In this document: positions 1 to 64,000 of the stretch, piece by piece
Layout: the number at the start of each line of letters is the position of its first letter
How positions within the stretch are numbered: position 1 is the stretch's first letter
NCBI GenBank assembly: GCA_949291515.1
Contig: CASEVY010000007.1
Span: 124,001 to 188,000 of the forward strand
Reading direction: 5' to 3'
Source of the DNA: an uncultured bacterium
Lineage (GTDB): Bacteria > Elusimicrobiota > Elusimicrobia > Elusimicrobiales > Elusimicrobiaceae
DNA: 64,000 nt
Position numbers and translations under genes: made by a program
Notes under the pieces: model-generated
The model's database searches: none
Seen by the model: only the letters and a program-made list of their open reading frames with translations
Told to the model about the DNA's origin: nothing

Positions 1-963
1 AACGAAGCCTTTGAGGTTCTTTCCGATCCGCAGAAAAGGCAAATATACGACAATTACGGCGCCGAAGGTTTAAACGGGGCCGGTGCGGGCGGATTTCACG
101 GCGGCTTTGGCGGGTTTGAGGATATATTCAGCTCGGTATTCGGGGATATGTTCGGCGGCAGTTTTGGCGGTGCGGCCGCTGGCGGCAGGCGCAGAGCCCA
201 GCGCGGCAACGATTTGAAAGAAGAAGTAGAAGTAACCTTGGAAGAGGCTTACGACGGTATAGAGAAGGAAGTCTCTTATACCCGTGTGGACACTTGTTCT
301 ACGTGCCACGGTACGGGTGCGCAGGAAGGCAGCGGACGAAAGACTTGCCCCACTTGCCGCGGAAGCGGAGTGGTGCAGTTTAGTCAGGGGTTTTTCTCCA
401 TGAGGCAATCCTGCCCCGATTGCGGCGGACAGGGCAGTATAGTTGAAAAGCCTTGCCGCGACTGTAAAGGTACGGGCCGCCAGCGCAGCAAAGCGAAGTT
501 TACCGTTAAAATACCTGCGGGCGTAAAGGAAGGCATAGTATTAAGAGTGCCCAACGGCGGCGATATCGGTACAAACGACGGCGGATACGGCGATCTGTAT
601 ATACAAACGCACGTAAAAAAGCATAAGATCTTCCAGCGCGACGGCGACGATTTGGTGTTGGAAATACCGCTCTCGTACCCGCAGGCGGCTTTGGGCGCGG
701 CGATTAAAATACAGAATATCAAAAAAGAAGAAATACAAGTGGTTATACCGCAAGGTTCCCAACACGGACGTGTGGTTACGGTTGATGGGGAAGGTATGCC
801 GGTGCTTGGCAAAGCGGGTAAAAAAGGCAATATGAGGGTTATAGTAAATCTTGAAGTGCCCAAGAAGCTGACGCAGAGGCAAAAGAAACTTATAGAGGAA
901 CTCGGTCAAGCCTTTGAGGAAGAGGGCCAAAAGAAAACATTATTCGAGAGGATTTTCGGTTAA
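1..963 (+). CDS. dnaJ: Chaperone protein DnaJ (5' end outside window)
   Basis: Hsp40 co-chaperone that delivers substrates to DnaK and stimulates its ATPase in the cytoplasm. The reading frame is open from base 1, so the J-domain with its HPD motif lies outside the window; the first residues (NEAFEVLSDPQKRQIYDNYG) are the end of the J-domain. A Gly/Phe-rich linker follows (about residues 27-60), then four zinc-binding repeats CSTCHGTG, CPTCRGSG, CPDCGGQG and CRDCKGTG from about residue 99, then the C-terminal substrate-binding and dimerisation domains. The protein ends normally and a terminator hairpin follows. An internal ATG at 148 is only a methionine in the Gly-rich linker, not the start. 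Confidence 0.97.
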   Translation, partial: NEAFEVLSDPQKRQIYDNYGAEGLNGAGAGGFHGGFGGFEDIFSSVFGDMFGGSFGGAAAGGRRRAQRGNDLKEEVEVTLEEAYDGIEKEVSYTRVDTCSTCHGTGAQEGSGRKTCPTCRGSGVVQFSQGFFSMRQSCPDCGGQGSIVEKPCRDCKGTGRQRSKAKFTVKIPAGVKEGIVLRVPNGGDIGTNDGGYGDLYIQTHVKKHKIFQRDGDDLVLEIPLSYPQAALGAAIKIQNIKKEEIQVVIPQGSQHGRVVTVDGEGMPVLGKAGKKGNMRVIVNLEVPKKLTQRQKKLIEELGQAFEEEGQKKTLFERIFG

Positions 964-979
964 AATCTCTTTTTACAAA

Positions 980-1017
980 AAACAACCTCCGAGTTTCGTT
1001 TCGGGGTTGTTTTTTTA
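980..1017 (+). terminator. Intrinsic terminator after dnaJ, usable from both sides
   Basis: AACAACC (981-987) and CCGA pair with TCGG and GGTTGTT (1001-1011) around a short loop, with a T-run on the + strand right after. The opposite strand also ends in a T-run, so it can serve the leftward ankyrin gene too. Confidence 0.8.
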
Positions 1018-1062
1018 TTGGCCGGCCGCCTTGTAATTATAAGTAAAAAGTATTGCGCTTGA

Positions 1063-1311
1063 TTATTTCTTGTTTGCTTTCTTGGGGGCAGCCTTATTTG
1101 ATGTTTTGTTTTTGTCGGGCTTTTCAATGAAAGTGATAGGAGGCTTATCGGGATCAAATTCTATGTTTACGTTTTTTCTTTGTAAATAATTATAAATTTC
1201 TCTGTTCGGAGTTGTCATCCCTATATCCGGTATAGTTGCTCCGTTAGCGAGTAAATATCGCATTGCTTCCGGGAACCCTTCCTCGACGGTCAGAATCAAA
1301 GCCGGGGTCAT
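1063..1311 (-). CDS. C-terminal ankyrin fragment, split from its upstream half by a frameshift
   Basis: 82-residue reading frame whose ATG overlaps the stop of the upstream ankyrin ORF (ATGA). It contains one ankyrin-like helix pair (TPALILTVEEGFPEAMRYLL) and a Lys-rich tail. The same frame continues upstream of the ATG as ..NKYIVAKGRKYKDFN before joining it, which completes an ankyrin repeat interrupted in the upstream ORF. The two ORFs therefore look like one ankyrin protein broken by a single-base change near 1344-1356. The fragment may not be a separately functional gene. Confidence 0.5.
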   Translation of the reverse strand: MTPALILTVEEGFPEAMRYLLANGATIPDIGMTTPNREIYNYLQRKNVNIEFDPDKPPITFIEKPDKNKTSNKAAPKKANKK

Positions 1312-1976
1312 ATTAAAATCTTTGTATTTTCGTCCTTTGGCAACGATGTATTTATTGTCGGCATATCATTAAATTCGGCGGCGTTTAAGAGAACAGGGGA
1401 CAGATTCTTACCGTTTATTTTATATCCTTTGTGTATCAGATATTTGATTATGTTTAGATTGTTGGCTTGGGAAAGAGCATCTTCTTCGTATTTAAATTGA
1501 TAAATAATTTTGTCACCTTTTTTTATTTGATAATAAGAATCCAGTCCGTTCTTCGAATTAATATCGGCGCCGTTTTCAAGCAGCATATCAATAATTTCGA
1601 TATTGCCGACTTTTGATGCGTATAAAATAGGAGTAAAATTGTGTCTATCTTTTATATTTACGTCGGCTCCGCATTTAATAATGTATTTTACTGTTTCGGG
1701 GGAGTTTACGTAAATGGCGATATGTAAAGCCGAGAAGCCTTTATCAAGGTTGTTTATATCCGCACCGGCAATCAGGGCGTTGTAAATGCCGCGCAGATGC
1801 ATTTTGCGCGCCGATTCAATAAGAGCTTCATTGGTGGATTTTTGTTTTAATGTGTCTTTTTCTTGTTTCTTAGGCTGAGAATAAGACGCAGTCTTTTCTG
1901 TTTTTGGCAGAGTCAATTCCGCACGGCACAAATTAAAAGCGGGCACTAACAACAATAATGCGACGATGTATTTCAT
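1308..1976 (-). CDS. Ankyrin-repeat exported protein, N-terminal part (probable frameshift at 3' end)
   Basis: Begins with a signal peptide (MKYIVALLLLVPAFNLCRA), so it is exported; a Cys near the cleavage site is not in a clear lipobox. Residues about 55-150 hold ankyrin repeats (FSALHIAIYVNSPETVKYII and NFTPILYASKVGNIEIIDML are typical helix pairs), which mediate protein-protein contacts. The last ~17 residues (from about NTSLPKDEN) do not look ankyrin-like, while the other frame does, pointing to a frameshift. It sits 13 bp after mtaB in a leftward operon. Its partner is unknown. The window has a second, longer ankyrin lipoprotein at 15-17 kb. Confidence 0.7.
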   Translation of the reverse strand: MKYIVALLLLVPAFNLCRAELTLPKTEKTASYSQPKKQEKDTLKQKSTNEALIESARKMHLRGIYNALIAGADINNLDKGFSALHIAIYVNSPETVKYIIKCGADVNIKDRHNFTPILYASKVGNIEIIDMLLENGADINSKNGLDSYYQIKKGDKIIYQFKYEEDALSQANNLNIIKYLIHKGYKINGKNLSPVLLNAAEFNDMPTINTSLPKDENTKILI

Positions 1977-1989
1977 AAATATTCCTCTT

Positions 1990-3219
1990 TTAGGACTCTT
2001 GCGCGAAGCAGATTCCGTCCTGCGCTTTTATTATTTTAACTTTGCGCAAAGCGGGTTGTAAAGACGCCCCTTTAATAAGCGCTCTTTGGAAGTTCGGCAA
2101 CACCCCGCTGACTGAGTTGTTTGCTTTTATAAAAGTTTCCGCCAAAAATTCCGCCTCTTTGCCAACAAGGCTTTGGGCCGCTTTTTGACGGAGTTGTTTG
2201 TCTTTCCGATGCAGTATCTCGGAGCGGCGTTTTATTTCTTCGGGCGGGAGTTGCTTTAACGCCGCCGCCTTTGTCCCGGCCCGCGGCGAATAGCTGAACA
2301 CGTGGAGCCCCGAAAAACCAACCTCGTCCAAGAAAGTTAAAGAATTATTGAAGTCCTCCTCGGTTTCGGTGGGATATCCGGCTATAATATCGCAATACAG
2401 AAATATATTTTTAAAATAATTTCTTATATATTTGACTCTGGCAAGATATTCTTTAGCGTCATAATGTCTGCCCATATGCTTTAGGACGGCGTCGCTCCCG
2501 CTTTGAAGCGGCAAATGCAAATAATCGCAAAATTTTCGGCCGCCAGCCGCCGCCGTTTGGATAAGTTTGTCGGTTACGGTGTTTATCTCTATGGAAGAAA
2601 ATCTTATTCTAAAGTCGCCTTCCGTTTTGAATATTTCGCCAAGCAGATCGGCCAAATCCGCCCCGCTTTGCGGGCAGCGGTAATTGCCTATATTGATACC
2701 CGTCAGTACAATTTCCTTGTAGCCGTTTTCTATTAAATTCTTTATTTCCGCCAAGGCCGTTTGCTTCGGCTTGGAGGTTTTTAGAGGACGGGTATAAGGC
2801 ACTATACAATAGGAACAAAAATTATCGCAGCCGTCTTGTATTTTGACGAAGGCTCTAGTTTTGCCTTCGTGATGTTTTACGGTCCAGTCCAAATCCTCCG
2901 CGAAAAGAGTTTTGCCCAAGTCCGGCTTAAAAATTATTTGTGCGCTTGGGAACAGCGCCTTTATTTTTTCTGAAGAGGCCATTGCGTAACATCCCGTAAC
3001 TACAAGCCTGCAATAGGGGTTATCGCGCAGAATATGGCGGATAAGTTTGTTGGCGTCACGGTCGGCTTTTGCGGTGACGGAACAGGTGTTTAACAGACAG
3101 AGGTCCGCGTCTTTATGATTTTGAACGAGTAGTGCGCCAGTTTCTTTAAACTTTTCTAGCAGCGCCTCGCTTTCAACTTGGTTTACGCGGCAGCCGAAGG
3201 TTTTTATGAATACTTTCAT
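1990..3219 (-). CDS. mtaB: tRNA t6A37 methylthiotransferase MtaB
   Basis: Radical-SAM methylthiotransferase that converts t6A37 to ms2t6A37 in tRNAs reading ANN codons. The N-terminal UPF0004 domain starts with MKVFIKTFGCRVNQ, giving the first auxiliary-cluster Cys. The radical SAM triad is CDNFCSYC near residue 135, and a TRAM-like RNA-binding domain ends the protein (409 aa). The start at 3219 is chosen because it matches the family N-terminus and forms an ATGA overlap with the rsmE stop; a start five codons upstream is possible. MtaB rather than MiaB or RimO is inferred from the CRVNQ motif, the spacing and the length. Confidence 0.93.
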   Translation of the reverse strand: MKVFIKTFGCRVNQVESEALLEKFKETGALLVQNHKDADLCLLNTCSVTAKADRDANKLIRHILRDNPYCRLVVTGCYAMASSEKIKALFPSAQIIFKPDLGKTLFAEDLDWTVKHHEGKTRAFVKIQDGCDNFCSYCIVPYTRPLKTSKPKQTALAEIKNLIENGYKEIVLTGINIGNYRCPQSGADLADLLGEIFKTEGDFRIRFSSIEINTVTDKLIQTAAAGGRKFCDYLHLPLQSGSDAVLKHMGRHYDAKEYLARVKYIRNYFKNIFLYCDIIAGYPTETEEDFNNSLTFLDEVGFSGLHVFSYSPRAGTKAAALKQLPPEEIKRRSEILHRKDKQLRQKAAQSLVGKEAEFLAETFIKANNSVSGVLPNFQRALIKGASLQPALRKVKIIKAQDGICFAQES

Positions 3220-3911
3220 TGCAAAGCCGCCCAACAGGCTGCAGCCGCGGCCGTTTCAGCCCGTAAAATATTTTGGCCCAAAGTTACCGGGATAACGCCT
3301 TTTTGCTTTGCGAAAGCTATTTCCGCGGGATCGTATCCGCCTTCCGGTCCGATAAATACAGCCAAAGAATTAGTTTTTATAGTTGGGAGGCGTTCAAGCA
3401 AAGAAATTTTGCTTTCGTCTTCATAGCAGATTATTGCCGGCGCGGACAAAGTGTTTATGGCTTCTTCAAAGGAGAGAGGCTTTTCTATAATCGGCACCGA
3501 TGGATTTTCACACTGTTTGCATGCCGCTAATGCAAGCTGATGCCAACGGGAGTGTTTAGTTTCCCATTTTTTTAGAAGGTCCTTTTCCGAATATTTAGAC
3601 AATACCGGCACAAAGCGCGAAACGCCGACTTGCGTACATTTGTCTATTATATCTTCCGCGGCGGCGCGCGCAACTGCACTGAAGTAAAGAGTTAATTCTC
3701 TTCTAAGTGCGGGCGCGGGCAGCGCTTTTAATATTTCGCCGCAGGCAGATTTATCGGACAAAGAAGTAATCCTCGCGAGAAATTTTCTTCCTTTTCCGTC
3801 AAATATTTTTATTTCCGCATCAATATGCAGGCGCGCCACTTTCAAGTGGTGTGCTTCTTCTTTATCCATCGTGAAACCGTTTTGCGATATTTCGGCTAAA
3901 TATTGAGGCAT
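3216..3911 (-). CDS. rsmE: 16S rRNA (uracil1498-N3)-methyltransferase RsmE
   Basis: SPOUT-class methyltransferase that makes m3U1498 in the small-subunit decoding centre. The N-terminal PUA-like domain (KEEAHHLKVARLHIDAEIKI) precedes the knotted SPOUT domain with the SAM-binding signatures IGPEGGY (about residue 187) and LGQNILRAETAAAAA (about 210-223). At 231 aa it has normal family length. It lies 5 bp after the TPR gene and overlaps mtaB by 4 nt, so two RNA-modification genes are translationally coupled. Confidence 0.95.
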   Translation of the reverse strand: MPQYLAEISQNGFTMDKEEAHHLKVARLHIDAEIKIFDGKGRKFLARITSLSDKSACGEILKALPAPALRRELTLYFSAVARAAAEDIIDKCTQVGVSRFVPVLSKYSEKDLLKKWETKHSRWHQLALAACKQCENPSVPIIEKPLSFEEAINTLSAPAIICYEDESKISLLERLPTIKTNSLAVFIGPEGGYDPAEIAFAKQKGVIPVTLGQNILRAETAAAAACWAALQ

Positions 3912-3916
3912 ATAAA

Positions 3917-5254
3917 TTAATCCGGCATACCGTCCATATTAAGCGTGCCGTCTTTTTTACACAATTTCGCAGGCAGGCCGTTGCCCAGTCCGAAGGAATT
4001 GCCGTATACAGGCGCATCGCTGTTGGCTTGGCGGCGTTCCTGTCGATATTGCTGCACGTAAAGATAAGGATAACTGAAAGGTTCTAAAGCGTCGGGATGG
4101 GCAAACACGAAGTACCTTTTGTTCCCGCCGCCTATGTTGACGTATCTTACTTTAAGTTGGTTGCGAAGAGTGTTTTCGGAGCATTGCGTCCTTGTCATTA
4201 AAGCGGCGTATTCGGTATTTGTTATTTCCATATAGTTTTGCGATATTAAATTGCGCACCTGCATTTCTATTTCCTTTTGCGTGGCGGGCAGTTTTTCGCC
4301 TGGTCGGTAATAGGATTTTTCGCCTCTCAGCATTTTGGTAAAGGCAACCAATCCTTCGTCCGTCAAATTGCCCATATCGTTGAAGATGAGTTTCCTGTTT
4401 TCGTCTCTAAGGGAGAATAGTTCCGATACGGGTACGCCCTTATTGATTAAGAATTGTTTCGCGTCCGAAGATAGCTTCCCCAGCAAATCGTTATAGCCGG
4501 TAATCGTAAGCATTTTGCGCACGTATACTTTATTGCTGTCGCGTTCTACGATTAATCCGTTTGGTATTTTCCCGCCGTATTTCTGGGAGAGATATTCTAT
4601 ACCGTTGCTTTTTTCGGCCGTTATCATTTTGGAAAGCGTTTGCATATCCTCGCGTGAAAATTCCTGCGCGGCCGGGTCTATGATATTGCGCTCCTTCATA
4701 GTTCTTAAGAGTTCGTCTTTGGTTAAGATATCCGGCTCCAAAGCGATGAGCCTTTCTCTTGAAACGACATTGGTAAAATCCACCGCCAAGGCCTTTTTGT
4801 AATACTCAACCGCCTGGGGGATCTTGCCGGTTTTCTCCTCGCATATTCCAGCGCCGACTAAAGCGTTGATGTTGGCGGGCTCGTATTTTAGGGCCGTTTT
4901 ATAATATCTTTCCGCTTCTTTAAGATTGGCTTTTCTCATATAGATGTCGCCCAATCTTGAGTAGATATAAGCCTTGTAGGGCGATTTTGCGTTGAGGTAA
5001 TTTAACGCTTTTGTAAAGTTTTTTTTCGCATTGTTAAATTTGCCCAAAATCATTTCCACTCCGGCCAAACTTATTAAGGCGTCGGCGTTTTTCGGATTTG
5101 TTTTAAGGCAGCCGTTGAGAGTTTTTTCCGCCAAGGAATATTCCTTTTCGTTAAAGTACTCCTTGCTTTTTGAAAGGCATGCGTCGATATTTGTTTTCGC
5201 TTCGGCCGGCATAAGCGCGAAAACTAAAATAAACAAAGCGGGAATTAACTTCAT
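3917..5254 (-). CDS. Secreted tetratricopeptide-repeat protein
   Basis: 445-residue exported protein. The signal peptide MKLIPALFILVFALMPAEA is followed by about four TPR units up to residue ~175 (for example YSRLGDIYMRKANLKEAERY and ALVGAGICEEKTGKIPQAVEYY). The C-terminal 270 residues match nothing I recognise. The start at 5254 rather than 5269 is favoured by GGAG nine nt upstream, by the signal peptide beginning at once, and by an ATGA overlap with the stop of the crtB-like gene. A periplasmic scaffold role is inferred from the TPRs only. Confidence 0.85.
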   Translation of the reverse strand: MKLIPALFILVFALMPAEAKTNIDACLSKSKEYFNEKEYSLAEKTLNGCLKTNPKNADALISLAGVEMILGKFNNAKKNFTKALNYLNAKSPYKAYIYSRLGDIYMRKANLKEAERYYKTALKYEPANINALVGAGICEEKTGKIPQAVEYYKKALAVDFTNVVSRERLIALEPDILTKDELLRTMKERNIIDPAAQEFSREDMQTLSKMITAEKSNGIEYLSQKYGGKIPNGLIVERDSNKVYVRKMLTITGYNDLLGKLSSDAKQFLINKGVPVSELFSLRDENRKLIFNDMGNLTDEGLVAFTKMLRGEKSYYRPGEKLPATQKEIEMQVRNLISQNYMEITNTEYAALMTRTQCSENTLRNQLKVRYVNIGGGNKRYFVFAHPDALEPFSYPYLYVQQYRQERRQANSDAPVYGNSFGLGNGLPAKLCKKDGTLNMDGMPD

Positions 5255-6069
5255 AGACGGTTTCTCCATGTATTAAAGAGGATTTTTATTTTTTCAATCT
5301 TACTTAACTTTATCTTTTTATCGCCCAATCGGCAAGGGCGGGCGATAAGTTTTGCCAATATGGCCTTATATGTATTGCCCATTGCTCTTGCGGGGAGCAT
5401 TGCTTTAAAATCTTCTTTCGGCAGCAGCTTTTCCGCTTGGATAAAAAGCTCCTGCGCTTTTTGCGTTTCAAAAAAGAGAAGAGCTTTTGTTCTGCGGTTA
5501 TCCTTGAGCCGAAGTATGTCTTCTTCCTTTACTCCGAAAGATTCCATATCCAATTTGGGTATGTATATGCGATTGATTTTCGCGTCTTCGCCAACATCTC
5601 TTATGATGTTGGTAAGCTGTACGGCATAGCCCAAAGCGACGGCGTATTTTTCCGTTCGCTCCTTTTTATATCCGAAGATTTTTATGCACATCAGCCCTAC
5701 TGAGGATGCCACTCTGTACATATACCATTGGAGATCGCCGAAACTCTCGTATCGCACCGGTGTTTTTAAATCTCTTTCGCAGCCGTCCAACAGATCGGAA
5801 AGGTATTGTTTTGGAATATTAAACCGTTTTACAGCTTTTGACAGTTCCCGGCCCAGTTCGGTTTGGGGGCAATCTGCGTAAACATTGTCCAACTCTTTTC
5901 TAAGATCCGCCAATTTTTGTTCCGCGTCCGAAAAGCCCTCGTCCACGATGTCGTCGGCCAAGCGGCAAAACGCGTAAATCACGCTCAGGGCTTGTTTCTT
6001 TTCCTTGGGCAGAAAGAAAAAAGCCCCGCCGAAATTGGATTTTTTATAAGCAGGCATATTGTCGCTCAT
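5251..6069 (-). CDS. Squalene/phytoene synthase family protein
   Basis: Trans-isoprenyl diphosphate synthase that would condense two prenyl diphosphates head to head (squalene, dehydrosqualene, phytoene or presqualene diphosphate). Both Mg-diphosphate-binding Asp motifs are present: DDIVDEG (Asp39-Asp43) and RDVGED (Asp158-Asp162) inside QLTNIIRDVGEDAKINRIYIP. At 272 aa it is of normal size. No carotenoid desaturase, squalene-hopene cyclase or other hpn/crt gene is nearby, so the product cannot be assigned; HpnD or HpnC and CrtB are the obvious candidates. First gene of the leftward operon, with a -10 box 7 nt before the ATG and no Shine-Dalgarno. Confidence 0.88.
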   Translation of the reverse strand: MSDNMPAYKKSNFGGAFFFLPKEKKQALSVIYAFCRLADDIVDEGFSDAEQKLADLRKELDNVYADCPQTELGRELSKAVKRFNIPKQYLSDLLDGCERDLKTPVRYESFGDLQWYMYRVASSVGLMCIKIFGYKKERTEKYAVALGYAVQLTNIIRDVGEDAKINRIYIPKLDMESFGVKEEDILRLKDNRRTKALLFFETQKAQELFIQAEKLLPKEDFKAMLPARAMGNTYKAILAKLIARPCRLGDKKIKLSKIEKIKILFNTWRNRL

Positions 6070-6076
6070 TACTAAA

Positions 6077-6082
6077 ATTCTA
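6077..6082 (-). promoter_or_regulatory. -10 box TAGAAT, leaderless-type, for the crtB-like operon
   Basis: TAGAAT on the minus strand, seven nt (TTTAGTA) before the ATG at 6069. There is no room for a Shine-Dalgarno downstream of the expected start point. Confidence 0.55.
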
Positions 6083-6137
6083 CTAAAAAAGCGTATAAAA
6101 AACAGCCTGTAGGGAACATTGCGCTTTAAGTTGAATA

Positions 6138-6170
6138 AAAAAACCCGGCATATAAATATGCCGGGCTTTT
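6138..6170 (-). terminator. Intrinsic terminator after the pilin gene
   Basis: Perfect 9-bp stem CCCGGCATA / TATGCCGGG (6144-6165) with a 4-nt loop, followed on the minus strand by a run of seven T. Confidence 0.9.
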
Positions 6171-6186
6171 GTATGCAGAATGGATT

Positions 6187-6693
6187 TTATTCCAATTTGT
6201 ATCCGTCGGCTTCTTTTGTCCAGCCGGAAGACGTTGCCACTTTATGGAAGGTGTCGCCCCTGTTGCCGGCGGCCAAAACGACGAAGTATTTCCCCGCGCC
6301 GAATATGGTGCCGGAGTCGTTAATGGTGTACTTGAATACAAATTTATATTCCGCAGTATCACCTTTCCCGCATTCCATAGTTACCGCTTTGTTGGACGCG
6401 TCTATTGCTACCTCGCAGGAGCCGTCATCGGCTACGGCTCTCAGCCCGCTGACGCGGTAGCTTTCCGGCATGGACACCGGCAGCTTTTTTAAACTGTCGG
6501 GGAATTCGTCATTAAAGCTGTAATATTGCAGCGCAGAATCATATATCGGTTTTAATACGCTCATATTGCTTGTGACCCTAGCCCTTTCCACAGAAGTCAT
6601 ATACTGCGGCAGAGCTATCGCCCCCAATATCCCTATTATGAGTACTACCACCAGAACTTCCACCAAGGTAAACCCTTTCTTGTTTTTTGACAT
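6187..6693 (-). CDS. Type IV pilin-like / pseudopilin protein
   Basis: 168 aa with a class III (prepilin) leader. The short charged leader MSKNKKG is followed by [24 protein letters not shown]: cleavage after Gly, N-methylated Phe+1, Glu+5 and the hydrophobic assembly helix. The globular remainder carries two Cys, possibly a disulfide loop. The start at 6693 is preferred over 6699 because AGGAG sits 8 nt before it and only 2 nt before the other. No pilus assembly gene (pilB, pilC, pilD) is in the window. It begins 13 bp after the hppA stop, so it may be read from the hppA transcript, and it ends at a strong terminator. Confidence 0.93.
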
Positions 6694-6706
6694 TTTCATT
6701 TCTCCT

Positions 6707-8776
6707 CTACTTTATCAAAGGTTGTATCAGATTGAGTATCGGCGCTATCGTAAGTGAAACTATTGCTATCAGTTTCATCAATACGTTTAGGCTGGGCCCG
6801 GCGGTGTCTTTGAACGGATCGCCGACAGTATCGCCGATTACGGCGGCTTTATGCTGTTCCGATCCTTTTCCGCCTTCAGTCTTTTCTATATGTTTCTTTG
6901 CATTATCCCACGCGCCGCCGGCATTGGCCATAAACAGCGCCAGCATTACGCCGGTAATAGTAGTGCCTATTACCAGCCCGCAGAGCATATCTTTGCCGAA
7001 AATCAAGCCCGTCAAAGCCGGCGCCAGCACGCCGATAAGGGCGGGCAAAAGCATTTTCTTTATCGCCGATTTTGTGGAGATATCCACGCAGCGCGCGTAA
7101 TTTGGCGTGGCGGTGCCTTGCAGTATCCCGCTGTTTTGCCTAAATTGCCGTCTTACTTCCTGTACCATATCGTTTGCCGCCGAACCTACCGCACGCATTG
7201 CCAAAGCCGAAAACAAAAACGGCAGCATCGCGCCAACGAACAGTCCCGCCATTATATAAGGATTAGCCATATCTACCTGCCCTATATTCGCGGCGACGCG
7301 GTACGCTTCAAACAATGCAAGAGCCGTCAAGGCGGCGGATCCTATGGCAAATCCTTTCCCGATCGCTGCGGTGGTATTGCCTACTGCGTCCAAGCGGTCG
7401 GTTCTTTTGCGGACTTCCGGCTTCATTTTCGCCATTTGAGCTATGCCGCCGGCATTATCGGCTATAGGGCCGTAAGCGTCAACGGCAAGCTGTATGCCGG
7501 TGGTCGAAAGCATACCCAACCCCGCTATGGCTACGCCGTATAATCCGCTGAACTTATATGACAGTATTATCGCCGCCGCTATAAAAACGGCAGGCCACAT
7601 CGTAGATAACATTCCCACACCCAAACCGGATATTATATTGGTCGCCGCGCCGCTTTTTGAACTTTGCGCTATTTCCGCGGTGCAGGCTTTTCCTTCCGCG
7701 GTATAATAATCGGTTATCAGCCCTATAAGCACTCCGCAGGCAAGGCCAGCAACTACCGCGGCGTATACCCCGCCGGCTTTATAATACTCGCCCGAGAAAG
7801 AGAAAACGTCCGGCGAGAAGCGCATTATTATCGGATAAGCCGCCGCGGCAAATAATATCGCCGCCAAGTACATACCCCTGTTTAGCGCGCTTTGCGGGTT
7901 GCCCTTTTCGTGCGTTCTTACTATAAAATTGCCGAAGACGGACGCTATTATGCCGGCCGCGGCCAAAATAAAGGGCAGTACCGCCAGCATTATATTGCCG
8001 CCGGCCGCGGCCGCGCTCGCGCCGATTACCACCGCACTTATTATCGCGCCGCTGTAAGACTCAAACAAATCCGCACCCATTCCCGCCACGTCGCCGACAT
8101 TATCCCCTACATTATCGGCTATTGTTGCCGGGTTCCTGGCATCGTCTTCGGGTATGCCCGCCTCAACTTTGCCGACCAAATCCGCGCCGACGTCCGCCGC
8201 TTTTGTGTATATTCCGCCGCCTACTCTTGCGAAAAGCGCCACCAGGCTCGCCCCGAGCGAAAAACCGGTTATTATCGGCAGAACGGTTAAGGTTAGGCTT
8301 TCCTGGTCCGCGCCAAACAGTTTGACAAACAGCATAAATAATGACGATATCCCCAATAAAGACAGCCCTACCACGCTCAGCCCCATTACCGAACCGCCGT
8401 TAAAAGCCACTTTTAAAGCAGCGTTTAAAGATTTCTGTGCGGCATTGGCCGTTCTCGCATTTGAGAAAGTCGCGACTCTCATTCCTATCACGCCAGCCAG
8501 GCCGGAAAATATCGACCCGCATATAAACGCCGCAGCCACCAAGCGCACTTCCCCTTTGTTGAAAAGCGCGAGCAGCGCCGCGACGGTTATTATTACTGCG
8601 CCCAACACTTTGTATTCCCTTTTCAGGAAAGCCTTCGCGCCGTCTTGTATCGCGTGGCTGATTTGTTTCATCTCGTCGGTGCCCTGCGGTTGTTTGTAAA
8701 CCCATAATCCTTTGAAGTAAGCCGTAGCCAAAGCCAAAATCGCGGCCGCTATGGCAAAAGCAATTAACAGATTCAT
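6707..8776 (-). CDS. hppA: Membrane-bound (K+-dependent type) cation-pumping pyrophosphatase
   Basis: Integral membrane pyrophosphatase, 689 aa with about 16 membrane segments, which couples PPi hydrolysis to H+ or Na+ export. The catalytic signature [11 protein letters not shown] (from Asp195) and the Asp-rich [20 protein letters not shown] motif are intact. [10 protein letters not shown] has Ala where K+-independent enzymes have Lys, so I assign the K+-dependent class; whether it moves Na+ or H+ cannot be read with confidence. GGAGG lies 4 nt before the ATG. PPi-driven ion pumping fits an anaerobic, energy-limited lifestyle. Confidence 0.96.
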
Positions 8777-8824
8777 AATACCTCCGTATTAAATGACCGG
8801 CAAAGTGCTAATATGATAACAAAT

Positions 8825-9961
8825 TTAAAAATCTTTACAAGATTTATATATGTTCTTTATTTTCGAGAAACTTTTCTTAAACGCTTTTACCGCCTGCGGG
8901 TCAAACGCTTTTTCGCTTTGCTCTGTTATAAATTGATATGCCTGAGATATGTCCCAAGGTTTTTTATAGCAGCGCTTCATACATAAAGCGTCGAATACGT
9001 CGGCTACGGCTACTATTCTGGCTTCAAGGGGTATTTCCTCACCTTTCAAGCCTTCGGGATAACCCGTCCCGTCGAAGCGTTCGTGGTGGTATAAGCTCAT
9101 TTTATAGGCTATTTTCAACAGGGAGGACTGCGCCCCGCCAAGTATTTTGCCGCCGTATACGGTGTGGCGTTTCATTATTTCAAATTCTTCGGGGGTAAGT
9201 TTGCCCGGTTTGAGCAGAATATTGTCCGGTATGGCTATCTTGCCTATATCGTGCAAAGCGCTGGCGTGTTTGATTGTTTGGGCTCGGCTTTCTTCCAAAC
9301 CGAGTCCGCGCGCTATCAGATAACTTATTTGTTCTATGTTTTCTATGTGTTGTTTGGTGTCGGATTGGTCGCGGTACTCGGCCGTTACTGCCAGACGGTA
9401 AATGGTTTCCAGGTTGGAGAGTTTTACCTCTTCGTATAGTTTTGCTATCTCTATTTTCCCGGCCGCCAAATTGGCCATTAGTTTCAAAAGGCCTTCATCT
9501 TTTTTTGAAAAAGGCGTTGCGTCTATTTTGTTGCTTACTTGCAGCACCCCTATGGTTACATTTTCTTTGTTTTTCAGGGGTACGGCCAAGAGAGAATTGG
9601 TTTTAAATCCCGTTACCAAATCCACCTCTTTTGAAAATCTTTTGTCCGCATATGCGTCGGGCAGGTTAATGGTGTGGCCGCTGCGGCATACCTGCGCGGC
9701 TATGCTGCTCCCTTTAAGCGGAAGATGTATTTCCGTATATTCCAAGCCTTTGCCGCGTACGGTTTTTGACCAAAGTTCGCCTGCGTCTTCATCTTTGATG
9801 AAAATGAAACATCTTTTCGCTCCCAGTATATTGGTTACTTGTTTTGCTGTTAATTCCAAAAGCGCGTCGAGGTTTGTTTCATGCGAAACCCTCCACCCGA
9901 ACTCCACCAGGAGATCGAGTTTGTTTTTATCGGTGAGGGTTTGATTCTGAGTTTTCGCCAT
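8825..9961 (-). CDS. GAF domain plus HD-GYP phosphodiesterase
   Basis: 378 aa. The N-terminal GAF domain (about residues 20-165) is a small-ligand or redox sensor. The C-terminal HD-GYP domain (about 185-355) carries HDIGK, HTVYGGKIL and HHERFDGTGYP, the metal-binding and GYP motifs of cyclic-di-GMP phosphodiesterases. No receiver or membrane segment is seen, so it is probably a cytoplasmic sensor-effector. Its start lies 35 nt inside the 3' end of the GlcF-like gene, so it is co-translated with an oxidoreductase operon; the link between signalling and oxidation is inferred from that. Confidence 0.92.
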   Translation of the reverse strand: MAKTQNQTLTDKNKLDLLVEFGWRVSHETNLDALLELTAKQVTNILGAKRCFIFIKDEDAGELWSKTVRGKGLEYTEIHLPLKGSSIAAQVCRSGHTINLPDAYADKRFSKEVDLVTGFKTNSLLAVPLKNKENVTIGVLQVSNKIDATPFSKKDEGLLKLMANLAAGKIEIAKLYEEVKLSNLETIYRLAVTAEYRDQSDTKQHIENIEQISYLIARGLGLEESRAQTIKHASALHDIGKIAIPDNILLKPGKLTPEEFEIMKRHTVYGGKILGGAQSSLLKIAYKMSLYHHERFDGTGYPEGLKGEEIPLEARIVAVADVFDALCMKRCYKKPWDISQAYQFITEQSEKAFDPQAVKAFKKSFSKIKNIYKSCKDF

Positions 9962-11108
9962 AAAACTCTTCCGCTATTTGTGTTACGTGTAAAATTTTGA
10001 GCCGTTTTTGCCCGCCGCCATGGGCCGAATTTTCAAACGTATTTTTATCCGCGTAAGAGGAAACTATCAGATAATCGGCCTCAAGTTCGTCAAGCGTATC
10101 GGCGATTTGCGCTTTTATGATTTTCTCGCCTTTGATTTTTGTCCAATAAGAAGCGCCAGCCGACGGCAGCTGCTTGCTTTGAATACACTCTAGCAAAAAA
10201 ATGTTTTGCGGGCAAACGAAAAGTTCGTCCGGAATTTTTGCTTCCTGAGAAAAGGAGTTGCGGTGAAGGATAATTTTCTTTCCGGAGAGTTTCTCCTTGA
10301 ATTTTTTTGCTCTCCGCATATGCCGCGTTATGAATTGTATTTTGCTTGAAAGAGGGGCAAACTCTTTGCCGAATATGGCGGACTTTTTAAGTATGGAATA
10401 AATTTCCGCGGAATCCGCGACAAAAGACAAAGAAGAATTTTCACTGAGCTTCATAAGAGATGAGAGGACTTTTCTTATGCCTTCGATATCGGAACAGAAA
10501 TATAGGCGGTCCAACTCCGCGGCCTTTAAGTCCGTAACGGCCTTAAATCCGTTCGCGTTTAATATTTTTAATGAATCCTTTATCTGCCGGAAGCCCAGTA
10601 TGGAAGGAAGAAATATTATTTCCTTTTCCAAGGGAGGCTGTTTTTTTGCCGCGCGCAATATTTTGTGGCGGGCATAAGCGCGTGAAAACATTTTCCTTAT
10701 AACGGAAATTTTAGTTTTCCTTTTGCCCAAAAGGGAGGAATTCAGCTCCGCCATTAAGTCCGACACCGGCGTTTTTGCCGGACAGAAATCGGTGCAAGCC
10801 CCGCACATCAGGCAGGAGGCGGAAGTATTAAGAATATCGGTTTTGTCTCGTTTTAAGTTCAGCTTTCTTTCGAAGATGTAATTTAACAGCTGGCTTCGTC
10901 CGCGCGGGGAATAAAGTTCGCTTTTTAGCGCTTTGAAGGAAGGACATTTTTGCAGACACGCTCCGCATCGCGTACAAGTGCGCGCGGCATATTGCGCTTC
11001 AAAAGGGCCTTCTCCCTTGATATAGAAATCAAGATTTCGTTGCAAGCCCAGCTTTAACGGGGCGGGCGGAAGTTTAATATTTTTTATTTTCATTTTCGTC
11101 TTCTTCAA
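9927..11108 (-). CDS. GlcF-like iron-sulfur subunit, lacking the usual CCG domains
   Basis: 393 aa. The N-terminal half has two 4Fe-4S motifs of the glycolate/lactate oxidase Fe-S subunit kind: CTRCGACLQKCP and CLMCGACTDFCP. GlcF, GlpC and LldF proteins normally continue with Cys-rich CCG domains; here the C-terminal ~250 residues contain isolated Cys only and no CCG pair, so that part is divergent or has lost its cluster. It overlaps the upstream FAD gene and the downstream GAF-HD-GYP gene by ~35 nt each. It would pass electrons from the flavoprotein to an unknown acceptor. Electron-chain role is family knowledge; the acceptor is unknown. Confidence 0.85.
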   Translation of the reverse strand: MKKTKMKIKNIKLPPAPLKLGLQRNLDFYIKGEGPFEAQYAARTCTRCGACLQKCPSFKALKSELYSPRGRSQLLNYIFERKLNLKRDKTDILNTSASCLMCGACTDFCPAKTPVSDLMAELNSSLLGKRKTKISVIRKMFSRAYARHKILRAAKKQPPLEKEIIFLPSILGFRQIKDSLKILNANGFKAVTDLKAAELDRLYFCSDIEGIRKVLSSLMKLSENSSLSFVADSAEIYSILKKSAIFGKEFAPLSSKIQFITRHMRRAKKFKEKLSGKKIILHRNSFSQEAKIPDELFVCPQNIFLLECIQSKQLPSAGASYWTKIKGEKIIKAQIADTLDELEADYLIVSSYADKNTFENSAHGGGQKRLKILHVTQIAEEFYGENSESNPHR

Positions 11109-13077
11109 AAAGGAAAGGATTTAAAATATTGTCGGGGTCCAATGCTTTTTTTAATTTCAATTCGGTTTCGCCAGGCGTTCTCTTGCCGAAAGCGAGAGTT
11201 TCGCTTTTTTGCGGTTTGTAAGGCAGAAGCCTTAAAGTCAGAGAGGTTACTATCCCGTAGCTTCCGCGTGCGCCGAACATAAGCGCTATTAAATCGTATC
11301 CCGCCGTATTCTTTACGTATTTCCCGCCGTAGGATACAAAAGAACCGTCCGGCATAACAGCCTGTATTGCGGTGACGTAATCTTTAAGGGCGGGCAATGT
11401 CTTTGCGGAAAAGACCCCGCCGATGCTCCCCTTTGCCGCAGGAACGGGCAGATATAAATTTTGTTTTTTCAATTCTTCTTCCAGCTCTTTCATTGATACG
11501 CCAGGCTGAAGGGTTATTGTGTAGTCGGTTTTGTCTATCTCGATTATTTTGTTTAAGTTCTTCAAAGACAAAATATTGCCTTTCTTAAGTTTTATCTTTG
11601 TGTTCAGCCCTGCTATGGAGAGCGGTTTCTTTTCCGCGTTGGCGCGTTTTACCGCCTCTGTCAGCGGGATAATGTCTTGCGGGACGGAGTTTTCCTTTGA
11701 GGAGCGGGAAGCTATCGGCAATACTTTGTCGGGATTGGCGACATTGTTGGGGTCGAGCGCGGTTTTTATCTTGCGCAGGATTTTAAGGGTGTTTTCGTCA
11801 AACATCATTGTCATGGCGGCGCGTTTTTCCACCCCTATACCGTGTTCCGCGCTGATAGTGCCGCCAAGCACGCAAATCGTCTGATGTATTTCTTTTATCG
11901 CTTTTTTGATGTTTGAAAGTTCGTAAAGGTTATTGTCGTCAAAGGCTATATTGGGGTGCAAATTCCCGTCGCCTGCGTGGAATACTATGCCCGCTCTGAG
12001 CCCGTATTTGCCGAATACCGCGGAAATGCTTTCTATGGCTTTTGGAAGATTTGCCCTGCTTACGGCGCAATCCAGGGAGAACAATCCTCTGCCCAAACTT
12101 GCCAATGCCGCGGCGGCGGAAAGTCTTATGCGCCACAATTCCAGGCGCTTGCTTTCTTGCTGCGCTTTTTCTATTTTGAGAGCTTTGTTTGATTTGCAGA
12201 AGGACTCTATTTGTTCTGCCTGTTTCGGCAGTTCGTTCCTTTTGCCGTCCAGTTCAATTATCAGCAATGCTTGCGCGTCTAGGGAAGATTGGCTCGCTTT
12301 TAAAGTAGCGTGGTCCAGCGCCTCCAAAGCGGAGGGTATTATCCCTGCTGATATTATCTCTTTTACGCACAGCATAGCGTCGGTAAGCGAGGGGAAATAA
12401 GCCAAGAATGTTCTTTTGAACGGCGGCTTTGGCAATATTTTAAGGCGCAGTTTTTTAATCAGGCCCAAAGTGCCTTCGCTCCTTAACAGTAGAGACAATA
12501 AATCCGGCCCTTGTGAATTTTTTGACAAAGATATTTCCGTCCCGTCGGGCAAAATGAAATCCGCGCCCAGTACATTTGCCAATGTGGCGCCGTATTTTAA
12601 AGTTTTGGGCCCGCCCGCGCCCAAAGCGCAGTTGCCGCCTATTGTGGAAAATTCTTTGCTTGCCGGATCCGGAGCATAGAAAAAGCCATCTTTATCCAAT
12701 ATCTTCTGCAGATTGCCGTTGACCGTAGAACATTGCACTACGGCATAACCTTCTTTGGTGTTGATTTCTTCCACAGCGTCCAAATGATTCAGATTCAATA
12801 CGGCGCCGCCTTTGATGGCAACGGCTCCGCCGTCGTGATTGGTCGCCGCTGCGCGCGGCACGAAAGGGACTTTCTTTTCATTTAAAATTTTGATTAAGGC
12901 GGGCAGTTTGGAAATATCTTTAATTTCCAATACCGCTTCGGGCAGGCTTTTTACGGGACTGCCGTCGAAGCAGTTAAGCAGCAAAGCCGTTTTGTTTGTT
13001 AGGACGTTTTCCTTCCCCAAAAGTTTTACCGCTTCTTTCTTCGCCGCGTTGAATTTGTTGGATTTTATCATTGCCAT
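11074..13077 (-). CDS. Fused GlcD-GlcE-type FAD-dependent 2-hydroxyacid oxidase/dehydrogenase
   Basis: 667 aa made of two homologous flavoprotein halves. Residues ~1-455 are a complete GlcD-like protein: a PCMH FAD-binding domain (GGNCALGAGGPKTLKYGATL) and the C-terminal substrate cap with the HAGDGNLHPNIAF metal/substrate motif and SAEHGIGVEK. Residues ~470-667 are a second, shorter PCMH domain resembling GlcE (TITLQPGVSMKELEEEL, GSIGGVFSA, YVKNTAGYDLIALMFGARGSYG). In E. coli glcD and glcE are separate genes. The likely reaction is oxidation of a 2-hydroxyacid such as glycolate or lactate. A start at 13071 is also possible. No Shine-Dalgarno; TATAAT lies 4 nt before the first ATG. Confidence 0.88.
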   Translation of the reverse strand: MAMIKSNKFNAAKKEAVKLLGKENVLTNKTALLLNCFDGSPVKSLPEAVLEIKDISKLPALIKILNEKKVPFVPRAAATNHDGGAVAIKGGAVLNLNHLDAVEEINTKEGYAVVQCSTVNGNLQKILDKDGFFYAPDPASKEFSTIGGNCALGAGGPKTLKYGATLANVLGADFILPDGTEISLSKNSQGPDLLSLLLRSEGTLGLIKKLRLKILPKPPFKRTFLAYFPSLTDAMLCVKEIISAGIIPSALEALDHATLKASQSSLDAQALLIIELDGKRNELPKQAEQIESFCKSNKALKIEKAQQESKRLELWRIRLSAAAALASLGRGLFSLDCAVSRANLPKAIESISAVFGKYGLRAGIVFHAGDGNLHPNIAFDDNNLYELSNIKKAIKEIHQTICVLGGTISAEHGIGVEKRAAMTMMFDENTLKILRKIKTALDPNNVANPDKVLPIASRSSKENSVPQDIIPLTEAVKRANAEKKPLSIAGLNTKIKLKKGNILSLKNLNKIIEIDKTDYTITLQPGVSMKELEEELKKQNLYLPVPAAKGSIGGVFSAKTLPALKDYVTAIQAVMPDGSFVSYGGKYVKNTAGYDLIALMFGARGSYGIVTSLTLRLLPYKPQKSETLAFGKRTPGETELKLKKALDPDNILNPFLFEEDENENKKY

Positions 13078-13081
13078 TACT

Positions 13082-13087
13082 ATTATA
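13082..13087 (-). promoter_or_regulatory. -10 box TATAAT for the oxidase operon
   Basis: Minus-strand TATAAT, 4 nt before ATG 13077 (10 nt before the alternative ATG 13071). It lies back to back with the + strand TATAAT at 13101-13106, so one 25-bp spacer drives both directions. Confidence 0.5.
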
Positions 13088-13100
13088 GTATTTACATTGG

Positions 13101-13106
13101 TATAAT
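13101..13106 (+). promoter_or_regulatory. -10 box TATAAT, leaderless-type, for the phosphoesterase operon
   Basis: TATAAT followed by exactly six nt (TAAAAT) and then ATG 13113; no Shine-Dalgarno. Confidence 0.6.
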
Positions 13107-13112
13107 TAAAAT

Positions 13113-13910
13113 ATGGCGAAAAGCAAATTCCGCAAAATATACGCTATAGGCGATGCGCACGGCAATTACTATTCCTTCAGCGCGGTTTTGATTTGCGCCG
13201 GTATAATGGACCCGGAACTTAATTGGACGGCGGGCAATTCGATAGTAGTGCAGATGGGCGATATTCTTGACAGGGGCGACAGCCCTTTGGAGATAGACCG
13301 TCTTCTGGACGTGTTGGCTATTCAGGCTAAGAAGGCAGGCGGTCAAATTATAAGGCTTGTCGGCAATCACGAGCTGGAAATTTTAAGAAAAAATTATCAT
13401 ATAACTTCGCTTCCCTATTTCCATATAGAAGCGTTTAGGCGTAAACTTATAAGAGGTATTTTAAACGGCAGCTGGCAAGCAGCTTATGGCGCGCGCCATT
13501 ATCTTTTTACCCATGCGGGAGTATGCGACGGACTATATCCCGTCCTTAAGGAAGAAATCGGCGAAAAACGCCCAAGTCTATCTAAAATGGTCAAGCATAT
13601 AAACGACGTTTTTTTCGAAGCGGTCCGCACCGGCAGTTATCATCACCCAATATTTAACGTCAGCCATTTGCGCGGTGGACGCGACAGGTACGGCGGAATA
13701 TTTTGGGAAGATTTGACGTCTCTTATCGCTGGCCACGAATATATGCCGTATAAACAGATAGTGGGCCATACCCGCACCGGCCAAATAGTCCGCAGTGAGG
13801 ACAGCAAAGTCTTGGCTATAGACGTAGGTATGGAAAAAGTATTTGACGGGAAATTTGAATATTTGGAATTTAACTCTTCGGGCAAGCCCGAAGCTGTGGG
13901 AGTAAAATAA
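13113..13910 (+). CDS. Metallophosphoesterase (Shewanella-like phosphatase type)
   Basis: 265 aa of the PPP-like calcineurin fold. Metal ligands are visible in GDAHGN (about residue 13), GDILDRGD (about 50), GNHE (about 85) and later His residues in THAG and GHTR. This order matches bacterial serine/threonine protein phosphatases and Shewanella-like phosphatases; the real substrate is unknown. No signal peptide is seen. The stop overlaps the mazG start (TAATG), so the two are translationally coupled in an operon with an outer-membrane protein. Confidence 0.88.
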   Translation: MAKSKFRKIYAIGDAHGNYYSFSAVLICAGIMDPELNWTAGNSIVVQMGDILDRGDSPLEIDRLLDVLAIQAKKAGGQIIRLVGNHELEILRKNYHITSLPYFHIEAFRRKLIRGILNGSWQAAYGARHYLFTHAGVCDGLYPVLKEEIGEKRPSLSKMVKHINDVFFEAVRTGSYHHPIFNVSHLRGGRDRYGGIFWEDLTSLIAGHEYMPYKQIVGHTRTGQIVRSEDSKVLAIDVGMEKVFDGKFEYLEFNSSGKPEAVGVK

Positions 13911-14332
13911 TGAAAGACGATAAAGAAGCCTGCCGCCTTTTCGGCGAGCTTAACAATACAATTTTGGCTTTGCGCGCGCCTGGCGGCTGCAAATGGGACC
14001 GCGCCCAAACGCATGAAAGCCTTATAAAGAACCTTAGGGAAGAAAGCCAGGAAGTTATAGACGCGATAGAAAATAAAGACGACGATAATTTTTGCGAGGA
14101 ACTTGGCGATTTGCTTTTGCAAGTACTGTTCCACGCGGCGATAGCGGAAGAAGAAAACAGATTTTCCATAAGGGAAGTTATAGACGGCGTTAATCAAAAG
14201 CTAATTCGCCGACATCCGCACGTATTCGGCGGAGAAAAGGCCGCATCGCCCGAAGAAGCCCTTGCAATGTGGAAAGCCGTAAAGGCTAAAGAGAAGGCTA
14301 TGAAAGCCGCAAAGAAAAAGGAAGAAAAATGA
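13910..14332 (+). CDS. mazG: MazG nucleoside triphosphate pyrophosphohydrolase (single-domain)
   Basis: Hydrolyses (d)NTPs to NMP plus PPi, a house-cleaning role. The all-alpha NTP-PPase motif is present: REESQEVIDAI and EELGDLLLQVLFH supply the EExxE and ExxD metal ligands, and the family ending RRHPHVFGG is intact. At 140 aa it is half of the 263-aa E. coli MazG, whose two halves are homologous, so this is the single-domain form. The Lys-rich tail overlaps the next start by 4 nt (ATGA). Confidence 0.93.
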   Translation: MKDDKEACRLFGELNNTILALRAPGGCKWDRAQTHESLIKNLREESQEVIDAIENKDDDNFCEELGDLLLQVLFHAAIAEEENRFSIREVIDGVNQKLIRRHPHVFGGEKAASPEEALAMWKAVKAKEKAMKAAKKKEEK

Positions 14333-14994
14333 AGACGATAAAAATAATTTCCGCTTTATTGTTGTGTCTGGCTTGGCAAAATGTTTTTGCGTATAGGGGT
14401 TTTGACGCAAACGGAGGATACGTTATGCCGATGGAAGTTTCTTTGTACGGCGGGGCGGCGTTTTCCGATACGCAAAAAGCCTGGCAGGGGCAAGAGGCCG
14501 ATTTCGGCGGAAGCGGATTTGTTCTTGGCGGTACTCTTATGGGCCTGATAAACAACTATTTCAGCATAGGTTTTGATTTTTCTTATACCAATTCAGGCTA
14601 TGGCAAGAGTTTGGCTTTGCCGCAGGGCGAATTTGATTTCCGTATGGAACATTACAGACCGATGCTCTTTACGAAAACTTATATCGTTTCGCCGGCAAAT
14701 TCCCGATTTTCCGTATATGTTCCGCTAGGCGCCGGTTTGGATTTTTCCAGAGTAAGCCAAAGACAAAGCAGCGTGGAAGAGAAAAAGGCCGATACTCTTT
14801 CCGGCTTTGCTCTTTCGGCGGGGCTGGGCGCGGAATTTAATTTCGACAACTACACCTTCATTTCTTTTGAGGGACGTTACAACTTCAGCTGGTATCCCGC
14901 TTCAAACGATTATGATTTGTTCGCCGCCAAAAACGCCTTTGCGGCGGTCAAACTCGGAATAAGGTTCGACAGCGGATACGAGTTCATTTACTGA
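14329..14994 (+). CDS. Outer-membrane beta-barrel protein, small
   Basis: 221 aa with a signal peptide (MKTIKIISALLLCLAWQNVFA), then alternating aromatic/polar strands typical of small 8-10-stranded barrels (for example FEGRYNFSWYPASNDYDLF and the closing AAVKLGIRFDSGYEFIY). I cannot name a family with certainty; it resembles OmpA/OprF-like porin folds without a peptidoglycan-binding domain. Third gene of the phosphoesterase-mazG unit and convergent with the ankyrin gene. Confidence 0.8.
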   Translation: MKTIKIISALLLCLAWQNVFAYRGFDANGGYVMPMEVSLYGGAAFSDTQKAWQGQEADFGGSGFVLGGTLMGLINNYFSIGFDFSYTNSGYGKSLALPQGEFDFRMEHYRPMLFTKTYIVSPANSRFSVYVPLGAGLDFSRVSQRQSSVEEKKADTLSGFALSAGLGAEFNFDNYTFISFEGRYNFSWYPASNDYDLFAAKNAFAAVKLGIRFDSGYEFIY

Positions 14995-15005
14995 TGTCGC
15001 TTGGC

Positions 15006-16922
15006 CTAAGACGCCTGGCCTGATGGTATCGTAAATAGTTTCTTTAGCAATTCGTAAACTTTTTTGTTCGGATTTGCTTGCGCGTATTGAAGCAAAGCTC
15101 TGGTGTCGGGCACCGTCGCGCCGCTCTGCAAAAGCAGTGCGGGGACTTTCTCGTTCGGGTTTTTGTTGGCCGCGGCCATAATTATGTTGGTGCCGTTTTT
15201 GTCTGTTGCGTTTACGTCGGCTCCGGCTGAAATTAAGGCTTGTATCACAGGTAAATTTTTATTTGTCAGGACGGCGGTCATCAGCGGCGTGTCGCCGTTA
15301 TTGTTAGTCCCGTTCGCGTCCGCGCCCGCTTCAATCAGGACGTTTATCGGATCGGCCGTTTTGCTAAAAGCGGCCGCGAGCATAAGAGCATTGAACTGCC
15401 CTTTCATCAAGGCCTCTAAATTCAAATCTTTTCTCAGCGCTTTTTGTAATGCCGCGGCATTTGAGCTTCTTATCGCGGAAACAAGCGCCTTATTGTTAAA
15501 CCAAAGGGAAGAATCGTCTAGATTTTTCGGATTTTTGCGCTCTTCAAATTCCGCGTTAAGCTGTTTGATTACGGCGTTATATACGTCTTGGTTTTGATTT
15601 TGCGCCGCAAAGTCAGCCACGTGGCCGGTATCCAATTTATTTTTGCTCTTTTCCAGAAGGGCCAAAGTAACTTCCGGTACGGGGTTGCTTGTGGCGGCGG
15701 TAAGAAGAGCGGTAAAGCCCTGGTTGTTTTTGGAGTCGATATTGGCGTTGTTTTCCAAAAGCAGATTGATTATTTTGTCGTCCTTTGCGTTTGCCGCGGC
15801 CATAATCAGGGGGGTATTGCCGCGGGCGTTTTTCAAGTTGATTTCCGCACCGTTTTTGATTAAGAACGCTATTAATTTCGGGTCTTTGTTTTCCTCTATC
15901 AGTTTAAAAATCAAGGTGGAGCCGTCTCTGTCGTAGCCGGCATTAAGATTGGCGCCGGCTTTTATCAGCACTTTTATGTTTTCTGGTTTTTCGGGGTGTT
16001 GCAATACCGCGGCCATTACGGGGGAAGAACCGTCTTTCGCGCGGATATTCGGATCGGCTTTTACGGAGGCCAAGGCTTTAAGCCAAGCGGTGTCGCCTTC
16101 ATAGGCGGCTTTGTAGAGCAAAGTTTTTCCCTCTTGGTCGCGAGTATTAATGTCCACGCCGTTTCTCACAAAAATTACAAGCGTTTTTAAATCTTTATGT
16201 TCGTTTAAAAGAGAGGACGCGTCCATTCCGGACTCTTCGTCTTTTGCTGCGAGGTCGGTCTTGACTGCTGCGCGCATAATTTTTTGGGGATCGCCCGATT
16301 GTAAAGCCTCTTTAAACTCCTTGCTGTTGTACCACGGTATTTTTACGCTGTTTTCTATTTTTCCCAAGAGAAGGAATTGCCTGTCTTCGTGCTTGAGATT
16401 GCTGTTTCGTATAAGAGCTTGCCTGAAAGCCGGGTCGTTTCTGCCCTGGGCTCCGGCTTGCAAAAAGAGCAAAATGACATTCTTGTTTTTGTTGTTTTCG
16501 GCAGCGAGCATCAAAGGCGTTTTGCCGGAAGGATCGGCCTGTTCTATATTTACGCCCGCCAGTATTAAGGCCTTGGCGATATTGGGGTTTATATTGTCTT
16601 TTGCCGCAAGCATAAGGGCGCTGTAGCCTTGTTTGTTTACGGCGTTTGGGTCTATTCCGACGTCTATCAGGGTTTGTATAAGGTCCGGATCGGTAGAGTA
16701 TTGTACGGCCAAAGTAAGCGGGGTGTCGCCGTTTCCGTCTTGGCTTTTCAGATTGATGTTTGAAGTGTAAATATATCCGCTTACCGATTTGGAATCCGAT
16801 AGCTGCAAAGCCTTAAGAAATGCTTGGTTCTCATACCATTCGTTGGATTTGCCGCCCGAAGAACAAGCCGCATAGAAAAAAGACGAGAAAATCAGACATA
16901 AAACTAAGAAAAGATGTTTCAT
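15006..16922 (-). CDS. Ankyrin-repeat lipoprotein
   Basis: 638-aa lipoprotein. The type II signal peptide MKHLFLVLCLIFSSFFYAAC ends in a lipobox Cys, followed by SSGG. The rest is built of ankyrin repeats in at least three blocks (GDTPLTLAVQYSTDPDLIQT, GNTPLIMAAANAKDDKIINL, GDTPLMTAVLTNKNLPVIQA), separated by 'NKEF/NKALVSAIRSS'-like segments that look like internal duplications of a larger unit. The start at 16922 is set by the signal peptide; upstream in-frame codons run into mnmA. GAGGTG precedes the ATG and a -10-like TAGAAT lies ~20 nt upstream, inside the mnmA stop region. Its binding partner is unknown. Confidence 0.92.
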   Translation of the reverse strand: MKHLFLVLCLIFSSFFYAACSSGGKSNEWYENQAFLKALQLSDSKSVSGYIYTSNINLKSQDGNGDTPLTLAVQYSTDPDLIQTLIDVGIDPNAVNKQGYSALMLAAKDNINPNIAKALILAGVNIEQADPSGKTPLMLAAENNKNKNVILLFLQAGAQGRNDPAFRQALIRNSNLKHEDRQFLLLGKIENSVKIPWYNSKEFKEALQSGDPQKIMRAAVKTDLAAKDEESGMDASSLLNEHKDLKTLVIFVRNGVDINTRDQEGKTLLYKAAYEGDTAWLKALASVKADPNIRAKDGSSPVMAAVLQHPEKPENIKVLIKAGANLNAGYDRDGSTLIFKLIEENKDPKLIAFLIKNGAEINLKNARGNTPLIMAAANAKDDKIINLLLENNANIDSKNNQGFTALLTAATSNPVPEVTLALLEKSKNKLDTGHVADFAAQNQNQDVYNAVIKQLNAEFEERKNPKNLDDSSLWFNNKALVSAIRSSNAAALQKALRKDLNLEALMKGQFNALMLAAAFSKTADPINVLIEAGADANGTNNNGDTPLMTAVLTNKNLPVIQALISAGADVNATDKNGTNIIMAAANKNPNEKVPALLLQSGATVPDTRALLQYAQANPNKKVYELLKKLFTIPSGQAS

Positions 16923-16933
16923 TACGCACCTCT

Positions 16934-18007
16934 TTATTCTATAATACCGCCGCCCAAGACGGTATCTCCGTCGTAAAATACCGCGCTTTGCCCCGCCGTA
17001 ACCGACATTTGCGGCTCGTCGAAACATACCTGCGCCTTATCCTCTCCCAAAGGCTTTACTGATGCCCAAGCGGGGATATGCTGGCGTCTTATCTTTACCA
17101 TAGCTTTAAATTGGCCTTCCGGCCTGCGTACAGAACACCAGTTTACCAAAGCGACGCGCAAAGTATCGGAGAATAAATCTTCCTTAAAACCCGCTACTAT
17201 CTGATTATTTGCCGCGTCTATTTTGACTACGTATAAAGGCCTTTGGCTTCCGCCGCCCGTAAGGCCTTTGCGTTTGCCGATGGTATAATTCCAAATGCCT
17301 TTATGCTCCCCGATAATTTTTCCGGTTTTATCAACTATTTTGCCGGGCTGCGGCGGGAATTTTAGGATATCGTTATAATCGCCGCAATAGAAATCTTGGC
17401 TGTCGGCTTTGTCGGCAACGGGCAAGGAGTATTTTAATGCCATTTCCCGCACCTCTTTTTTTGTATAAGGCCCCAGCGGGAATAAGATTTTGGAAAGCTG
17501 TTCTTGGCTTAGTCTGTACAGAAAATAGCTTTGGTCTTTTGTATCGTCTTTGCCTTTCTTTAAGCGCCAAAGATTGTTTGCGGCGTCAAATTCTATAATG
17601 GAATAGTGGCCCGTAGCGAATTTGTCGAAGTCTACGCCGTTTTGCCTTGCGGCTTGTGGCAAAGCGCCGAATTTGACGTAACTGTTGCACCATACGCAGG
17701 GATTGGGCGTTCTGCCGAGGCGGTATTCATCTTTAAAATTGCCCAAGACAATTTGTTTGTACTGCTCGCGGCAGTCTATTACTTTAAGCGGGATATTGAG
17801 GAAATCTGCCACTTTTTGAGCCGTCGCGATATCGTTTTCTTCGGGGCCGAGGCAGGCTTTGTTGGGAACTTTCGGGGTTGGCATTGTTTCGTCCCAGATG
17901 GACATAATCGCGCCGATGACGTCATAGCCCTGCTCTTTAAGAAGCAAGGCGCTCATCGCCGAATCTACTCCTCCGCTTAAGCCTACCAGTACTTTTCCTT
18001 TATGCAT
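16934..18007 (-). CDS. mnmA: tRNA-uridine 2-sulfurtransferase MnmA
   Basis: Thiolates wobble U34 of tRNA-Lys, -Glu and -Gln. The ATP-PPase P-loop GLSGGVDSAMSA lies at the N-terminus. The catalytic Cys is in TPNPCVWCNSYVKFG (about residue 100) and the second Cys in DSQDFYCGD (about 198). KDQSYFLYRLSQEQL is the conserved tRNA-contact motif. The 357-aa length is normal. It starts with TAGAAT 6 nt before the ATG and no Shine-Dalgarno. Confidence 0.95.
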   Translation of the reverse strand: MHKGKVLVGLSGGVDSAMSALLLKEQGYDVIGAIMSIWDETMPTPKVPNKACLGPEENDIATAQKVADFLNIPLKVIDCREQYKQIVLGNFKDEYRLGRTPNPCVWCNSYVKFGALPQAARQNGVDFDKFATGHYSIIEFDAANNLWRLKKGKDDTKDQSYFLYRLSQEQLSKILFPLGPYTKKEVREMALKYSLPVADKADSQDFYCGDYNDILKFPPQPGKIVDKTGKIIGEHKGIWNYTIGKRKGLTGGGSQRPLYVVKIDAANNQIVAGFKEDLFSDTLRVALVNWCSVRRPEGQFKAMVKIRRQHIPAWASVKPLGEDKAQVCFDEPQMSVTAGQSAVFYDGDTVLGGGIIE

Positions 18008-18013
18008 AGCAAT

Positions 18014-18019
18014 ATTCTA
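18014..18019 (-). promoter_or_regulatory. -10 box TAGAAT, leaderless-type, for mnmA
   Basis: Minus-strand TAGAAT, then ATTGCT, then ATG 18007; six nt spacing and no Shine-Dalgarno. Confidence 0.6.
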
Positions 18020-18059
18020 ACAATTTTAAAGCGGCATATAACAATAAAGCCGAATTTGG

Positions 18060-18157
18060 TATAATAAAAAAAGAAGCATAAACGCTTCTAAGCAAAAAAA
18101 GCAGGCCGCTGCGCCGGCGATAAGCCGGAGCAAATGGCTATTTTCCGCTTTTTTTGG
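18060..18157 (+). promoter_or_regulatory. Possible upstream promoter and structured leader of rplU
   Basis: TATAAT at 18060-18065, then two hairpins: AGAAGC/GCTTCT (18072-18089) and CCGGC-GATAA-GCCGG (18114-18128). A T7 run follows at about 18150. This could be an autoregulated L21 leader or a short terminated transcript. A second -10 box sits right at the gene, so two promoters are possible. Inference from sequence only. Confidence 0.3.
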
Positions 18158-18163
18158 TACAAT
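18158..18163 (+). promoter_or_regulatory. -10 box TACAAT, leaderless-type, for rplU
   Basis: TACAAT, then AATGTT, then ATG 18170; six nt spacing and no Shine-Dalgarno. Confidence 0.5.
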
Positions 18164-18169
18164 AATGTT

Positions 18170-18478
18170 ATGTATTCAATAATAGAAACAGGTGGAAAAC
18201 AGTACTGGGTAACCCCCGGTCAAAATCTGCAGGTTGAAAAACTGGAAGCGGAAGTCGGTTCTACCGTAGAGCTTAAAGCTCTGTGGGCGGCGGAAGCGGA
18301 AGGTACCTCGTCAGATGCCAAGGCGGCGAAAACCGCTAAGGTCACCGCGGAAGTCGTAAGACATTTGCGCGGTCGCAAGATTATTGTTTTCAAGAAAAGA
18401 CCCAAAAAAGGTTATGAAAGAACCATGGGCCACAGACAAAATCTTACAGAAATCAAGATTAAAGAAATAATCTTATAA
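18170..18478 (+). CDS. rplU: 50S ribosomal protein L21
   Basis: 102-aa L21, a 23S rRNA-binding large-subunit protein. MYSIIETGGKQYWVTPG is the canonical N-terminus and fixes the start at 18170; 12 in-frame upstream codons are not part of the family. The central loop is longer and Ala-rich (residues 40-60). The C-terminal RGRKIIVFKKRPKKGYERTM is the signature. rplU-rpmA-(lipoproteins)-obgE keeps the widespread L21-L27-Obg order. Confidence 0.97.
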   Translation: MYSIIETGGKQYWVTPGQNLQVEKLEAEVGSTVELKALWAAEAEGTSSDAKAAKTAKVTAEVVRHLRGRKIIVFKKRPKKGYERTMGHRQNLTEIKIKEIIL

Positions 18479-18509
18479 CCGGCTTAAAGCCAAGAATAGG
18501 TGAATAACA

Positions 18510-18779
18510 ATGGCACATACTAAAGCACAAGGTTCCTCTTCCAACGGAAGGGACAGTCACGGTCAGAGGCTTGGTGTTAAGAGATACGGTTCACAGTTTG
18601 TGAACGCCGGCGAGATTATTCTTAAGCAGCGCGGCACCAAAATATTGCCGGGCAACAATGTCTCCAAAGCCAGCGATGACAGCCTCTTTGCCAGAGTTTC
18701 GGGTATTGTTACCTTTGAATGGGCTAAAAAGGGCAAACAGCAAGTTTCTGTTTATCCTAAAGAGGAAGCAAAAAAATAG
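18510..18779 (+). CDS. rpmA: 50S ribosomal protein L27
   Basis: 89-aa L27, which lies at the peptidyl-transferase centre. It begins [20 protein letters not shown], with the expected N-terminal tail and no cleavable Firmicutes-type extension. AGGTGA precedes the ATG. It ends at a strong terminator. Confidence 0.97.
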
Positions 18780-18792
18780 ACTTTTTAGTCTT

Positions 18793-18824
18793 AAAAGGCG
18801 GCCTGAAAGGGCCGCCTTTTTTTT
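18793..18824 (+). terminator. Intrinsic terminator after rpmA
   Basis: Perfect 11-bp stem AAAAGGCGGCC (18793-18803) / GGCCGCCTTTT (18810-18820) with a 6-nt loop and a continuing T-run. Confidence 0.93.
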
Positions 18825-18894
18825 GCAATATAATGACGTTTTGCGCCTAAGCGAAAAAAGATAAAAAGGGGGGTATTGTCCGGCTGCGACTTGC

Positions 18895-18900
18895 TATAAT
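18895..18900 (+). promoter_or_regulatory. -10 box TATAAT, leaderless-type, for a lipoprotein pair
   Basis: TATAAT, then GATTAT, then ATG 18907; six nt spacing and no Shine-Dalgarno. Confidence 0.6.
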
Positions 18901-18906
18901 GATTAT

Positions 18907-19437
18907 ATGCGCAAATTACTTTTAGCTGTTTTATTTTTAGCGCCTGTTGCGGCGGGCTGTATTGGCGGGAAAGCCAATATTTACGAACGTCAAAAGGAGA
19001 GCGCAAACGCAAAAGAATGTTGTTTCGCTTTGCCGTCATACTATTTTGACCGTTCTCAAAGCGAGGTCTTCTCGGTATGCAAGCAAGTGCTGGAGGCATA
19101 TGAATATAAAATAAACGACGATCTTAGCAAGTACGGCTTCATTTACGGACAAAGCGGGAAGAGAGATTCTTTTGTTGTTACGCGAATATTCATTACGCCG
19201 TGGATTTTGCTGGGGATAGGAGTGCCGAGGTACGAAGAGCAGGTATCTTTTGCGGTAAATATTTTTGTTAAACCTGAGGGAGACGGCACAAATGTCAAAG
19301 TCGCTTTTTTCAGGGAGGCGTGGGACAATAAAGGAGAACTGCTTAGAACTGACAGGATAAGAAGCGAAGCCATATACAATAAATTTTTTGAAGATTTGGA
19401 CTTTTTATTTTCTCAGGATTTGTCGGAGTCGAAATGA
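18907..19437 (+). CDS. Lipoprotein of unknown function
   Basis: 176 aa with a type II signal peptide (MRKLLLAVLFLAPVAAGC, lipobox AAGC). The mature part alternates strands and helices; no named family is recognised. The segment ALPSYYFDRSQSEVFSVCKQ begins a fold that the next lipoprotein seems to share (both read like a small alpha/beta domain with 'DLDFLF/DLDKKVF' near the end). It overlaps the next gene by 4 nt, so they are coupled and may form a pair. Confidence 0.82.
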   Translation: MRKLLLAVLFLAPVAAGCIGGKANIYERQKESANAKECCFALPSYYFDRSQSEVFSVCKQVLEAYEYKINDDLSKYGFIYGQSGKRDSFVVTRIFITPWILLGIGVPRYEEQVSFAVNIFVKPEGDGTNVKVAFFREAWDNKGELLRTDRIRSEAIYNKFFEDLDFLFSQDLSESK

Positions 19438-19802
19438 AAAATTTATTTTTAATTTTATTTTCCGCGATTTTTTTATGCGCATGCGCGCATATCGACGCCA
19501 ATGAGCGGGACGAATCTTTTCGTTTTAAATATTATGGCGCCGTATATAAGGATATGGCTGCCGCGGCCGTTCCGGAAGTGCTTGTCGAGGCGGGGTTCGC
19601 TTTGGAAAAATCCGAAAGCGAATCGTTTTTTATTAAAGGCGTTTCCGCAGACGGCAAGACGGAGATAGAAGTATTTATGACGGAGAAATCGGAAGGGGCC
19701 CTGTTTGAAGCCGCTTTTTACCATAAGGGGAAAGCCGTAAATAAAGAAAAACCGTATGACGGATTTTTTTCCGATTTGGACAAGAAAGTCTTTTCCTATT
19801 AA
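19434..19802 (+). CDS. Small lipoprotein of unknown function
   Basis: 122 aa, signal peptide MKNLFLILFSAIFLCAC with lipobox LCAC. Its mature domain (KYYGAVYKDMAAAAVPEVLV, then KTEIEVFMTEKSEGALFEAAF) looks like a shorter cousin of the preceding lipoprotein. Translated by coupling (ATGA). No function can be assigned. Confidence 0.78.
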   Translation: MKNLFLILFSAIFLCACAHIDANERDESFRFKYYGAVYKDMAAAAVPEVLVEAGFALEKSESESFFIKGVSADGKTEIEVFMTEKSEGALFEAAFYHKGKAVNKEKPYDGFFSDLDKKVFSY

Positions 19803-19925
19803 ATACGCGTTCTTATCTTATTTTGCCTGCGGTCTGGCAATTAAAACCGTACAAGTATCATATGTACTATATTTCACATAAAAGGTAAAATATAGATAAT
19901 AAGGAGTTTTTTGGGGAAGTCAAAT

Positions 19926-21317
19926 ATGCAGGCCAATAATTTTTTGGACAGAGTTAAGATATACGTAAAAGCTGGCAAAGGCGGGGACGGCTGCCTTTCG
20001 TTCAGGCGCGAGAAGTTTATAGAATTCGGCGGGCCCAACGGCGGAAACGGCGGGCGCGGCGGAGACGTATATTTGCAGGCCGAACCCAATCTTACCACAT
20101 TGCAGGAGCTTGCCTATAACCCTCATATAGAGGCCGGCAACGGCGCCAAAGGCGGCACATACAATAAAACCGGCGAAGACGCGGAAGACAAAATAATATT
20201 GGTTCCGCTAGGCACGGTAGTCAGGCAGGACGGCAATATAATAGCGGATTTGACCTTGCCCGGCCAAAAAGCGCTTGTCGCGCGCGGCGGCCGCGGCGGC
20301 CGCGGCAATCAAAGTTTTAAGACGAGAAACAATACCGCTCCGCGCATAGCCGAGAACGGTCAGCCAGGCGAGGAAGTGACCCTTATACTGGAACTTAAAG
20401 TGTTGGCCGATGTCGGATTGGTGGGCTTCCCGAATGCTGGGAAAAGCACATTTTTAAGTGCGGTATCTGCCGCTAGGCCGAAAGTGGCGGATTATCCTTT
20501 TACTACCTTAAACCCCAATTTGGGGATATGCACGCATAAGGGAAAAAGTTTCATAGTGGCCGATATCCCCGGTATAATAGAAGGCGCGAGCGAGGGGAAA
20601 GGTTTAGGGCATCAGTTCCTTAAACATATAGAACGCACGCGCGTTTTGGTTCATATGATAGATCCGCAAGGTTTTGAGGATATGGACGCGATAAAATCCG
20701 TAAAAGTGATAGAGGGCGAACTTAAGAATTTCGGCAAAGAGCTTGCCAAGAAACCCAGAATACTTGTCGTAAACAAATCGGATTTGCCTAATGCTCAAGA
20801 AGTTTTTGAGAAGATAAAAAAGAAATACTCAAAAAATCCCGTATTTTTGATTTCTGCCGCAGCCGGTACGGGTATAAATAAAGTTTTGGACGAAGTAATT
20901 AAGGTTTTGGCCAAGAATCCGATAGCGGTTGCTAAGGAAATAAAAACAAACGGGCCGATAATCCACGCGGTGGAGCCAATGTTCAGGATAACCAGGCTGG
21001 ACGAAGAGCGCGTCCAAATAAGCGGCAAGAAGATAGAGGAATTTATTTCGATGACAAATTTCTCTCAGCCGGAGGCTGTACAGCGTCTTAGGGGTATATT
21101 CAAGAAAGTGGGGCTTGAGAAAGCCTTGCTGAAAGAAGGCGTAAGTGACGGCAGCGTGATAGTGGCCTGCGGGCGCGAATTTGAATGGAACGGCAGCGAG
21201 GTTGACGAAGAAGTCTCCGCCCTGCCCGACAGAATAGGCGGATATAAACGGCGTGAGACTAAAGCCGAGCGTCTTGCCAAGCGCAAAGCGCGGCGCGCCG
21301 CGAAAGCGGATTTATAA
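19926..21317 (+). CDS. obgE: GTPase ObgE/CgtA
   Basis: Essential GTPase in 50S maturation and stress response. It has the Gly-rich Obg domain (residues 5-160, GGPNGGNGGRGGDVY and ARGGRGGRGNQSFKT) and the G domain with GFPNAGKST (G1), DIPG (G3) and NKSD (G4). A C-terminal OCT domain follows (about 330-400), then a Lys/Arg-rich tail. The ATG at 19926 is chosen because GGGGA lies 8 nt before it and the family begins about five residues later; a TTG at 19911 behind AAGGAG is the alternative. A TAAAAT -10 candidate lies at 19886-19891. Confidence 0.96.
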   Translation: MQANNFLDRVKIYVKAGKGGDGCLSFRREKFIEFGGPNGGNGGRGGDVYLQAEPNLTTLQELAYNPHIEAGNGAKGGTYNKTGEDAEDKIILVPLGTVVRQDGNIIADLTLPGQKALVARGGRGGRGNQSFKTRNNTAPRIAENGQPGEEVTLILELKVLADVGLVGFPNAGKSTFLSAVSAARPKVADYPFTTLNPNLGICTHKGKSFIVADIPGIIEGASEGKGLGHQFLKHIERTRVLVHMIDPQGFEDMDAIKSVKVIEGELKNFGKELAKKPRILVVNKSDLPNAQEVFEKIKKKYSKNPVFLISAAAGTGINKVLDEVIKVLAKNPIAVAKEIKTNGPIIHAVEPMFRITRLDEERVQISGKKIEEFISMTNFSQPEAVQRLRGIFKKVGLEKALLKEGVSDGSVIVACGREFEWNGSEVDEEVSALPDRIGGYKRRETKAERLAKRKARRAAKADL

Positions 21318-21331
21318 GTTGCGGGGGGTAT

Positions 21332-21808
21332 ATGGAACTTGCCGAAAAAGCGTTAAGACATTATTTCGATTTCAAAGGCCGGGCGGGCATAAGGGAATTT
21401 ATTTTGGCGCACATAATGATAGCGCTGGTTAATATTTGCCTGCTTGCGGTTTTGTTGGGTCTTGTTTTTATTGGGCATCTTATAGTTTCCCAAATAGGGG
21501 GAGCGCGGGCGTCTTATGCGTTTTTGGACGGTGCGCAGACATTTGTCAGTATAGTATTGGTGTTTTCTATAGGGCTTGGCATAGCGGCGATAGATTCCCG
21601 CAGGCTTCACGATTTGAATTTAAGTTCTTGGTGGCTTGTCGGCGCGGTGGCGCTGCTGGTCGTATTGAACATCTACGGTTTTTTTACTTTCGCCACTTAT
21701 TTGCATCTTTTCTTTATAATCGTATTGCTTTTCCCCGCGGATAAACGTGCCAACAGATACGGTCCGGCGCGCGTTTCCGTGCTGAGGGAAGAGGACGACG
21801 AATTCTAA
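21332..21808 (+). CDS. DUF805 family membrane protein
   Basis: 158 aa with about four membrane segments. Family markers are YFDFKGRAGIREF near the N-terminus, RRLHDLNLSSWW in the middle and a closing KRANRYGP motif. DUF805 proteins are small inner-membrane proteins without an agreed function. It starts 14 bp after obgE, probably co-transcribed, and converges on ybeY. Confidence 0.88.
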   Translation: MELAEKALRHYFDFKGRAGIREFILAHIMIALVNICLLAVLLGLVFIGHLIVSQIGGARASYAFLDGAQTFVSIVLVFSIGLGIAAIDSRRLHDLNLSSWWLVGAVALLVVLNIYGFFTFATYLHLFFIIVLLFPADKRANRYGPARVSVLREEDDEF

Positions 21809-21810
21809 TC

Positions 21811-22239
21811 TTATAAAAACAAGCCGACTATTTTTTCCGCTTTGGCGTTCATCGCGGCTCTGAGCTGCGGGGTATCGTCTTGATACCCTACGAGGTGCAG
21901 AGTTCCGTGTGCGGCGAGTACGGCGTTTTCGAACAATGCGCCGTGGCCTTGCTCTTTGGCTTGTCTTTTAGCCTGAGCCGTACAGACGAATACGTCTCCG
22001 AAAGCGCCGCCCGTCTTTTTGTCGTATGGATAGTTGAAAGATATAACGTCCGTCACATAATCGTGGCCGATATATTCGCGGTTCATTTTATGTATTTCGC
22101 CCTCGCCTACGAAAACGATATTTACTTCGCCTTTAAAGTTCGCCGCCTTGCCCAAGGCTTTTAGAACTATGTTTTTGTAGAGTGAAGTTTTTCTGTAATA
22201 TTTTGCTATCTGCGGGCGGTAGAAGATATTTATTTGCAT
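21811..22239 (-). CDS. ybeY: Endoribonuclease YbeY (rRNA maturation)
   Basis: 142-aa single-strand RNase for 16S 3'-end processing and ribosome quality control. The zinc motif reads HGTLHLVGYQDD: the first two His are present, but the third position has Asp instead of the usual His of GYDH. From memory, a comparable GYKDK variant occurs in other phyla, so activity is likely. The start at 22239 is preferred because GGGAG lies just before it, inside a possible upstream start at 22251. It overlaps phoH, the common gene pair. Confidence 0.93.
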   Translation of the reverse strand: MQINIFYRPQIAKYYRKTSLYKNIVLKALGKAANFKGEVNIVFVGEGEIHKMNREYIGHDYVTDVISFNYPYDKKTGGAFGDVFVCTAQAKRQAKEQGHGALFENAVLAAHGTLHLVGYQDDTPQLRAAMNAKAEKIVGLFL

Positions 22240-23165
22240 TTTTTCTCCCATTTGTCATAGGCTTGGATAATATCTTTTACCAGCGGGTGGCGGACTATAT
22301 CTTCGTTTTCAAATTCAAAGAAGCCTATCTGCGGCACTTTGCCCAATATTTTTTTTACGCTCAGCAGTCCGCTTTGTTTGGAGTTGGGCAAGTCTATTTG
22401 CGTTATGTCGCCGGTGACTATTATTTTAGAGTTCAAGCCCATACGGGTAAGAAACATTTTCATCTGTTCTGGCTGGGTGTTTTGGGCTTCGTCCAATATG
22501 ATAAAAGCGTTTTCAAGCGTGCGTCCGCGCATATAAGCGAGCGGCACTATTTCTATAACATTGGCGTAGCGAAGCGCGTTAAATTTTTCCGCGCCGAGCA
22601 TAGCTTGAAACGCGTCATATACGGGACGCAAATAAGGGTCCACTTTTTCGTTTATGTCGCCTGGGAGAAAACCAAGTTTCTCGCCCGCTTCCACTATCGG
22701 GCGGGTAACGACTATTTTGCCTATAATGCCAAGCTGCAGCGCTCTAAGCGCGCAAGCCGCGGCAAGGAAAGTTTTGCCCGTACCAGCAGGGCCGGTGCAG
22801 ATGATAAGGTCTCTCTCCCAAATCAATTTGACGTATTCGTTTTGGTTTAATGTGCGCGGTTTGATTGGGGAGGCGTGCGCGGGCCTAAAAACGACGCCGT
22901 CCGCAAAAGGCACCTTTTGCGAAGCGGAGGCGTTAGGGGCGGGCGGCACTCTGAGCAATTCCAAATTCTTTTGTATTTTTGAATAAGCCTTATCCACGCG
23001 GGAGTGTATCCCGCTGATCGAGAGTTCCGCCCCGCCGTCCTCATCGGTATGTTTTACGTTGACGGCTATTTTAAATTCTTTCTCCAATGCGCGGAGGTTC
23101 CTGTCCTGTATTCCGAGTACGGCGTAAATTTCGTCTTTGTTTAGGAGTTTTATTTTCTTTATCAC
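22230..23165 (-). CDS. phoH: PhoH-like ATPase
   Basis: 311 aa. The P-loop ATPase has Walker A GPAGTGKTFLAA and Walker B IILDEAQN, with VTRPIVEAGEKLGFLPGD typical of PhoH. The N-terminal ~100 residues resemble the KH-like extension of PhoL proteins. It is thought to act with YbeY in RNA metabolism. It overlaps glgC upstream by 4 nt (ATGA) and ybeY downstream, so three genes are coupled. Confidence 0.94.
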   Translation of the reverse strand: MIKKIKLLNKDEIYAVLGIQDRNLRALEKEFKIAVNVKHTDEDGGAELSISGIHSRVDKAYSKIQKNLELLRVPPAPNASASQKVPFADGVVFRPAHASPIKPRTLNQNEYVKLIWERDLIICTGPAGTGKTFLAAACALRALQLGIIGKIVVTRPIVEAGEKLGFLPGDINEKVDPYLRPVYDAFQAMLGAEKFNALRYANVIEIVPLAYMRGRTLENAFIILDEAQNTQPEQMKMFLTRMGLNSKIIVTGDITQIDLPNSKQSGLLSVKKILGKVPQIGFFEFENEDIVRHPLVKDIIQAYDKWEKKCK

Positions 23166-24373
23166 AGGAATTTAGTCCTTCCGCGCGGTATCACCACAAT
23201 ACCCGATGGATCGATATAATAATTTTGGATATCGTCCTCGTGGTTTATGCCGATTTTGCTGCCTGCGGGTATATTGTTAAAGCGGTCCATAATGGTCTTT
23301 TTGATATGGCAGTTTTTGCCTATTACGCAGGAATCCATTATTACGCTGTCCTCAATTACCGCGCCGTCCATTACCACCACATTGCTGGCCAAAACGCTGT
23401 TCTTTATAAGGGTTTTGGGGTGAATGACGCAGCCGTTGCTGAGCATACTGTTTTCCACCGTTCCGCCCAGATAGGAAGTAGGGGGCAGATTGTGTACGGA
23501 GGTGTTTATCGGCCAATGCGGATTATTTAAATCGAATTTCGGTTTTTCGCCCAAGAGGTCCATATTTGCCTGCCAATAAGCCTCAATTGTGCCCACGTCG
23601 CGCCAGTAGCCTTGTTCCTCGTAGGGCCTTAAACCGGCGAGCTTGTCTGAGGGGAAATCATAGGCGAAAGTTCTGTGTGTTTTCAGTATTACCGGTATAA
23701 TGTTTTTGCCGAAGTCCAATGATGGAATATCGCAGTATTTCTGCTGGAGTATTTTGAGCAGGACGTTCTTGTCAAAAATATAATTGCCCATAGATATATA
23801 GGCGTTTTTCGGGTTGCCGGGTATGGGGTGTGGATTTTTTGGTTTTTCCTCAAAGTTGATAATTCTGTTGTTATCGTCTACCGCCATAACGCCGAAGGCG
23901 GAAGCCTCTTTGAGTGGGACCACATTTGCGGCGACGGTTACGTCTGCTTTGTTTTTGATATGGAAGTCTATCATTTTGGAAATATCCATTCTGTAGATAT
24001 GGTCGGCGCCGAAGATTACGACCAAATCGGGATTAAAGTCGTTAATGAGGCTGATATTTTGGCGAATGGAATCGGCTGTTCCCCTGTACCAGTGTTCGCC
24101 CAGGCGCATTTGGGGCGGCACTACCGTTAAGAAGTGATCCCTGCTGATGCCTTGCGTGGGCCAGCTGGTTCTTAAGTATTCTATAAGCGACTGCGACAAA
24201 TACTGCACCAATATATAGGAAGAGAATATATTTGAATTCACGAAGTTTGACAGCACAAAGTCAATAATTCTGTACTTCCCGCCGAATGGTACCGAAGGTT
24301 TAGATCTTTCTTTTGTTAGAGGAAAAAGCCTTTCTCCTTTTCCGCCGGCCATAATCATACCCAATACTCTCAT
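23162..24373 (-). CDS. glgC: Glucose-1-phosphate adenylyltransferase GlgC
   Basis: Makes ADP-glucose from ATP and glucose-1-phosphate, the committed step of bacterial glycogen synthesis. The nucleotide-binding N-terminus AGGKGERLFPLTKERSKPSV and the motif KYRIIDFVLSN are intact, followed by the left-handed beta-helix domain with hexapeptide repeats (VIEDSVIMDSCVIGKNCHIK). At 403 aa it has normal length. AGGAG lies 5-6 nt upstream of the ATG. No other glg gene is in the window, and its coupling to phoH-ybeY is unusual. Confidence 0.95.
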   Translation of the reverse strand: MRVLGMIMAGGKGERLFPLTKERSKPSVPFGGKYRIIDFVLSNFVNSNIFSSYILVQYLSQSLIEYLRTSWPTQGISRDHFLTVVPPQMRLGEHWYRGTADSIRQNISLINDFNPDLVVIFGADHIYRMDISKMIDFHIKNKADVTVAANVVPLKEASAFGVMAVDDNNRIINFEEKPKNPHPIPGNPKNAYISMGNYIFDKNVLLKILQQKYCDIPSLDFGKNIIPVILKTHRTFAYDFPSDKLAGLRPYEEQGYWRDVGTIEAYWQANMDLLGEKPKFDLNNPHWPINTSVHNLPPTSYLGGTVENSMLSNGCVIHPKTLIKNSVLASNVVVMDGAVIEDSVIMDSCVIGKNCHIKKTIMDRFNNIPAGSKIGINHEDDIQNYYIDPSGIVVIPRGRTKFL

Positions 24374-24403
24374 AAATTCTCCTTAAAAAGCCGAAAAGGG
24401 CTT

Positions 24404-25096
24404 TTATTTTTTATGTAAAAGTTCAAAAGCGGCCCAAGTCCAGGGCAGTTTTTGTTTAAAAATCTTTTCGATTGCTTGCGCGTATACGCGGATTTCATAT
24501 TGAGCGTGGCCGTCGGCTCTCAATGAAAGGAAGTTAAGCAGGCTTCTGGCGTTGACGGTCCAATAGAACTGCGTATACTGGCTTACCGGCAGCAGGCCGC
24601 GGGCCATTTCTCTGGCGACGCCGGCTTGCAGCAATTTCTGATAGGCTTGATAAGAGGCTTCGATGCTGTCGGCATAGATTTTTAAAAGGGTTTTATTGTC
24701 CAAGTCCTTGCTGGAGATGGATCCTTGTTTGTTGTGGGTATCCTGCACTCTGAATTCGGTCGGTATATAAAATTCGTCTTTGACTTCGGTATACCGCGCG
24801 CTGACTTCATTGTAGGAAGCTATTCTGTGCCTCATCCATTGTCTGGCTACGAAGATAGGGCATTTTATATGGAATTGGAATGTGCAGTGTTCAAACGGGG
24901 AAAGATGCTGATGTTCCATAAGATATTTTATTAAGGCTTTGTCTTTTTCCTCGCCTTTGCTTACCCCGCCGAAGGAGACTCTCGCGGCGTTGACGGTTCT
25001 CAGGTCGCTGCCCATAAAATCTATCAATTTGACGAAACCGTGGTCGAGAAGATGGACTATTTCCTCCTGCTCGGTTTGCGGGTAAGTTGTATTCAT
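24404..25096 (-). CDS. thyX: Flavin-dependent thymidylate synthase ThyX
   Basis: Methylates dUMP to dTMP with CH2-THF and FAD/NADPH. The ThyX motif RHRxxSxNExSxRY is present as RHRIASYNEVSARY. At 230 aa it has typical length. AGGAGA lies ~6 nt before the ATG. It is first of the run thyX-glgC-phoH-ybeY (30-bp gap to glgC). No ThyA is seen in the window. Confidence 0.96.
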   Translation of the reverse strand: MNTTYPQTEQEEIVHLLDHGFVKLIDFMGSDLRTVNAARVSFGGVSKGEEKDKALIKYLMEHQHLSPFEHCTFQFHIKCPIFVARQWMRHRIASYNEVSARYTEVKDEFYIPTEFRVQDTHNKQGSISSKDLDNKTLLKIYADSIEASYQAYQKLLQAGVAREMARGLLPVSQYTQFYWTVNARSLLNFLSLRADGHAQYEIRVYAQAIEKIFKQKLPWTWAAFELLHKK

Positions 25097-25147
25097 AAAT
25101 ATCTCCTGGAGTTGAAAATAAAATTTTAATTGTTTTAATCTAATATA

Positions 25148-26497
25148 TTAAATATTGTCCGCCGCGTAAACCGCCACGAAGCCGCCGTCGGCGGTATCGT
25201 AAACTGCGGCCAGCGTATTTTTAAACGGGCCGAAGTCGCCCTGCTTCATATCGTAAATCGTGCCTTGAATAGGCAGCGTTTTATATTTCCCGAAATTTGT
25301 TCCCGTCCATTTAAGTATATAAATATTTGAGGCCGGATTTGTTTTTTCCGTACCGTTTTGCGCGGCGGCCAATAGCGTTTGCTCGTCTTTGCTTCCTTTA
25401 AATATTGGCAGCGGCAGATAAAGGGCGTGTTTGCTTTTGTTGAATTCGAAGGCATTGGGAGATGAGGAAAACTTATTCCTTCCGCCCTGCAAAGAGAAAT
25501 CCACCGGCTCGCCCAAACGCGTTCTTATCTTGCCGTCTTGCGTTATATATATGGGCGTCAGTGTTCCGTCCCCTTCCAAGTCCGCCATATTAAAGCCGAA
25601 AATCGTATTCAAACCTTTTATCTCCAGGGTTTGCCCAGGTTGATACGCGTTGTTCTCGAAAGTCAATTTTGCTGGCGGAGTAAGATTGTTCCTTTTCCCT
25701 GTTTTCACCACTTTTTGAGTATATAATACTCTGGGCCTGTTGTAAGGGGCCAGACCTTGAGTAAGGCCGCCGAACGCTTTGCCAGATTTAAGTGCGGCTC
25801 CTTCCAGGGATAGCGGGAGGGTTTCAAAGGTCTCGTCCAAAGGATTGAAAAGAGTAACAAACAGCGTCGCTTTGCCGGTATCCGGCAGGGCTGCGCAGTC
25901 AAGCGCCAGGATATTTTTTATATTCGGGATTTTATATGATGCTTTTTGTAAAAGTTTTTTGTCTTCCGAAAGAGAATAGACTTTTATCTCGTTGTCGCGG
26001 GCGAAAGATATTGCGGCCTCGTTTATGTCGTCGCCGTCGATATCGCAAAGGGCGGCAAAGCGGGGCGCATTTTTAAAGGCGGGGCTTTGCCAAAGCGGTT
26101 CTGTAGCGTTTTGTTCGGGAAATTCCGCCTCCAGGAAAAGTACATTTTCTCCGTTGCGTATATTCTTGTTTTTAAATTCGGCCTTTAAACCGAGCACATT
26201 CGTATTTTTTTCCAGCTCGCCTACGGCGAAAAGGTCTTTTGCTCTGCTTACGGTGCCTTTTATTTTTTCGCCTTCTTCCCGTCCGAGCGATTTGCCTGTT
26301 TTTGGATTGATAATTTCTTCGCCCGGCAAAGTGATTTCAAACAGATCGCCGCCGCGCGGCAGTCTTTTTGCTTCCGAGAGATCGAAATAGACTGTTTTTC
26401 CTTCTTGTCTTATCACTTCCGCGCTTTGCGCGAAAGCGACCGCGCCTAAGGCTGAAAACGCCAAAGCGAAAAGCAGGTTTTTTACGGGAAATTTCAT
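25148..26497 (-). CDS. Secreted protein with FG-GAP/VCBS-like repeats
   Basis: 449 aa with a signal peptide (MKFPVKNLLFALAFSALGAVAFA). The N-terminal ~130 residues form a flagellar-FlgT-like or SH3-like beta domain (DLFEITLPGEEIINPKTGKS). The remainder has repeats such as ALCDIDGDDINEAAI and NMADLEGDGTLTPIYIT, the Asp-rich loops of FG-GAP/VCBS propellers that bind Ca2+. Function unknown. Divergent from nadK across a 60-bp spacer; TAGAAT stands 6 nt before its ATG. Confidence 0.8.
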   Translation of the reverse strand: MKFPVKNLLFALAFSALGAVAFAQSAEVIRQEGKTVYFDLSEAKRLPRGGDLFEITLPGEEIINPKTGKSLGREEGEKIKGTVSRAKDLFAVGELEKNTNVLGLKAEFKNKNIRNGENVLFLEAEFPEQNATEPLWQSPAFKNAPRFAALCDIDGDDINEAAISFARDNEIKVYSLSEDKKLLQKASYKIPNIKNILALDCAALPDTGKATLFVTLFNPLDETFETLPLSLEGAALKSGKAFGGLTQGLAPYNRPRVLYTQKVVKTGKRNNLTPPAKLTFENNAYQPGQTLEIKGLNTIFGFNMADLEGDGTLTPIYITQDGKIRTRLGEPVDFSLQGGRNKFSSSPNAFEFNKSKHALYLPLPIFKGSKDEQTLLAAAQNGTEKTNPASNIYILKWTGTNFGKYKTLPIQGTIYDMKQGDFGPFKNTLAAVYDTADGGFVAVYAADNI

Positions 26498-26503
26498 AAA
26501 ATT

Positions 26504-26509
26504 ATTCTA
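26504..26509 (-). promoter_or_regulatory. -10 box TAGAAT, leaderless-type, for the FG-GAP protein
   Basis: Minus-strand TAGAAT, then AATTTT, then ATG 26497; six nt spacing. Confidence 0.6.
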
Positions 26510-26544
26510 ACTTATTTGTTTATTAAATAGGAAGAGTAATTTGC

Positions 26545-26550
26545 TAGAAT
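26545..26550 (+). promoter_or_regulatory. -10 box TAGAAT, leaderless-type, for nadK
   Basis: TAGAAT, then seven nt (TATGTAT), then ATG 26558. The in-frame ATG at 26552 is only 1 nt from the box and would not be transcribed from it. Confidence 0.5.
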
Positions 26551-26557
26551 TATGTAT

Positions 26558-27397
26558 ATGGAAATAAAGCAAGCGGCGATATTTTTTAATCCCGCGCGCG
26601 AAAGCTGCGCGGCGGCGGCTTTGTCTTTGGCGGACGCGGCGCAAAAAAACGGGATAAATTATTATTTTGCCGATTACGGCGCATCTTTAAACGATCTCAA
26701 AGCCGATACGGATATAATATTTTCCGTAGGCGGGGACGGCACCATTCTAAAAACCGCGCGTGCGGCGGCCAAGAGCAATATAAAGATTTTGGGTATAAAT
26801 GCGGGCCATTTGGGTTTTTTGGCGGCTGCCGAGCGGGGCTTGGATTTCTTTAAACTTTTTGAGGATATAAAAAAAGACAATTTTATTTCCCAACGCCGTA
26901 TGATGTTAATTTGCCGCGTATACAGAGCGGGGCGGGAAGTGTTTAGCGATTTGGCTTTAAACGAGGCGGCGGTCAGAGCCGTTTCGCCAAGGAGCGTCAA
27001 ACTAAGCGCGCGGTATAGTTCTTTGCCCATAAAGGAATATACGGGCGACGGGCTTTTGACGGCTACTCCGACGGGTTCTACGGCCTACAATTTGGCCGCG
27101 GGCGGGCCGATAGCTATGCCTGAACTTGACGTCTTTATTTTGACGCCGATTTGCCCCCACACTTTAAACCAAAGGCCTTTGCTTTTGCCCAGTGCGGGGG
27201 AACTGAGTATTAGGGTAATGTCGGAAAAGAGCCAGTCCGACGCGGCGCTGAGCTTGGACGGACAAATCAATTTCCCGTTAGACTGCGGCGACGAAATAAG
27301 GATAAAAAGATATGAAGGCGGCGTAAATATTTTATTTCCGAAGGGATACGATTTTTTCAATATATTGAGCATAAAGCTCAAATGGGGCAGCAGGTAA
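26558..27397 (+). CDS. nadK: NAD kinase
   Basis: Phosphorylates NAD to NADP. The catalytic GGDGTILKTARAA (about residue 60) and the second conserved PTGSTAYNLAAGGPIA are intact, and the C-terminal half forms the beta-sandwich domain (SDAALSLDGQINFPL). 279 aa. The start at 26558 is taken from the promoter spacing. The stop overlaps the recN start (TAATG); nadK-recN is a common bacterial gene pair. Confidence 0.95.
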   Translation: MEIKQAAIFFNPARESCAAAALSLADAAQKNGINYYFADYGASLNDLKADTDIIFSVGGDGTILKTARAAAKSNIKILGINAGHLGFLAAAERGLDFFKLFEDIKKDNFISQRRMMLICRVYRAGREVFSDLALNEAAVRAVSPRSVKLSARYSSLPIKEYTGDGLLTATPTGSTAYNLAAGGPIAMPELDVFILTPICPHTLNQRPLLLPSAGELSIRVMSEKSQSDAALSLDGQINFPLDCGDEIRIKRYEGGVNILFPKGYDFFNILSIKLKWGSR

Positions 27398-29058
27398 TGT
27401 TGAAGAGTATAGAGATAAAAAATTTCGCCATAATAAGTTGCGTCAAAGTGGAGTTCGGCGCGGGCCTGAATATTTTTACGGGCGAGACGGGCGCGGGCAA
27501 ATCAATAGTTATAGAAGCGCTCGGCTTCTTGCTGGGCGCGCGCGGCGACAGCGGCCTGATAAAGCAAGGCTCGTCCAAGATGACGGTATGGGGGGAATTT
27601 TCTTCCGACTCTTTGCCTAAAGAACATTTGGAGAAGTTTGGCATAAAAGGCGGGGAGTTTACTATAAAGAGAGAACTGGATACAAAAGGGCGCAACAAGG
27701 CTTGGGTAAACGAAAAATCGGTTTTGGTGTCCGACTTGGCGGACCTTGGCGCGTATTTGGTGGATTTCCACGGCCAGCACGAACATCAGAGTTTATTTAA
27801 GGCTTCGGCTCACTTGGATTTGCTTGACGAATTTGCAGGGCTAGGCAAAGATTTGGACTTGTTTAAAAAGGAGTATGACGTCTTTGTTGATTTGAAGCAT
27901 AAACTTGCGGCTTTGGAAATGTCTTCTGAGGAAAAGCAAAGAGCCTTGGACTTGTACAAATATCAGCTTGAGGAAATAGAAAAACTGAATATAAAGGAAG
28001 GCGAAGACGCCGAAATAGAAGAGATATTGCCGAAGATGAAAAATTCCGGCCGTTTAATGCAGGACGCTCAAACGGTATACGGCTATTTAAGCGAGATGGA
28101 GGGCTCGGCGGTGGAAACGCTGGCCAAGGCTTTAAACGCGTTAAGGCAAATGGCGGAAACGGACAAGAGCCTTCAAAGCGCGGCGGAAGAATTGGAAAGC
28201 GCGCTGAACTCGGCGGAAGATACGGCCTCGACGATATCGGCGTATCAAGAGGGTTTGGACGCGGACCCCGAACGCTTGGACAAGCTGCTTGGCAGACAGG
28301 AGGATTTGCGTCGCGCCAAAGCCAAATACGGGGCCACACTTAAGGAGGTCTTGTCTTATGCCGAAGGCCTGAGGGAAAAGATATCGGCGCTTGAGGGCAA
28401 CGGGGAGAATGTTTCCAAACTTAAGCAGGCCCTTGAAAAACAGGATAAAAAACTTCTATGCTTAAATGAGGAGCTTTTTAAACGCAGGGAAGAAGCCTCC
28501 GCCCGGTTGTCTGCGCGTATTAAAGAGGAGATTGCTCCTCTTGGTTTTGGCAAAGTGCGTTTTGAAGTCAGTTTGGACAGACGCGGCGAGATCGGGCCAA
28601 AAGGCGACGTAACGGCTGAATTTTTGTTTTCGTCAAACGCGGGTCAGGCCTTAAGGCCGCTGAGAAACATAGCCAGCGGCGGGGAAATATCCAGATTAAT
28701 GCTCGGCTTAAAAACGGTTCTTGCGGGATCATGCGGGACTATGGTCTTTGACGAAATCGACGCGGGTATAAGCGGGGTAACCGGCAAGCTGGTGGGGCGC
28801 AAAATGCGGGCGTTGTCTGGTAACAGGCAGATAATATGCGTAACGCATTTGGCGCAAGTTGCAGCGTGCGGGGAAAAGAATTTTAATATAAGTAAGAAAG
28901 AAAACGGGCAGAGTACTGAAGTTGAAGTCCGTCCGCTTGAGGGTAAGGACGTAATCCTTGAGGTAGCCAGAATGATTGGCAGCAGCGAAGGCGCCAAAGC
29001 CGGCTACCAGCACGCGGCGGATTTGATAGCGGAAGCCCTGACGGTAGATTTAAAATAA
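27397..29058 (+). CDS. recN: DNA repair protein RecN
   Basis: SMC-like ATPase for double-strand-break repair. Walker A GETGAGKS is near residue 32 and Walker B MVFDEIDAGISG near 450; GQHEHQSLFK and the ABC signature RNIASGGEISRLML are present, with a coiled-coil arm between (about 155-370). The 553-aa length is normal. The ATG at 27397 is coupled to the nadK stop; an in-frame ATG at 27382 lies inside nadK and adds non-family residues. Confidence 0.95.
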   Translation: MLKSIEIKNFAIISCVKVEFGAGLNIFTGETGAGKSIVIEALGFLLGARGDSGLIKQGSSKMTVWGEFSSDSLPKEHLEKFGIKGGEFTIKRELDTKGRNKAWVNEKSVLVSDLADLGAYLVDFHGQHEHQSLFKASAHLDLLDEFAGLGKDLDLFKKEYDVFVDLKHKLAALEMSSEEKQRALDLYKYQLEEIEKLNIKEGEDAEIEEILPKMKNSGRLMQDAQTVYGYLSEMEGSAVETLAKALNALRQMAETDKSLQSAAEELESALNSAEDTASTISAYQEGLDADPERLDKLLGRQEDLRRAKAKYGATLKEVLSYAEGLREKISALEGNGENVSKLKQALEKQDKKLLCLNEELFKRREEASARLSARIKEEIAPLGFGKVRFEVSLDRRGEIGPKGDVTAEFLFSSNAGQALRPLRNIASGGEISRLMLGLKTVLAGSCGTMVFDEIDAGISGVTGKLVGRKMRALSGNRQIICVTHLAQVAACGEKNFNISKKENGQSTEVEVRPLEGKDVILEVARMIGSSEGAKAGYQHAADLIAEALTVDLK

Positions 29059-29072
29059 AAGGAGAGTTATTT

Positions 29073-29420
29073 ATGGCAGAAAAAGAAGAGAATATACAGG
29101 AACAGGAAACGGCGGCAACGGAATGCACAAAGGAAACTTGCTGCACGAAACGCAAATGCTGTATTACTCACAAATTATTCGGTCTTAAGGGTTTGAGCAT
29201 AATATATAAGGTATTAAGCGTATTGGCTTTGCTTTATATGGTATATGTATTGGTGATGCTTTGGTATTATGCGTTTAAGGAAAGCGCACCTTTAATGGAT
29301 TCGTTGGCGATAACGCTGCAAGTGATTATAACCTACGGTTTCTTTGCGTTGGTTATGATTACGATATCCAGAATACTCAGAGTTCTTAAAAAGATCAAAC
29401 ACGCTGTAGAACACAAATAA
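29073..29420 (+). CDS. Small membrane protein with Cys-rich N-terminus
   Basis: 115 aa. The N-terminus is acidic and then Cys-rich (CTKETCCTKRKCC, about residues 22-34), which could bind a metal or thiol partner. Two hydrophobic helices follow (about 50-72 and 80-103), with a basic tail. AGGAGAG precedes the ATG. It follows recN by 14 bp. No family recognised. Confidence 0.7.
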   Translation: MAEKEENIQEQETAATECTKETCCTKRKCCITHKLFGLKGLSIIYKVLSVLALLYMVYVLVMLWYYAFKESAPLMDSLAITLQVIITYGFFALVMITISRILRVLKKIKHAVEHK

Positions 29421-29435
29421 GCGTTTTTTGACAAT

Positions 29436-29461
29436 GCGGCGCGGCCTTAACGGGCCGCGCC
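29436..29461 (+). other. GC-rich hairpin after the small membrane protein
   Basis: Nine-bp stem GGCGCGGCC (29438-29446) / GGCCGCGCC (29453-29461). No T-run follows on the + strand, so it is not a standard intrinsic terminator; it may protect or pause the transcript. Confidence 0.4.
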
Positions 29462-29494
29462 GGCTGACGATAAAACAATAAGTTTAAGCGGTTT

Positions 29495-30787
29495 ATGAAA
29501 AGATTTTTATTTTTAACTTTAATTCTTTCCCTGCTTCCCTTAGTATCCAATGCCGAAGCGATAAAACTTAAAAACGGAACGATAATAAACGGTTCGATAT
29601 TGGACCGCGGGGAATACATTTTAAGAGTACAGACCAGTTACGGCCCCATATCTATAAATCAAGGCGAAGTGGAAGCAATAATGCCGGATTTGCATCGGGT
29701 ATTATTGAAAGGCGGGGGCGAGTTTGTCGGCACGGTGGTCGATTTGGACGAGTTTAATCTTACGTTAAATACGGACAGCGGGATAGTCAATTTGGACGTG
29801 GCGGAGATTTCCTCCATGGAAGTATACGACTACGAAAGCGCCGAAAAACAAAAGAAGTACATCACCAAGAAACAAGAACTTGAACAGGCCGCACAGGAAG
29901 AAGCCAAAGCCGCGCAGGAAAGCGGCGCCGCGGCTTCGGGTGCGGCGGCCTCTGCGGGAGCCGTATCGTCTTCCGGCCTTTCTTTTGACGAAGATTTGGA
30001 GAAAGTTTTCCCTTCCAAGCCTGAAGTGATAGAGCCTAAAATAACCTATAAATATCACGTTCACAGCACTCAGCAGCAGGCAGAAGAGCAGGAAGAGGAA
30101 GAAGAAAAGCCTGTTCTGACGGAAGAAGAAAAGAAACAGCAGGAACAGGAAGACGCTTTGATTACCGAACAAATTAAGAAGAAAGATACCGGCAAAAACT
30201 ATTTTGGCGTCAACTTGGGTATGATGAGCGGCAGTCTTAGTTTGGACTTATCGGAGTATGGCGGCAGCACGGAAGAGAAAATGAGCGGCGCGAACGTGGC
30301 GTTTTCTTTGGCGTATATGCGGAAGATGACAAATCGTCTGTGGTTTGGCGGTTCAATAGGATACGCAATGCTGCCAAGCGGGGAATTTGAGTTTCCGTTA
30401 AGCGGGCAGGACAAGATGTATGTGGAAACTTCCGGCCAAGTGTACGATATTAATTTGCTAAGCAATTTCTATCTTAACACGCAAAGCGCTTTAAGGTTCT
30501 ATCTTACCGGCGGATTGGGCTATACCAGCGCAAGCGTGGAGGAAAGCCCGTCCAAGTATGAGTTATTAAACAGCGAAACGGGTGAATACGGCTGGACTAC
30601 GCAGGAGACCAATACGATAAGCTCCGGCAATATAAACGCTATGTTCGGGCTTGGCGCGGAGTACGCGATAGACGACGTTAATTTGGGTTTTGAGGTTAAG
30701 GGCAAATACTTCGGTTTTAAGGACGAGCTTGAAAACAGTTCCAAGCTGAGCGTTTACGCGATGTTGAAGATAAACTGGTTTTTCTGA
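29495..30787 (+). CDS. Outer-membrane protein with duplicated N-terminal beta domain and C-terminal barrel
   Basis: 430 aa with a signal peptide (MKRFLFLTLILSLLPLVSNA). Residues ~22-110 carry two copies of a short beta motif (IKLKNGTIINGSILDRGEYI and LLKGGGEFVGTVVDLDEF), seen in many exported proteins of Gram-negatives. Residues ~120-235 are an Ala/Glu/Gln-rich low-complexity linker. Residues ~240-430 alternate like a beta-barrel and end in Phe (MLKINWFF), matching the BAM recognition pattern. The stop overlaps the glycerate kinase start (TGATG). Function unknown. Confidence 0.8.
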   Translation: MKRFLFLTLILSLLPLVSNAEAIKLKNGTIINGSILDRGEYILRVQTSYGPISINQGEVEAIMPDLHRVLLKGGGEFVGTVVDLDEFNLTLNTDSGIVNLDVAEISSMEVYDYESAEKQKKYITKKQELEQAAQEEAKAAQESGAAASGAAASAGAVSSSGLSFDEDLEKVFPSKPEVIEPKITYKYHVHSTQQQAEEQEEEEEKPVLTEEEKKQQEQEDALITEQIKKKDTGKNYFGVNLGMMSGSLSLDLSEYGGSTEEKMSGANVAFSLAYMRKMTNRLWFGGSIGYAMLPSGEFEFPLSGQDKMYVETSGQVYDINLLSNFYLNTQSALRFYLTGGLGYTSASVEESPSKYELLNSETGEYGWTTQETNTISSGNINAMFGLGAEYAIDDVNLGFEVKGKYFGFKDELENSSKLSVYAMLKINWFF

Positions 30788-31899
30788 TGAGGATTTTATT
30801 TGCGCCAAATTCTTTTAAAGGCAGCATAAGCGCGCGGGAAATATGTTCCCGCGCGTCTTTTTTGACGGGCGGATATAAAGTTAAGTTTATGCCGTTTTCC
30901 GACGGGGGCGACGGGGTGCTTGACGTATTTTCCGCCGCTTTTGGCGCGGCTAAGTTATATAAGGTTAAGGCTTTGGACGCTTTGGGGCGGTGCAAAGCGG
31001 CTCCGTATCTGATTTTGCCGGACGGCAAAACCTGCGTGATAGAGAGCGCTAAAGTCTGCGGGCTTGGCGAGCTTAAAAAGAGCGAGCTGGATATTATGCA
31101 TGCATCTTCTTACGGTATCGGCCAGGTAATAAAGGCGGCATATAAAAAGGGCGCGCGGATATTTTATATAGGGCTTGGCGGAGTCGCTTTTAACGACGGC
31201 GGAGCGGGTATGGCGAAGGCTTTGGGGTACAGGTTTTTTGACGCTTTGGGTAGAAAGATCGGTACGGATATAGAAGCGCTGAAGTCTTTGGCGAGGATAG
31301 AGCGGGGCAAATTCGGCGCAGATATTAAAGTTTACGGGTTAAGCGACGTTGATAATCCTCTGTTGGGAGCGGAAGGCTCGGCGAGCGTATACGGCCCGCA
31401 GAAAGGTGCGACGCCCAAGCAGGTGGCGGAGCTTGAACTGGCGATGGCGGCATTAAGCCGTGCGGTCAAAAAGAGTTTGGGCGTGGACATTAATGTAAAG
31501 CATTGCGGCGCGGCGGGCGCTTTAGGCGCCGGCATTAAGGGTTTTTTGGGCGCCAAGCTGGTAAGCGGGGCGCCTTTTATTGCGGCTCGTCTTAATTTGG
31601 CGCGTGCGGCAAGGCGGGCGGATATTATAGTTACGGGCGAAGGAAAGTTGGACAGACAAACTTTCTACGGGAAGGGCCCTTTTTATATTTGCGATACGGC
31701 CAGGCGTTTGGGCAAACCCGTGATATTTATATGCGGCGTCAACGAAATTAAGGATAAGGCTTTGCTGAAGAAATATTCAATCGTTAAGGTGGCGGAGTTA
31801 AGCCGTATGGCGGGCGGCGCGGAGAAGTCTTATAAAAAAGCCGGGTTTTATATAAGGGCGGCGCTTAGCGATTTGTTTGATAAAGACGATATCCGCTGA
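30787..31899 (+). CDS. Glycerate kinase (GarK/GlxK family)
   Basis: 370 aa, class I glycerate 2-kinase fold. Motifs include MRILFAPNSFKGSISAREIC at the N-terminus, FSDGGDGVLDVF, GLGGVAFNDGGAGMAKALGY and VTGEGKLDRQTFYGKGP. It phosphorylates glycerate to 2- or 3-phosphoglycerate, feeding glycolysis. Together with the GlcDE-like oxidase this suggests 2-hydroxyacid use, but they are 18 kb apart, so that is inference. Ends at a terminator. Confidence 0.92.
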   Translation: MRILFAPNSFKGSISAREICSRASFLTGGYKVKFMPFSDGGDGVLDVFSAAFGAAKLYKVKALDALGRCKAAPYLILPDGKTCVIESAKVCGLGELKKSELDIMHASSYGIGQVIKAAYKKGARIFYIGLGGVAFNDGGAGMAKALGYRFFDALGRKIGTDIEALKSLARIERGKFGADIKVYGLSDVDNPLLGAEGSASVYGPQKGATPKQVAELELAMAALSRAVKKSLGVDINVKHCGAAGALGAGIKGFLGAKLVSGAPFIAARLNLARAARRADIIVTGEGKLDRQTFYGKGPFYICDTARRLGKPVIFICGVNEIKDKALLKKYSIVKVAELSRMAGGAEKSYKKAGFYIRAALSDLFDKDDIR

Positions 31900-31929
31900 A
31901 GAAATTTTGTTTATTTTGCAGTGATTTAT

Positions 31930-31963
31930 GGCGTCTATATAATTTGTTATATAGGCGTTTTTT
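31930..31963 (+). terminator. Intrinsic terminator after the glycerate kinase
   Basis: GCG-T-CTATATA pairs with TATATAG-GCG (one bulged T) around a short AT loop and is followed by six T. Confidence 0.75.
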
Positions 31964-32049
31964 GCGGCGGATTACAAAAGTTATTAGGGCAATAAAGGGC
32001 ATAAGATAAAGGTCTTATCTTTTGCCGCCGAGCGCGGGGGTAATTTGCG

Positions 32050-32079
32050 TTGACAATAAGGCCGTCTAATTTTTAGACT
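32050..32079 (+). promoter_or_regulatory. Sigma70-type promoter with palindrome over the -10 region (tspO)
   Basis: Perfect -35 TTGACA (32050-32055), 18-nt spacer, TAGACT (32074-32079). A GTCTAA-TTT-TTAGAC inverted repeat (32064-32078) overlaps the -10, a suitable operator position. The ATG lies at 32106, after GGGGGT. Confidence 0.55.
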
Positions 32080-32105
32080 TAAATATATTAAACTTGGGGG
32101 TAAAA

Positions 32106-32579
32106 ATGAAAAACAAATACATTATGTTTTTTGTTTGTTTGATAATATGTTTTCTGCCTATGCTGGGCGGCGCGGCGATAAGAGCCGAGTCTTTGGACAA
32201 ATGGTACGGCGTCTTGGCAAAGCCGTCGTTTACTCCGCCGGGGTGGCTGTTTGGGCCGATGTGGACGGCTCTGTATCTTCTGCTAAGCGTAGTATTATAT
32301 AAGCTGGTGCGCGCGGATATGGAGCATAGTCTAAGGCGGGTATTGATGACGTACTTTGGCTGGCAGCTGTTTTTGAATTTTTTGTGGACGCCGGTTTTCT
32401 TCGGGTTTCACGCGGTGTTTTTGGCATTATGCGTAATAGCGGTAATGATAGCGCTGTGTATAGATTTTATCAGGCAGGCTTGGCAGGTTAAGCGGGTACT
32501 GGCGTATTTGATGATACCCTATACCGCGTGGCTTTGCTATGCAGGATATCTTAATTGCGGGATATATATATTGAATTAA
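32106..32579 (+). CDS. tspO: TspO/MBR family tryptophan-rich sensory protein
   Basis: 157 aa, five membrane helices. Family markers: WYGVLAKPSFTPPGWLFGPMWTALY and the W-N-rich segment FGWQLFLNFLWTPVFFG. TspO proteins bind porphyrins and affect tetrapyrrole and stress signalling in bacterial membranes. The start at 32106 (MKNKYIMFF) follows GGGGGT by 4 nt; upstream in-frame ATG 32094 would include the Shine-Dalgarno. It is followed 13 bp later by a DJ-1 family gene. Confidence 0.9.
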   Translation: MKNKYIMFFVCLIICFLPMLGGAAIRAESLDKWYGVLAKPSFTPPGWLFGPMWTALYLLLSVVLYKLVRADMEHSLRRVLMTYFGWQLFLNFLWTPVFFGFHAVFLALCVIAVMIALCIDFIRQAWQVKRVLAYLMIPYTAWLCYAGYLNCGIYILN

Positions 32580-32592
32580 GGGAGATAAAAGT

Positions 32593-33129
32593 ATGAAAGT
32601 ATGTATGATAGTAGCCGACGGCTTTGAAGAGATGGAGGCGATGGCCTCTTTTTCGGTAATGACGCGCGGCGGGATAGAAGTGGATTTATACGGCCTTAAC
32701 GGCGCTGAGGCGCTGAGCAAGCACGGGGTAAAATTGTGCGGGCTTAAGCCTTTCGCTCTTTTTAAAGACGAAGATTACGCCGCTTTGGTATTGCCCGGCG
32801 GGCCGCATTACGCCGCTTTGCAGGCCAGCGAAGCCGTGCAATCTTTGATAAGAGATTTCTTGGCCAAGGGCAAGAAGGTGGCCGCGATTTGCGCCAGCCC
32901 TACAATACTTGGGCATATGGGCCTATTAAAGGGCAAGAACTATACCTGCTATACTTCCATGAACGAGGATTTTGGCGGAACTTATAAAGAGGATTACGCC
33001 GTTACCGATGGCCAAATAATAACGGGCAAAGGCCCCGCCGCGGCGATAGACTTCGGTTTGGAAATAGTGAAGCAATTAAAAGGCGAAGCCGCAGCCAAGG
33101 AAGCGAAAGAGGGAATGTATTATAGATAA
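32593..33129 (+). CDS. DJ-1/PfpI family protein
   Basis: 178 aa of the DJ-1/ThiJ superfamily. The nucleophile elbow is AAICASPTIL (Cys near residue 99), and Glu16 (EEMEA) is the supporting acid. Members act as glyoxalase III/deglycase-like or chaperone proteins; a substrate cannot be assigned. Co-transcribed with tspO, which suggests a stress response unit (inference). Confidence 0.9.
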   Translation: MKVCMIVADGFEEMEAMASFSVMTRGGIEVDLYGLNGAEALSKHGVKLCGLKPFALFKDEDYAALVLPGGPHYAALQASEAVQSLIRDFLAKGKKVAAICASPTILGHMGLLKGKNYTCYTSMNEDFGGTYKEDYAVTDGQIITGKGPAAAIDFGLEIVKQLKGEAAAKEAKEGMYYR

Positions 33130-33185
33130 TTTTTTACGCTTTGTGTAAAGAATTTTGATTAGAAAATAAAATATACTTTTGGGTC

Positions 33186-33214
33186 TTGTCAAAGCGGGTT
33201 TTATTTTGTTATAT
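33186..33214 (+). promoter_or_regulatory. Promoter candidate for the porin gene
   Basis: TTGTCA (33186-33191), 17-nt spacer, TTATAT (33209-33214). The expected leader of ~35 nt includes a strong AAAGGAGGAG Shine-Dalgarno, consistent with high expression. Confidence 0.45.
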
Positions 33215-33254
33215 GGAAGGGTAAGCTGTATAACACACAGAAAGGAGGAGTAGC

Positions 33255-34466
33255 ATGAAGAAACTACTTGGCTTGTTTATGGCATTAGCTATTGCGATGC
33301 CTGCAAGCGCAGAGCTGTTAAGAAACTTTGAGCTAACCGGGGATGTGCAGGTTATAGCTTCGGACGTCAGGCATAATGCCTCAGGCGAATTCACCACCGG
33401 CACCAATATGCGTGTTTTGGCGGGCGGTTCATTTGACGTGGCGGAAAATGTACGCGCCAATTTAATGTTCCAGTACCTCAATCAATGGGGTTCCGGCCCT
33501 ACGATAGAGGGTTTTACGCCCGGTACCATAGGTAAGAGCGCCAATGACTATTTGGATCAAATCCGCTTGGTGGAAGCCAATGTGGAGATGAAGGAGCTCT
33601 TCGGCTGGCTGGATATGAAAGTAGGCCGCCAGTTCTACGGAGACGAGGACAGTACGGTAATGTATATCGGGCCGAGATACTATAACTCCGAATTACGCTA
33701 CAACGATTATAACTATGCCACCTCCATTGACGCGGTGAAATTAGCCTATGCCAATGACTTTGTCAACGCCAATGTGATTATGGGTGAAATAGAATTATAT
33801 GACAATGGCGGCGCCGGGGTGGTTCCCCCTATTTCCGCTACTGGCAACAAACATTATATGTACGGGTTGGACGCAAAGTTTAGACTTAGCGATCCTTTAA
33901 GCTTCCAATTATACGGCTATAATATAAAAGATGTTGGCGAAGACTATAATGGTTTTTACGGCGGCAAATTAACTTTCGCGCCGGAGGCTTTCCTCGTCAG
34001 CGCGGAATATGCCCGCAACCATGAGGGCAACAGGCTGATAAAAGAATCGCACGATAATCCTTACCTGTTGAAATTGGACGCCAAACTCAATATGGACGCG
34101 TTTACGCCCAGAGCGGCTTTTGTATACAGCAAAGACTTTGCATCGCCCTTTGGCAATTACAGGCCGGGCTTGTTGATGGGCGATTGGGCTCCGACGGAGA
34201 TATTAGCTTATGGCAGGATATACAATGTCGGCTTGGATTACAACTGGGAGAAATGGAACTTCGCTTTGGACGGCTATGCCTTCCAGGACAGAACCGCCCA
34301 GCATTCTGCTTCTTTGGAGGCGGACCTTGTAATCAAGTATGACTATAACGATAATATCCAGCTCTTCGCGGGCGCCGGTTATATCAAATATAATTCTAAC
34401 GATAGCAATACATTTGATGCCGCCGACAACACCAAAGGGCAGGTCGGCGTGCTCGTAAGGCTTTAA
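33255..34466 (+). CDS. Porin-like outer-membrane protein
   Basis: 403 aa with signal peptide MKKLLGLFMALAIAMPASA and a beta-barrel of 14-18 alternating strands (DVAENVRANLMFQYLNQWG, WLDMKVGRQFYGDEDSTVMY). The pattern GRQFYGDEDS.YIGPRY resembles alginate-export-like porins. It has its own promoter, a strong Shine-Dalgarno and a strong terminator, so it is probably abundant. A relative lies at 37.6-38.8 kb on the other strand, sharing the GRQxYYxxDTxxxxYFGPEDNY-type segment. Confidence 0.85.
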   Translation: MKKLLGLFMALAIAMPASAELLRNFELTGDVQVIASDVRHNASGEFTTGTNMRVLAGGSFDVAENVRANLMFQYLNQWGSGPTIEGFTPGTIGKSANDYLDQIRLVEANVEMKELFGWLDMKVGRQFYGDEDSTVMYIGPRYYNSELRYNDYNYATSIDAVKLAYANDFVNANVIMGEIELYDNGGAGVVPPISATGNKHYMYGLDAKFRLSDPLSFQLYGYNIKDVGEDYNGFYGGKLTFAPEAFLVSAEYARNHEGNRLIKESHDNPYLLKLDAKLNMDAFTPRAAFVYSKDFASPFGNYRPGLLMGDWAPTEILAYGRIYNVGLDYNWEKWNFALDGYAFQDRTAQHSASLEADLVIKYDYNDNIQLFAGAGYIKYNSNDSNTFDAADNTKGQVGVLVRL

Positions 34467-34484
34467 TATATAAGGCTTTAAATA

Positions 34485-34516
34485 AAAGCGGGGCTTTTAA
34501 AGCCCCGCTTTTTTGT
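34485..34516 (+). terminator. Intrinsic terminator after the porin gene
   Basis: AAAGCGGGGCTTT / AAGCCCCGCTTT stem with a short loop and a T6 run. Confidence 0.92.
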
Positions 34517-34737
34517 TGTCTGACGGATAGAAAAAATCGGTTTATAAAGAGGATTCTCCTTTCTTTATTTATTCAAAGACACATCTCCGCGCCGCTTGCC
34601 GGAAAAGGGCCGCTTAGGCAAATAAAAAACTCCGCTTTTTACAACAGTTCGCAAATATATTTGAATTTTCAAAAAAAGTCTTATAGTATAAAATATATAA
34701 ATAATCTTTTTTAATTATTTATAAAAACGGAGGAAGT

Positions 34738-36426
34738 ATGTTTTTTAAAGTAATGCGCGCGGGTTTTGCAGTTTTTGTTTTGCTGATTTGCTGCGGCGGT
34801 TTTCTTCAGGCCGAAAACAGCTTAAAAGGGGCGCCGGTCGCACCTTTTGGGAAAGTATTGTTTGAAGTATATGGCGATTTGGGCTCGGCCGACGCCGCGA
34901 AGCGCGCGCAGAGTATAGAGAACAATATAAAGGAAATAAAGAAAGATCCCGCTTACAATGCTTCCAAATTTTCCGTTAGACAACAAGACGGGATATACGA
35001 TATAGTGTACGACAGGCGCGTCATAATGGGCATAACCGCCGAACAGGCCAAACATACCGGCAAAAGCGAAGACGCGCTCGCGCAAGAATATATAAAGGTT
35101 ATATCCGACGCGGTGGCAAAAGAGCGTTCCTTTTCCGGTAAAATGACGCTTTTCCTGCATATTTTTTCGGCCTTGATTATTTTGGCTTTGGCTTTGCTCG
35201 CCTTTAAATATCTTTTCGCGCTTGATACCTATTTAAGAACCTTGGTGTTAAAACAAAAAAACAAAGCGGATCAATCTCTAAAGAAAGAATTTGACTTGGG
35301 CCGCCAAACGAGAAGGATATTTTTTGCTCTTAATATAGTTAAAATTTTCCTTATGGCCGCGGTGGTATTCGCGGCGGGATTGTCTTTTCTGGCGCTTTTC
35401 CCAAACACTTATGATATTGCCCTTAAAATAGGCTCAATAGTTTGGGAGCCCGTAAAAACGGTATTGCTGGCGGTATGGAATTATCTGCCAAGCCTCGTAA
35501 TGATAATTATAATAATAACATTGTTCAGGATAAGCTCCAAAATTTTGAGTTTCATAGCCGATAAGGTTGAAAAGGGTTCTATTAAAATTAAAGGTTTTAA
35601 GCCCGATTGGGCTAAGACCACCTATCATCTTATCATCGTGCTGTTGTTCGTCTTCGCGCTGATTTTAATATTTCCGTTTTTGCCCAATTCCCACTCGGAT
35701 GTGTTTAAGGGTATATCGGTATTCCTGGGCGTGCTTATATCTTTGGGGTCCACCTCGCTGATAAACAATGTTATGTCGGGTTTGGTCATTACTTATATGA
35801 GCCCCTTTAGAATCGGCGACAGAATAAAAATGGGCGATAATTTGGGCAATGTGATAGAAAAGACCGCATTGGTCACGCGTATGCGCACCCCTAAAAACGA
35901 AATTATCACTATCCCCAACTCAATGATACTTTCGGCCAATACGATAAATTACAGCGCCTCGGCCCGCCATTACGGGCTTATACTGCACAGCTTTGTAACG
36001 ATAGGATACAGCGTACCTTGGCGGCAGGTGCACGAACTGCTTATCGCGGCGGCCCTTAAAACGCCTGACGTTTTAAAAGAGCCCGCTCCGTTCATCTTGC
36101 AAAATATGCTGGACGATTTTTACGTGCAGTACGAGATAAACGTCTATACCAATAAAGCCGATGAAATGCTTAATATCTATTCCAATCTTAATATGAACAT
36201 ACAAGATACTTTCTACGAGGCGGGAGTTGAGATAGCCAGCCCGCACGTCTTCGCTTTGCGAAACGCGGGCAAAGAATGTATGCCGGCGCAATATTTGGCG
36301 GGCGGCGTTCTAAGATACGGTTTTGACGTATCCATTGACGGGTCGCCAAAACGTGACGGCGTAAGTGGCGTTTTCCCTGACGAGGGGCAGAGCGGCGGCG
36401 TAAACGGCGCAAGCGCGGAAAAGTAA
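34738..36426 (+). CDS. MscS family mechanosensitive channel with periplasmic N-terminal domain
   Basis: 562 aa. A signal peptide (up to about residue 27) is followed by a ~110-aa periplasmic domain, then about four to five membrane helices. The MscS core (GSTSLINNVMSGLVITYMSPF, FRIGDRIKMGDNLGNV, IPNSMILS) and a soluble cytoplasmic vestibule come next. The last ~35 residues are disordered and Gly/Ser-rich. This resembles YbdG/YnaI-type larger members. GGAGGAAGT precedes the ATG. It releases solutes on hypo-osmotic shock. Confidence 0.9.
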   Translation: MFFKVMRAGFAVFVLLICCGGFLQAENSLKGAPVAPFGKVLFEVYGDLGSADAAKRAQSIENNIKEIKKDPAYNASKFSVRQQDGIYDIVYDRRVIMGITAEQAKHTGKSEDALAQEYIKVISDAVAKERSFSGKMTLFLHIFSALIILALALLAFKYLFALDTYLRTLVLKQKNKADQSLKKEFDLGRQTRRIFFALNIVKIFLMAAVVFAAGLSFLALFPNTYDIALKIGSIVWEPVKTVLLAVWNYLPSLVMIIIIITLFRISSKILSFIADKVEKGSIKIKGFKPDWAKTTYHLIIVLLFVFALILIFPFLPNSHSDVFKGISVFLGVLISLGSTSLINNVMSGLVITYMSPFRIGDRIKMGDNLGNVIEKTALVTRMRTPKNEIITIPNSMILSANTINYSASARHYGLILHSFVTIGYSVPWRQVHELLIAAALKTPDVLKEPAPFILQNMLDDFYVQYEINVYTNKADEMLNIYSNLNMNIQDTFYEAGVEIASPHVFALRNAGKECMPAQYLAGGVLRYGFDVSIDGSPKRDGVSGVFPDEGQSGGVNGASAEK

Positions 36427-36513
36427 ACAAGAAAATAAAAAACTTGCCTTTGGAGCGGCTCCAAGTATTAAAATATAAATATGGGAATATATTTTAAGGG
36501 GAGGAGATTGCTG

Positions 36514-37512
36514 ATGAAGAGAGTAAAAGAAACTGCTTTGTTTGTACTCGGCGGCTGCGTTTTGGCTTTGAACGGCTGCGGCGGCGGAGCGGCAAGCAAG
36601 GTTGATGCTCAGGCTGAGCCTTTAGCCGCGGAGCGGGAAAAAGCGATAGTATACTTTACCGAGGACATAAGCCCCGAAGGGCTTGTGAAGATATACGATA
36701 AAGTCGGCGCGAACATAAAAGGCAAAACGGCCATAAAAATACACACTGGCGAGCCTAACGGCCCCAACATAATACCGCGCGATATGGTAAAGGCGTTGCA
36801 GGCTCATGTACCCGACAGCAATTTGGTGGAAACGAACACCTATTATAAAGGCGCGCGCCATAACACCAAAGACCATTTGGAAACGATAAAGACCAACGGC
36901 TGGGATTTCTGTGAAGTCGATATAATGGACGCCGACGGCGCGGTTATGCTGCCGATAAAAGGCGGGAAGCATTTTAAGGAAATGTCGGTCGGCAAGAACT
37001 TGCTCAACTACGATTCTATGATAGCTCTTACGCACTTTAAAGGGCATACTATGGGCGGTTTTGGCGGTTCGTTAAAGAACATATCCATAGGCTGCGCAGA
37101 CGGTAAAATCGGCAAGAAAATGATGCACGAGAAGAGTATGCAAAGCGAGGACGAGAGCTGGAGTGTTTCTGGTGCGGCCTTTCAGGAAAATATGGCCGAA
37201 GGCGGCAAAGCGGTAACGGATTTCTTCGGCGATAATATAGTTTACATCAACGTGCTTAGGAATATGTCGGTAGACTGCGACTGCGCGGGCGTAAGCGCGG
37301 CCGAACCCAAGACGCGCAATATAGGGATATTGGCCTCGACCGATATTTTGGCGGTGGACCAGGCTTCTGTTGATATGGTCTACGCTTTGCCCGACGAGGA
37401 ATCCCACGACTTAAAGGAGCGCATAGAAACCCGCGAGGGTTTAAGACAGCTTAGCTATATGAAGGAACTCGGCATGGGCAATGATGAATACGAGCTTGTA
37501 AATATCGACTAA
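36514..37512 (+). CDS. DUF362 domain lipoprotein
   Basis: 332 aa. A lipoprotein signal peptide (MKRVKETALFVLGGCVLALNGC, lipobox LNGC) leads into a DUF362 domain (KTAIKIHTGEPNGPNIIPRD, LTHFKGHTMGGFGGSLKNIS, DILAVDQASVDMVYAL). DUF362 proteins are often ferredoxin-linked and cytoplasmic; here it is exported and has no 4Fe-4S motif. The start at 36514 is fixed by GGGGAGGAG 7 nt upstream and by the signal peptide; a further upstream ATG at 36481 coincides with the predicted transcription start of a TAAAAT box at 36469-36474. Confidence 0.85.
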   Translation: MKRVKETALFVLGGCVLALNGCGGGAASKVDAQAEPLAAEREKAIVYFTEDISPEGLVKIYDKVGANIKGKTAIKIHTGEPNGPNIIPRDMVKALQAHVPDSNLVETNTYYKGARHNTKDHLETIKTNGWDFCEVDIMDADGAVMLPIKGGKHFKEMSVGKNLLNYDSMIALTHFKGHTMGGFGGSLKNISIGCADGKIGKKMMHEKSMQSEDESWSVSGAAFQENMAEGGKAVTDFFGDNIVYINVLRNMSVDCDCAGVSAAEPKTRNIGILASTDILAVDQASVDMVYALPDEESHDLKERIETREGLRQLSYMKELGMGNDEYELVNID

Positions 37513-37531
37513 AATATAAAATGCGTTTTTG

Positions 37532-37563
37532 AAAAAAGCGGGTCTTGTATGACCCGCTTTTTT
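37532..37563. terminator. Bidirectional intrinsic terminator
   Basis: Perfect stem AAAAAAGCGGGTC (37532-37544) / GACCCGCTTTTTT (37551-37563), loop TTGTAT. T-runs on both strands serve the convergent genes on each side. Confidence 0.95.
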
Positions 37564-37565
37564 GT

Positions 37566-38759
37566 CTAGAAAAGATTGTCGACGCGCAGATAAAGGCCGA
37601 ACATATGAATATATTTGGTTATGTCGTAGTCGGATAAGGCGGCTTCCTCTAGAAAGCCGGTATCGGGATAGAAATAGGCGTAAGATAGTTTTAAAGTGAA
37701 ATCGTCAAAAGCGTAAGAGAGCGCGAAATTAACTTCCGATCCTATGTATTGATTGAAAGAATCTTTAAAAGAGGAAGAGTAGTAAAATATTTCGAAATCC
37801 AAATTTAAGCGCGACAGTGCCTGCGGTGATATGTCCGCCCCGAAAGACAATGACTGTATAGCGTTGGAAAACAATTTTTGTCCGCCCGCTATATCGCCGT
37901 AAATATTATAGGAGGATATCGGCGTAAAGGGCGCGGAGGAGCTGTCCCCAGGCGAGGAAAAAGCCCAATTTAAAAATAAGGCCGTAGACAAAACGTCGGA
38001 AGACAAATCAGCCTCGGCATTAACTCCCAGAAAATATCCGTCATATCTTTTCTTAAATGCCGAGTTGAACATTTGATATTCTTCGCTGCCGGCATTTACG
38101 GCAAAGTATAACGCCGCGTTTATGCGCGAAGTAAGATTTGCTTTTGTCCCCGCCCCGAAAAGATAAAGCATAGTCTCCGAAGGCAGGCGCGTAAAGTAAG
38201 AAAACAACGATATCTTCCAAAAAGCATAAGGCAGAATATCCAAATTAAAGCCGCCAATCAAATCTCCCGCTTTGCCCAGTATAATGTCATAAGAGAGGCT
38301 CTCGCCCCCAAATGAAATCGCCGCGCCGTCAAAATAAGACGGGAAGGAAAAATCGTAATTGTCTTCGGGCCCGAAATATAGGGCAAACTTGGTATCCTTG
38401 TTATAATAATATTGCCTGCCCAGTTTAATGGAGTATTTGCCCGGCTTTATCAGCAAAAACGCGTTGGCCAAATCCAGTTTTTCTTCCTCTTGAAAAGCCT
38501 TGGAATAATATGTTTTAAAATAGGGTTCGGCATACAATGCCGCAGGAATGCTGCCAAAAGAATATTGCAAAGGCGCGTTTATGAAAATATAGGCCAAAGA
38601 ATAATTTTCCCCGTTATATATCGCCGACTTGTTGTTTGAAACTGCCGCATAAGATCGCAAAGAAGGCTTAAAATCAAAATTGTTTACGGAAAAAGAATTC
38701 GCCGCAGTCAAAAACGCCGAAACAAAAGCGGCTAATAAGAAGAACCGTTTAAAGGACAT
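37566..38759 (-). CDS. Outer-membrane beta-barrel (porin-like) protein
   Basis: 397 aa with a signal peptide (MSFKRFFLLAAFVSAFLTAANS). Regular alternating strands (LNLDFEIFYYSSSFKDSFNQ, DFTLKLSYAYFYPDTGF) end in a terminal Phe (LRVDNLF), the usual BAM signal. It shares the segment KLGRQYYYNKDTKFALYFG with the porin at 33.3-34.5 kb, so the two are probably paralogues. The substrate is unknown. Confidence 0.82.
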   Translation of the reverse strand: MSFKRFFLLAAFVSAFLTAANSFSVNNFDFKPSLRSYAAVSNNKSAIYNGENYSLAYIFINAPLQYSFGSIPAALYAEPYFKTYYSKAFQEEEKLDLANAFLLIKPGKYSIKLGRQYYYNKDTKFALYFGPEDNYDFSFPSYFDGAAISFGGESLSYDIILGKAGDLIGGFNLDILPYAFWKISLFSYFTRLPSETMLYLFGAGTKANLTSRINAALYFAVNAGSEEYQMFNSAFKKRYDGYFLGVNAEADLSSDVLSTALFLNWAFSSPGDSSSAPFTPISSYNIYGDIAGGQKLFSNAIQSLSFGADISPQALSRLNLDFEIFYYSSSFKDSFNQYIGSEVNFALSYAFDDFTLKLSYAYFYPDTGFLEEAALSDYDITKYIHMFGLYLRVDNLF

Positions 38760-38983
38760 AAAATAAAGATCCCAAAAAAAGTTAACAGAAATATTTTAGA
38801 TAAAAAGAAAGAATAAATATGTAATCAAAAAATATTATTAAAACGAAAAATGCTCATAAAAAGGAGATAAATGACAAAAAGTTTCTTAAAAAACAGATTG
38901 TTTAGGCCAAATATAAGGCCTTAAAACGATAAAAACTGTCACTTTCCTGATTTATGCGTTTAATGCGGAGAACTCAAAAAAGA

Positions 38984-38989
38984 TAAAAT
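38984..38989 (+). promoter_or_regulatory. -10 box TAAAAT, leaderless-type, for the DMT transporter
   Basis: TAAAAT, then seven nt (ATCCTAT), then ATG 38997; no Shine-Dalgarno. Confidence 0.5.
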
Positions 38990-38996
38990 ATCCTAT

Positions 38997-39944
38997 ATGC
39001 TTAGTTTAAAAGGTTTTTTGTATGCGATAGTTACCTCGTCGACTTTCGGGCTGATTCCTTTGTTTACCGTCCCGCTTTTGCACGGGGGAATGAATACTCC
39101 TTCAATACTATTTTACAGGTTTCTTATAGCCTCCGTTATAATGTGGCTATATTCTTGTTTCAAACGGAAATCGCTGAAAGTGGACAAAAAAGAGTTTTTT
39201 ACTTTGGCTTGGCTGAGTTTGCTTTATATCGGTTCGGCCGTTTTTTTGTTTTCCTCTTATTTGTATTTGGCAAGCGGCATTGCAACTACGATTATGTTTC
39301 TTTATCCCGTATTCGTAGCGCTTATAATGGTATACGCTTTTAAGGAAAAGAAGTCGCTTTGGACTATGCTTGCGATAGCTTTGGCAGTAGCGGGGGTGGC
39401 GATGCTTTCTTGGAACGGGCGTGAAGGAGGGGTAAGTTTTGCGGGGATTTTATTTGCGGTTTTATCGGGTTTGTCTTACGGGATATACATTATTGCGGTG
39501 AATAAATCTTCGATAAAGAATATGACTTCGGAGAAGCTGACTTTTTATGTCTTTTCCTTTACGGCGGCGTTTCTCTTGATAGGGGCTTGCGCGAGCAATT
39601 CTTTTCAATTCGTAGAAAGTTGGGGCGGTGTTTTTAACTTAACGCTGTTGGCTTTGGTGCCGACGATTATTTCCAATTTGACATTGGTTTTGGCGATAAA
39701 GGCTATAGGCTCCACATTCACTTCCGTATTGGGCGCGATGGAGCCGCTTACCGCTATGGCGGTGGGCGTATTTGTGTTTTCCGAGCCGTTTACTCTCTCT
39801 ACCGCTTTGGGTGTTTGCCTTATAATTGCGGCGGTAACAATTGTCGTTCTGGCGCCCGCTTTGCAAAAGGGCTACAGGACGGGCAAGTTCTTATATATAA
39901 CTAAGATAAAAAGGATCCATCCCCATATAATTCCCCATCATTGA
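38997..39944 (+). CDS. EamA/DMT superfamily transporter
   Basis: 315 aa, ten predicted membrane helices in two EamA repeats (first about residues 5-135, second about 150-280, the latter closing with LGAMEPLTAMAVGVFVFSEP). These export or exchange small metabolites such as amino acids or nucleotide precursors; the substrate is not readable. The C-terminal tail after residue ~290 is basic and His-rich. Single gene with its own promoter. Confidence 0.9.
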   Translation: MLSLKGFLYAIVTSSTFGLIPLFTVPLLHGGMNTPSILFYRFLIASVIMWLYSCFKRKSLKVDKKEFFTLAWLSLLYIGSAVFLFSSYLYLASGIATTIMFLYPVFVALIMVYAFKEKKSLWTMLAIALAVAGVAMLSWNGREGGVSFAGILFAVLSGLSYGIYIIAVNKSSIKNMTSEKLTFYVFSFTAAFLLIGACASNSFQFVESWGGVFNLTLLALVPTIISNLTLVLAIKAIGSTFTSVLGAMEPLTAMAVGVFVFSEPFTLSTALGVCLIIAAVTIVVLAPALQKGYRTGKFLYITKIKRIHPHIIPHH

Positions 39945-40133
39945 AAGCAATAGGGCAAACCTTGCCGAAGGGTATATGAAGGTTCGTCGGCAATAATCGG
40001 GCGGCGCAACAGCCCCGCGAGAAATGCTTTCTTGAAAATTTTTGTTTTTCGTTTAATATTTCTATAAGAACGCCGAAGCTGCCAAGGGGGTATATCTCGG
40101 CGTATTGGGGGTAGTGAAAAGACATATCGTTTT

Positions 40134-40154
40134 ATAAGTAAATAATTTACTTAT
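40134..40154 (+). promoter_or_regulatory. Perfect 21-bp palindrome: probable MarR operator
   Basis: ATAAGTAAAT-A-ATTTACTTAT, ten perfectly paired bases each side of one central base. Its right half covers the -35 position (40147-40152) of the marR promoter, so binding would block transcription. Size and symmetry fit a MarR dimer. Confidence 0.75.
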
Positions 40155-40169
40155 CAACTATTTTTTTGT

Positions 40170-40175
40170 TATAAT
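40170..40175 (+). promoter_or_regulatory. -10 box TATAAT, leaderless-type, for the marR operon
   Basis: TATAAT, then CGTTTT, then ATG 40182; six nt spacing. TTACTT 17 nt upstream lies in the palindrome. Confidence 0.65.
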
Positions 40176-40181
40176 CGTTTT

Positions 40182-40682
40182 ATGAAAAAACGTTTAGTAA
40201 ACAAGTTGATTCAAGCCAATAAGACTTTGAGGCGTTCGCAAAATTCTTCCGAGTTATTGGTTAGGGCGACGGCTTTTTTATATGCCAAGGCGGAAAAAAT
40301 CACTAGCGGTTTTTTCCTTTCACACGGCATTACGGCGGCCCAGTATAATGTTTTGGCTTTACTGGCGGAAGAGGACAACCGCATCAATCAGCTGACAATC
40401 AGCAAGCGTATGTTGGTTTCGCCGGGTAATATAACGCGTATTTTGGATAAATTGGTATCGGCGGGTTTTATCGAGCGGGAGGAGGACCTCCGCGACCGCC
40501 GCCACAAAAGAGTGCTTATTACGGCCAAAGGACGGGCGGCCTATCGCAAAATAAAACCCGCTTATCAGGCATTTATACACCGTTTGACGGAGGTCATAGC
40601 GGAAGATGCGCGTAAACAAATGGCTTATCTTATGATAGAGTGGGCGGATAAAATAGACGGGGTTTGTTATGATAAAGCGTAA
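40182..40682 (+). CDS. MarR family transcriptional regulator
   Basis: 166 aa winged-helix repressor. The DNA-recognition part is LTISKRMLVSPGNITRILDKLVSAGFIERE with the wing DLRDRRHKRVLITAKG, flanked by dimerisation helices. It overlaps the TolC-like gene by 14 nt and is preceded by a perfect palindrome, so autoregulation and control of the export operon are likely. The ligand is unknown, probably a toxic compound handled by the exporter. Confidence 0.93.
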   Translation: MKKRLVNKLIQANKTLRRSQNSSELLVRATAFLYAKAEKITSGFFLSHGITAAQYNVLALLAEEDNRINQLTISKRMLVSPGNITRILDKLVSAGFIEREEDLRDRRHKRVLITAKGRAAYRKIKPAYQAFIHRLTEVIAEDARKQMAYLMIEWADKIDGVCYDKA

Positions 40683-42024
40683 ATGGTTTGTTATTTTATG
40701 TTTGCTTTGCGCGGGCAGTTTGTCGGCAAAGGAATATTCTTTTAATCAGGCGTATGAGCGCGCTTTGCAAAGCAGCGACAGCCTTGCCGCGGCGCGTCAG
40801 GAAGAGGAAATGTACCGCGCCCAACTCAGCAGCGCGCGCGGCTTGTATTTGCCGCAAATCGGCGTAAAGGGGAGTTATACCGCAATCAATGACCCAATCA
40901 GCATAGATTTAAACGAGATTCGCAATGTAATACAGCCTTTATATCCGGCTGGGGTAACTTTGCCGCCTTTTGTGCTGAAAGTGCAAGACGAACAGTTCTT
41001 TCAAGCGCAGGCCTATGCCGCGTGGACTTTGTATTCCGGCGGGAAAATATCCTCCGCCAACGAAGCGGCGGGGGCCAATGTCGAAGGTGCGCAGGCCAAG
41101 CTGAATATGCTTAGCAATAATTTATTGGTGGAGCTGACCAATAAATATTTCGGCGCGCTTTTGGCCGATAAAACGGTGGAAGTAAGGGGTAAGTTTTTGC
41201 AAAACGCGCGGCAAAACGCGAAAGACGGGGCGGATATGTTTCGTGTCGGGACGATTGCCCGCGTGGAAAAGATGTCCGTAGACGTGCTGGAGGCGCAGGC
41301 TCAACGCGATTATGCCTCAAGTTTGAACGATGCGCAAATGGCGCAGTCTTTGCTGAAGAGCTTGCTGAAAGAAAGCGAAGACGTAAAACTGGGTTCTTCT
41401 TTGTTTGTTATTCCTACGGATAAACTTCCCAGCTTGAAGGAACTTCAGGATATGGCCTTGCAGAAGAACCCGTCGCTGGCTCTTATTGAGAGCAAAACGG
41501 CTTTATCGCAGGCAAACGCGAAGGCGCAAAAATCCGGTTTTCTGCCTTCGGTGTATTTATTCGCCAATCGAGAGCTGTACACCAATGATTTGACGGTGCT
41601 GGATCCGGATTATGCTTACGGGGTGGGTTTTGCCTGGAATCTGTTTGAAGGGGGGCGAACATATAATCAGAGCAAGGCGGCCGAAAAGCAAACGCAGAGC
41701 ATAATTGATCTTAAGCGCCAGCAGACTAAGGATATTTTGACGGGTTTGGAGTATTATTATAAGAAGATGCAAAACGCCGAGCAAAATTATCGGGCTTTGC
41801 AAAAGGAATTGGCTTTTACCGAGGAGTTTTACAAAACCCGTCGTTTGGGCTTTAGGACGGGCACGAGCACGTCTTTGGAAGTGAATATGGCAATGACGCA
41901 ATGGCTTAAGACTCAGCTTGACAGCCTTAAGGCGCAGTATGATTTTGTTACTTCTCTGGCCGTATTGCTCAGTTTAAGCGGTCAGGCGGATATGTTTGGC
42001 GAATATGCCAAAGAGGCTTTGTAA
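40669..42024 (+). CDS. TolC family outer-membrane efflux protein
   Basis: 451 aa. The signal peptide (MIKRKWFVILCLLCAGSLSA) precedes two TolC repeats of long coiled-coil helices and barrel strands (QEEEMYRAQLSSARGLYLPQIGVKG; ALSQANAKAQKSGFLPSVYLF). It forms the outer-membrane duct of a tripartite exporter with the next three genes. The start inside marR couples their translation. Confidence 0.93.
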   Translation: MIKRKWFVILCLLCAGSLSAKEYSFNQAYERALQSSDSLAAARQEEEMYRAQLSSARGLYLPQIGVKGSYTAINDPISIDLNEIRNVIQPLYPAGVTLPPFVLKVQDEQFFQAQAYAAWTLYSGGKISSANEAAGANVEGAQAKLNMLSNNLLVELTNKYFGALLADKTVEVRGKFLQNARQNAKDGADMFRVGTIARVEKMSVDVLEAQAQRDYASSLNDAQMAQSLLKSLLKESEDVKLGSSLFVIPTDKLPSLKELQDMALQKNPSLALIESKTALSQANAKAQKSGFLPSVYLFANRELYTNDLTVLDPDYAYGVGFAWNLFEGGRTYNQSKAAEKQTQSIIDLKRQQTKDILTGLEYYYKKMQNAEQNYRALQKELAFTEEFYKTRRLGFRTGTSTSLEVNMAMTQWLKTQLDSLKAQYDFVTSLAVLLSLSGQADMFGEYAKEAL

Positions 42025-42033
42025 GGAGAATTT

Positions 42034-42807
42034 ATGAAAAATAAAAAATGGTTTTTAGTTATAGCGGTCCTGCTGGCCGCGGCGGCGGTTTTGACGTATT
42101 TGCTGAAGCCTAAAGATATGTTTTTGCAGGGGGAAGTGGTTATAAGACAGCTGAGCGTATCGCCAAGAATAGCGGGGAGGGTGGACCGAATTTTGGCGAG
42201 GGAAGGCGATTTGGTGCGCAAAGGCGAAGTGGTGGCCACTCTGTATGCGCCGGATATGCTGGCCAAGGCGGCTCAAGCGCATGCGCCTAGGGAGCTGGCT
42301 CAAAAAAGTTATGCCCGTATGAAAGAACTATATGAAGGGGGAGTGGTGTCCGCCCAAAAACTGGACGAAGCCCGCGCGAATGCGCAGAAAGCGGTGGGTG
42401 CGGTAAACGAGGTGGAAAGTTTCGTAAACGAAATGAAATTGGTTTCCCCGGTAGACGGGGAAGTGTCCTCCGTAGTGTTGGAGCAGGGCGAATTGGCGGC
42501 GCCGGGCATAAGCGTACTTACGGTGTTGGACACTTCCGACGTTTGGGTTTCGTTTAACGTTAGGGAGGATTTGCTTTCCAATTTCGCTTTGCATAAAGAG
42601 ATTATGCTTACTTTTCCTTCTTTGGGTGAAGAATATTATCCTTTTGTGGTGACGTATATATCCAAACAGGGCGATTACGCCGTTTGGAGCGCGACTAAAA
42701 CCAGAGGGGAATTTGACCTCAAAACTTTTGAGGTCCGCGCCAAGCCCGTTAATCCCATGCCCTCATTGCGGCAAGGTATGACGGCATTGATGAAAATTTC
42801 CTTATGA
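42034..42807 (+). CDS. HlyD/EmrA-like periplasmic adaptor
   Basis: 257 aa: one N-terminal membrane anchor (WFLVIAVLLAAAAVLTYLL), a biotinyl-lipoyl-like half motif (VSPRIAGRVDRILAREGDLV), a short hairpin (about residues 78-135) and the second lipoyl half (LVSPVDGEVSSVVLEQGELA), then a beta domain. It is shorter than classical HlyD. Expected to join the inner-membrane permeases to TolC. Overlaps the permease gene by 4 nt. Confidence 0.92.
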   Translation: MKNKKWFLVIAVLLAAAAVLTYLLKPKDMFLQGEVVIRQLSVSPRIAGRVDRILAREGDLVRKGEVVATLYAPDMLAKAAQAHAPRELAQKSYARMKELYEGGVVSAQKLDEARANAQKAVGAVNEVESFVNEMKLVSPVDGEVSSVVLEQGELAAPGISVLTVLDTSDVWVSFNVREDLLSNFALHKEIMLTFPSLGEEYYPFVVTYISKQGDYAVWSATKTRGEFDLKTFEVRAKPVNPMPSLRQGMTALMKISL

Positions 42808-43979
42808 AAAACATTTGGCACCGCCTTATCCGTCGGGAATGGGCTTTTATCTTTAAACGCAAAAAAAGCTGCGGCTTTTTTATGCTGGTCTATCCCTTTG
42901 TGATAATGGCGATTGTGCTTGCCATTTTTTCCGGAAAGGTATTGGACAAAATCCCCGTAGGAGTGGTGGATAATTCCTCGGGATATTATTCGCGGGAATT
43001 GGTGCGAACGTTAAAAAGCAACAGGTTTTTGGCGCCCCGTCCTTTCGCTACCGTAGAGGCCGCGCGCAAGGCTTTGGATCAGGGGCGTATATACGGCGTA
43101 GTGGCCATAGACGAATCATACGATAAAGATCTGCTAAAAAATAGCGGCGCGGGCATAAAAGCGTGGATAAACAACGAGTATTTATTGGTCGGCGGCAATT
43201 TGACCAAAGGGCTTAATGCCGTAGTGGGGGCGCTTCAGGCAAAATATCAGCGCAGGAACCTCGCGGCGTTGGGGGTGCCTTCTTCCATGGAGGATTCTTT
43301 TGCCGCACCGCTGCAGGTAAGCGAAAATATTCTGTACAATCCGGGTATGAATTATATTTATTTTTTGGGGCTTGGCTTGCTGCCTGCTGTCCTTCAGCTT
43401 TTTATTTGCATAAGCGTAAGTTACTCTTTACTGTGGGATATAAAAACCTATCACGCCAGACGCTTAAGAGGTATTTTTAACGAACGGCCATATACGGCCT
43501 GCGCGGCGCGGGTGTCTTTTTATGTGGCGGGATATTTCGCGGTTTTTGCCGTGATGCTGGGTGGAGTGATAGCTTTTTTCCAAGTGCCGATAGAGGGAAG
43601 CCTGCTTCGCGTAGTCTGCGGCGGCGCGGCATTTGTATTTATGACGGCTTCCACAGGTCTTTTTTTTGCGGGCGGCACTAACAATTTGCGCTTGTGTTTG
43701 AGCGTTTGCGCCGTTTACGCCGCGCCCGCTTTCGCTTATTACGGGGTATCGTTTCCGGTGCAGTCAATGCCGATATTGGCGCGGCTGTGGGCTGAGTTTT
43801 TGCCCGGCACGCATTTAAACCGCATTTTCGTAAACGAATTGCTGCGCGGAGTAAACGGCGCGGGAACGTGGTATGATATTTTATTTATGACGGCGGTAGG
43901 GGGAGTTTGTTTTGCGTTGGGCGCTAAAGGCTACGCGCGGTGGATAAAGCGGGATAAATATTTGGGGCCTCAATTATGA
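42804..43979 (+). CDS. ABC-2 type permease (YhhJ/YbhS-like), first of a pair
   Basis: 391 aa. One N-terminal membrane helix, a ~150-aa extracytoplasmic domain beginning KIPVGVVDNSSGYYSRELVR, and about five C-terminal helices, as in ABC2_membrane_3 proteins. Pairs with the next gene, ATGA-overlapping. No ATPase gene is in the operon. Export substrate unknown. Confidence 0.9.
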   Translation: MKNIWHRLIRREWAFIFKRKKSCGFFMLVYPFVIMAIVLAIFSGKVLDKIPVGVVDNSSGYYSRELVRTLKSNRFLAPRPFATVEAARKALDQGRIYGVVAIDESYDKDLLKNSGAGIKAWINNEYLLVGGNLTKGLNAVVGALQAKYQRRNLAALGVPSSMEDSFAAPLQVSENILYNPGMNYIYFLGLGLLPAVLQLFICISVSYSLLWDIKTYHARRLRGIFNERPYTACAARVSFYVAGYFAVFAVMLGGVIAFFQVPIEGSLLRVVCGGAAFVFMTASTGLFFAGGTNNLRLCLSVCAVYAAPAFAYYGVSFPVQSMPILARLWAEFLPGTHLNRIFVNELLRGVNGAGTWYDILFMTAVGGVCFALGAKGYARWIKRDKYLGPQL

Positions 43980-45106
43980 TTATTGAGTTTATAGTAAAAG
44001 AATTAAAGGCTTTGCTTAAAGACAGCGGATTTGTACTGCTGGCTTTTGGCGGACCTTTGTTTTATTCGTTTTTTTATCCACTGCCGTATGCCCGAGAGGT
44101 GGCGCGTCAAATACCGGTAGCGGTGGTAGATCAGGATAATTCCGCACTTTCGCGCCAGCTGGTTCGAATGATGCGTGCGGAGGAGGAAATCTCTCCGATA
44201 GCTTATTCTTCGCTGTCGGAAGCGAAGAAAGCGCTTGACCGCCGAGAGGTGTTTGCCGTAGTATCGCTGGATGAGGACTTAGAACGGGATGTTTTGAAAC
44301 AAGTTCCCAAGTCGGTGCACATATATACCGACGGCAGTTATCCCATCTACTACAAACAGGCCACTACGGCCCTGCAGAAGGCGATTAAGACGGTGTCGGC
44401 GGGTGTGGAAATAAAAAAATTGCAATCGCTTGGTGCGGGCAAAGCCGCGCCTTTGCTGAGAAGCCCCATAACAATGACCGCAGTTAATTTATATAATCCG
44501 CAAGGTTCTTACGGCAATTATGTGGTGCCGGCGGTTTTTGTGGCGCTGGTTCATCAAATTATGCTGATAGCGTTAGGCTTGCGTGCGGGCACATTATACG
44601 AACAAAAGAAAGAATATCCTAAAAGGCTGAAGCCGTTTAAAATATGGCTGGGGAAGATGCTTTCTTTACTACTTTTTATGGCTGGATATTTTGTTTATTT
44701 GTTTATAATAATGTATCGTCTGTACGGTTTTAGCGGAGGAGATAGAATTTTAGAATGGTTCTTGTTCTATATGATTTTTGCCGTAGCGGCTATCGGGCTT
44801 GGCCTTACGATTGCGGGATTATTTAAGGATAGAGAAACCCCGATAATGTTTATTGTAGTGACGTCATTGCCGATGTTGTTTATGTCTGGGGTTATTTGGC
44901 CGGTGTGGGAAATGCCTTTGGCGATACGGCTTTTGCGTTTGTGCATACCGATGACTTACGGTATTAACGGGGTGGTGCGGCTGTTTGTGATGAATGTTTC
45001 TTTGGGGGATATTTTGCCGTATCTCAGCGGCTGCGCGATATTGGCGGTATTATTTGGTTTTACTTCTTACTTTACGATAAAGAAACGCTATCCGTTGGAG
45101 ATGTAG
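43976..45106 (+). CDS. ABC-2 type permease (YhhJ/YbhR-like), second of a pair
   Basis: 376 aa with the same architecture as its neighbour (QIPVAVVDQDNSALSRQLVR after the first helix, five helices from about residue 180), so the two arose by duplication and probably form a heterodimer. SGVIWPVWEMPLAIRLLRLCIPMTY is the conserved ABC-2 C-terminal motif. Last gene of the marR operon; no clear terminator follows. Confidence 0.9.
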   Translation: MIIEFIVKELKALLKDSGFVLLAFGGPLFYSFFYPLPYAREVARQIPVAVVDQDNSALSRQLVRMMRAEEEISPIAYSSLSEAKKALDRREVFAVVSLDEDLERDVLKQVPKSVHIYTDGSYPIYYKQATTALQKAIKTVSAGVEIKKLQSLGAGKAAPLLRSPITMTAVNLYNPQGSYGNYVVPAVFVALVHQIMLIALGLRAGTLYEQKKEYPKRLKPFKIWLGKMLSLLLFMAGYFVYLFIIMYRLYGFSGGDRILEWFLFYMIFAVAAIGLGLTIAGLFKDRETPIMFIVVTSLPMLFMSGVIWPVWEMPLAIRLLRLCIPMTYGINGVVRLFVMNVSLGDILPYLSGCAILAVLFGFTSYFTIKKRYPLEM

Positions 45107-45448
45107 CATATATCGCTTAACAATCTTTTGGGTGAAAGGTTATTTTTAGAGGTTTTCCAGTTGCGCAGGAAGCTAATATAACTGCAAATAAGACTGATGT
45201 TTAAATCGTAATAAATTGTATTTAAAATATGGGCAGCGTACCGCTAGCGACTTAATGCGCGCTATAAGCGGTAAAAATAGACAAAGAGACGTATTATAAA
45301 GCGCTTGTCTTACAGATACGGGAACATATGAGAGTGAACAATCAGAACTAAAAACAATGTATCCAAGCTATTGGTCTAAGCCGTGAAAGAGAGCGCTCGT
45401 TAATGGAATTTACACACTTTATTTGGATAGAGTTTATAAGGCTTTTGA
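45107..45448. other. Decayed intergenic stretch at the start of the accessory region
   Basis: 342 bp without an intact gene. One + frame from ~45272 reads VKIDKETYYKALVLQIREH, then after a stop IQAIGLSRERERSL. This looks weakly like the start of an IS3-type transposase (YYKAL and 'IGRDR'-like motifs), interrupted by a stop. I regard it as possible transposon debris only. Confidence 0.2.
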
Positions 45449-45811
45449 TTAGTTGTTTTCTTTGTAGATGGCTTTACAATTGTTCCCACTATATTTCCAG
45501 TAAGTGATAATTCCATTCTCAATAGTAAAAGTTGTGTCACAGTAAAAGTGAAAGTAATTTCCATTTAAAGTAAAGTTATTTTCTTCTTTATAAAGCAAGT
45601 ATTTTTGGCCCTCTACTTCATATGTTTGATAAGGGACTCCCCATTGTTTGATGAGTTGGAGTTCTCTGGCATTTTCCCAACTTTCCATTATTTGTGTATA
45701 TCCTTCCGCAGTAGGTTCTGTAAGAGAAACTCTTTCCCCATCTTTGATTGTATATAATCCACATGCAATGAAGCATACAGAGATAGATAATAATGATATA
45801 ATTTTCATCAT
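45449..45811 (-). CDS. Small lipoprotein of unknown function
   Basis: 120 aa. MMKIISLLSISVCFIAC is a lipoprotein signal peptide (lipobox FIAC). The rest reads like a beta-rich domain with a KQWGVPYQTYEVEGQKYLLY segment similar to small SmpA/OmlA-like lipoproteins (a 'WG.P' then a hydrophobic strand). The start at 45811 is chosen for GGGAA upstream and for the signal peptide; an in-frame ATG at 45856 is too far out. Confidence 0.65.
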   Translation of the reverse strand: MMKIISLLSISVCFIACGLYTIKDGERVSLTEPTAEGYTQIMESWENARELQLIKQWGVPYQTYEVEGQKYLLYKEENNFTLNGNYFHFYCDTTFTIENGIITYWKYSGNNCKAIYKENN

Positions 45812-46197
45812 AGATATTCCCTTACAGGTATTGTAATAAATTCCCAACACCAACAAAAGAGTTAAAAGATAGAGCGTTATCTTGAAAAGCTCTCACAAAG
45901 AGAGTGTTGTTTAGGGGAGGAAGATACAAAATTAAATTCTAGGCAGTTAAATGAGGGCAAAAGTATACAAAGATGCCTTTTGCCCTTGCTTTTGAGGTCC
46001 AAATGCACTGTAGGCAGAAGTATCTAGTTGGGGGTGGTTGTCCTAAAACAAAAATTCCCGATTGGAAGCGGATAAATAGAGTAAAAAGGCATTAAAAATC
46101 CCACAAAAAGTTCGATGGGAGTAAATATGGAGTACTGTGGTCAATGCTTTTTATAATTTTCTAATACAAAGGTAGATGAATTAGGAAAAAAGCACTC
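45812..46197. other. Intergenic stretch with one strong inverted repeat
   Basis: No gene seen. AGGGCAAAAG (45954-45963) pairs perfectly with CTTTTGCCCT (45977-45986), loop 13 nt; no T-run follows, so its role is unclear. The rest is AT-rich and without recognisable signals. Confidence 0.35.
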
Positions 46198-47538
46198 TTA
46201 GGGTAAACTCTGTAATATTTTGTGTTCTAATTTTTCTAATTCCTCAGAGTAATATTTATATTTCCCTTTAATTGTAAGATACTGTGTTTTCCAAGGAAAT
46301 TTACCAAATTCTTTATTATCTTTAGCAATATTATAAAGAGGGATTAATAATAATAAGCATTGGACACACGAAGATATCCATAAATTATAGTCTCTGAAAT
46401 ATGTATAAGGAAGAAATGCTTTCCTAGAAATTCGATTAAAGGTTTGTTCAACCTGTTCTAAGATATTAATATCCGGAACACTTTGTGCTATTTTTTCTAA
46501 TTCTATAATATTCGCCATATCTAGTTCAGTTGGCATTCCGGAAATGTTTTGGGTGTGTTCTAATATGTTTTTGGTTTGTAATTCCATCAATTCTTTTTTT
46601 ATTTCATCATCATCTAGCTCGTTAATAAGAAAGGTCCATTGTGATATAGGATAAAGTCGATGGTGCAAATCTTTAAATGTTTTTTGATTTAAAGATTTTT
46701 TAAAAGATGAAGAGGAAAAAACTTTAAGAGCTTGAGAAAATTGTTTATCCTCGCTTAATGTGTGATTTGTTTTTGCCCAAAAATTTTTTTGGAAAAATAG
46801 AATATAGATAATTAAGTTTTCAATAGAATTGTTGGATTTTAATTTTCCATTTAAACTTGCAATATCAAATTTTTTTTCAAAAACAATATTGTTTCTTAAT
46901 ACCGGATAATATTTTAATAATGTGATAATCCTTAATATGGGACTAGCGGAATTTAAGAATTCCTTTGAGGTAAAGGTATCGGTAAAACTTGAATCAAGCA
47001 AAAAATATAAATATATATTTTGCAAATCTCTTCTTTTGGTGTCAGTAAACCATTGTGCAAACGCGATAGGGCAAGATAATCCTAAATAAAGCATGACATA
47101 TCCTAATCCCCATAATCCATTTCTATTTATATGACGAAATGGCCTTGAAGAAATGAAATCAAAAATCTCTATTCCTGAATTGAAATCTATATCAAAATTA
47201 GAGAACGGTTTCAAAATATCTGCTGAGAGGTTTTCTAATTCTTTGATAATTTCTTTATGATATTTTTTTATAATATTACAGAGTGTTTTATCATCTTTTT
47301 TTATTTTGGATATATAAGCAAGATTTGCTAATAACCCACATAGGAATAAGAAGATATTTGGAATTTTCTTTGTATTTTTGTTCAGGTACTCAGAAAAGAA
47401 ATTATATCCTTGCGCGGTGATTTTTAAATCATTGTTTTTGTGAGTAAAATATCCATCTTTAATAAACGGGGCAATATCATAAACCCCTTTATTAGAGAAT
47501 GTAATTAAGTCTTGGAATCCGAATTCTTTTTCTAACAT
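46198..47538 (-). CDS. Unrecognised helical protein, second gene of a two-gene cassette
   Basis: 446 aa, Asn/Lys/Ile-rich and almost all helical. Residues ~15-55 (GVYDIAPFIKDGYFTHKNND, then LKITAQGYNFF) read like a winged-helix domain. The central part (FLFLCGLLANLAYIS and a later LGYVMLYLGLSCPIAFA) has hydrophobic stretches that may be buried helices rather than membrane spans. The stop of the upstream gene overlaps its ATG (TAATG), so both are made together. No family recognised. Base composition is clearly more AT-rich than the core genes to the left, a sign of transfer. Confidence 0.75.
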   Translation of the reverse strand: MLEKEFGFQDLITFSNKGVYDIAPFIKDGYFTHKNNDLKITAQGYNFFSEYLNKNTKKIPNIFLFLCGLLANLAYISKIKKDDKTLCNIIKKYHKEIIKELENLSADILKPFSNFDIDFNSGIEIFDFISSRPFRHINRNGLWGLGYVMLYLGLSCPIAFAQWFTDTKRRDLQNIYLYFLLDSSFTDTFTSKEFLNSASPILRIITLLKYYPVLRNNIVFEKKFDIASLNGKLKSNNSIENLIIYILFFQKNFWAKTNHTLSEDKQFSQALKVFSSSSFKKSLNQKTFKDLHHRLYPISQWTFLINELDDDEIKKELMELQTKNILEHTQNISGMPTELDMANIIELEKIAQSVPDINILEQVEQTFNRISRKAFLPYTYFRDYNLWISSCVQCLLLLIPLYNIAKDNKEFGKFPWKTQYLTIKGKYKYYSEELEKLEHKILQSLP

Positions 47539-49067
47539 TAAAATATCCTATTTTTCTCATTACATAATGAAAGTAGCGAGTTAATATACGCTTCCGCTTC
47601 TAATTTGGTCTTACCATTGAGAGGAAGTATACAAAAATCATAATCTTTTAGAAGGTTGTTTATGCTATTAGAAAGCATATAAATATTATTTCCTTGATTC
47701 GTTTTGACTACAACAAATCTATCATGAAATTTTGCTGTAGGCAAATTGTACCATTGGGAAAACGATATCGCTAAAGGCAATGCTTTTAATTGGTTCAATG
47801 CATTTTTTGTATCTTTTATAATCTTATCAATGTTGGTCTTTTCCCTAGGATTATCTGGATTTTCTGCTCTCCAGCACGAAATAATTTGTATTCGCAGGTG
47901 TGTGTCTGTTAATCTCGCCAGCAGGCTAAGACTTTCTTGAGAAATAAAAGGATCAATTATGATTAATATGGTTGCGCTGGACCTCTGAGTGATTTTATTA
48001 AAATATTCAACAAGATTATAGATTTCTGTTAATTTTGTAATCTTATTATGTTTGTGAAACCAACATCCATTTTCTAGTACCTGTTTAGCTAATGAAGATT
48101 TCTTTACAAGTTCTTGTTTCCAGAAATTAGCATTCTGTTCTTCTTTGGGTAAAAGACTAGGAGTTCTCCAAGAAGACCTGTTAGTAGGAACCATACTCTC
48201 TAGGCGTTTATCTTTAGTTGCCATTTTATCTTTTATGGATATGGAATCGGATAATACAATAATATTTCCTGAAACAGCGGGAATAAATCCCACCCTTTCG
48301 TGATGCAGAAGAGAATTCTCCTCGTCAAAAATCCAATATTCTTGTTCAGCTATATTAGAAAGAATATGAGTAATAGGAAGTGTATATTCTGTTACTCCTA
48401 TGTCTATATTTAATAATGTATCTAAAAGGATTTCCTTACGGTTTGAATAAAGAACTAAGTGGACTTTCCAATTTTTGTTGTTTTCTTTGCGATAAAAAAA
48501 GACTTCTTTTTGTTTCACAATAAGCTTAAACGGGAGAATCTCTTCAGCCCATTCCTTTGTTTCTGCCCACTCGAAGCATCCCAATCTTTCGACATAAATA
48601 TCACTAAATTTTTGTCTATCATTATCCAGGGTTTTGCAAAGATTCATAAATTCATTTGTAGATAGTTCTCTAAAATAGGAATTTTGCATAAATTGGTCGC
48701 TGTAATAAATATCAATATCAGTTACAGAGTCAATAGGTGAAGGGGGCGTCTGGTATAGCATATGATTGGCAAACTGAATAACTTTATTATGGTAATAAAA
48801 AACAGTTTTTAAAGGCAGGTTTTTATTGATTTTTAAAAAATCTATGATATTATTAGAAAAAATTTCTGATATATTAATATTTTGAATTGAAGTATATAAC
48901 TGTACTTTCCACCCACTAGGTAATTCCCCTAAACATTTAGGTTTAGACATTATATGGCTATGGCTGGTTGGGAGAGAAAGACCATAGAGAAACATATAGG
49001 AACTTTCTTTTTTTAACACATATATCCAAAATATCCTATTCGTCATTTGTTTTATTGGTTTATTCAT
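47538..49067 (-). CDS. Large protein with C-terminal PLD-like (HDRF) domain, first gene of a two-gene cassette
   Basis: 509 aa. The N-terminal ~340 residues are mixed alpha/beta and unassigned. From about residue 365 the pattern ATILIIIDPFISQESLSLLA, a Rossmann-like strand RIQIISCWRA, then KFHDRFVVV (His448, Asp449) and IYMLSNSINNL matches single-motif phospholipase-D-like nucleases, where an HDR box replaces HKD. Such domains occur in anti-phage proteins. I recall a family named VPA1262 with related layout but cannot confirm a match. AT-rich; the promoter probably lies in 49068-49200. Confidence 0.75.
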   Translation of the reverse strand: MNKPIKQMTNRIFWIYVLKKESSYMFLYGLSLPTSHSHIMSKPKCLGELPSGWKVQLYTSIQNINISEIFSNNIIDFLKINKNLPLKTVFYYHNKVIQFANHMLYQTPPSPIDSVTDIDIYYSDQFMQNSYFRELSTNEFMNLCKTLDNDRQKFSDIYVERLGCFEWAETKEWAEEILPFKLIVKQKEVFFYRKENNKNWKVHLVLYSNRKEILLDTLLNIDIGVTEYTLPITHILSNIAEQEYWIFDEENSLLHHERVGFIPAVSGNIIVLSDSISIKDKMATKDKRLESMVPTNRSSWRTPSLLPKEEQNANFWKQELVKKSSLAKQVLENGCWFHKHNKITKLTEIYNLVEYFNKITQRSSATILIIIDPFISQESLSLLARLTDTHLRIQIISCWRAENPDNPREKTNIDKIIKDTKNALNQLKALPLAISFSQWYNLPTAKFHDRFVVVKTNQGNNIYMLSNSINNLLKDYDFCILPLNGKTKLEAEAYINSLLSLCNEKNRIF

Positions 49068-49260
49068 ATAATCAAATAGTATATTGAATGCTACATTCTA
49101 ATATATTTGTATTATTATTTGTTATTCTACTAATTTTGTTTAGGACAAAAAACACAATTTTCGGGCTAAAATGGTATATTATTTATAGGAAATAATTGTA
49201 TTTTCTATTATATATCTTATTTATAAGTTATTTATTTTTGAAGGAGTATTTGTCTGGCTT

Positions 49261-49500
49261 TTTAAGCCGTTTTGACGGCTTAAACACAATTTGAGTCTGT
49301 TTTTGGAACCGCATGAGGAATGCGGTGCGCTTTTGGGATACCAAAGGCTCAATCGTAGTCCAAAAACAGCCGAGTTTAGACACAGAGTAAGCGGCCTAAT
49401 TACCCGTTTGCCCTGGGTCGAATGTTTCCTGCCCTTCGGGGCGGGAAACTGCGGCTGTTTATATTTGGGTTACTACGATTGGCTCGGATATAACAGCCGC
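49261..49500 (+). ncRNA. Candidate structured RNA with pseudoknots (orientation probably +)
   Basis: 240 nt with at least seven complementary segments: TTTAAGCCG/CGGCTTAAA (49261-49284); an 11-bp helix 49297-49307/49359-49369 enclosing hairpins ACCGCAT/ATGCGGT (49308-49326) and CTTTTGG/CCAAAGG (49330-49347); a 10-bp hairpin 49425-49448 closed by a C(UUCG)G tetraloop; GCGGCTGTT/AACAGCCGC (49451-49459/49492-49500); and two long-range helices CAATCGTAG/CTACGATTG (49350-49358/49473-49481) and CCGAG/CTCGG (49370-49374/49483-49487), which would be pseudoknots. CGGCTGTT can also pair with AACAGCCG at 49365-49372, giving a switch-like alternative. A strong Shine-Dalgarno follows at 49551. Not a tRNA, tmRNA or RNase P RNA by motif. 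Confidence 0.6.
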
Positions 49501-49609
49501 CATTTTTTATATCCTTTCCCGTTTCCTTGGTTCCGCTTATTGCATTAACCGGGGAGGCGCAGAGCAATGTTATACGGCGGCTGAGCTAACAGCGGATTTA
49601 GACAAGCGT

Positions 49610-49852
49610 TTGGAGCAGGGAAACCCGGATATAAAACCTGTTTCGGTCTCTGAAGAAGAACTTAAAGCTCCTTCCGCTACTGCCCAAGAACAGACCTTTA
49701 GGAATTATATGGATACCACCTATCAGCAAGGCGCGCCTATTCCCGGAGCAGAGGATAATCAGCCCCAAGAAACCTCAGAACCCCCCAAAGAGTCAAAGAG
49801 TTTCTTAAAAAAACTGAGCGATTTCTTATCCTCTCTATTGTTCTTTTTATAA
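49610..49852 (+). CDS. Small acidic protein with hydrophobic C-terminus; true start unclear
   Basis: At least 80 aa, acidic and Pro/Gln/Glu-rich, ending in a basic patch and hydrophobic tail (KSFLKKLSDFLSSLLFFL). The frame stays open upstream (AELTADLDKRLEQGNPD looks coding) but contains no ATG or GTG; TTG at 49610 is the first possible start and has no Shine-Dalgarno. A strong GGGGAGG (49551-49557) precedes ATG 49567, which opens only five codons (MLYGG, stop) in a neighbouring frame. Deleting one base in the GGCGGC run (49576-49581) would join that start to this gene. A terminator follows at once. No family recognised. Confidence 0.5.
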   Translation: MEQGNPDIKPVSVSEEELKAPSATAQEQTFRNYMDTTYQQGAPIPGAEDNQPQETSEPPKESKSFLKKLSDFLSSLLFFL

Positions 49853-49855
49853 TGC

Positions 49856-49883
49856 AAAGGCCGGCCTCAAAGTCGGCCTTTTA
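49856..49883 (+). terminator. Intrinsic terminator after the small acidic protein
   Basis: AAAGGCCG (49856-49863) / CGGCCTTT (49874-49881), followed by T. Confidence 0.75.
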
Positions 49884-49889
49884 CTTTGT

Positions 49890-49895
49890 TAGAAT
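49890..49895 (+). promoter_or_regulatory. -10 box TAGAAT for the 49.9-kb gene
   Basis: TAGAAT with ATG 49926 about 30 nt downstream, behind an AAAGGATGA Shine-Dalgarno. Here a normal short leader is expected, unlike the leaderless genes. Confidence 0.4.
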
Positions 49896-49925
49896 GAGGG
49901 ATATAACTAACAAAGGATGATAATT

Positions 49926-50465
49926 ATGGAAATTAAATTTGCGTTGTGGCAATACAAAAAAGATGAGTTGGGCGAGTTAAAGCCCACTAATCCCATTGTG
50001 GTAAGCACGTGGGAAGAGGTGCGGGCAAAAGCGAAAGAAGGATATAGATTGCAGGGGCTGACATATCCCGTTTTCCAAATGTTTAAAGCATTGGAATATA
50101 ACGAGTATTTCCTAAAGGAACGGGAGCGATTTAGAAAAGAGTTTCAAATTCCGGCGCGGGTTAGTTTTAAAAAATATTTAGAGAATTCACGCTATTTTGC
50201 CAAAGATAAGAAAATAACAAAAAAGAACTTTATCACTAGTCCCTTTTTTAAGGAGATTTGTTTCTTGGGGAAAGTTGTGCAAGCATATCGGATACCAAAC
50301 CATATAAAGGAACTGCTGAGAGATTTATTTTATACGGGGGTTGTGCGTTTTATTCCGCCGTTTGGCGGGGATGTGCGTATTGCAATTTATCCTAAACAGC
50401 GTTGGTTGCATCCTAAAGAAGTTCGTTTGGAGATAACCTCTCCCCATATGACAAAAATGCTTTAA
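49926..50465 (+). CDS. Unknown accessory protein, N-terminal part (probable frameshift)
   Basis: 179 aa beginning MEIKFALWQYKKDELGELK, mixed alpha/beta, no recognised family. After EITSP the frame runs out at a stop within seven codons, while the +1 frame continues smoothly as YDKNALKKFIDLHWEM into the next ORF. Adding one C to the TCTCCCCAT tract at ~50440-50450 would give one protein of ~278 aa. Probably a mobile-element gene, since it precedes the recombinase. Confidence 0.6.
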   Translation: MEIKFALWQYKKDELGELKPTNPIVVSTWEEVRAKAKEGYRLQGLTYPVFQMFKALEYNEYFLKERERFRKEFQIPARVSFKKYLENSRYFAKDKKITKKNFITSPFFKEICFLGKVVQAYRIPNHIKELLRDLFYTGVVRFIPPFGGDVRIAIYPKQRWLHPKEVRLEITSPHMTKML

Positions 50466-50479
50466 AAAAGTTTATTGAT

Positions 50480-50761
50480 TTGCATTGGGAAATGTTGCAA
50501 CCCTATATTTTGGCATTGCCAGCGGAGAATAATCTGTTAATTACCGAGCATGACTTGGAAGTTATGCGCTTGCGAAAAGAAAATAAAACGATTTCAAATG
50601 TAGCTACTGAAATGTATTTAGCTATGAATCCCGGTGATGTGCGTTACGGGAAAGAAAAAGAAGTCAAGGAAGCGACAGTTAAAACGGCTTATTTTAGAGC
50701 CAAAGAAAAAATAGATGAGTTCTTTCGTCCCGTCGGTCAAAAGAAGAAAAAGATGCGCTGA
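50480..50761 (+). CDS. Unknown accessory protein, C-terminal part (probable frameshift)
   Basis: 93 aa from the first TTG, but the frame is open further upstream and looks coding (DKNALKKFID). No Shine-Dalgarno. The helical stretch ITEHDLEVMRLRKENKTISN, then VATEMYLAMNP and VKTAYFRAKEKIDEFF, resembles a helix-turn-helix DNA-binding segment. It most likely is the end of the preceding protein, separated by a one-base frameshift. Confidence 0.55.
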   Translation: MHWEMLQPYILALPAENNLLITEHDLEVMRLRKENKTISNVATEMYLAMNPGDVRYGKEKEVKEATVKTAYFRAKEKIDEFFRPVGQKKKKMR

Positions 50762-50775
50762 TGAACTTAATTTTA

Positions 50776-50809
50776 TCGTCTCCGGGGTTTATGTAATCTT
50801 AGGAGACGA
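50776..50809 (+). repeat. Inverted repeat before the recombinase unit
   Basis: TCGTCTCC (50776-50783) / GGAGACGA (50802-50809), 8 bp perfect with an 18-nt loop. It could be a weak terminator or an operator for the following genes. Confidence 0.4.
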
Positions 50810-50841
50810 AGTAGTCTCTTTCTTTATTCTATCCTTTGTCT

Positions 50842-51045
50842 ATGAAGCACTTGGACAAAGGATTTTTTATTACAGCGCAAGATGTCCCGGCCGACTTTAT
50901 TAAGGAAACACAGAAGTTGGTTGCGGACAGCAGCGGGCGCAAAATAACCGCCGCGCAAGCGTTGCAAATAATTCAATCTTGGCTGGAATTTGCGGATATA
51001 TTAGTTCGCTTAAACCAGCTGTCCGGCGCGTCAAATAAACCATAA
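50842..51045 (+). CDS. Small protein encoded just upstream of the serine recombinase
   Basis: 67 aa (MKHLDKGFFITAQDVPADFI...). Mostly helical, with KITAAQALQIIQSWLEFADILVRLNQ forming an amphipathic helix. It ends 13 bp before the recombinase ATG, so the two are co-transcribed. Its size and position fit an accessory factor such as a directionality factor, but there is no motif to prove it. A TTG six bases upstream is an alternative start. Confidence 0.55.
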   Translation: MKHLDKGFFITAQDVPADFIKETQKLVADSSGRKITAAQALQIIQSWLEFADILVRLNQLSGASNKP

Positions 51046-51058
51046 AGGAGTAAAGGAA

Positions 51059-52633
51059 ATGAATAAGACGGTGATTTATTTAAGAGTCTCTAGTAAAGGA
51101 CAGGAGGAAAACGGCTATTCTCTGGACGCACAGGAAAAGTTGGCCCGGGAATATGCCGCCAAGAAAGGATTAGCGGTGGTCAAAATATGGAAAGGGGCGG
51201 AATCAGCTTGGGGAAAGATTGAAAGAACCAATTTTTCTGAAATGCTGGCTTTTATGAAAAAGCATCACGAGGTTAGGCATATTATTTTTGATGTGCTAGA
51301 CCGTATGACCCGCAACGATGTGGATAAACTTAAAATTGCTCAATTAGTAAAGCAATATGACAAAGTGGTTCATTTTTCCCGCGATAATAAGATGTACAGC
51401 CGGGAGTCCAGCTCCGACGAGGAATTTATGATGGATGTGCAGGTAGCCGTTGCCAAAAAAATATCCAATGACATTTCCCGCAAGACCACAATGGGTATGA
51501 CGGAAAAGGCCGAACAAGGTATTTATCCGGCCCGCGCGCCGATTGGCTACCTAAACAACCACCGCACAAGCAAAATCGATATTGACCCGGAACGAGCTCC
51601 TTTTGTAAAGCGTTTATTTGAAATGGCGGCCAGCGGGGAATATTCTTTGCAAATGATAGAGGATATCCTGTATGCGGAGGGGTTAAGGGAGCGTTTGCAT
51701 AATGGAAGAGTGCGTAAAAGTACCCTGTATCGGGTGCTTCATAACCCGATGTATTATGGCACTTTCCGTTGGGGCAAGAAACTTTATCCGGGCATTCACG
51801 AACCGCTCATCACAAAAGACTTATTTGAGAGGGTCAATAAGGCCCTCTCCCTTTTTGAGCGTCCCCGTGTTACTACCCGCAATTATCCTTTTTCTAATCT
51901 GCTTCATTGCAAAGATTGCGGCTGTTCTATTGTGGGGGATTTCGCCAAAAAGAAATATATGTATTACCGCTGTTCATTTTCCAAAGGGCAACATCCGCAC
52001 GAAAAATACATTCGGGAACATCAGCTTGACGAGGCGTTTGCGGCCTTGATAGATGCTATTAGCTTAAAGCCGGGAGTAGTGGCGTGGCTACAAAAAGCCA
52101 TAGAAATACGCTTAAAACACTTGGAAAAGGCCCAAAACAAGGCGACGGGCGGGCTTAAAGCGGAACTAAGCAAAAAGCAAACGGAATTAGAACGGTTATA
52201 TGACGAGGGCTGGGAAAAGGGCTATCCTGCGGAGTTTATAAAACGCACGGAAGAACGCTTAAAAACGGCTATTGCCGAGCTTACACAGCAAATACAAGCC
52301 CAAACTATACAACCGGAAGCCGTACGGCAAAAAAGCACAGATATTTTAAAGTTGGTATGTAATATGGGTACTATCTATCGTGCGGCTCCGCTTTCAGAAA
52401 AAAAGCCGTTTTTGCGTCATATAGCCAGCGATTTTGTATTGGACGGACACAAAATTTACCCAAAATACCGCGAACCGTTCAATATTTTTGCGGAAGGAAA
52501 TAAAAAATGCTTAGAAATTAAGGGGAAATCCCCTAAAAGTTCTAAGCATTTAATATGGGGTTCGCTTTTAGAATACTTTTACAACTTTTTCTCCACCAAT
52601 GTCATTTATTGGCATATTTTGCTTTCCCGATGA
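51059..52633 (+). CDS. Large serine recombinase
   Basis: 524 aa. The resolvase catalytic domain begins VIYLRVSSKGQEENGYSLDAQ (nucleophile Ser11 or Ser12); DRMTRNDVDK and the arginines of the active site follow. The recombinase domain has APIGYLNNHRTSKIDIDPER and STLYRVLHNPMYYG, and a zinc ribbon (CKDCGCSIVG...YYRCSF) and coiled coil (about 355-425) complete it. It integrates or excises an element at att sites by double-strand exchange. The final ~40 residues (after FNIFAEG) are atypical and overlap a strong inverted repeat, so the natural end may have changed on integration. GGAGTAAAGG lies before the ATG. Confidence 0.93.
   Translation: MNKTVIYLRVSSKGQEENGYSLDAQEKLAREYAAKKGLAVVKIWKGAESAWGKIERTNFSEMLAFMKKHHEVRHIIFDVLDRMTRNDVDKLKIAQLVKQYDKVVHFSRDNKMYSRESSSDEEFMMDVQVAVAKKISNDISRKTTMGMTEKAEQGIYPARAPIGYLNNHRTSKIDIDPERAPFVKRLFEMAASGEYSLQMIEDILYAEGLRERLHNGRVRKSTLYRVLHNPMYYGTFRWGKKLYPGIHEPLITKDLFERVNKALSLFERPRVTTRNYPFSNLLHCKDCGCSIVGDFAKKKYMYYRCSFSKGQHPHEKYIREHQLDEAFAALIDAISLKPGVVAWLQKAIEIRLKHLEKAQNKATGGLKAELSKKQTELERLYDEGWEKGYPAEFIKRTEERLKTAIAELTQQIQAQTIQPEAVRQKSTDILKLVCNMGTIYRAAPLSEKKPFLRHIASDFVLDGHKIYPKYREPFNIFAEGNKKCLEIKGKSPKSSKHLIWGSLLEYFYNFFSTNVIYWHILLSR
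52505..52551 (+). repeat. Long imperfect palindrome within the 3' end of the recombinase gene
   Basis: AAATGCTTAGAA (52505-52516) pairs perfectly with TTCTAAGCATTT (52540-52551), and AGGGG (52521-52525) with CCCCT (52530-52534), with a small internal loop. It is unusual in coding sequence; an att/recombinase-binding site or an RNA hairpin is possible. Confidence 0.6.
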
Positions 52634-52800
52634 GAACGAACCCTTAAAAACGGTCAAAAAGGCCCTTCTTATAACTTTTTGTAAGGTGTCTTGAGACTTT
52701 AAATTTGGCCTAAAAATGGCATTTTTACCCAGCCTGCTACAACTTTTTAGAATTTATGGGTTCTGCGTTGTGCAAAAGTTTTGATATTTACGAAATTTAA

Positions 52801-52946
52801 TATAATACAAAACACCTGTATGGCGTAAAAAACTGGAGCAACTAAATTTAACACGCTTTTCCAAAGGAGTGAAATCCTCCAGAAACGCGCGCCTTTTCCG
52901 ATAGATAAAAACAGCCTTATCTCTAATTTGTCAAAAATTAGTTTTT
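52801..52946 (+). ncRNA. Possible small RNA upstream of the Fic gene
   Basis: TATAAT (52801-52806), then a stretch with GGAG-TGAAAT-CCTCC and GATAA...TTATC pairings, ending in CTAATTT-GTCAA-AAATTAG and TTTTT. It includes one copy of the repeated GGAGCAAC motif. No good -35 at 17 nt (TTGATA is 14 nt upstream). Speculative. Confidence 0.25.
52835..52849 (+). repeat. Copy 1 of GGAGCAAC-type motif
   Basis: GGAGCAACTAAATTT on the + strand; one of four related sites upstream of the Fic gene. Confidence 0.6.
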
Positions 52947-53000
52947 AAGGAGCCCAATCTGTAGCGGATTTGCACTTTTGTTATATTTGTATAGTAAAGA

Positions 53001-53015
53001 GTTTTTTGTTGCTCC
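53001..53015 (-). repeat. Copy 2 of GGAGCAAC-type motif
   Basis: GGAGCAACAAAAAAC on the minus strand. Confidence 0.6.
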
Positions 53016-53040
53016 TGTTTTCTGTTTTTTGATACACAAA

Positions 53041-53055
53041 AAAATTTGTTGCTCC
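53041..53055 (-). repeat. Copy 3 of GGAGCAAC-type motif
   Basis: GGAGCAACAAATTTT on the minus strand; forms an inverted pair with copy 4, 44 nt apart. Confidence 0.65.
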
Positions 53056-53099
53056 TAGTGGAATCACAAACGCATTTGCTACTCTCAAAATTGATTTTT

Positions 53100-53113
53100 G
53101 GAGCAGCAAATTT
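53100..53113 (+). repeat. Copy 4 of GGAGCAAC-type motif
   Basis: GGAGCAGCAAATTT on the + strand, 39 nt before the Fic ATG; one mismatch to copy 3. Followed directly by a TATACT -10-like box (53116-53121). Confidence 0.65.
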
Positions 53114-53152
53114 GCTATACTATTTCTACATACATAAAAGGAGAATTTTACT

Positions 53153-54247
53153 ATGCTTCCCTATAAACCCCAAAATTTACCCATTTCGGACTTAGACTGG
53201 AAACCGCTTATAACCTTAGTAGGTCGTGCCAATGCGGTTCTGTCTCAATATACTGGCTTATTAAAGGGAATTGTTAATCCGCATGTACTGCTATCTCCTT
53301 TGACTACACAGGAAGCAACCTTATCCTCTAATATAGAAGGTACACAAGCTACCGTATCAGAAGTGTTAGAAAGTGAAGCCGGTAAAGTGTATGACGAAGA
53401 AAAACAACGGGATATCCGGGAAGTTATCAACTACCGTAAGGCTATGTTAGAAGCCGAAAAAATGCTAAAAGAACGGCCTTTTATCCACTTAAATATGATT
53501 AGAGCCCTCCATGAGATTTTATTATCTGGTGTGCGCGGGCAAGATAAGGCCAGAGGACAATTTCGTGTAGACCAAAACTGGATAGGCCCTTTGGGGTGTT
53601 CCTTAGAAAATGCTTCGTATGTGCCGCCAACTCCTATGGATATGCATCAGGCATTAAATAATTGGGAAGCGTACTTAAATGATGAAGATATAGACATCCT
53701 CATTCAATTAGCCTTTGTGCACGCCCAGTTTGAGATTATCCACCCGTTTAAAGATGGCAACGGGCGTATTGGACGTATTTTGATACCATTGTTTCTTTTT
53801 ACAAAAAATTACCTGCCTTTACCTGTTTTTTACCTCAGCGAATACTTGGAAAACCATAGGTCGGAATACTACAGCCGCCTCAATGCTATTACTAAACAAA
53901 ATGACTGGCAAGGATGGGTAGAATTCTTTTTAACTGCTATTATTAAACAAGCAGAAGCGAATAATATAAAAGCTGAGTCCATTATACAGCTGTATGATAA
54001 AATGAAAAAAGATATTCCTTCTTGTATTCACTCTCAGTATGCTACATCTGTAGTTGATACACTCTTTACAAGACCTATTTTCAACTCTACTCAGTTTATG
54101 TTTGAGGCCAAGATCGAGAGTAAGGGAACTGCTAATAAACTGCTTACCAAGTTGATGCAGGCAGGCATTATCAATCTAACCCGTGCAGCTGCGGGCCGGA
54201 CTTCTGCTATATATACCTTTACAGATCTAATAAAAATAGTCATGTAA
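53153..54247 (+). CDS. Fic family protein (AMPylase-type) with C-terminal winged helix
   Basis: 364 aa. The catalytic Fic loop is HPFKDGNGRIGR (about residues 195-206), complete for AMP transfer. An inhibitory SxxxEG motif (SSNIEGT, about residue 60) lies before the core, placing it in the class with N-terminal auto-inhibition. The last ~80 residues (TRPIFNSTQFMFEAKIESKG, then TANKLLTKLMQAGIINLTRA) look like a winged helix that may bind the four motifs in its own promoter. AGGAG lies 9 nt before the ATG. The target protein is unknown; many such Fics act as stress or toxin-like regulators. Confidence 0.92.
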   Translation: MLPYKPQNLPISDLDWKPLITLVGRANAVLSQYTGLLKGIVNPHVLLSPLTTQEATLSSNIEGTQATVSEVLESEAGKVYDEEKQRDIREVINYRKAMLEAEKMLKERPFIHLNMIRALHEILLSGVRGQDKARGQFRVDQNWIGPLGCSLENASYVPPTPMDMHQALNNWEAYLNDEDIDILIQLAFVHAQFEIIHPFKDGNGRIGRILIPLFLFTKNYLPLPVFYLSEYLENHRSEYYSRLNAITKQNDWQGWVEFFLTAIIKQAEANNIKAESIIQLYDKMKKDIPSCIHSQYATSVVDTLFTRPIFNSTQFMFEAKIESKGTANKLLTKLMQAGIINLTRAAAGRTSAIYTFTDLIKIVM

Positions 54248-54658
54248 GCCATTCCACTTCTTTCTAAAAATGGGTAAGCGCCAAGGAGAGGGCCTCTGAC
54301 TATTATGCCTACAAGTGCTGCTTGTTGGTGTAACAACCTATTCCCCGTCTGTATTTAGCAGTATAAAATTAGAAAAACAGACAAGTTTTCTGGAAAAGAG
54401 GATTTTATCACTCTTAGCATTTATAGGTAAGTAGCGGTAGAGGGCGTTTGTCCGTTCGGGGTATAGACTAGCTCCTACTCCGGAACAAATCATCGATTAT
54501 CTTAATAGCCATCAAGAATGTCAGACGCAAAAAGTATTCCAGAAGAAAGAGCGGACGAATTGTGTCCCCAAAAAACGATTGTAGCAGATGAGGGCCAAAT
54601 AGTGATGATTTTTTCTTTTACGGATCTTCAGTAATGTCAAGAAGAGAGTTAATAATAC
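54248..54658. other. Intergenic stretch with a possible gene remnant
   Basis: 411 bp with no intact gene. A + frame at about 54462-54583 reads YRLAPTPEQIIDYLNSHQE, then CQTQKVFQKKERTNCVPK before a stop, with no start codon: probably debris of a lost gene. Nothing else recognised. Confidence 0.25.
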
Positions 54659-55105
54659 TTAAGAGAAATCTTTTCGCAAGTATACCATATCGATAAGCTG
54701 TTTACCGTCTTCATAGATAGGGTGATCATAATAATCTATGAAGAAGTTTTTTAGTCGATGCGAGAGGCGAAAACCGCAATGCTTATAGAAGGAAAGAGCT
54801 GAAGGCGTATCTCCTGTACCAACGAACATGACGGAACATCTTCCGTGATAATATTCAAACAGGTAATTAAGAAGCTGTTTTCCGTATCCCTTGCGTTGGA
54901 AAGAAGGATAAACAGCTATGTTTTTTATTTCATAAACCCTTTCTCCCTCACACGTAACAACAGCGATTGCCTTAAGATCCTCATCATAGAGAGCAAACAT
55001 TTCCCCACGTTCTAGGTATTTGTCTATCATGCTCTCTTGCTCATCAGCCAACAATAGTAAGTCCAGAAATTGTTTTTTGTTAGAAATAATAAGTTTTATA
55101 TCCAT
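54659..55105 (-). CDS. GNAT family N-acetyltransferase
   Basis: 148 aa. Acetyl-CoA-binding motif A is IAVYPSFQRKGYGKQLLNYL (RKGYGK loop), with VGTGDTPSALSFYKHCGFR as motif B. It transfers acetyl groups to an unknown amine. TATAAT is 6 nt before the ATG with no Shine-Dalgarno, as in core leaderless genes. Confidence 0.9.
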   Translation of the reverse strand: MDIKLIISNKKQFLDLLLLADEQESMIDKYLERGEMFALYDEDLKAIAVVTCEGERVYEIKNIAVYPSFQRKGYGKQLLNYLFEYYHGRCSVMFVGTGDTPSALSFYKHCGFRLSHRLKNFFIDYYDHPIYEDGKQLIDMVYLRKDFS

Positions 55106-55111
55106 GTTACT

Positions 55112-55117
55112 ATTATA
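55112..55117 (-). promoter_or_regulatory. -10 box TATAAT, leaderless-type, for the GNAT gene
   Basis: Minus-strand TATAAT, then AGTAAC, then ATG 55105; six nt spacing. Confidence 0.6.
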
Positions 55118-55351
55118 CCTATGTTACTACAATTTATAATTTTATATTTACTTTTATTTTCTCCAAAGTTTTTTATTCATCCTATATCTAGCAGAGTTCC
55201 CTGTTCGTTTTTTAAGGAGCTAATTTAGTTGTGCAATTGCTTCTTTCCTTTCTGAAGGATCTGGCTGGCTTCAGTCTATTAACTTGTATGCCCTGTAATG
55301 TGCTTCTGGTCTGTTTACCTAATGCTATATTTCTAAACAGCAATTGAGCAT

Positions 55352-55594
55352 GGTATACACTTACCCATTATATAGAAGGGAGGAAGATTTTTGTCTAAAA
55401 GACCTCGGATATATAGGTTGAAAGCCCATACTGTAAATAGGAATTGTACTTGGTATACACTTATACATTAAGTAGCAAGGGAGGATAAGAAATTATAACA
55501 GGATTGATAAGCTCTAATGGAAATTTATAAGGCCACCCAGAAAGCCCATAACTTTTATTAAGAGAGATTAAAGAAGGTATACACTTATACATTT
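55352..55594 (+). repeat. Three direct repeats upstream of the replication-initiator gene
   Basis: GGTATACACTTATACATT-type 19-mers at 55352-55370 (TTACCCATTA variant), 55452-55470 and 55576-55594, spaced 100 and 124 bp. The last two are each preceded by AAAGCCCATA (55421-55430 and 55541-55550) at 31 and 35 nt; the first two are followed by a GGGAGGA run. They could be iterons or an origin. The 55106-55351 part has no other recognised signal. Confidence 0.6.
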
Positions 55595-55659
55595 GTTGAA
55601 CCCGAAAGAGTTCCCAGATTGAAAAATCTTGGATTTGAACTGAAGGAGTTTCAGCAAGT

Positions 55660-56736
55660 ATGATTGATAGGATTAAAGGTGGTATTGAACCAGAAAATGT
55701 AAAAGAAATGTGGCCTGGGGCGATAGAGTCCTTGAAAGCCCAGCGAATTAAGAATCCCCACAATAAACCGGTGGTGTCTTATCACAGCAAAAAACAACAG
55801 GTTGTATTTGATGTAGCCGCACCAAGATATTTATTTGGCAATAACCTGGCGGAAGCCACGGATGGAGACTTGGATGAGTTAGTGGCAGCTATTCAATATG
55901 AATTTACCAGGAACGGCTTAGACGTGTCCAAAGAAGCGATATATAACGCACAGATTTATTACCTGGAGTATGGGAAGAACATTATTTTGCCTATAACTAC
56001 TTCTATGACCGCCTTGTTCAAGCGGTTTGGGAAGGGTTTCACCAAAGGGTATAATGCGCTCGAATTTCATCACTATAGAAAAGATAGAAGAGACGGGTAT
56101 AAAGTGGGTATAAGCCTAGACAACAGAGACATCGCTTTTTATGACAAAACAACCAAGGAAATATTTGGAAAGAGCCTATATAACAAGGAAAACAAAGAAA
56201 TCTATTGCAAGTTGCTAGAGCAAGGGAAGAAAGTGCTTAGGTATGAAGTCACTTTTTATAATAGCCCTTCCGTAAAGGCAAATTTATCCAAGTTTAAGCA
56301 ATGTGGTGGGAAATTTACATTACGGGAAGTGTGGGATAGCAAATTAGCCAGGGAGTTGCTGGTAAGTTTCTCTAGTGAGGTACTAAACAATTTACCCCCT
56401 GCTGGGTATGCCAAAGAAACAGAACTAAGGCAGATAAAAGAAGCCATAAGGGGCGGATTCTCCACTAGCGATATTCTCATATACAAAGGATTGGAAAATC
56501 TAGAAAAAAAGTTGGGAGCCAATACCGTTAAGGAAATGTTTAATCCTGTTGAAAAGAGATATGCTGGAGAGAAAAAGCAATATATGCAGTATGGTGCAGT
56601 AAAGAAGAAACAAGAGAAGTTAGGCGAATATTTTAAGACTAGGCGGGACCAGACAATTAGAAAAATCAAGCGGACGATTAAAGATTTTAAGCCTATTCGG
56701 GTGGATATGAGGACCAAAGAAATAATCGATTACTAA
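55660..56736 (+). CDS. Phage/plasmid rolling-circle replication initiator-like protein (gene II/X family)
   Basis: 358 aa. The N-terminus MIDRIKGGIEPENVKEMW and the middle (NALEFHHYRKDRRDGYKVGI, QGKKVLRYEVTFYNSPSVKA, LREVWDSKLARELL) follow the pattern of filamentous-phage gpII and related single-strand replication proteins. The Lys/Arg-rich tail would bind DNA. I cannot pin the catalytic Tyr; several candidates exist (YYLEYGKN, YDK). AAGGAG lies 11 nt upstream. Together with the XRE gene it looks like the core of an integrated ssDNA element; no coat or assembly genes are seen. Confidence 0.55.
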   Translation: MIDRIKGGIEPENVKEMWPGAIESLKAQRIKNPHNKPVVSYHSKKQQVVFDVAAPRYLFGNNLAEATDGDLDELVAAIQYEFTRNGLDVSKEAIYNAQIYYLEYGKNIILPITTSMTALFKRFGKGFTKGYNALEFHHYRKDRRDGYKVGISLDNRDIAFYDKTTKEIFGKSLYNKENKEIYCKLLEQGKKVLRYEVTFYNSPSVKANLSKFKQCGGKFTLREVWDSKLARELLVSFSSEVLNNLPPAGYAKETELRQIKEAIRGGFSTSDILIYKGLENLEKKLGANTVKEMFNPVEKRYAGEKKQYMQYGAVKKKQEKLGEYFKTRRDQTIRKIKRTIKDFKPIRVDMRTKEIIDY

Positions 56737-56759
56737 CAGGGATATACAAAGGAGCAAAA

Positions 56760-56978
56760 ATGGATAACTTAATTAAACAGTTGGAAGACTATAGACTTAA
56801 AAACAGACTTACACAGGCAGAACTGGCCAAATTATTGGGGGTTTCTTATGTATCAATCAACAAATGGCTTAACGGGCATACGCGCCCCCAAAAGTTGCAA
56901 ATTTATCAGATTGAGCAATTAATAAGCACAGGGGGCAATGATGAGGAAGAGGGGTGTATATTATGTAAGAATAAGTAA
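56760..56978 (+). CDS. XRE-type helix-turn-helix regulator
   Basis: 72 aa. LTQAELAKLLGVSYVSINKWLNG is a canonical XRE helix-turn-helix; the tail has CILCKNK. AAAGGAG precedes the ATG. It begins 23 bp after the replication protein and probably controls its copy number or expression. Confidence 0.85.
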   Translation: MDNLIKQLEDYRLKNRLTQAELAKLLGVSYVSINKWLNGHTRPQKLQIYQIEQLISTGGNDEEEGCILCKNK

Positions 56979-57243
56979 GGTTAATAGATATAGATAAATA
57001 ATAGACATAAGTAAAGAAGATATAGGAGTATAGTGCCAAGGGTACGAAGTAGACTTGGCAAGATTACAAGGTAATCTTTAAATAGGATTTAGAAAGATAT
57101 AAGAATGCCATTAACAGCATTTAGAGAAAAAATTCCCTAAGCAGTGATTAATAAAGAATTTTTTTAATTTCTATGATTTCCTTTATTCGTGGCTATGCAA
57201 ATATTATTAATAATAAAATTTATTTGAAGAATTAACACAAGTA

Positions 57244-57441
57244 ATGCATCGATATAAAACAGGAAAAGCAGATACTGGAAAGGCCTATTCAGAGTTGTTT
57301 GGGCGCTAAGAATAATACCTTCCTAGTAGTTATCAGGTTTCTGTAGAAGATATACTTGCTAAAACGGTTGATAGAGTACATCTAGTAAATGATGAAATTT
57401 CCTTTTTGAGGCGATTGATAAATGCTGTCAGTAGAAAATAA
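57244..57441 (+). pseudogene. Remnant of a ~65-aa gene with two in-frame stops
   Basis: From ATG 57244 the frame reads MHRYKTGKADTGKAYSELFGR, stop, E, stop, then YLPSSYQVSVEDILAKTVDR and a final stop at 57441. The part after the stops still looks coding, so this is a decayed small gene. The rest of 56979-57509 shows only AT-rich sequence and a terminator. Confidence 0.4.
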
Positions 57442-57471
57442 AAGGCTCCAACGTATATCTAGAGCCTTTTA
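57439..57471. terminator. Bidirectional intrinsic terminator
   Basis: TAAAAGGCTC (57439-57448) / GAGCCTTTTA (57462-57471), 10-bp stem, loop 13 nt, T-rich on both sides. It can end the leftward res operon and any rightward transcript. Confidence 0.8.
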
Positions 57472-57509
57472 TCCATTTCTTTTCGTGTTGTGTTTGTTTT
57501 ATTAAATGT

Positions 57510-60053
57510 TTATCCCCGGCATATATTCTGGAGTATGGACTGGTAGCTATCTTTAGTAACCATAGCAAATAAACATTTTCCATGGCTCTTTTCAGCCCAT
57601 AATTTACCTATATTTTCTTTCTCCTGAGCGTCTTGGGCTGAGATCAGGTGTTCCCCTTTATATTCCACTGCTAATAATCGGCCATCATTTAATAAAACAA
57701 TAAAGTCCGGATAGAACCGATCCGTAGAAGTGGGTAAAGAGAAAGAGTAAGCCGATTTTTCTATGTTCCGAACCCAATACTTAACTTCTGGCATAGAGTC
57801 TATTACTTGGGCACATTCAGCCTCTTCGTTATTCATTTGTCCAACAAAACTATAAAAATGCTTATTAAAACGTTTAGATCCCTCATATTTGGAGTTCAAA
57901 GGATAGTTAGGACCAAAGGTAAAAGAATAATCCATTTTAGTTTCTACTGTGCCTAAATGGAATAATTGGTCTTGATATCCTTTGGCATAGGCCTGTTTCC
58001 GGTAAGAGTCGATTTTCTGATCAATTGCCTTAGCCAATAAAAATTTAGTCCGCACCAAAGAATTGATATTGATTTTACGGGTAATAGTTAAGAAATCAAC
58101 CACACGGCGTAAAAATTCCAATAATACTGGTTGAGGCACATCTATTTGGGGAATTTCCCGGTCCAGCCAGCGGGATAATTCTAAATTGGTCCAAGCTGAC
58201 TCTGCCTCTTCCACATTATGTAAAAATAAGCGGCTTGCTACGCGTTCTGTAACTCGTTTTCCGTCTATATCAATTTCAAAAATTTTCCCATTTTGGGCAA
58301 TAGAGAAATCTGCCGCTGTAAGCTCAGCAGGAAAATCCAACAATTTCCACCCATTAGGCAAGTAAAATTCTTTATCTTGGATTACGTTCCAGGAGTCATC
58401 TGTAAATAAACACAATTGTGGAACAGAGAATTTCTCCCCTCTTTCAGCAAAAGAAGGCTCTTTTGGGGTAATTATATTGCAAGTGTTAAAAAAAGCAATA
58501 GCTTCTTGTTCGGGAAGCAATCTTGCAAACTTATCTCTCAGAGTCGGTTGAATATCTGTTTTTACCTGTACTGTTACCCGCCCATCTGGAAGTTGTTGCA
58601 AGGCTAATTCTTGTTTTTCTTCTGCGGTTAAGGTAGAAGTGTCTACTGGGCTGGTTGTAAAAGAATATGTCAAACCCAATTTACTGGGTTCTGGCTTTAA
58701 ATACTCTTTGCTTTCTTGTTCATCAAAACCCATTTCTACCAAACTATCTTTCAGTTTGGCTACGGCATTAGTCCAACACGCACTGGATACATAAGCATAT
58801 GCTTTATTCAAATCAGCTTGGGAACGTCGTTTTGCATAAGGCATGCGCAAAATGCGGCCTAAAAACTGCTCTACCGCAGTTAAGGACCTAGTTTGAGCCA
58901 CTGAGCAGAAAATATATGCAAACGGGCAGTCCCATCCTTCTCGCAAGGCCTGCTTTGTAATAATAAAGTCTATGGGGCAATTGGGATCTAATACATTAAT
59001 TCCATCTAATTCTTTTTGTTCTCCTGTGGCAATTGCAATACGATCTGCTGAAATATGTTCATTATCAATCAAATATTGTTTGATAATATCTTCAGTGATT
59101 TCTTGTCCTTTGCTTTCGGCCTGGATTAATACAATAGGGCGGATATATTCTTTTTCCAATTTAGCATCTTGCGCTAATTTATTTCTCATTAGGCAGGCTT
59201 CTGTTAAACTTTGTTGCCAAGTTTGTGTTTCCGTCAGCATAATGGGTAGTTTTATCATTTCTTCGGCTTTTAATTCCACCGCACTCACCCGGTATAATAC
59301 ATTGCTCTCTCCTTCTTTAGGAGTGGCTGTAAACTCTACAATACAGGCAGGGTTTAAACGCTTCATAATTTCCCTGTTTAACTCTGTTACGGCCTTGTGT
59401 GCTTCGTCTACAATCACAATAGGCTGGTGCATGTGCAATAAATTAGCAAAGGAATTTTTCACCCGGCCAGCATCCGGCTTTCCACCCTCTACCTTTTCTA
59501 AACACTCTAGATAAATTGCGGGAATAACCTTAAAATGAGGTTCCAAACTTTCATTATCCGCATATATATTGCGGATGTCTGTATCTTTTACATTAAAAGA
59601 TTGCACGGTAGAAACAAACACACAGGTTTTGTTGGCAATATCAGTTGGACGAAGGTTTGCAAAATCATCAATATCAAAAATAGCCACATTCCCTTTAAAA
59701 GCGGCGTCTAATACTTCCCTATTGGGATGGGTCGGGTTCTTTAAGGTTTCTATGGTTTGTTGTTTAATTGCCGATGTAGGGGTTAACCACAATACCATTG
59801 GATAATCCTTATCCACATAGTGTTGTGCGGCTAATTTGACAGTATGGGTAGCCAAAAAGGTCTTTCCTCCGCCGGTTGGCAAACGCAAGCAAACATAAGG
59901 GATGTCTTCCAGACCGGGAATGGCATGGTAGGGTACCCGGTCATTGCCTAATATTTTATAAAAAGCCTCTTTGGGCCCCATAATGCGGGCTTCTTCTAAG
60001 TAATTAGCCAAAACTTCTAAAGTATTATTTTGATAATTTTTCAGTTGAAACAT
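57510..60053 (-). CDS. Type III restriction endonuclease subunit Res
   Basis: 847-aa SF2 helicase-nuclease that cuts DNA with the Mod subunit. Walker A PTGGGKTFLATH is near residue 60, the DEAH box IVIVDEAHKA near 215, SF2 motif III EFTATPKEG, and motif VI QFLGRILRMPYAKR near 425. The C-terminal nuclease has a PD-(D/E)XK pattern, YPDFIVLLNDGRLLAVEYKG. The start at 60053 is favoured by AGGAG ten nt upstream; the longer ATG 60071 contains that Shine-Dalgarno. It overlaps the membrane-protein gene by 29 nt. Confidence 0.93.
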   Translation of the reverse strand: MFQLKNYQNNTLEVLANYLEEARIMGPKEAFYKILGNDRVPYHAIPGLEDIPYVCLRLPTGGGKTFLATHTVKLAAQHYVDKDYPMVLWLTPTSAIKQQTIETLKNPTHPNREVLDAAFKGNVAIFDIDDFANLRPTDIANKTCVFVSTVQSFNVKDTDIRNIYADNESLEPHFKVIPAIYLECLEKVEGGKPDAGRVKNSFANLLHMHQPIVIVDEAHKAVTELNREIMKRLNPACIVEFTATPKEGESNVLYRVSAVELKAEEMIKLPIMLTETQTWQQSLTEACLMRNKLAQDAKLEKEYIRPIVLIQAESKGQEITEDIIKQYLIDNEHISADRIAIATGEQKELDGINVLDPNCPIDFIITKQALREGWDCPFAYIFCSVAQTRSLTAVEQFLGRILRMPYAKRRSQADLNKAYAYVSSACWTNAVAKLKDSLVEMGFDEQESKEYLKPEPSKLGLTYSFTTSPVDTSTLTAEEKQELALQQLPDGRVTVQVKTDIQPTLRDKFARLLPEQEAIAFFNTCNIITPKEPSFAERGEKFSVPQLCLFTDDSWNVIQDKEFYLPNGWKLLDFPAELTAADFSIAQNGKIFEIDIDGKRVTERVASRLFLHNVEEAESAWTNLELSRWLDREIPQIDVPQPVLLEFLRRVVDFLTITRKININSLVRTKFLLAKAIDQKIDSYRKQAYAKGYQDQLFHLGTVETKMDYSFTFGPNYPLNSKYEGSKRFNKHFYSFVGQMNNEEAECAQVIDSMPEVKYWVRNIEKSAYSFSLPTSTDRFYPDFIVLLNDGRLLAVEYKGEHLISAQDAQEKENIGKLWAEKSHGKCLFAMVTKDSYQSILQNICRG

Positions 60054-60780
60054 GGGACTTTGGCTCCTCATTTTTTTGTTTTGGGTGATATTTTTCTAAA
60101 AAGAGTTTAAAAGGATCTAAATTAGCGGCTTCCTCTTGTAAATTCAGAGAATATATCTTGTCTAAATATGAAATAATACAGCATAAAATACGCCCTTGAT
60201 TAATGATAATAGAATCTAATAGAGGCATAAGCTGTTCTTTTGTTTTTTCATATGATGTCATAGACTCTGCCGTTTGGTAGTGGGGGTGGGTGGAAAAAAG
60301 TTTATTTAAATCTTCACATTTCGCTAAAAATAATGATATTTGCTTTTGGGTAAGAAAAACAAAAGAGACAATACCATCTTTTAAGTTCTGCGTGTTTTGT
60401 AATGCAAAAAAAGGTGCAATTCTAATTAGGGTCTGAAAGTTTTGTTCTTTAAATTTAGGTAATAATAAAGGTGCCGGGAATGTCTGTTTGCTTAAATGTT
60501 CATATATAATGCTGATTTCAGACAGATTATTAAGTGCAATAGCATATTCTAACATGAGTGCATCTCTTAACTTCTCTTTTTCTTTGCGCCTATTCTCATC
60601 TTTGGTCAGTTTCCAAACTAACCATACGGGCAAAGAAGCCCCTATAGTTGCCGTGGTAATTGTTACCCACATATCCCAATATATTCCATTCATCTTTGCT
60701 GCACAGCATAAGTTAATTGCATACAATACCACTAATACAAGTATTGCAATATTGGGCAACCATATTTTTAAACCAGCCAT
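60025..60780 (-). CDS. Membrane-anchored helical protein between mod and res
   Basis: 251 aa. Two N-terminal membrane helices (about 8-28 and 36-58) are followed by a basic segment (KDENRRKEKEKLRD) and a long cytoplasmic helical domain (about 75-235) with no enzymatic motif. GAGG precedes the ATG; it starts 5 bp after mod and overlaps res by 29 nt, so it is fully embedded in the restriction operon. Type III systems normally have mod and res adjacent. It might be a cargo effector or anchoring factor; no family recognised. Confidence 0.75.
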   Translation of the reverse strand: MAGLKIWLPNIAILVLVVLYAINLCCAAKMNGIYWDMWVTITTATIGASLPVWLVWKLTKDENRRKEKEKLRDALMLEYAIALNNLSEISIIYEHLSKQTFPAPLLLPKFKEQNFQTLIRIAPFFALQNTQNLKDGIVSFVFLTQKQISLFLAKCEDLNKLFSTHPHYQTAESMTSYEKTKEQLMPLLDSIIINQGRILCCIISYLDKIYSLNLQEEAANLDPFKLFLEKYHPKQKNEEPKSHVSTEKLSK

Positions 60781-60785
60781 AATTT

Positions 60786-62120
60786 CTACCTCGCGGGAAT
60801 GGCATAGGGGGTTTGTTTAAATACAATGTTTTCTTTCTTTAAGCGTTGCGGGCTTAACCGGCAGGATTCCCCATAAATCACCTTGAGACCATCAAAGGGC
60901 GGTAATCCTTCTAAAATTTTAGAAGTTAATACATTGCCCCCGTTTACACGCTTATCCCCTAAAACCCCATTATAAAGCAAATAAAATGCTGTTCCTTGGT
61001 GTACACCCAATAAAGGAGAATATTGATAGCTTTGCATAGGGGTTTTTGTTTCGCTAAACCACACATGAAAGGCTAAATCTTTGAAAGAAATATCCTGATT
61101 AATGTTTCCGGTAGTATTAAAAATGGGTTGGCCAAGGTCATAAAATGTAAAGCCGCCTCCGCCAGTCCACCCAAGGGCTTTAGAAATGCCACCTTGGTCT
61201 GTTCCATCAATCACTTTCTTCATACGGGGAACACAGTGGGTGATGGCATGCTCTCCCATTTCTATGCCTATATATTTGCGTCCCATTTTTTGCGCTACAG
61301 CGGCAGTAGTGCCGGATCCTAAAAAGGAGTCTAACACCAAATCCCCGGGATTAGTGCAAGTATCTAAAATATCTCGAATAAGACGTTCAGGTTTTTTGCT
61401 GTTTTTAAATTTGACGTCGCCTTCATCAGCTATATTACGCATGTCGATATGATAGTTTTTCCATAAATTCCCTCGTACAGTAGAACGACAAAATTCTGAT
61501 ATAAAATCAGATGTCCAGTGTAGAGCTTCTGAAAAAGGCATATAATAGCGCAATGAACCTGTAGAAGTCTTAAATATCAGATTCCCAGATAAATTTGCAA
61601 TTTCCCCAGGTTTAAGATTTTCTGACTCTTGTGGTTGGCGAGATAAAGGTTGATCTTGATATATATTTTTCGATAGATCTTGGATTATATAATCATTAAA
61701 CTTCTTATTTTGTAACATGACCTTGGAAATATTTTCCAATTGAATTTTATAATTCAAAGAAGAAAATAATTCCACGATCCATCTTTGCTTTTTTAAAAAA
61801 GTTAAAAGAGGTGTCTTTGTTAAAGATATTGGGTCTATATATGAAGAGTAATGTGGATCAAAAGGTTCATTTGTTTTCGTATATAAAGGTTTTAAATTAA
61901 TATTCGAATTAGAAAATCTTTTATATACCATGATGTAATCTTTAACTTTAACGAAGGTTTTGTCAATATGAGCCGCCTTTGTCCCAAAAACTTCTCCGGT
62001 TTCAATGGTAAGCATAGTCATAAAATTATCCCTTCCAAAAATTTCATCCATTATGACCTTTAAATATGCTTGTTCTTTATCATCAATTTGCACAAAAATA
62101 ATGCCATCTTTGTGTAACAA
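60786..62120 (-). CDS. Type III DNA methyltransferase Mod, C-terminal part (frameshifted gene)
   Basis: 444 aa from the first ATG in frame. It begins HKDGIIFVQIDDKEQAYLK, the conserved segment following the DPPY strand of beta-class methyltransferases, and has motif I DLVLDSFLGSGTTAAVA (about residues 250-266) and IGIEMGEHAI. The DPPY half is in the next ORF in another frame. Removing one base from the AAA at 62127-62129 (T in the gene) makes it continuous (LELLRELLHKDG), ~546 aa in total. The target-recognition domain lies between. As read, Mod would not be made. Confidence 0.85.
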   Translation of the reverse strand: MLHKDGIIFVQIDDKEQAYLKVIMDEIFGRDNFMTMLTIETGEVFGTKAAHIDKTFVKVKDYIMVYKRFSNSNINLKPLYTKTNEPFDPHYSSYIDPISLTKTPLLTFLKKQRWIVELFSSLNYKIQLENISKVMLQNKKFNDYIIQDLSKNIYQDQPLSRQPQESENLKPGEIANLSGNLIFKTSTGSLRYYMPFSEALHWTSDFISEFCRSTVRGNLWKNYHIDMRNIADEGDVKFKNSKKPERLIRDILDTCTNPGDLVLDSFLGSGTTAAVAQKMGRKYIGIEMGEHAITHCVPRMKKVIDGTDQGGISKALGWTGGGGFTFYDLGQPIFNTTGNINQDISFKDLAFHVWFSETKTPMQSYQYSPLLGVHQGTAFYLLYNGVLGDKRVNGGNVLTSKILEGLPPFDGLKVIYGESCRLSPQRLKKENIVFKQTPYAIPAR

Positions 62121-62424
62121 TTCTCGAAAGCAATTCTAGACGAGGATATATTAGAGATAGCCAAATAGAATGCTCTAAGTTATCATCGTAATGGTCAAAA
62201 GCAGAGCCTGTATTGTAAGGAGGATCAATATAAATGCATTTTACCCGCCCTTTATAATAGGGCAAAAGGGCTTTTAGGGCTTCCAGATTGTCCCCTTTTA
62301 TAAGCATATTGCCTTGGGTTTGGTCCCCCACGGACAGATCTTTATTTTCCACCAATACCTTATACGGCGTTTTATCTGCCGTGGTGAGGGCTTCTTTTTT
62401 ATTTAACCAATCCAAAATGGGCAT
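62083..62424 (-). CDS. Type III DNA methyltransferase Mod, N-terminal part (frameshifted gene)
   Basis: 113 aa carrying the catalytic motif CIYIDPPYNTG (about residue 70; DPPY = adenine N6-methyltransferase) and SIWLSLIYPRLELL. After LELL it runs into non-family residues (SRIVTQRWHYFCAN) and stops. AGGAT lies before the ATG. DPPY before FxGxG is the beta-class order typical for Mod. The frameshift is discussed with the C-terminal part. Confidence 0.85.
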   Translation of the reverse strand: MPILDWLNKKEALTTADKTPYKVLVENKDLSVGDQTQGNMLIKGDNLEALKALLPYYKGRVKCIYIDPPYNTGSAFDHYDDNLEHSIWLSLIYPRLELLSRIVTQRWHYFCAN

Positions 62425-62673
62425 AATATCAATCCTTAAAAACTGTATTTACTATTACTTTACAAAATTACACTAAATAAAAAAATTATTTCTATAGAGG
62501 GGATTTATATGATTCCTTGCAAATGTACTTATAGGTATCTAGTAATTTATAAGTAAATATTTTTTATCTAAAAATCATTTTATACAATTAATTTTGAAAT
62601 TGCCCAATTAAGACATGATAAAAGACTTGGGACGAATACTTGGAATATTTGATGAGTTTGGGAGTTGAAACAT

Positions 62674-63363
62674 ATGCAAGGGGATAATAGGCTTTTTCAA
62701 CAATTAGATAATATAATAGTTCTGTCCCTTAAAACGAATCATCTAAAACTAGTGGAATTGCACGAAAAGTTCAAAAATTTTAGAGTAACAAATCCCTACG
62801 ACAGGCCAGATCTGGTATATAAACATGCTTTTGGCTTTTTTGTGTCTGAATATCTCCGTGATTTAAAGGTGTTGGATGAAAAATCTGACATTGATTCAAT
62901 CTTTTTACAGGGAAGACGCCTTTTAGAATGTGTTATTACAATTAAATATATCCAAAAACACAATTTGTTTAGACACGTCGTAGGATTCTGTGAATGGGAC
63001 CGAAAAGAGTACCTAGAAGGGCAAAAGGCACGGGTTAAGGCCGATTTAGATTTATTTCCTTATTTGGAAGGAATTATCAAATGGGATATAAAGCAACAAC
63101 AAGATTTGGACTCTTTAAAACAAAAGCATGCCAAACCGTGTAAACTTCCCTCTGTTCGAAAAATGGCAGATGATTTTGGGATGAACGCGGATTATGCCTA
63201 TTTTTATAAACTGACTTCTAAAATTTTGCATTTTTGCCCATTCAGCCTAAACAATGAGCACTTATATGATGGTATTATACATAGACGTATATTCCTTTTG
63301 AGGGTGGATCGTTATTGGAAGGAACTGATTAAAGAATTGTCTGCGTTGTATGTCTCTTTCTAA
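62674..63363 (+). CDS. Uncharacterised helical protein (possibly DUF5677-like)
   Basis: 229 aa, helical, with CVITIKYIQKHNLFRHVVGF and KMADDFGMNADYAYFYKLTS followed by KILHFCPFSL. That ending ('YxxxYKxxSxxxHxxP/C') resembles DUF5677, a family often next to defence genes; low confidence. The start at 62674 is supported by GGGAG nine nt upstream (a TTG at 62665 is the alternative). Divergent from mod. Confidence 0.6.
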   Translation: MQGDNRLFQQLDNIIVLSLKTNHLKLVELHEKFKNFRVTNPYDRPDLVYKHAFGFFVSEYLRDLKVLDEKSDIDSIFLQGRRLLECVITIKYIQKHNLFRHVVGFCEWDRKEYLEGQKARVKADLDLFPYLEGIIKWDIKQQQDLDSLKQKHAKPCKLPSVRKMADDFGMNADYAYFYKLTSKILHFCPFSLNNEHLYDGIIHRRIFLLRVDRYWKELIKELSALYVSF

Positions 63364-63566
63364 AAGGCACAACCATCATGTCATAAGCTCATAAGGACGG
63401 ACGTTGAGTTAGGAAATAAATAAGCCATTAGATATATATGATATATAATATATTTTAGCTATTCTTTCATTTGTTAAGCATTTTTCAATGTTTATATAAA
63501 TTGGCGGGATGAATAAGGCAAGGCGGGTGCAAAGCATTTAAGAAGAAAGTTAAAGGAGAGCGAATA

Positions 63567-64000
63567 TGGCTCAATATGAAGTAAATAATACATCTATTTC
63601 TACATTATTATCTTGGATTCGTAGTGAAGAAATCGCAATACCAGAAATCCAACGCCCTTTTGTGTGGGATTCAACTAAAGTTCGTGATTTGATTGATTCC
63701 CTTTATGCAGGGTTTCCAGTGGGTTATATTATTGTTTGGAAGAATCCAGACATCCATTTAAAAGATGGAACTATTTCTTCCGGAAAGAAAATTTTAATTG
63801 ATGGGCAACAACGTATTACCGCCTTGCAAGCGGCGATTGTAGGTGAACACATTGTTGGAAGTAACTACCGGAAAAAACGTATTAAAATTGCTTTTAATCC
63901 ATTAAAAGAGTGCTTTGAAGTTGCCAACCCAGCCATTGAAAATAATGTTGCTTGGATCACGGATATTGCGCCACTTTATCAGCCGGGGTTTGATTCTTTT
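63567..64000 (+). CDS. DUF262 (GmrS-like) protein, N-terminal part; continues beyond window
   Basis: 144 codons to the window edge, no stop. The N-terminus has [20 protein letters not shown], then [19 protein letters not shown] and [19 protein letters not shown], the two hallmark motifs (QRPFVW and DGQQR) of DUF262/GmrS NTPase domains. Such proteins are type IV-like restriction enzymes against modified DNA when fused to DUF1524 (HNH). AAAGGAG sits 7 nt before the ATG. Next to the type III locus it adds to a defence cluster. Confidence 0.9.

Follow-up and report, generated by a model that had tools for sequence, protein, structure and literature searches.

The 64,000-nt stretch of DNA analyzed here (hereafter the window) carries two genes, ORF1 and ORF2, that overlap at a TAATG. 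The overlap reads TTTTAATG, and a single A is common to the TAA stop codon of ORF1 and the ATG start codon of ORF2 (Table 1). Both reading frames are intact and open from end to end, and a possible ribosome-binding site for ORF2 lies within the 3′ end of ORF1 with a spacing of 7 nt to the ORF2 ATG. The GC content at the two genes is about 0.29–0.31, compared to 0.41–0.51 over most of positions 1–45000. The initial annotation had described an AT-rich pair coupled through a TAATG overlap, and both ORFs, their composition and the overlap, read directly from the sequence and backing the coupling, agree with that description. A search of positions 45000–51200 against Rfam returned no match, and promoter and terminator matches at the pair were no more common than in shuffled sequences.

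Table 1. Features of the locus, with positions given in window coordinates.
Feature	Position	Strand	Basis or remark
Left boundary block, common to two sister species	45928-46163		78.0 percent (L174), 77.6 percent (L175); L174 match stops at 46136
ORF2	46198-47538	minus	446 aa; almost all-helical model; occupies the C-terminal-half position of one-chain VPA1262 proteins
TAATG, ORF1 stop/ORF2 start overlap	47536-47540	minus	Sequence reading
ORF1	47538-49067	minus	509 aa; VPA1262 N-terminal region and C-terminal PLD-like domain (predicted)
PLD-like domain (predicted), ORF1 residues 334-509	47541-48068	minus	Predicted model and fold matches
AGGA, possible ribosome-binding site for ORF2	47546-47549	minus	Within ORF1 3′ end
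H448-D449-R450, HxK-like motif with Arg for Lys	47718-47726	minus	47/47 rows of alignment A3
D372-P373-F374, strand preceding the HDR motif	47946-47954	minus	D372 and P373 in 47/47 rows
Right boundary block, common to sister species G001	49155-52561		Two blastn pieces, 96.6 percent, 384 + 3026 columns
Serine recombinase	51059-52633		Pfam
Fic	53153-54247		Pfam
Type III Res	57510-60071		Pfam
Type III Mod	60786-62120		Pfam

A chromosomal slot shared with Gabija

Out of 17 further genomes of the genus, two (G011 and G001) have a close orthologue, at 87–88 percent, of the ABC permease gene preceding the pair. Both carry a restriction-modification pair after the permease and, after that pair, the left boundary block. 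Beyond this block come, in G001, minus-strand genes for GajB and GajA, a Gabija system in the same orientation as the window pair; from position 2942 of its locus (L185), equivalent to window position 49155, G001 rejoins window DNA at 96.6 percent identity. The right boundary block holds most of the serine recombinase gene. Because both flanking blocks match G001, we conclude that a segment of about 3.0 kb holding the two ORFs takes the place of about 2.8 kb with Gabija. The pair and Gabija occupy the same slot and orientation but have no proteins in common, and neither ORF1 nor ORF2 matches a PADLOC model for GajA or GajB. In G011, a gene for a 920-aa Ppl-like protein comes after the left block, and the right side differs; G007 (permease at 53 percent) had no flank in common with the window. 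Separately, the right block of G001, elsewhere 96.6 percent identical to the window, contains a 269-aa ORF (L185, 3350–4159) that the window lacks.

Pfam confirmed the serine recombinase, Fic and type III restriction genes that had been reported beside the pair or further on. The type III methyltransferase gene (60786–62424) is read in two overlapping frames (62083–62424 and 60786–62120), probably a frameshift, so that Mod may be broken. Past the window, starting near position 64000 (L188), further island genes encode a second recombinase-like protein, a type I restriction-modification system and GajA with GajB. Together with Gabija in the G001 slot and the Ppl-like gene in G011, this upholds the proposed defence-island location.

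ORF1 and its predicted PLD-like domain

ORF1 matched the NCBIfam model NF040700 (VPA1262_N_dom) with 112.9 bits (E 1.5e-32), above the cut-off of 80, and the alignment pairs ORF1 residues 194–499 with model positions 169–476 of 478. Against NF040699 (VPA1262_fam), ORF1 scored 73.6 bits, under the cut-off of 325, and ORF2 had no match. Most relatives consist of a single chain of about 1,100 aa, and others are split into two or three genes. Scored against a profile of the N parts from 62 one-chain relatives, ORF1 gave E 1.2e-16, with control shuffles nowhere near, and ORF1 ends at profile position 582 of 592, where the one-chain proteins enter their C half. Kinship with VPA1262 proteins, which the initial annotation had raised only as a possibility, is thus significant. 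Its label of an unrecognised cassette does not hold for ORF1, for which an NCBIfam domain model exists, but does hold for ORF2 and for the split. The ORF1-ORF2 pair is a novel split form of a family that is named but uncharacterized.

Other searches found little else. Pfam and PHROGs gave no family for either protein, and neither had a PADLOC match at E of 0.01 or below. The sole weak Pfam match for the pair, a bHLH_SAC51 line (E 0.18), was rejected as chance. No match to ORF1 was found by tblastn against plasmids and phages, an ORF1-only scan of genome contigs gave no relative, and neither did scans of viral contigs with ORF1 or ORF2 alone. NCBI took the family name from a Vibrio gene and assigned no role. 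In the portions of the literature available to us, VPA1262 appears as a gene of island VPaI-6 that served as a PCR target (PMC1464126) and is mentioned again in PMC3656152, the island is discussed without naming the gene (PMC10734457), and no function is given in these portions; the phrase "VPA1262 family" was not found in the papers searched.

The predicted model of ORF1 has a mean pLDDT of 61.9, with values mostly of 67–89 from residue 340 onward apart from two blocks of 59–63. The best Foldseek match in the PDB was BfiI (2c1l_A, E 7.4e-4), and VIA-align paired the model with SauUSI (7clg_A; Z 10.3, rmsd 3.6, 137 residues aligned). The VIA-align list over ORF1 residues 327–509 also contains BfiI, NgoAVII, Zucchini, Tdp1 and phospholipases D. 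The C-terminal domain of ORF1 is therefore predicted to have a PLD fold. A PDB sequence search using the N profile (A3) returned no match.

The HDRF motif noted earlier was located as described, at H448 and D449 behind a D372-P373-F374 strand, and D372, P373, H448, D449, R450 and S468 are invariant across the 47 rows of A3. Canonical HKD enzymes of the PLD superfamily carry HxKx4D followed by GSxxN. ORF1 departs from this pattern (HDRFVVVK...SNSIN), with Arg for Lys, Lys for Asp and no GS. The earlier reading of a PLD-like nuclease is thus supported by the fold (BfiI by Foldseek, SauUSI by VIA-align) but not by a canonical motif, the site being His-x-Arg. Because His-x-Arg replaces His-x-Lys, and the Asp and GSxxN are missing, we can only infer catalysis by ORF1.

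These departures leave room for a defence module in which the PLD-like domain is non-catalytic and serves in binding or sensing, with ORF2 or a host factor acting instead. Consistent with this, the residue at His+7 (Lys in ORF1) is Asp in none of 61 one-chain relatives matching the motif pattern, compared to all 7 N proteins of three-gene loci and all 5 motif-bearing small PLD proteins. The fold neighbours of ORF1 listed by VIA-align include FAM83B, MITD1 and TrmB, which to our knowledge are not nucleases, and a 987-aa relative outside A3 (L190) lacks HDR altogether, making it a natural active-site variant. Against it, H, D and R do not vary among the aligned rows, and the best fold matches, SauUSI and BfiI, are nucleases. 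The Arg-for-Lys change also occurs in BrxL-HKD fusions of BREX, whose authors, in the part of the paper available to us, consider activity likely kept (PMC12839542). We regard a non-catalytic domain as unlikely.

The predicted fold of ORF1 residues 334–509 is shared with the PLD-type restriction nucleases BfiI and SauUSI, but their identity to ORF1 is 11–12 percent, Arg for Lys is a feature of ORF1, and the two-gene module has no methyltransferase or helicase. PLD nucleases are also described in YprA helicase systems (PMC12458937), a different context.

One-chain and split relatives, and the origin of ORF2

In the phylum of the window, 3/340 genomes pass the NF040700 cut-off: this genome, G145, with one chain of 1108 aa (L003), and G225, with separate genes. 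Two other phyla gave 3/395 (all one chain) and 5/398 (2 one chain, 3 separate), counts that include the centres G340 and G342, which were picked for carrying the gene. Together, the three phylum searches gave 11 passing genomes among 1,133, six one-chain and five separate. Searching the phylum of the Fictibacillus locus with ORF1 identified 5/398 genomes, all with open frames of 987–1142 aa. A scan of genome contigs with an alignment of six one-chain proteins yielded 66 loci, including Pseudomonas, cyanobacteria, a WOR-3 MAG, Fictibacillus and a Methanobacteriaceae MAG; this set is biased to one-chain proteins because its query was one-chain. The same query found one locus in viral contigs. 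VPA1262-type relatives occur in genomes and on plasmids, in many bacterial groups and in one archaeal MAG.

The 62 distinct intact one-chain proteins were drawn from the scan loci and earlier loci. Outside this set are L042 (identical to L037), L012 and L020 (same gene as L003) and broken or contig-edge loci (e.g., L033, L045, L059, L064, L070, L073, L076, L083 and L084). We opened 15 split loci (L013, L140–L142 and L153–L163), which cover 11 of 14 split plasmid matches (H13, H15 and H22 were left out). A large partner gene lies downstream on the same strand in all 15, with a transposase gene inserted between the two in L156. A third, smaller gene is present in seven (L013, L140, L141, L158, L159, L161 and L162), with the HDR pattern in five of those; we note that this makes a second small HDR protein in 5/7 three-gene loci, with Asp at His+7.

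The one-chain family (NF040699; e.g., L003, L015 from a plasmid of Anabaena cylindrica, and L016) has the N region, PLD-like domain and HDR of ORF1 but carries a large C-terminal part on the same chain of about 1,100 aa, whereas the window has two genes. The two-gene loci (NF040700; L142, L153–L157, L160 and L163) resemble the pair in having a separate N-PLD gene and a downstream partner, but these partners, of 449–595 aa, show no match to ORF2, and ORF1 scores 55.5 bits against the one-chain N part compared to 26.0 bits against the two-gene group. Three-gene loci likewise combine a large partner with an N-PLD protein that carries HDR, but have the extra smaller gene and Asp at His+7 in the N protein, both absent from the window pair. 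Among the genomes searched, the exact ORF1-ORF2 pair was found in one. As a side observation, L102 and L107 (Maribacter phylum) are weak NF040700 matches of about 300 aa with a C-terminal HDRF domain and an N-terminal half that presumably resembles ORF6N or RhuM; they adjoin genes resembling type I specificity or methylase subunits.

We considered whether the split is an artefact of sequencing or the remains of a decayed one-chain gene, given that the genome is in 13 contigs and that several one-chain relatives are broken (L045, L070, L073 and L083). A TAG closes the ORF2 frame three codons upstream of the ORF2 ATG, so one frameshift cannot join the two frames. The possible ribosome-binding site ahead of ORF2, the full-length openness of both ORFs and the regular occurrence of separate genes in other lineages also argue against this explanation, which we consider highly improbable.

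The predicted model of ORF2 is almost all helical (mean pLDDT 69.7, pTM 0.63). Its first residues are modelled as H8–19, H23–27, E31–34, E37–40 and H42–54 at pLDDT of about 44–75, a candidate winged-helix-like start that we regard as unproven. Foldseek with the model gave no PDB match at E up to 0.001, and the weak rows were mostly helical repeats. Because the input alignment assumes homology to the C half of one-chain proteins, the model cannot serve as independent support for that homology.

Sequence comparison of ORF2 with the C half gave mixed signals. By local HMMER, ORF2 scored 2.8 bits, which is not significant (7/500 shuffles score higher), and its score over the last third of the C-half profile was reached by 6/3000 shuffles. 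Semi-global alignment gave 28.1 bits compared to a shuffle mean of 8.1, a score reached by none of 3000 shuffles (Z 5.7); reversed controls had Z of about 1. The best of 150 unrelated ORFs, which we take to resemble an IS66-type transposase, had Z 5.4, and because 1/150 decoys reached this value, Z alone is no proof of homology. The alignment spans ORF2 residues 1–446 and profile positions 33–491 of 519, with a positive score in 9/9 profile blocks. By HHalign, ORF2 ranked above 60 shuffles and 120 decoys, with a probability of only 2.2 percent.

The low HHalign probability, the HMMER score and the lack of a match to two-gene or three-gene partners would fit a partner swap rather than a split, in which ORF2 is unrelated to the C half and has replaced it. 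The end-to-end semi-global alignment, positive in every block and unmatched by any shuffle, and the first rank of ORF2 by HHalign argue the other way. A partner swap is possible but on the doubtful side; homology of ORF2 to the C half, as judged from these alignments, is likely but unproven. A swap concerns only where ORF2 came from and is compatible with the function that we propose below. Kinship of ORF2 with the partners of two-gene and three-gene loci was not supported, there being no HMMER signal with those partners. ORF2 had no tblastn match in plasmids and did not resemble the five proteins that ORF1 identified in the phylum of the Fictibacillus locus. In 334 genomes of its own phylum, nothing was clearly related to it (the best E beyond its own genome was 0.003). 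Three retinol-binding-protein rows from phmmer against the PDB (E 0.07–0.08) were set aside as chance.

Defence context and proposed function

Several relatives adjoin defence genes. On plasmids, split relatives lie beside a CBASS cyclase (L155), restriction genes and a reverse transcriptase (L153 and L154), ThiF with multiubiquitin (L160) and SIR2 (L161), and Septu- and PARIS-like genes adjoin some relatives. In other loci, L159 among them, no annotated defence gene lies within 7 kb. The 114 proteins flanking 39 one-chain loci (ORFs of 250–700 aa only, at most 3 per locus) matched 244 PADLOC models at E up to 1e-10, counting models and not proteins; these include PtuA, AriA, GajA, AbiLi and NsnB, among others. 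A small, unmatched control set of 27 proteins from arbitrary stretches of four genomes matched 7 models.

The strongest evidence for a defence reading is the slot position. Because a close relative keeps Gabija in the same slot, the pair is probably a phage defence, with a PLD-like protein as its effector, and we hold it likely that ORF1-ORF2 belongs to a defence module. Two overlapping genes in an island marked by a recombinase, one of them encoding a nuclease-like domain, could also be a toxin-antitoxin pair that stabilizes the element, with defence as a by-product. Relatives are mostly one chain (the 62 distinct intact proteins), which is unusual for a toxin and its antitoxin, ORF2 is large, and the slot is exchanged with Gabija; we therefore find this improbable.

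Our preferred explanation, to which we give a probability of about one in two, is an exchanged defence module with ORF1 as nuclease effector and ORF2 as sensor or restraint. ORF1 and ORF2 would be exchanged as a unit in the chromosomal slot, and their overlapping genes would allow the two proteins to be produced in balance. ORF1, with a PLD-superfamily domain under a VPA1262-type N-terminal region, would be the effector, probably a dimer like single-domain PLD nucleases, and would cut nucleic acid, H448 acting as the nucleophile and R450 standing in for Lys. ORF2 would do the job of the one-chain C half, either recognizing an infection or target signal or restraining ORF1. Upon infection, the putative complex would be freed, or would be loaded onto nucleic acid of the phage or the host, and replication would stop; nuclease activity, dimerisation, formation of the complex, the role of ORF2 and protection against phage are all inferred.

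Extending the proposal to the family, we lean slightly towards VPA1262-type proteins being one anti-phage system, in which a PLD-like effector with a His-x-Arg site is joined by a helical sensor, that exists in one-, two- and three-gene forms (the third gene encoding a second small PLD-like protein), with the window representing a separate splitting of the one-chain form. The exchange with Gabija in the slot gives a direct reason to test the pair for defence. If this is a defence system, its fused, two-gene and three-gene forms would reveal which parts must cooperate, and the His-x-Arg site, if the proposal is true, would broaden the known range of PLD-like effectors.

What the first reader, a model, noticed from the sequence alone, without database searches (positions are those of the whole stretch)
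49261..49570. Pseudoknotted structured-RNA candidate with switch-like alternative pairing
In 240 nt I count at least seven perfect or near-perfect complementary segments, including a C(UUCG)G tetraloop hairpin, an 11-bp helix enclosing two hairpins, and two long-range pairings that cross other helices. The segment 49452-49459 can pair either with 49365-49372 or with 49492-49499. A strong Shine-Dalgarno (GGGGAGG, 49551) and ATG 49567 follow. This is much more structure than ordinary intergenic DNA and no coding frame accounts for it. It lies between an unknown two-gene cassette and a recombinase. It could be a riboswitch-like leader or a mobile-element RNA. I do not recognise any known class.
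Basis: partly seen in the sequence, partly recalled or inferred. Interest (0 to 1): 0.72.

Follow-up and report, generated by a model that had tools for sequence, protein, structure and literature searches.

The report
Multi-copy RNA attenuator family in Elusimicrobiota
The stretch is one copy of a previously uncatalogued RNA switch that sits in front of many genes (above all pilus, surface and DNA-modification genes) in gut bacteria of the phylum Elusimicrobiota, and appears to decide during transcription whether the next gene is read.

Summary
Window 49263-49508 folds far better than shuffled sequence (z = -9.2) and has no Rfam match. It is one copy of a large structured-RNA family: 104 of 341 Elusimicrobiota genomes have it, 4 copies in the window's own genome and at least 40 in one relative. 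Helices P0-P5 and a terminator hairpin are kept by compensatory changes. All nine linker-loop pairs covary (98% paired, 30 sequences). In 98 of 101 copies this antiterminator is the minimum-energy fold just before the terminator is completed; at full length about 73% fold as terminator. A promoter-like -10 lies upstream. A same-strand gene follows, often within 60 nt, most often a type IV pilin. Best reading: a cis-acting transcription attenuator; the trigger is unknown and no conserved ligand pocket is visible. All evidence is computational.

The parts
49263..49508 (+). the structured leader RNA (model extent), from hairpin P0 to the U-tract
   Evidence: CM R1 match G000:C7:173263-173508, 246.8 bits; R2 216.1 bits
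49241..49246 (+). AAGGAG, Shine-Dalgarno-like sequence at the 5' end, without a start codon in this copy
   Evidence: SD-like motif within -32..-3 of P0 in 55 of 77 family f1 copies, against 12% per 36 nt in background
49262..49283 (+). P0, 5' hairpin (TTAAGCCGT/ACGGCTTAA)
   Evidence: covariation, 6 of 6 pairs with double changes; present in the MFE fold
49297..49369 (+). P1 (49297-49307 with 49359-49369), enclosing P2 (49308-49314/49320-49326) and P3 (49329-49336/49341-49348)
   Evidence: P1 98.7%, P2 90.9%, P3 97.1% of cells paired
49350..49372 (+). 5' strand of the antiterminator helix (linker CAATCGTAGT + CCAAA + AACAGCCG)
   Evidence: 97.9% of cells paired with 49452-49481, 9 of 9 linker-loop pairs with double changes; MFE of the truncated window transcript
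49379..49419 (+). P4, optional hairpin (absent in the shorter, about 200-nt members)
   Evidence: covariation; absence in distant members
49424..49449 (+). P5 hairpin, here with a C(UUCG)G loop
   Evidence: 97% of cells paired, 7 of 10 pairs with double changes
49451..49508 (+). P6: intrinsic-terminator hairpin (49451-49500, loop 49472-49481) and U-tract (49503-49508)
   Evidence: 94.7% of cells paired; mean hairpin energy about -21 kcal/mol over 89 copies
49539..49852 (+).
   Evidence: intact as a 151-aa ORF in L003/L031; deletion junction
49538..49539 (.). junction of a deletion of about 970 bp that removed the RNA's downstream gene (269-aa HSDR_N_2 protein)
   Evidence: the segment is present between the same two positions in G001, G046 and G071; Pfam HSDR_N_2
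49139..52561 (+). conserved module (RNA + downstream genes + serine recombinase) shared at 93-97% identity between two genera
   Evidence: blastn against L031, L032, L033; recombinase domains

Best explanation
A cis-acting transcription attenuator. A promoter just upstream starts transcription. The three-way junction P1-P2-P3 folds first. As the 5' strand and loop of the terminator emerge, they pair with the linker and 3' strand of P1 (about 22 bp, an antiterminator) and open P1. When the terminator's 3' strand emerges, either it displaces this helix, P1 re-forms and transcription ends at the U-tract, or RNA polymerase passes and the gene just downstream is expressed. Shown here by sequence and folding: the family, the helices, the mutually exclusive pairings, the terminator and the co-oriented downstream gene. 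Inferred: that termination really happens, that it is regulated, and that the input acts by stabilising or opening P1. My guess at the input is a trans-acting protein, or a ribosome bound at the 5' Shine-Dalgarno/start-stop, rather than a metabolite. In this window the copy has lost its target gene and is probably a remnant of a decaying mobile element.
For: Fold z = -9.15. Abundant homologues, all named ones in Elusimicrobia. Covariation of P0-P6 and of the antiterminator, all nine linker-loop pairs, on an alignment not fitted to structure. Distant members have other P1 and terminator sequences that changed together: GATTATTTGTTGG/CCAACAGATAATCGC with GGCGGCGATTACC. Fold by transcript length over 103 copies: P1 98%, then antiterminator 97%, then terminator 72%; 98 of 101 truncated MFEs have at least 10 bp of antiterminator. 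A copy's own partner strand is its best among all copies in 62 of 89, and in 32 of 39 within G014. Same-strand gene with Shine-Dalgarno within 260 nt in 82 of 104 copies, against 18 of 104 on the divergent side; 51 of 100 starts lie within 60 nt of the U-tract, leaving little or no room for another promoter. -10-like element in 55 of 77, against 17.7% background.
Against: No transcript data. The terminator and antiterminator could be accidental by-products of two similar helices (P1 and P6 share strand sequence by necessity), although the unique, covarying linker-loop pairing argues against that. About a quarter of full-length copies do not have the terminator as MFE. No input has been identified, so regulation, as opposed to fixed partial termination, is not shown.
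Confidence: 0.8

Rival explanations
1. An independent small RNA: the promoter-to-terminator unit makes a stable RNA of about 250 nt that acts in trans, and the downstream gene is incidental.
For: It has its own promoter-like element and terminator, is multi-copy, and its hairpins are stable.
Against: Strong co-orientation with a gene whose start often lies within 25-60 nt of the U-tract; dozens of different copies per genome in front of different genes; conservation is highest in the strands that exchange partners.
Confidence: 0.1
2. A true riboswitch: the P1-P2-P3 (+P4/P5) fold binds a small molecule, for example a second messenger, and sets the choice of helix.
For: Architecture, copy number and pilin/surface/secreted regulon recall c-di-GMP riboswitches; GGDEF proteins occur in all genomes tested.
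Against: No Rfam riboswitch match. Few conserved unpaired bases, P4 is optional, and loops of P2-P5 vary in sequence and length. GGDEF counts do not track RNA copy number (2 in G014, 2 in E. minutum).
Confidence: 0.25
3. The native fold is a permanent pseudoknot (P1 + P6 with its loop bound to the linker), the RNA acting as a scaffold rather than a switch.
For: Linker-loop covariation alone fits this as well.
Against: The nine pairs use almost the whole 7-10-nt loop and are collinear with CCAAA/TTTGG and AACAGYCG/CGGCTGTT, which make one helix only if P1 and P6 open; truncated transcripts prefer that helix in nearly all copies.
Confidence: 0.12
4. A mobile-element RNA (transposon, retron or guide-RNA-like part of the recombinase element).
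For: This copy lies in a module with a large serine recombinase shared at 93-97% identity across genera.
Against: Most other copies examined sit in front of pilin and other genes without the recombinase; no reverse transcriptase or guide-nuclease gene follows.
Confidence: 0.03
5. Translation-coupled attenuation at a minimal start-stop ORF (AUG-UAA/UAG) that overlaps P0: ribosome loading or stalling there feeds the switch.
For: 16 of 44 copies in two relatives (G014/G010) have Shine-Dalgarno + ATG + TAA/TAG exactly at P0, against 0.4% background; also seen in two distant-family copies (L200, L201). The Shine-Dalgarno itself is conserved in 55 of 77.
Against: None of the 33 other f1 copies, including the window's, has the start codon.
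Confidence: 0.2

Closest known systems
T-box leader RNAs (Rfam RF00230)
   Same: Multi-copy leaders with mutually exclusive terminator and antiterminator in front of many genes.
   Different: No Rfam match; the short TGGAACCGC resemblance is the end of P1 plus P2, not an antiterminator bulge; targets are pilin/surface/DNA-modification genes, not aminoacyl-tRNA synthetase or amino-acid genes.
GEMM / cyclic di-GMP-I riboswitch (Rfam RF01051)
   Same: Many copies per genome in front of pilin, secreted and surface genes (general knowledge of that class), often with a terminator.
   Different: No Rfam match; much larger; different helices; no conserved tetraloop/receptor or ligand pocket.
Classical transcription attenuators (leader-peptide or protein-controlled, e.g. 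trp)
   Same: A strand shared between antiterminator and terminator; decision during transcription.
   Different: No leader peptide with regulatory codons; at most an AUG-stop pair in some copies; a single RNA design reused in front of dozens of unrelated genes.
EAR and other processive-antitermination RNAs (LoaP/NusG-type)
   Same: Leader RNA controlling surface-type genes by antitermination.
   Different: No Rfam match; carries its own terminator and competing helix; a LoaP partner was not looked for.
Termite-flg and Termite-leu motifs (RF01729, RF01730)
   Same: Structured RNA candidates first seen in termite-gut DNA, where Elusimicrobiota live.
   Different: No Rfam match to either (listed in PMC2864571).

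Membership tests
Any described Rfam 15 family | covariance-model score at or above the gathering cut-off | tested here: not met
   0 hits in the whole window; best chance hits E >= 0.12 at 49000-49950; none in relatives except a tRNA outside the RNA
Intrinsic-terminator attenuator (functional kind) | G+C-rich hairpin directly followed by a U-tract | tested here: met
   49451-49500 + T6 at 49503-49508; 101 of 104 copies have a detectable terminator hairpin
Intrinsic-terminator attenuator (functional kind) | a mutually exclusive antiterminator helix | tested here: met
   covariation and folding by length
Intrinsic-terminator attenuator (functional kind) | a co-transcribed gene directly downstream | tested here: met
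   for the family; in the window copy the gene is deleted
Intrinsic-terminator attenuator (functional kind) | regulated read-through in vivo or in vitro | not testable with these tools
   needs transcription experiments
T-box (RF00230) | match to the T-box model | tested here: not met
T-box (RF00230) | specifier loop pairing with a tRNA anticodon | not tested
   no candidate stem recognised
Cyclic di-GMP riboswitch (RF01051) | match to the GEMM model | tested here: not met
Cyclic di-GMP riboswitch (RF01051) | ligand-making enzymes in the genome | tested here: met
   GGDEF in 11 of 11 genomes, with no relation to RNA copy number seen
Leader-peptide attenuator | conserved short ORF with regulatory codons | tested here: not met
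   no conserved peptide; only a start-stop pair in 16 of 44 copies of two genomes
Protein-coding sequence | one open frame kept across homologues, gaps in threes | tested here: not met
   4-5 of 30 rows open in any frame; spacings of all classes mod 3
Mobile-element RNA | constant linkage to transposition or RNA-guided genes | tested here: not met
   downstream genes are pilins, TPR, glycosyltransferases, methylases etc.

The most novel reading that the evidence does not exclude
A new class of attenuator RNA without a conventional aptamer, used as a genome-wide switchboard: dozens of copies, each with its own private antiterminator sequence, set the expression of accessory surface, pilus and DNA-modification genes in gut Elusimicrobiota, with ribosome loading at a start-stop codon pair (or an unknown trans factor) as input.
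Probability: 0.25. Interest if true: 0.88.

Novelty: new variant of a known kind. Interest (0 to 1): 0.72.

Why it matters
If right, one leader RNA design is reused at dozens of loci in genomes of only 1.4-1.8 Mb, which would make it a major regulatory layer in a little-studied phylum of gut bacteria. It gives a defined regulon (pilins, TPR proteins, glycosyltransferases, methyltransferases, nucleases) and a testable switch, and it opens the search for the unknown input. It also shows that an RNA family of this size can be missing from Rfam in an under-cultured phylum.

Tried and rejected
Rfam at gathering and at E <= 5: nothing. Similarity search in phage and plasmid records: nothing; exact-pattern scans of viral contigs: nothing. 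Protein-coding origin rejected, although P1-P3 reads FLEPxEExGALL in one frame in some copies. A conserved leader peptide rejected. A conserved pairing of the AATTTRA element before P1 with the terminator 3' strand was examined and shows no compensatory change. c-di-GMP not supported or excluded. In one search the linker-loop pairs were entered one column off; one search has the right columns. In one search the mean duplex energies are unusable (no-pairing sentinel values); only the ranks and the terminator/antiterminator energy comparison are used. Literature searches on Elusimicrobia/Endomicrobia with structured RNA, RNA motif, riboswitch and pilin terms found no report of this RNA, in an open-licence library only.

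Full report
What is there. Window 49263-49508 (+) folds into a compact chain of helices: hairpin P0; helix P1 (11 bp) enclosing hairpins P2 and P3; hairpins P4 and P5; and a long hairpin P6 followed by six U. The fold is far better than shuffled sequence (z = -9.15). No Rfam family matches the window or the region at E <= 5 beyond chance. No tRNA or tmRNA is found.

Homologues. A blastn search of 150 related genomes found copies in 64, several per genome, mostly 70-80% identical over about 235 nt. A covariance model (R1) found 4 copies in the window's own genome (246.8, 106.8, 66.4 and 34.8 bits), about 20 in G042, and 58 matches in G014. That count includes some antisense shadows of true copies; 42 separate G014 copies were fetched and read. 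Over the phylum, 99 of 341 genomes match R1 and 104 match a broader model R2. They fall in the window's family and in a second, distant family (f21), which I take to be Endomicrobiaceae by inference, plus single weak hits elsewhere. The E-values of both models are rough.

Structure is under selection. On an alignment made without reference to structure (A1, 30 copies), P1-P6 are kept at 86.7-98.7% of cells (P0 82.1%), with double changes in P0, P2, P3, P4, P5 and P6, and no shuffle reaches the observed values. The 9-nt linker between P3 and the 3' strand of P1 pairs with the loop of P6: all nine pairs show changes on both sides and 98.1% of cells are paired. Sliding the partner by 1-3 columns brings pairing of that helix set down to 28-50%. 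The sequence does not code: spacings between conserved anchors take all values mod 3 and no frame stays open.

The switch. The linker pairing continues without interruption of register, apart from two small bulges, into CCAAA/TTTGG and AACAGYCG/CGGCTGTT. So the linker plus P1 3' strand (49350-49372) is complementary over about 22 bp to the 5' strand plus loop of P6 (49452-49481). This helix excludes both P1 and P6. Distant members with different P1 and P6 sequences keep the relation: in L200/L201 P1 is GATTATTTGTTGG/CC..CAGATAATCGC and the terminator starts GGCGGCGATTACC. Folding each copy cut at the end of the P6 loop gives the long helix (>= 10 bp) in 98 of 101 copies; the complete RNA gives the terminator in 74 of 101. 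By transcript length over 103 copies, P1 dominates first (98%), then the antiterminator (97%), then the terminator (72%); the window copy follows the same order. With T or non-T structures imposed, the terminator state is favoured at full length in 86 of 89 copies by about 10 kcal/mol. A copy's own partner strand is its best match among all copies in 62 of 89, and in 32 of 39 within one genome, all 39 of which have different loop sequences.

Context. A same-strand ATG with a Shine-Dalgarno within 260 nt follows in 82 of 104 copies, against 18 of 104 on the divergent side. In half the copies the start codon is within 60 nt of the U-tract, which leaves little or no room for a separate promoter. 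A TATAAT-like element 27-55 nt upstream of P0 is found in 55 of 77 f1 copies, against 17.7% of background windows. Of 91 downstream proteins, 32 have the type IV pilin N-terminal motif; others are TPR proteins (about 10), glycosyltransferases, DNA methylases (including EcoRI-type), nucleases, HSDR_N, outer-membrane and zinc-ribbon proteins. In G014, 22 of 41 downstream genes are pilins, against roughly 8% of genes (108 pilin-motif matches, over an assumed 1,300 genes; binomial P about 1e-13). E. minutum (G018, identified by its 1,643,562-bp length, from memory) has 80 pilin-motif matches but one divergent RNA copy (31.5 bits), upstream of a zinc-ribbon gene of the same family as in other copies. 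The RNA is therefore not required for pilins.

A start-stop pair. In 16 of 44 copies of G014/G010, Shine-Dalgarno + ATG + TAA/TAG falls exactly at the P0 start (background 0.4%), and two copies of the distant family have it too. The window copy keeps the Shine-Dalgarno (49241-49246) but not the ATG. This may be an input by ribosome loading; it is unproven.

The window copy itself. Window 49139-52561 matches three other genomes at 93-97%, across two genera, which indicates recent horizontal transfer of a module that carries a large serine recombinase. In those genomes the RNA is followed by a 269-aa protein with an HSDR_N_2 domain and a 151-aa secreted protein. In the window about 970 bp between them is deleted, so the RNA runs into the middle of the second gene.

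Mechanism and limits. The evidence supports a cis-acting attenuator that uses strand exchange between P1, an antiterminator and a terminator. Conserved bases lie mostly in the exchanging strands, P4 is optional, and no conserved unpaired pocket is seen, so a small-molecule aptamer is less likely than a protein or ribosome input; this is inference. No expression data exist here.

Noticed in passing
window 46198-49067 (-): Unknown two-gene cassette (446 and 509 aa, no Pfam or PADLOC match at the thresholds used) occupies the slot upstream of the RNA/recombinase module where G001 (L031 4106-6785) carries a Gabija pair (GajA/GajB by PADLOC). It is a candidate anti-phage defence system in an exchangeable cargo site.
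   Followed up: partly
window 49917-50761 (+): The 281-aa ORF intact in L031 (8676-9521) is split into two frames here, so the element in this window is decaying.
   Followed up: partly
L131-L167, L186 and L200-L201, 5' ends of the RNA: Shine-Dalgarno followed by ATG-TAA/ATG-TAG (a start-stop pair) at the base of hairpin P0 in many copies.
   Followed up: partly
window 49286-49293 and the same place in relatives: Strongly conserved AATTTRA element just before P1; no compensatory pairing partner found.
   Followed up: partly
window 45928-46169: About 240 bp conserved at 78-82% with L031-L033 at the far side of the variable cargo; possible element boundary or second regulatory sequence.
   Followed up: no
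window 53153-54247 (+) and 57510-60071 (-): A Fic-type protein (PADLOC SoFic) and a type III restriction enzyme subunit lie to the right of the element, suggesting a defence island.
   Followed up: no
L169, L170, L171 (own genome G000): Three further copies in the same genome, before a glycosyltransferase (L169), a 646-aa protein of unassigned function (L170) and a weak copy with a distant start (L171).
   Followed up: partly
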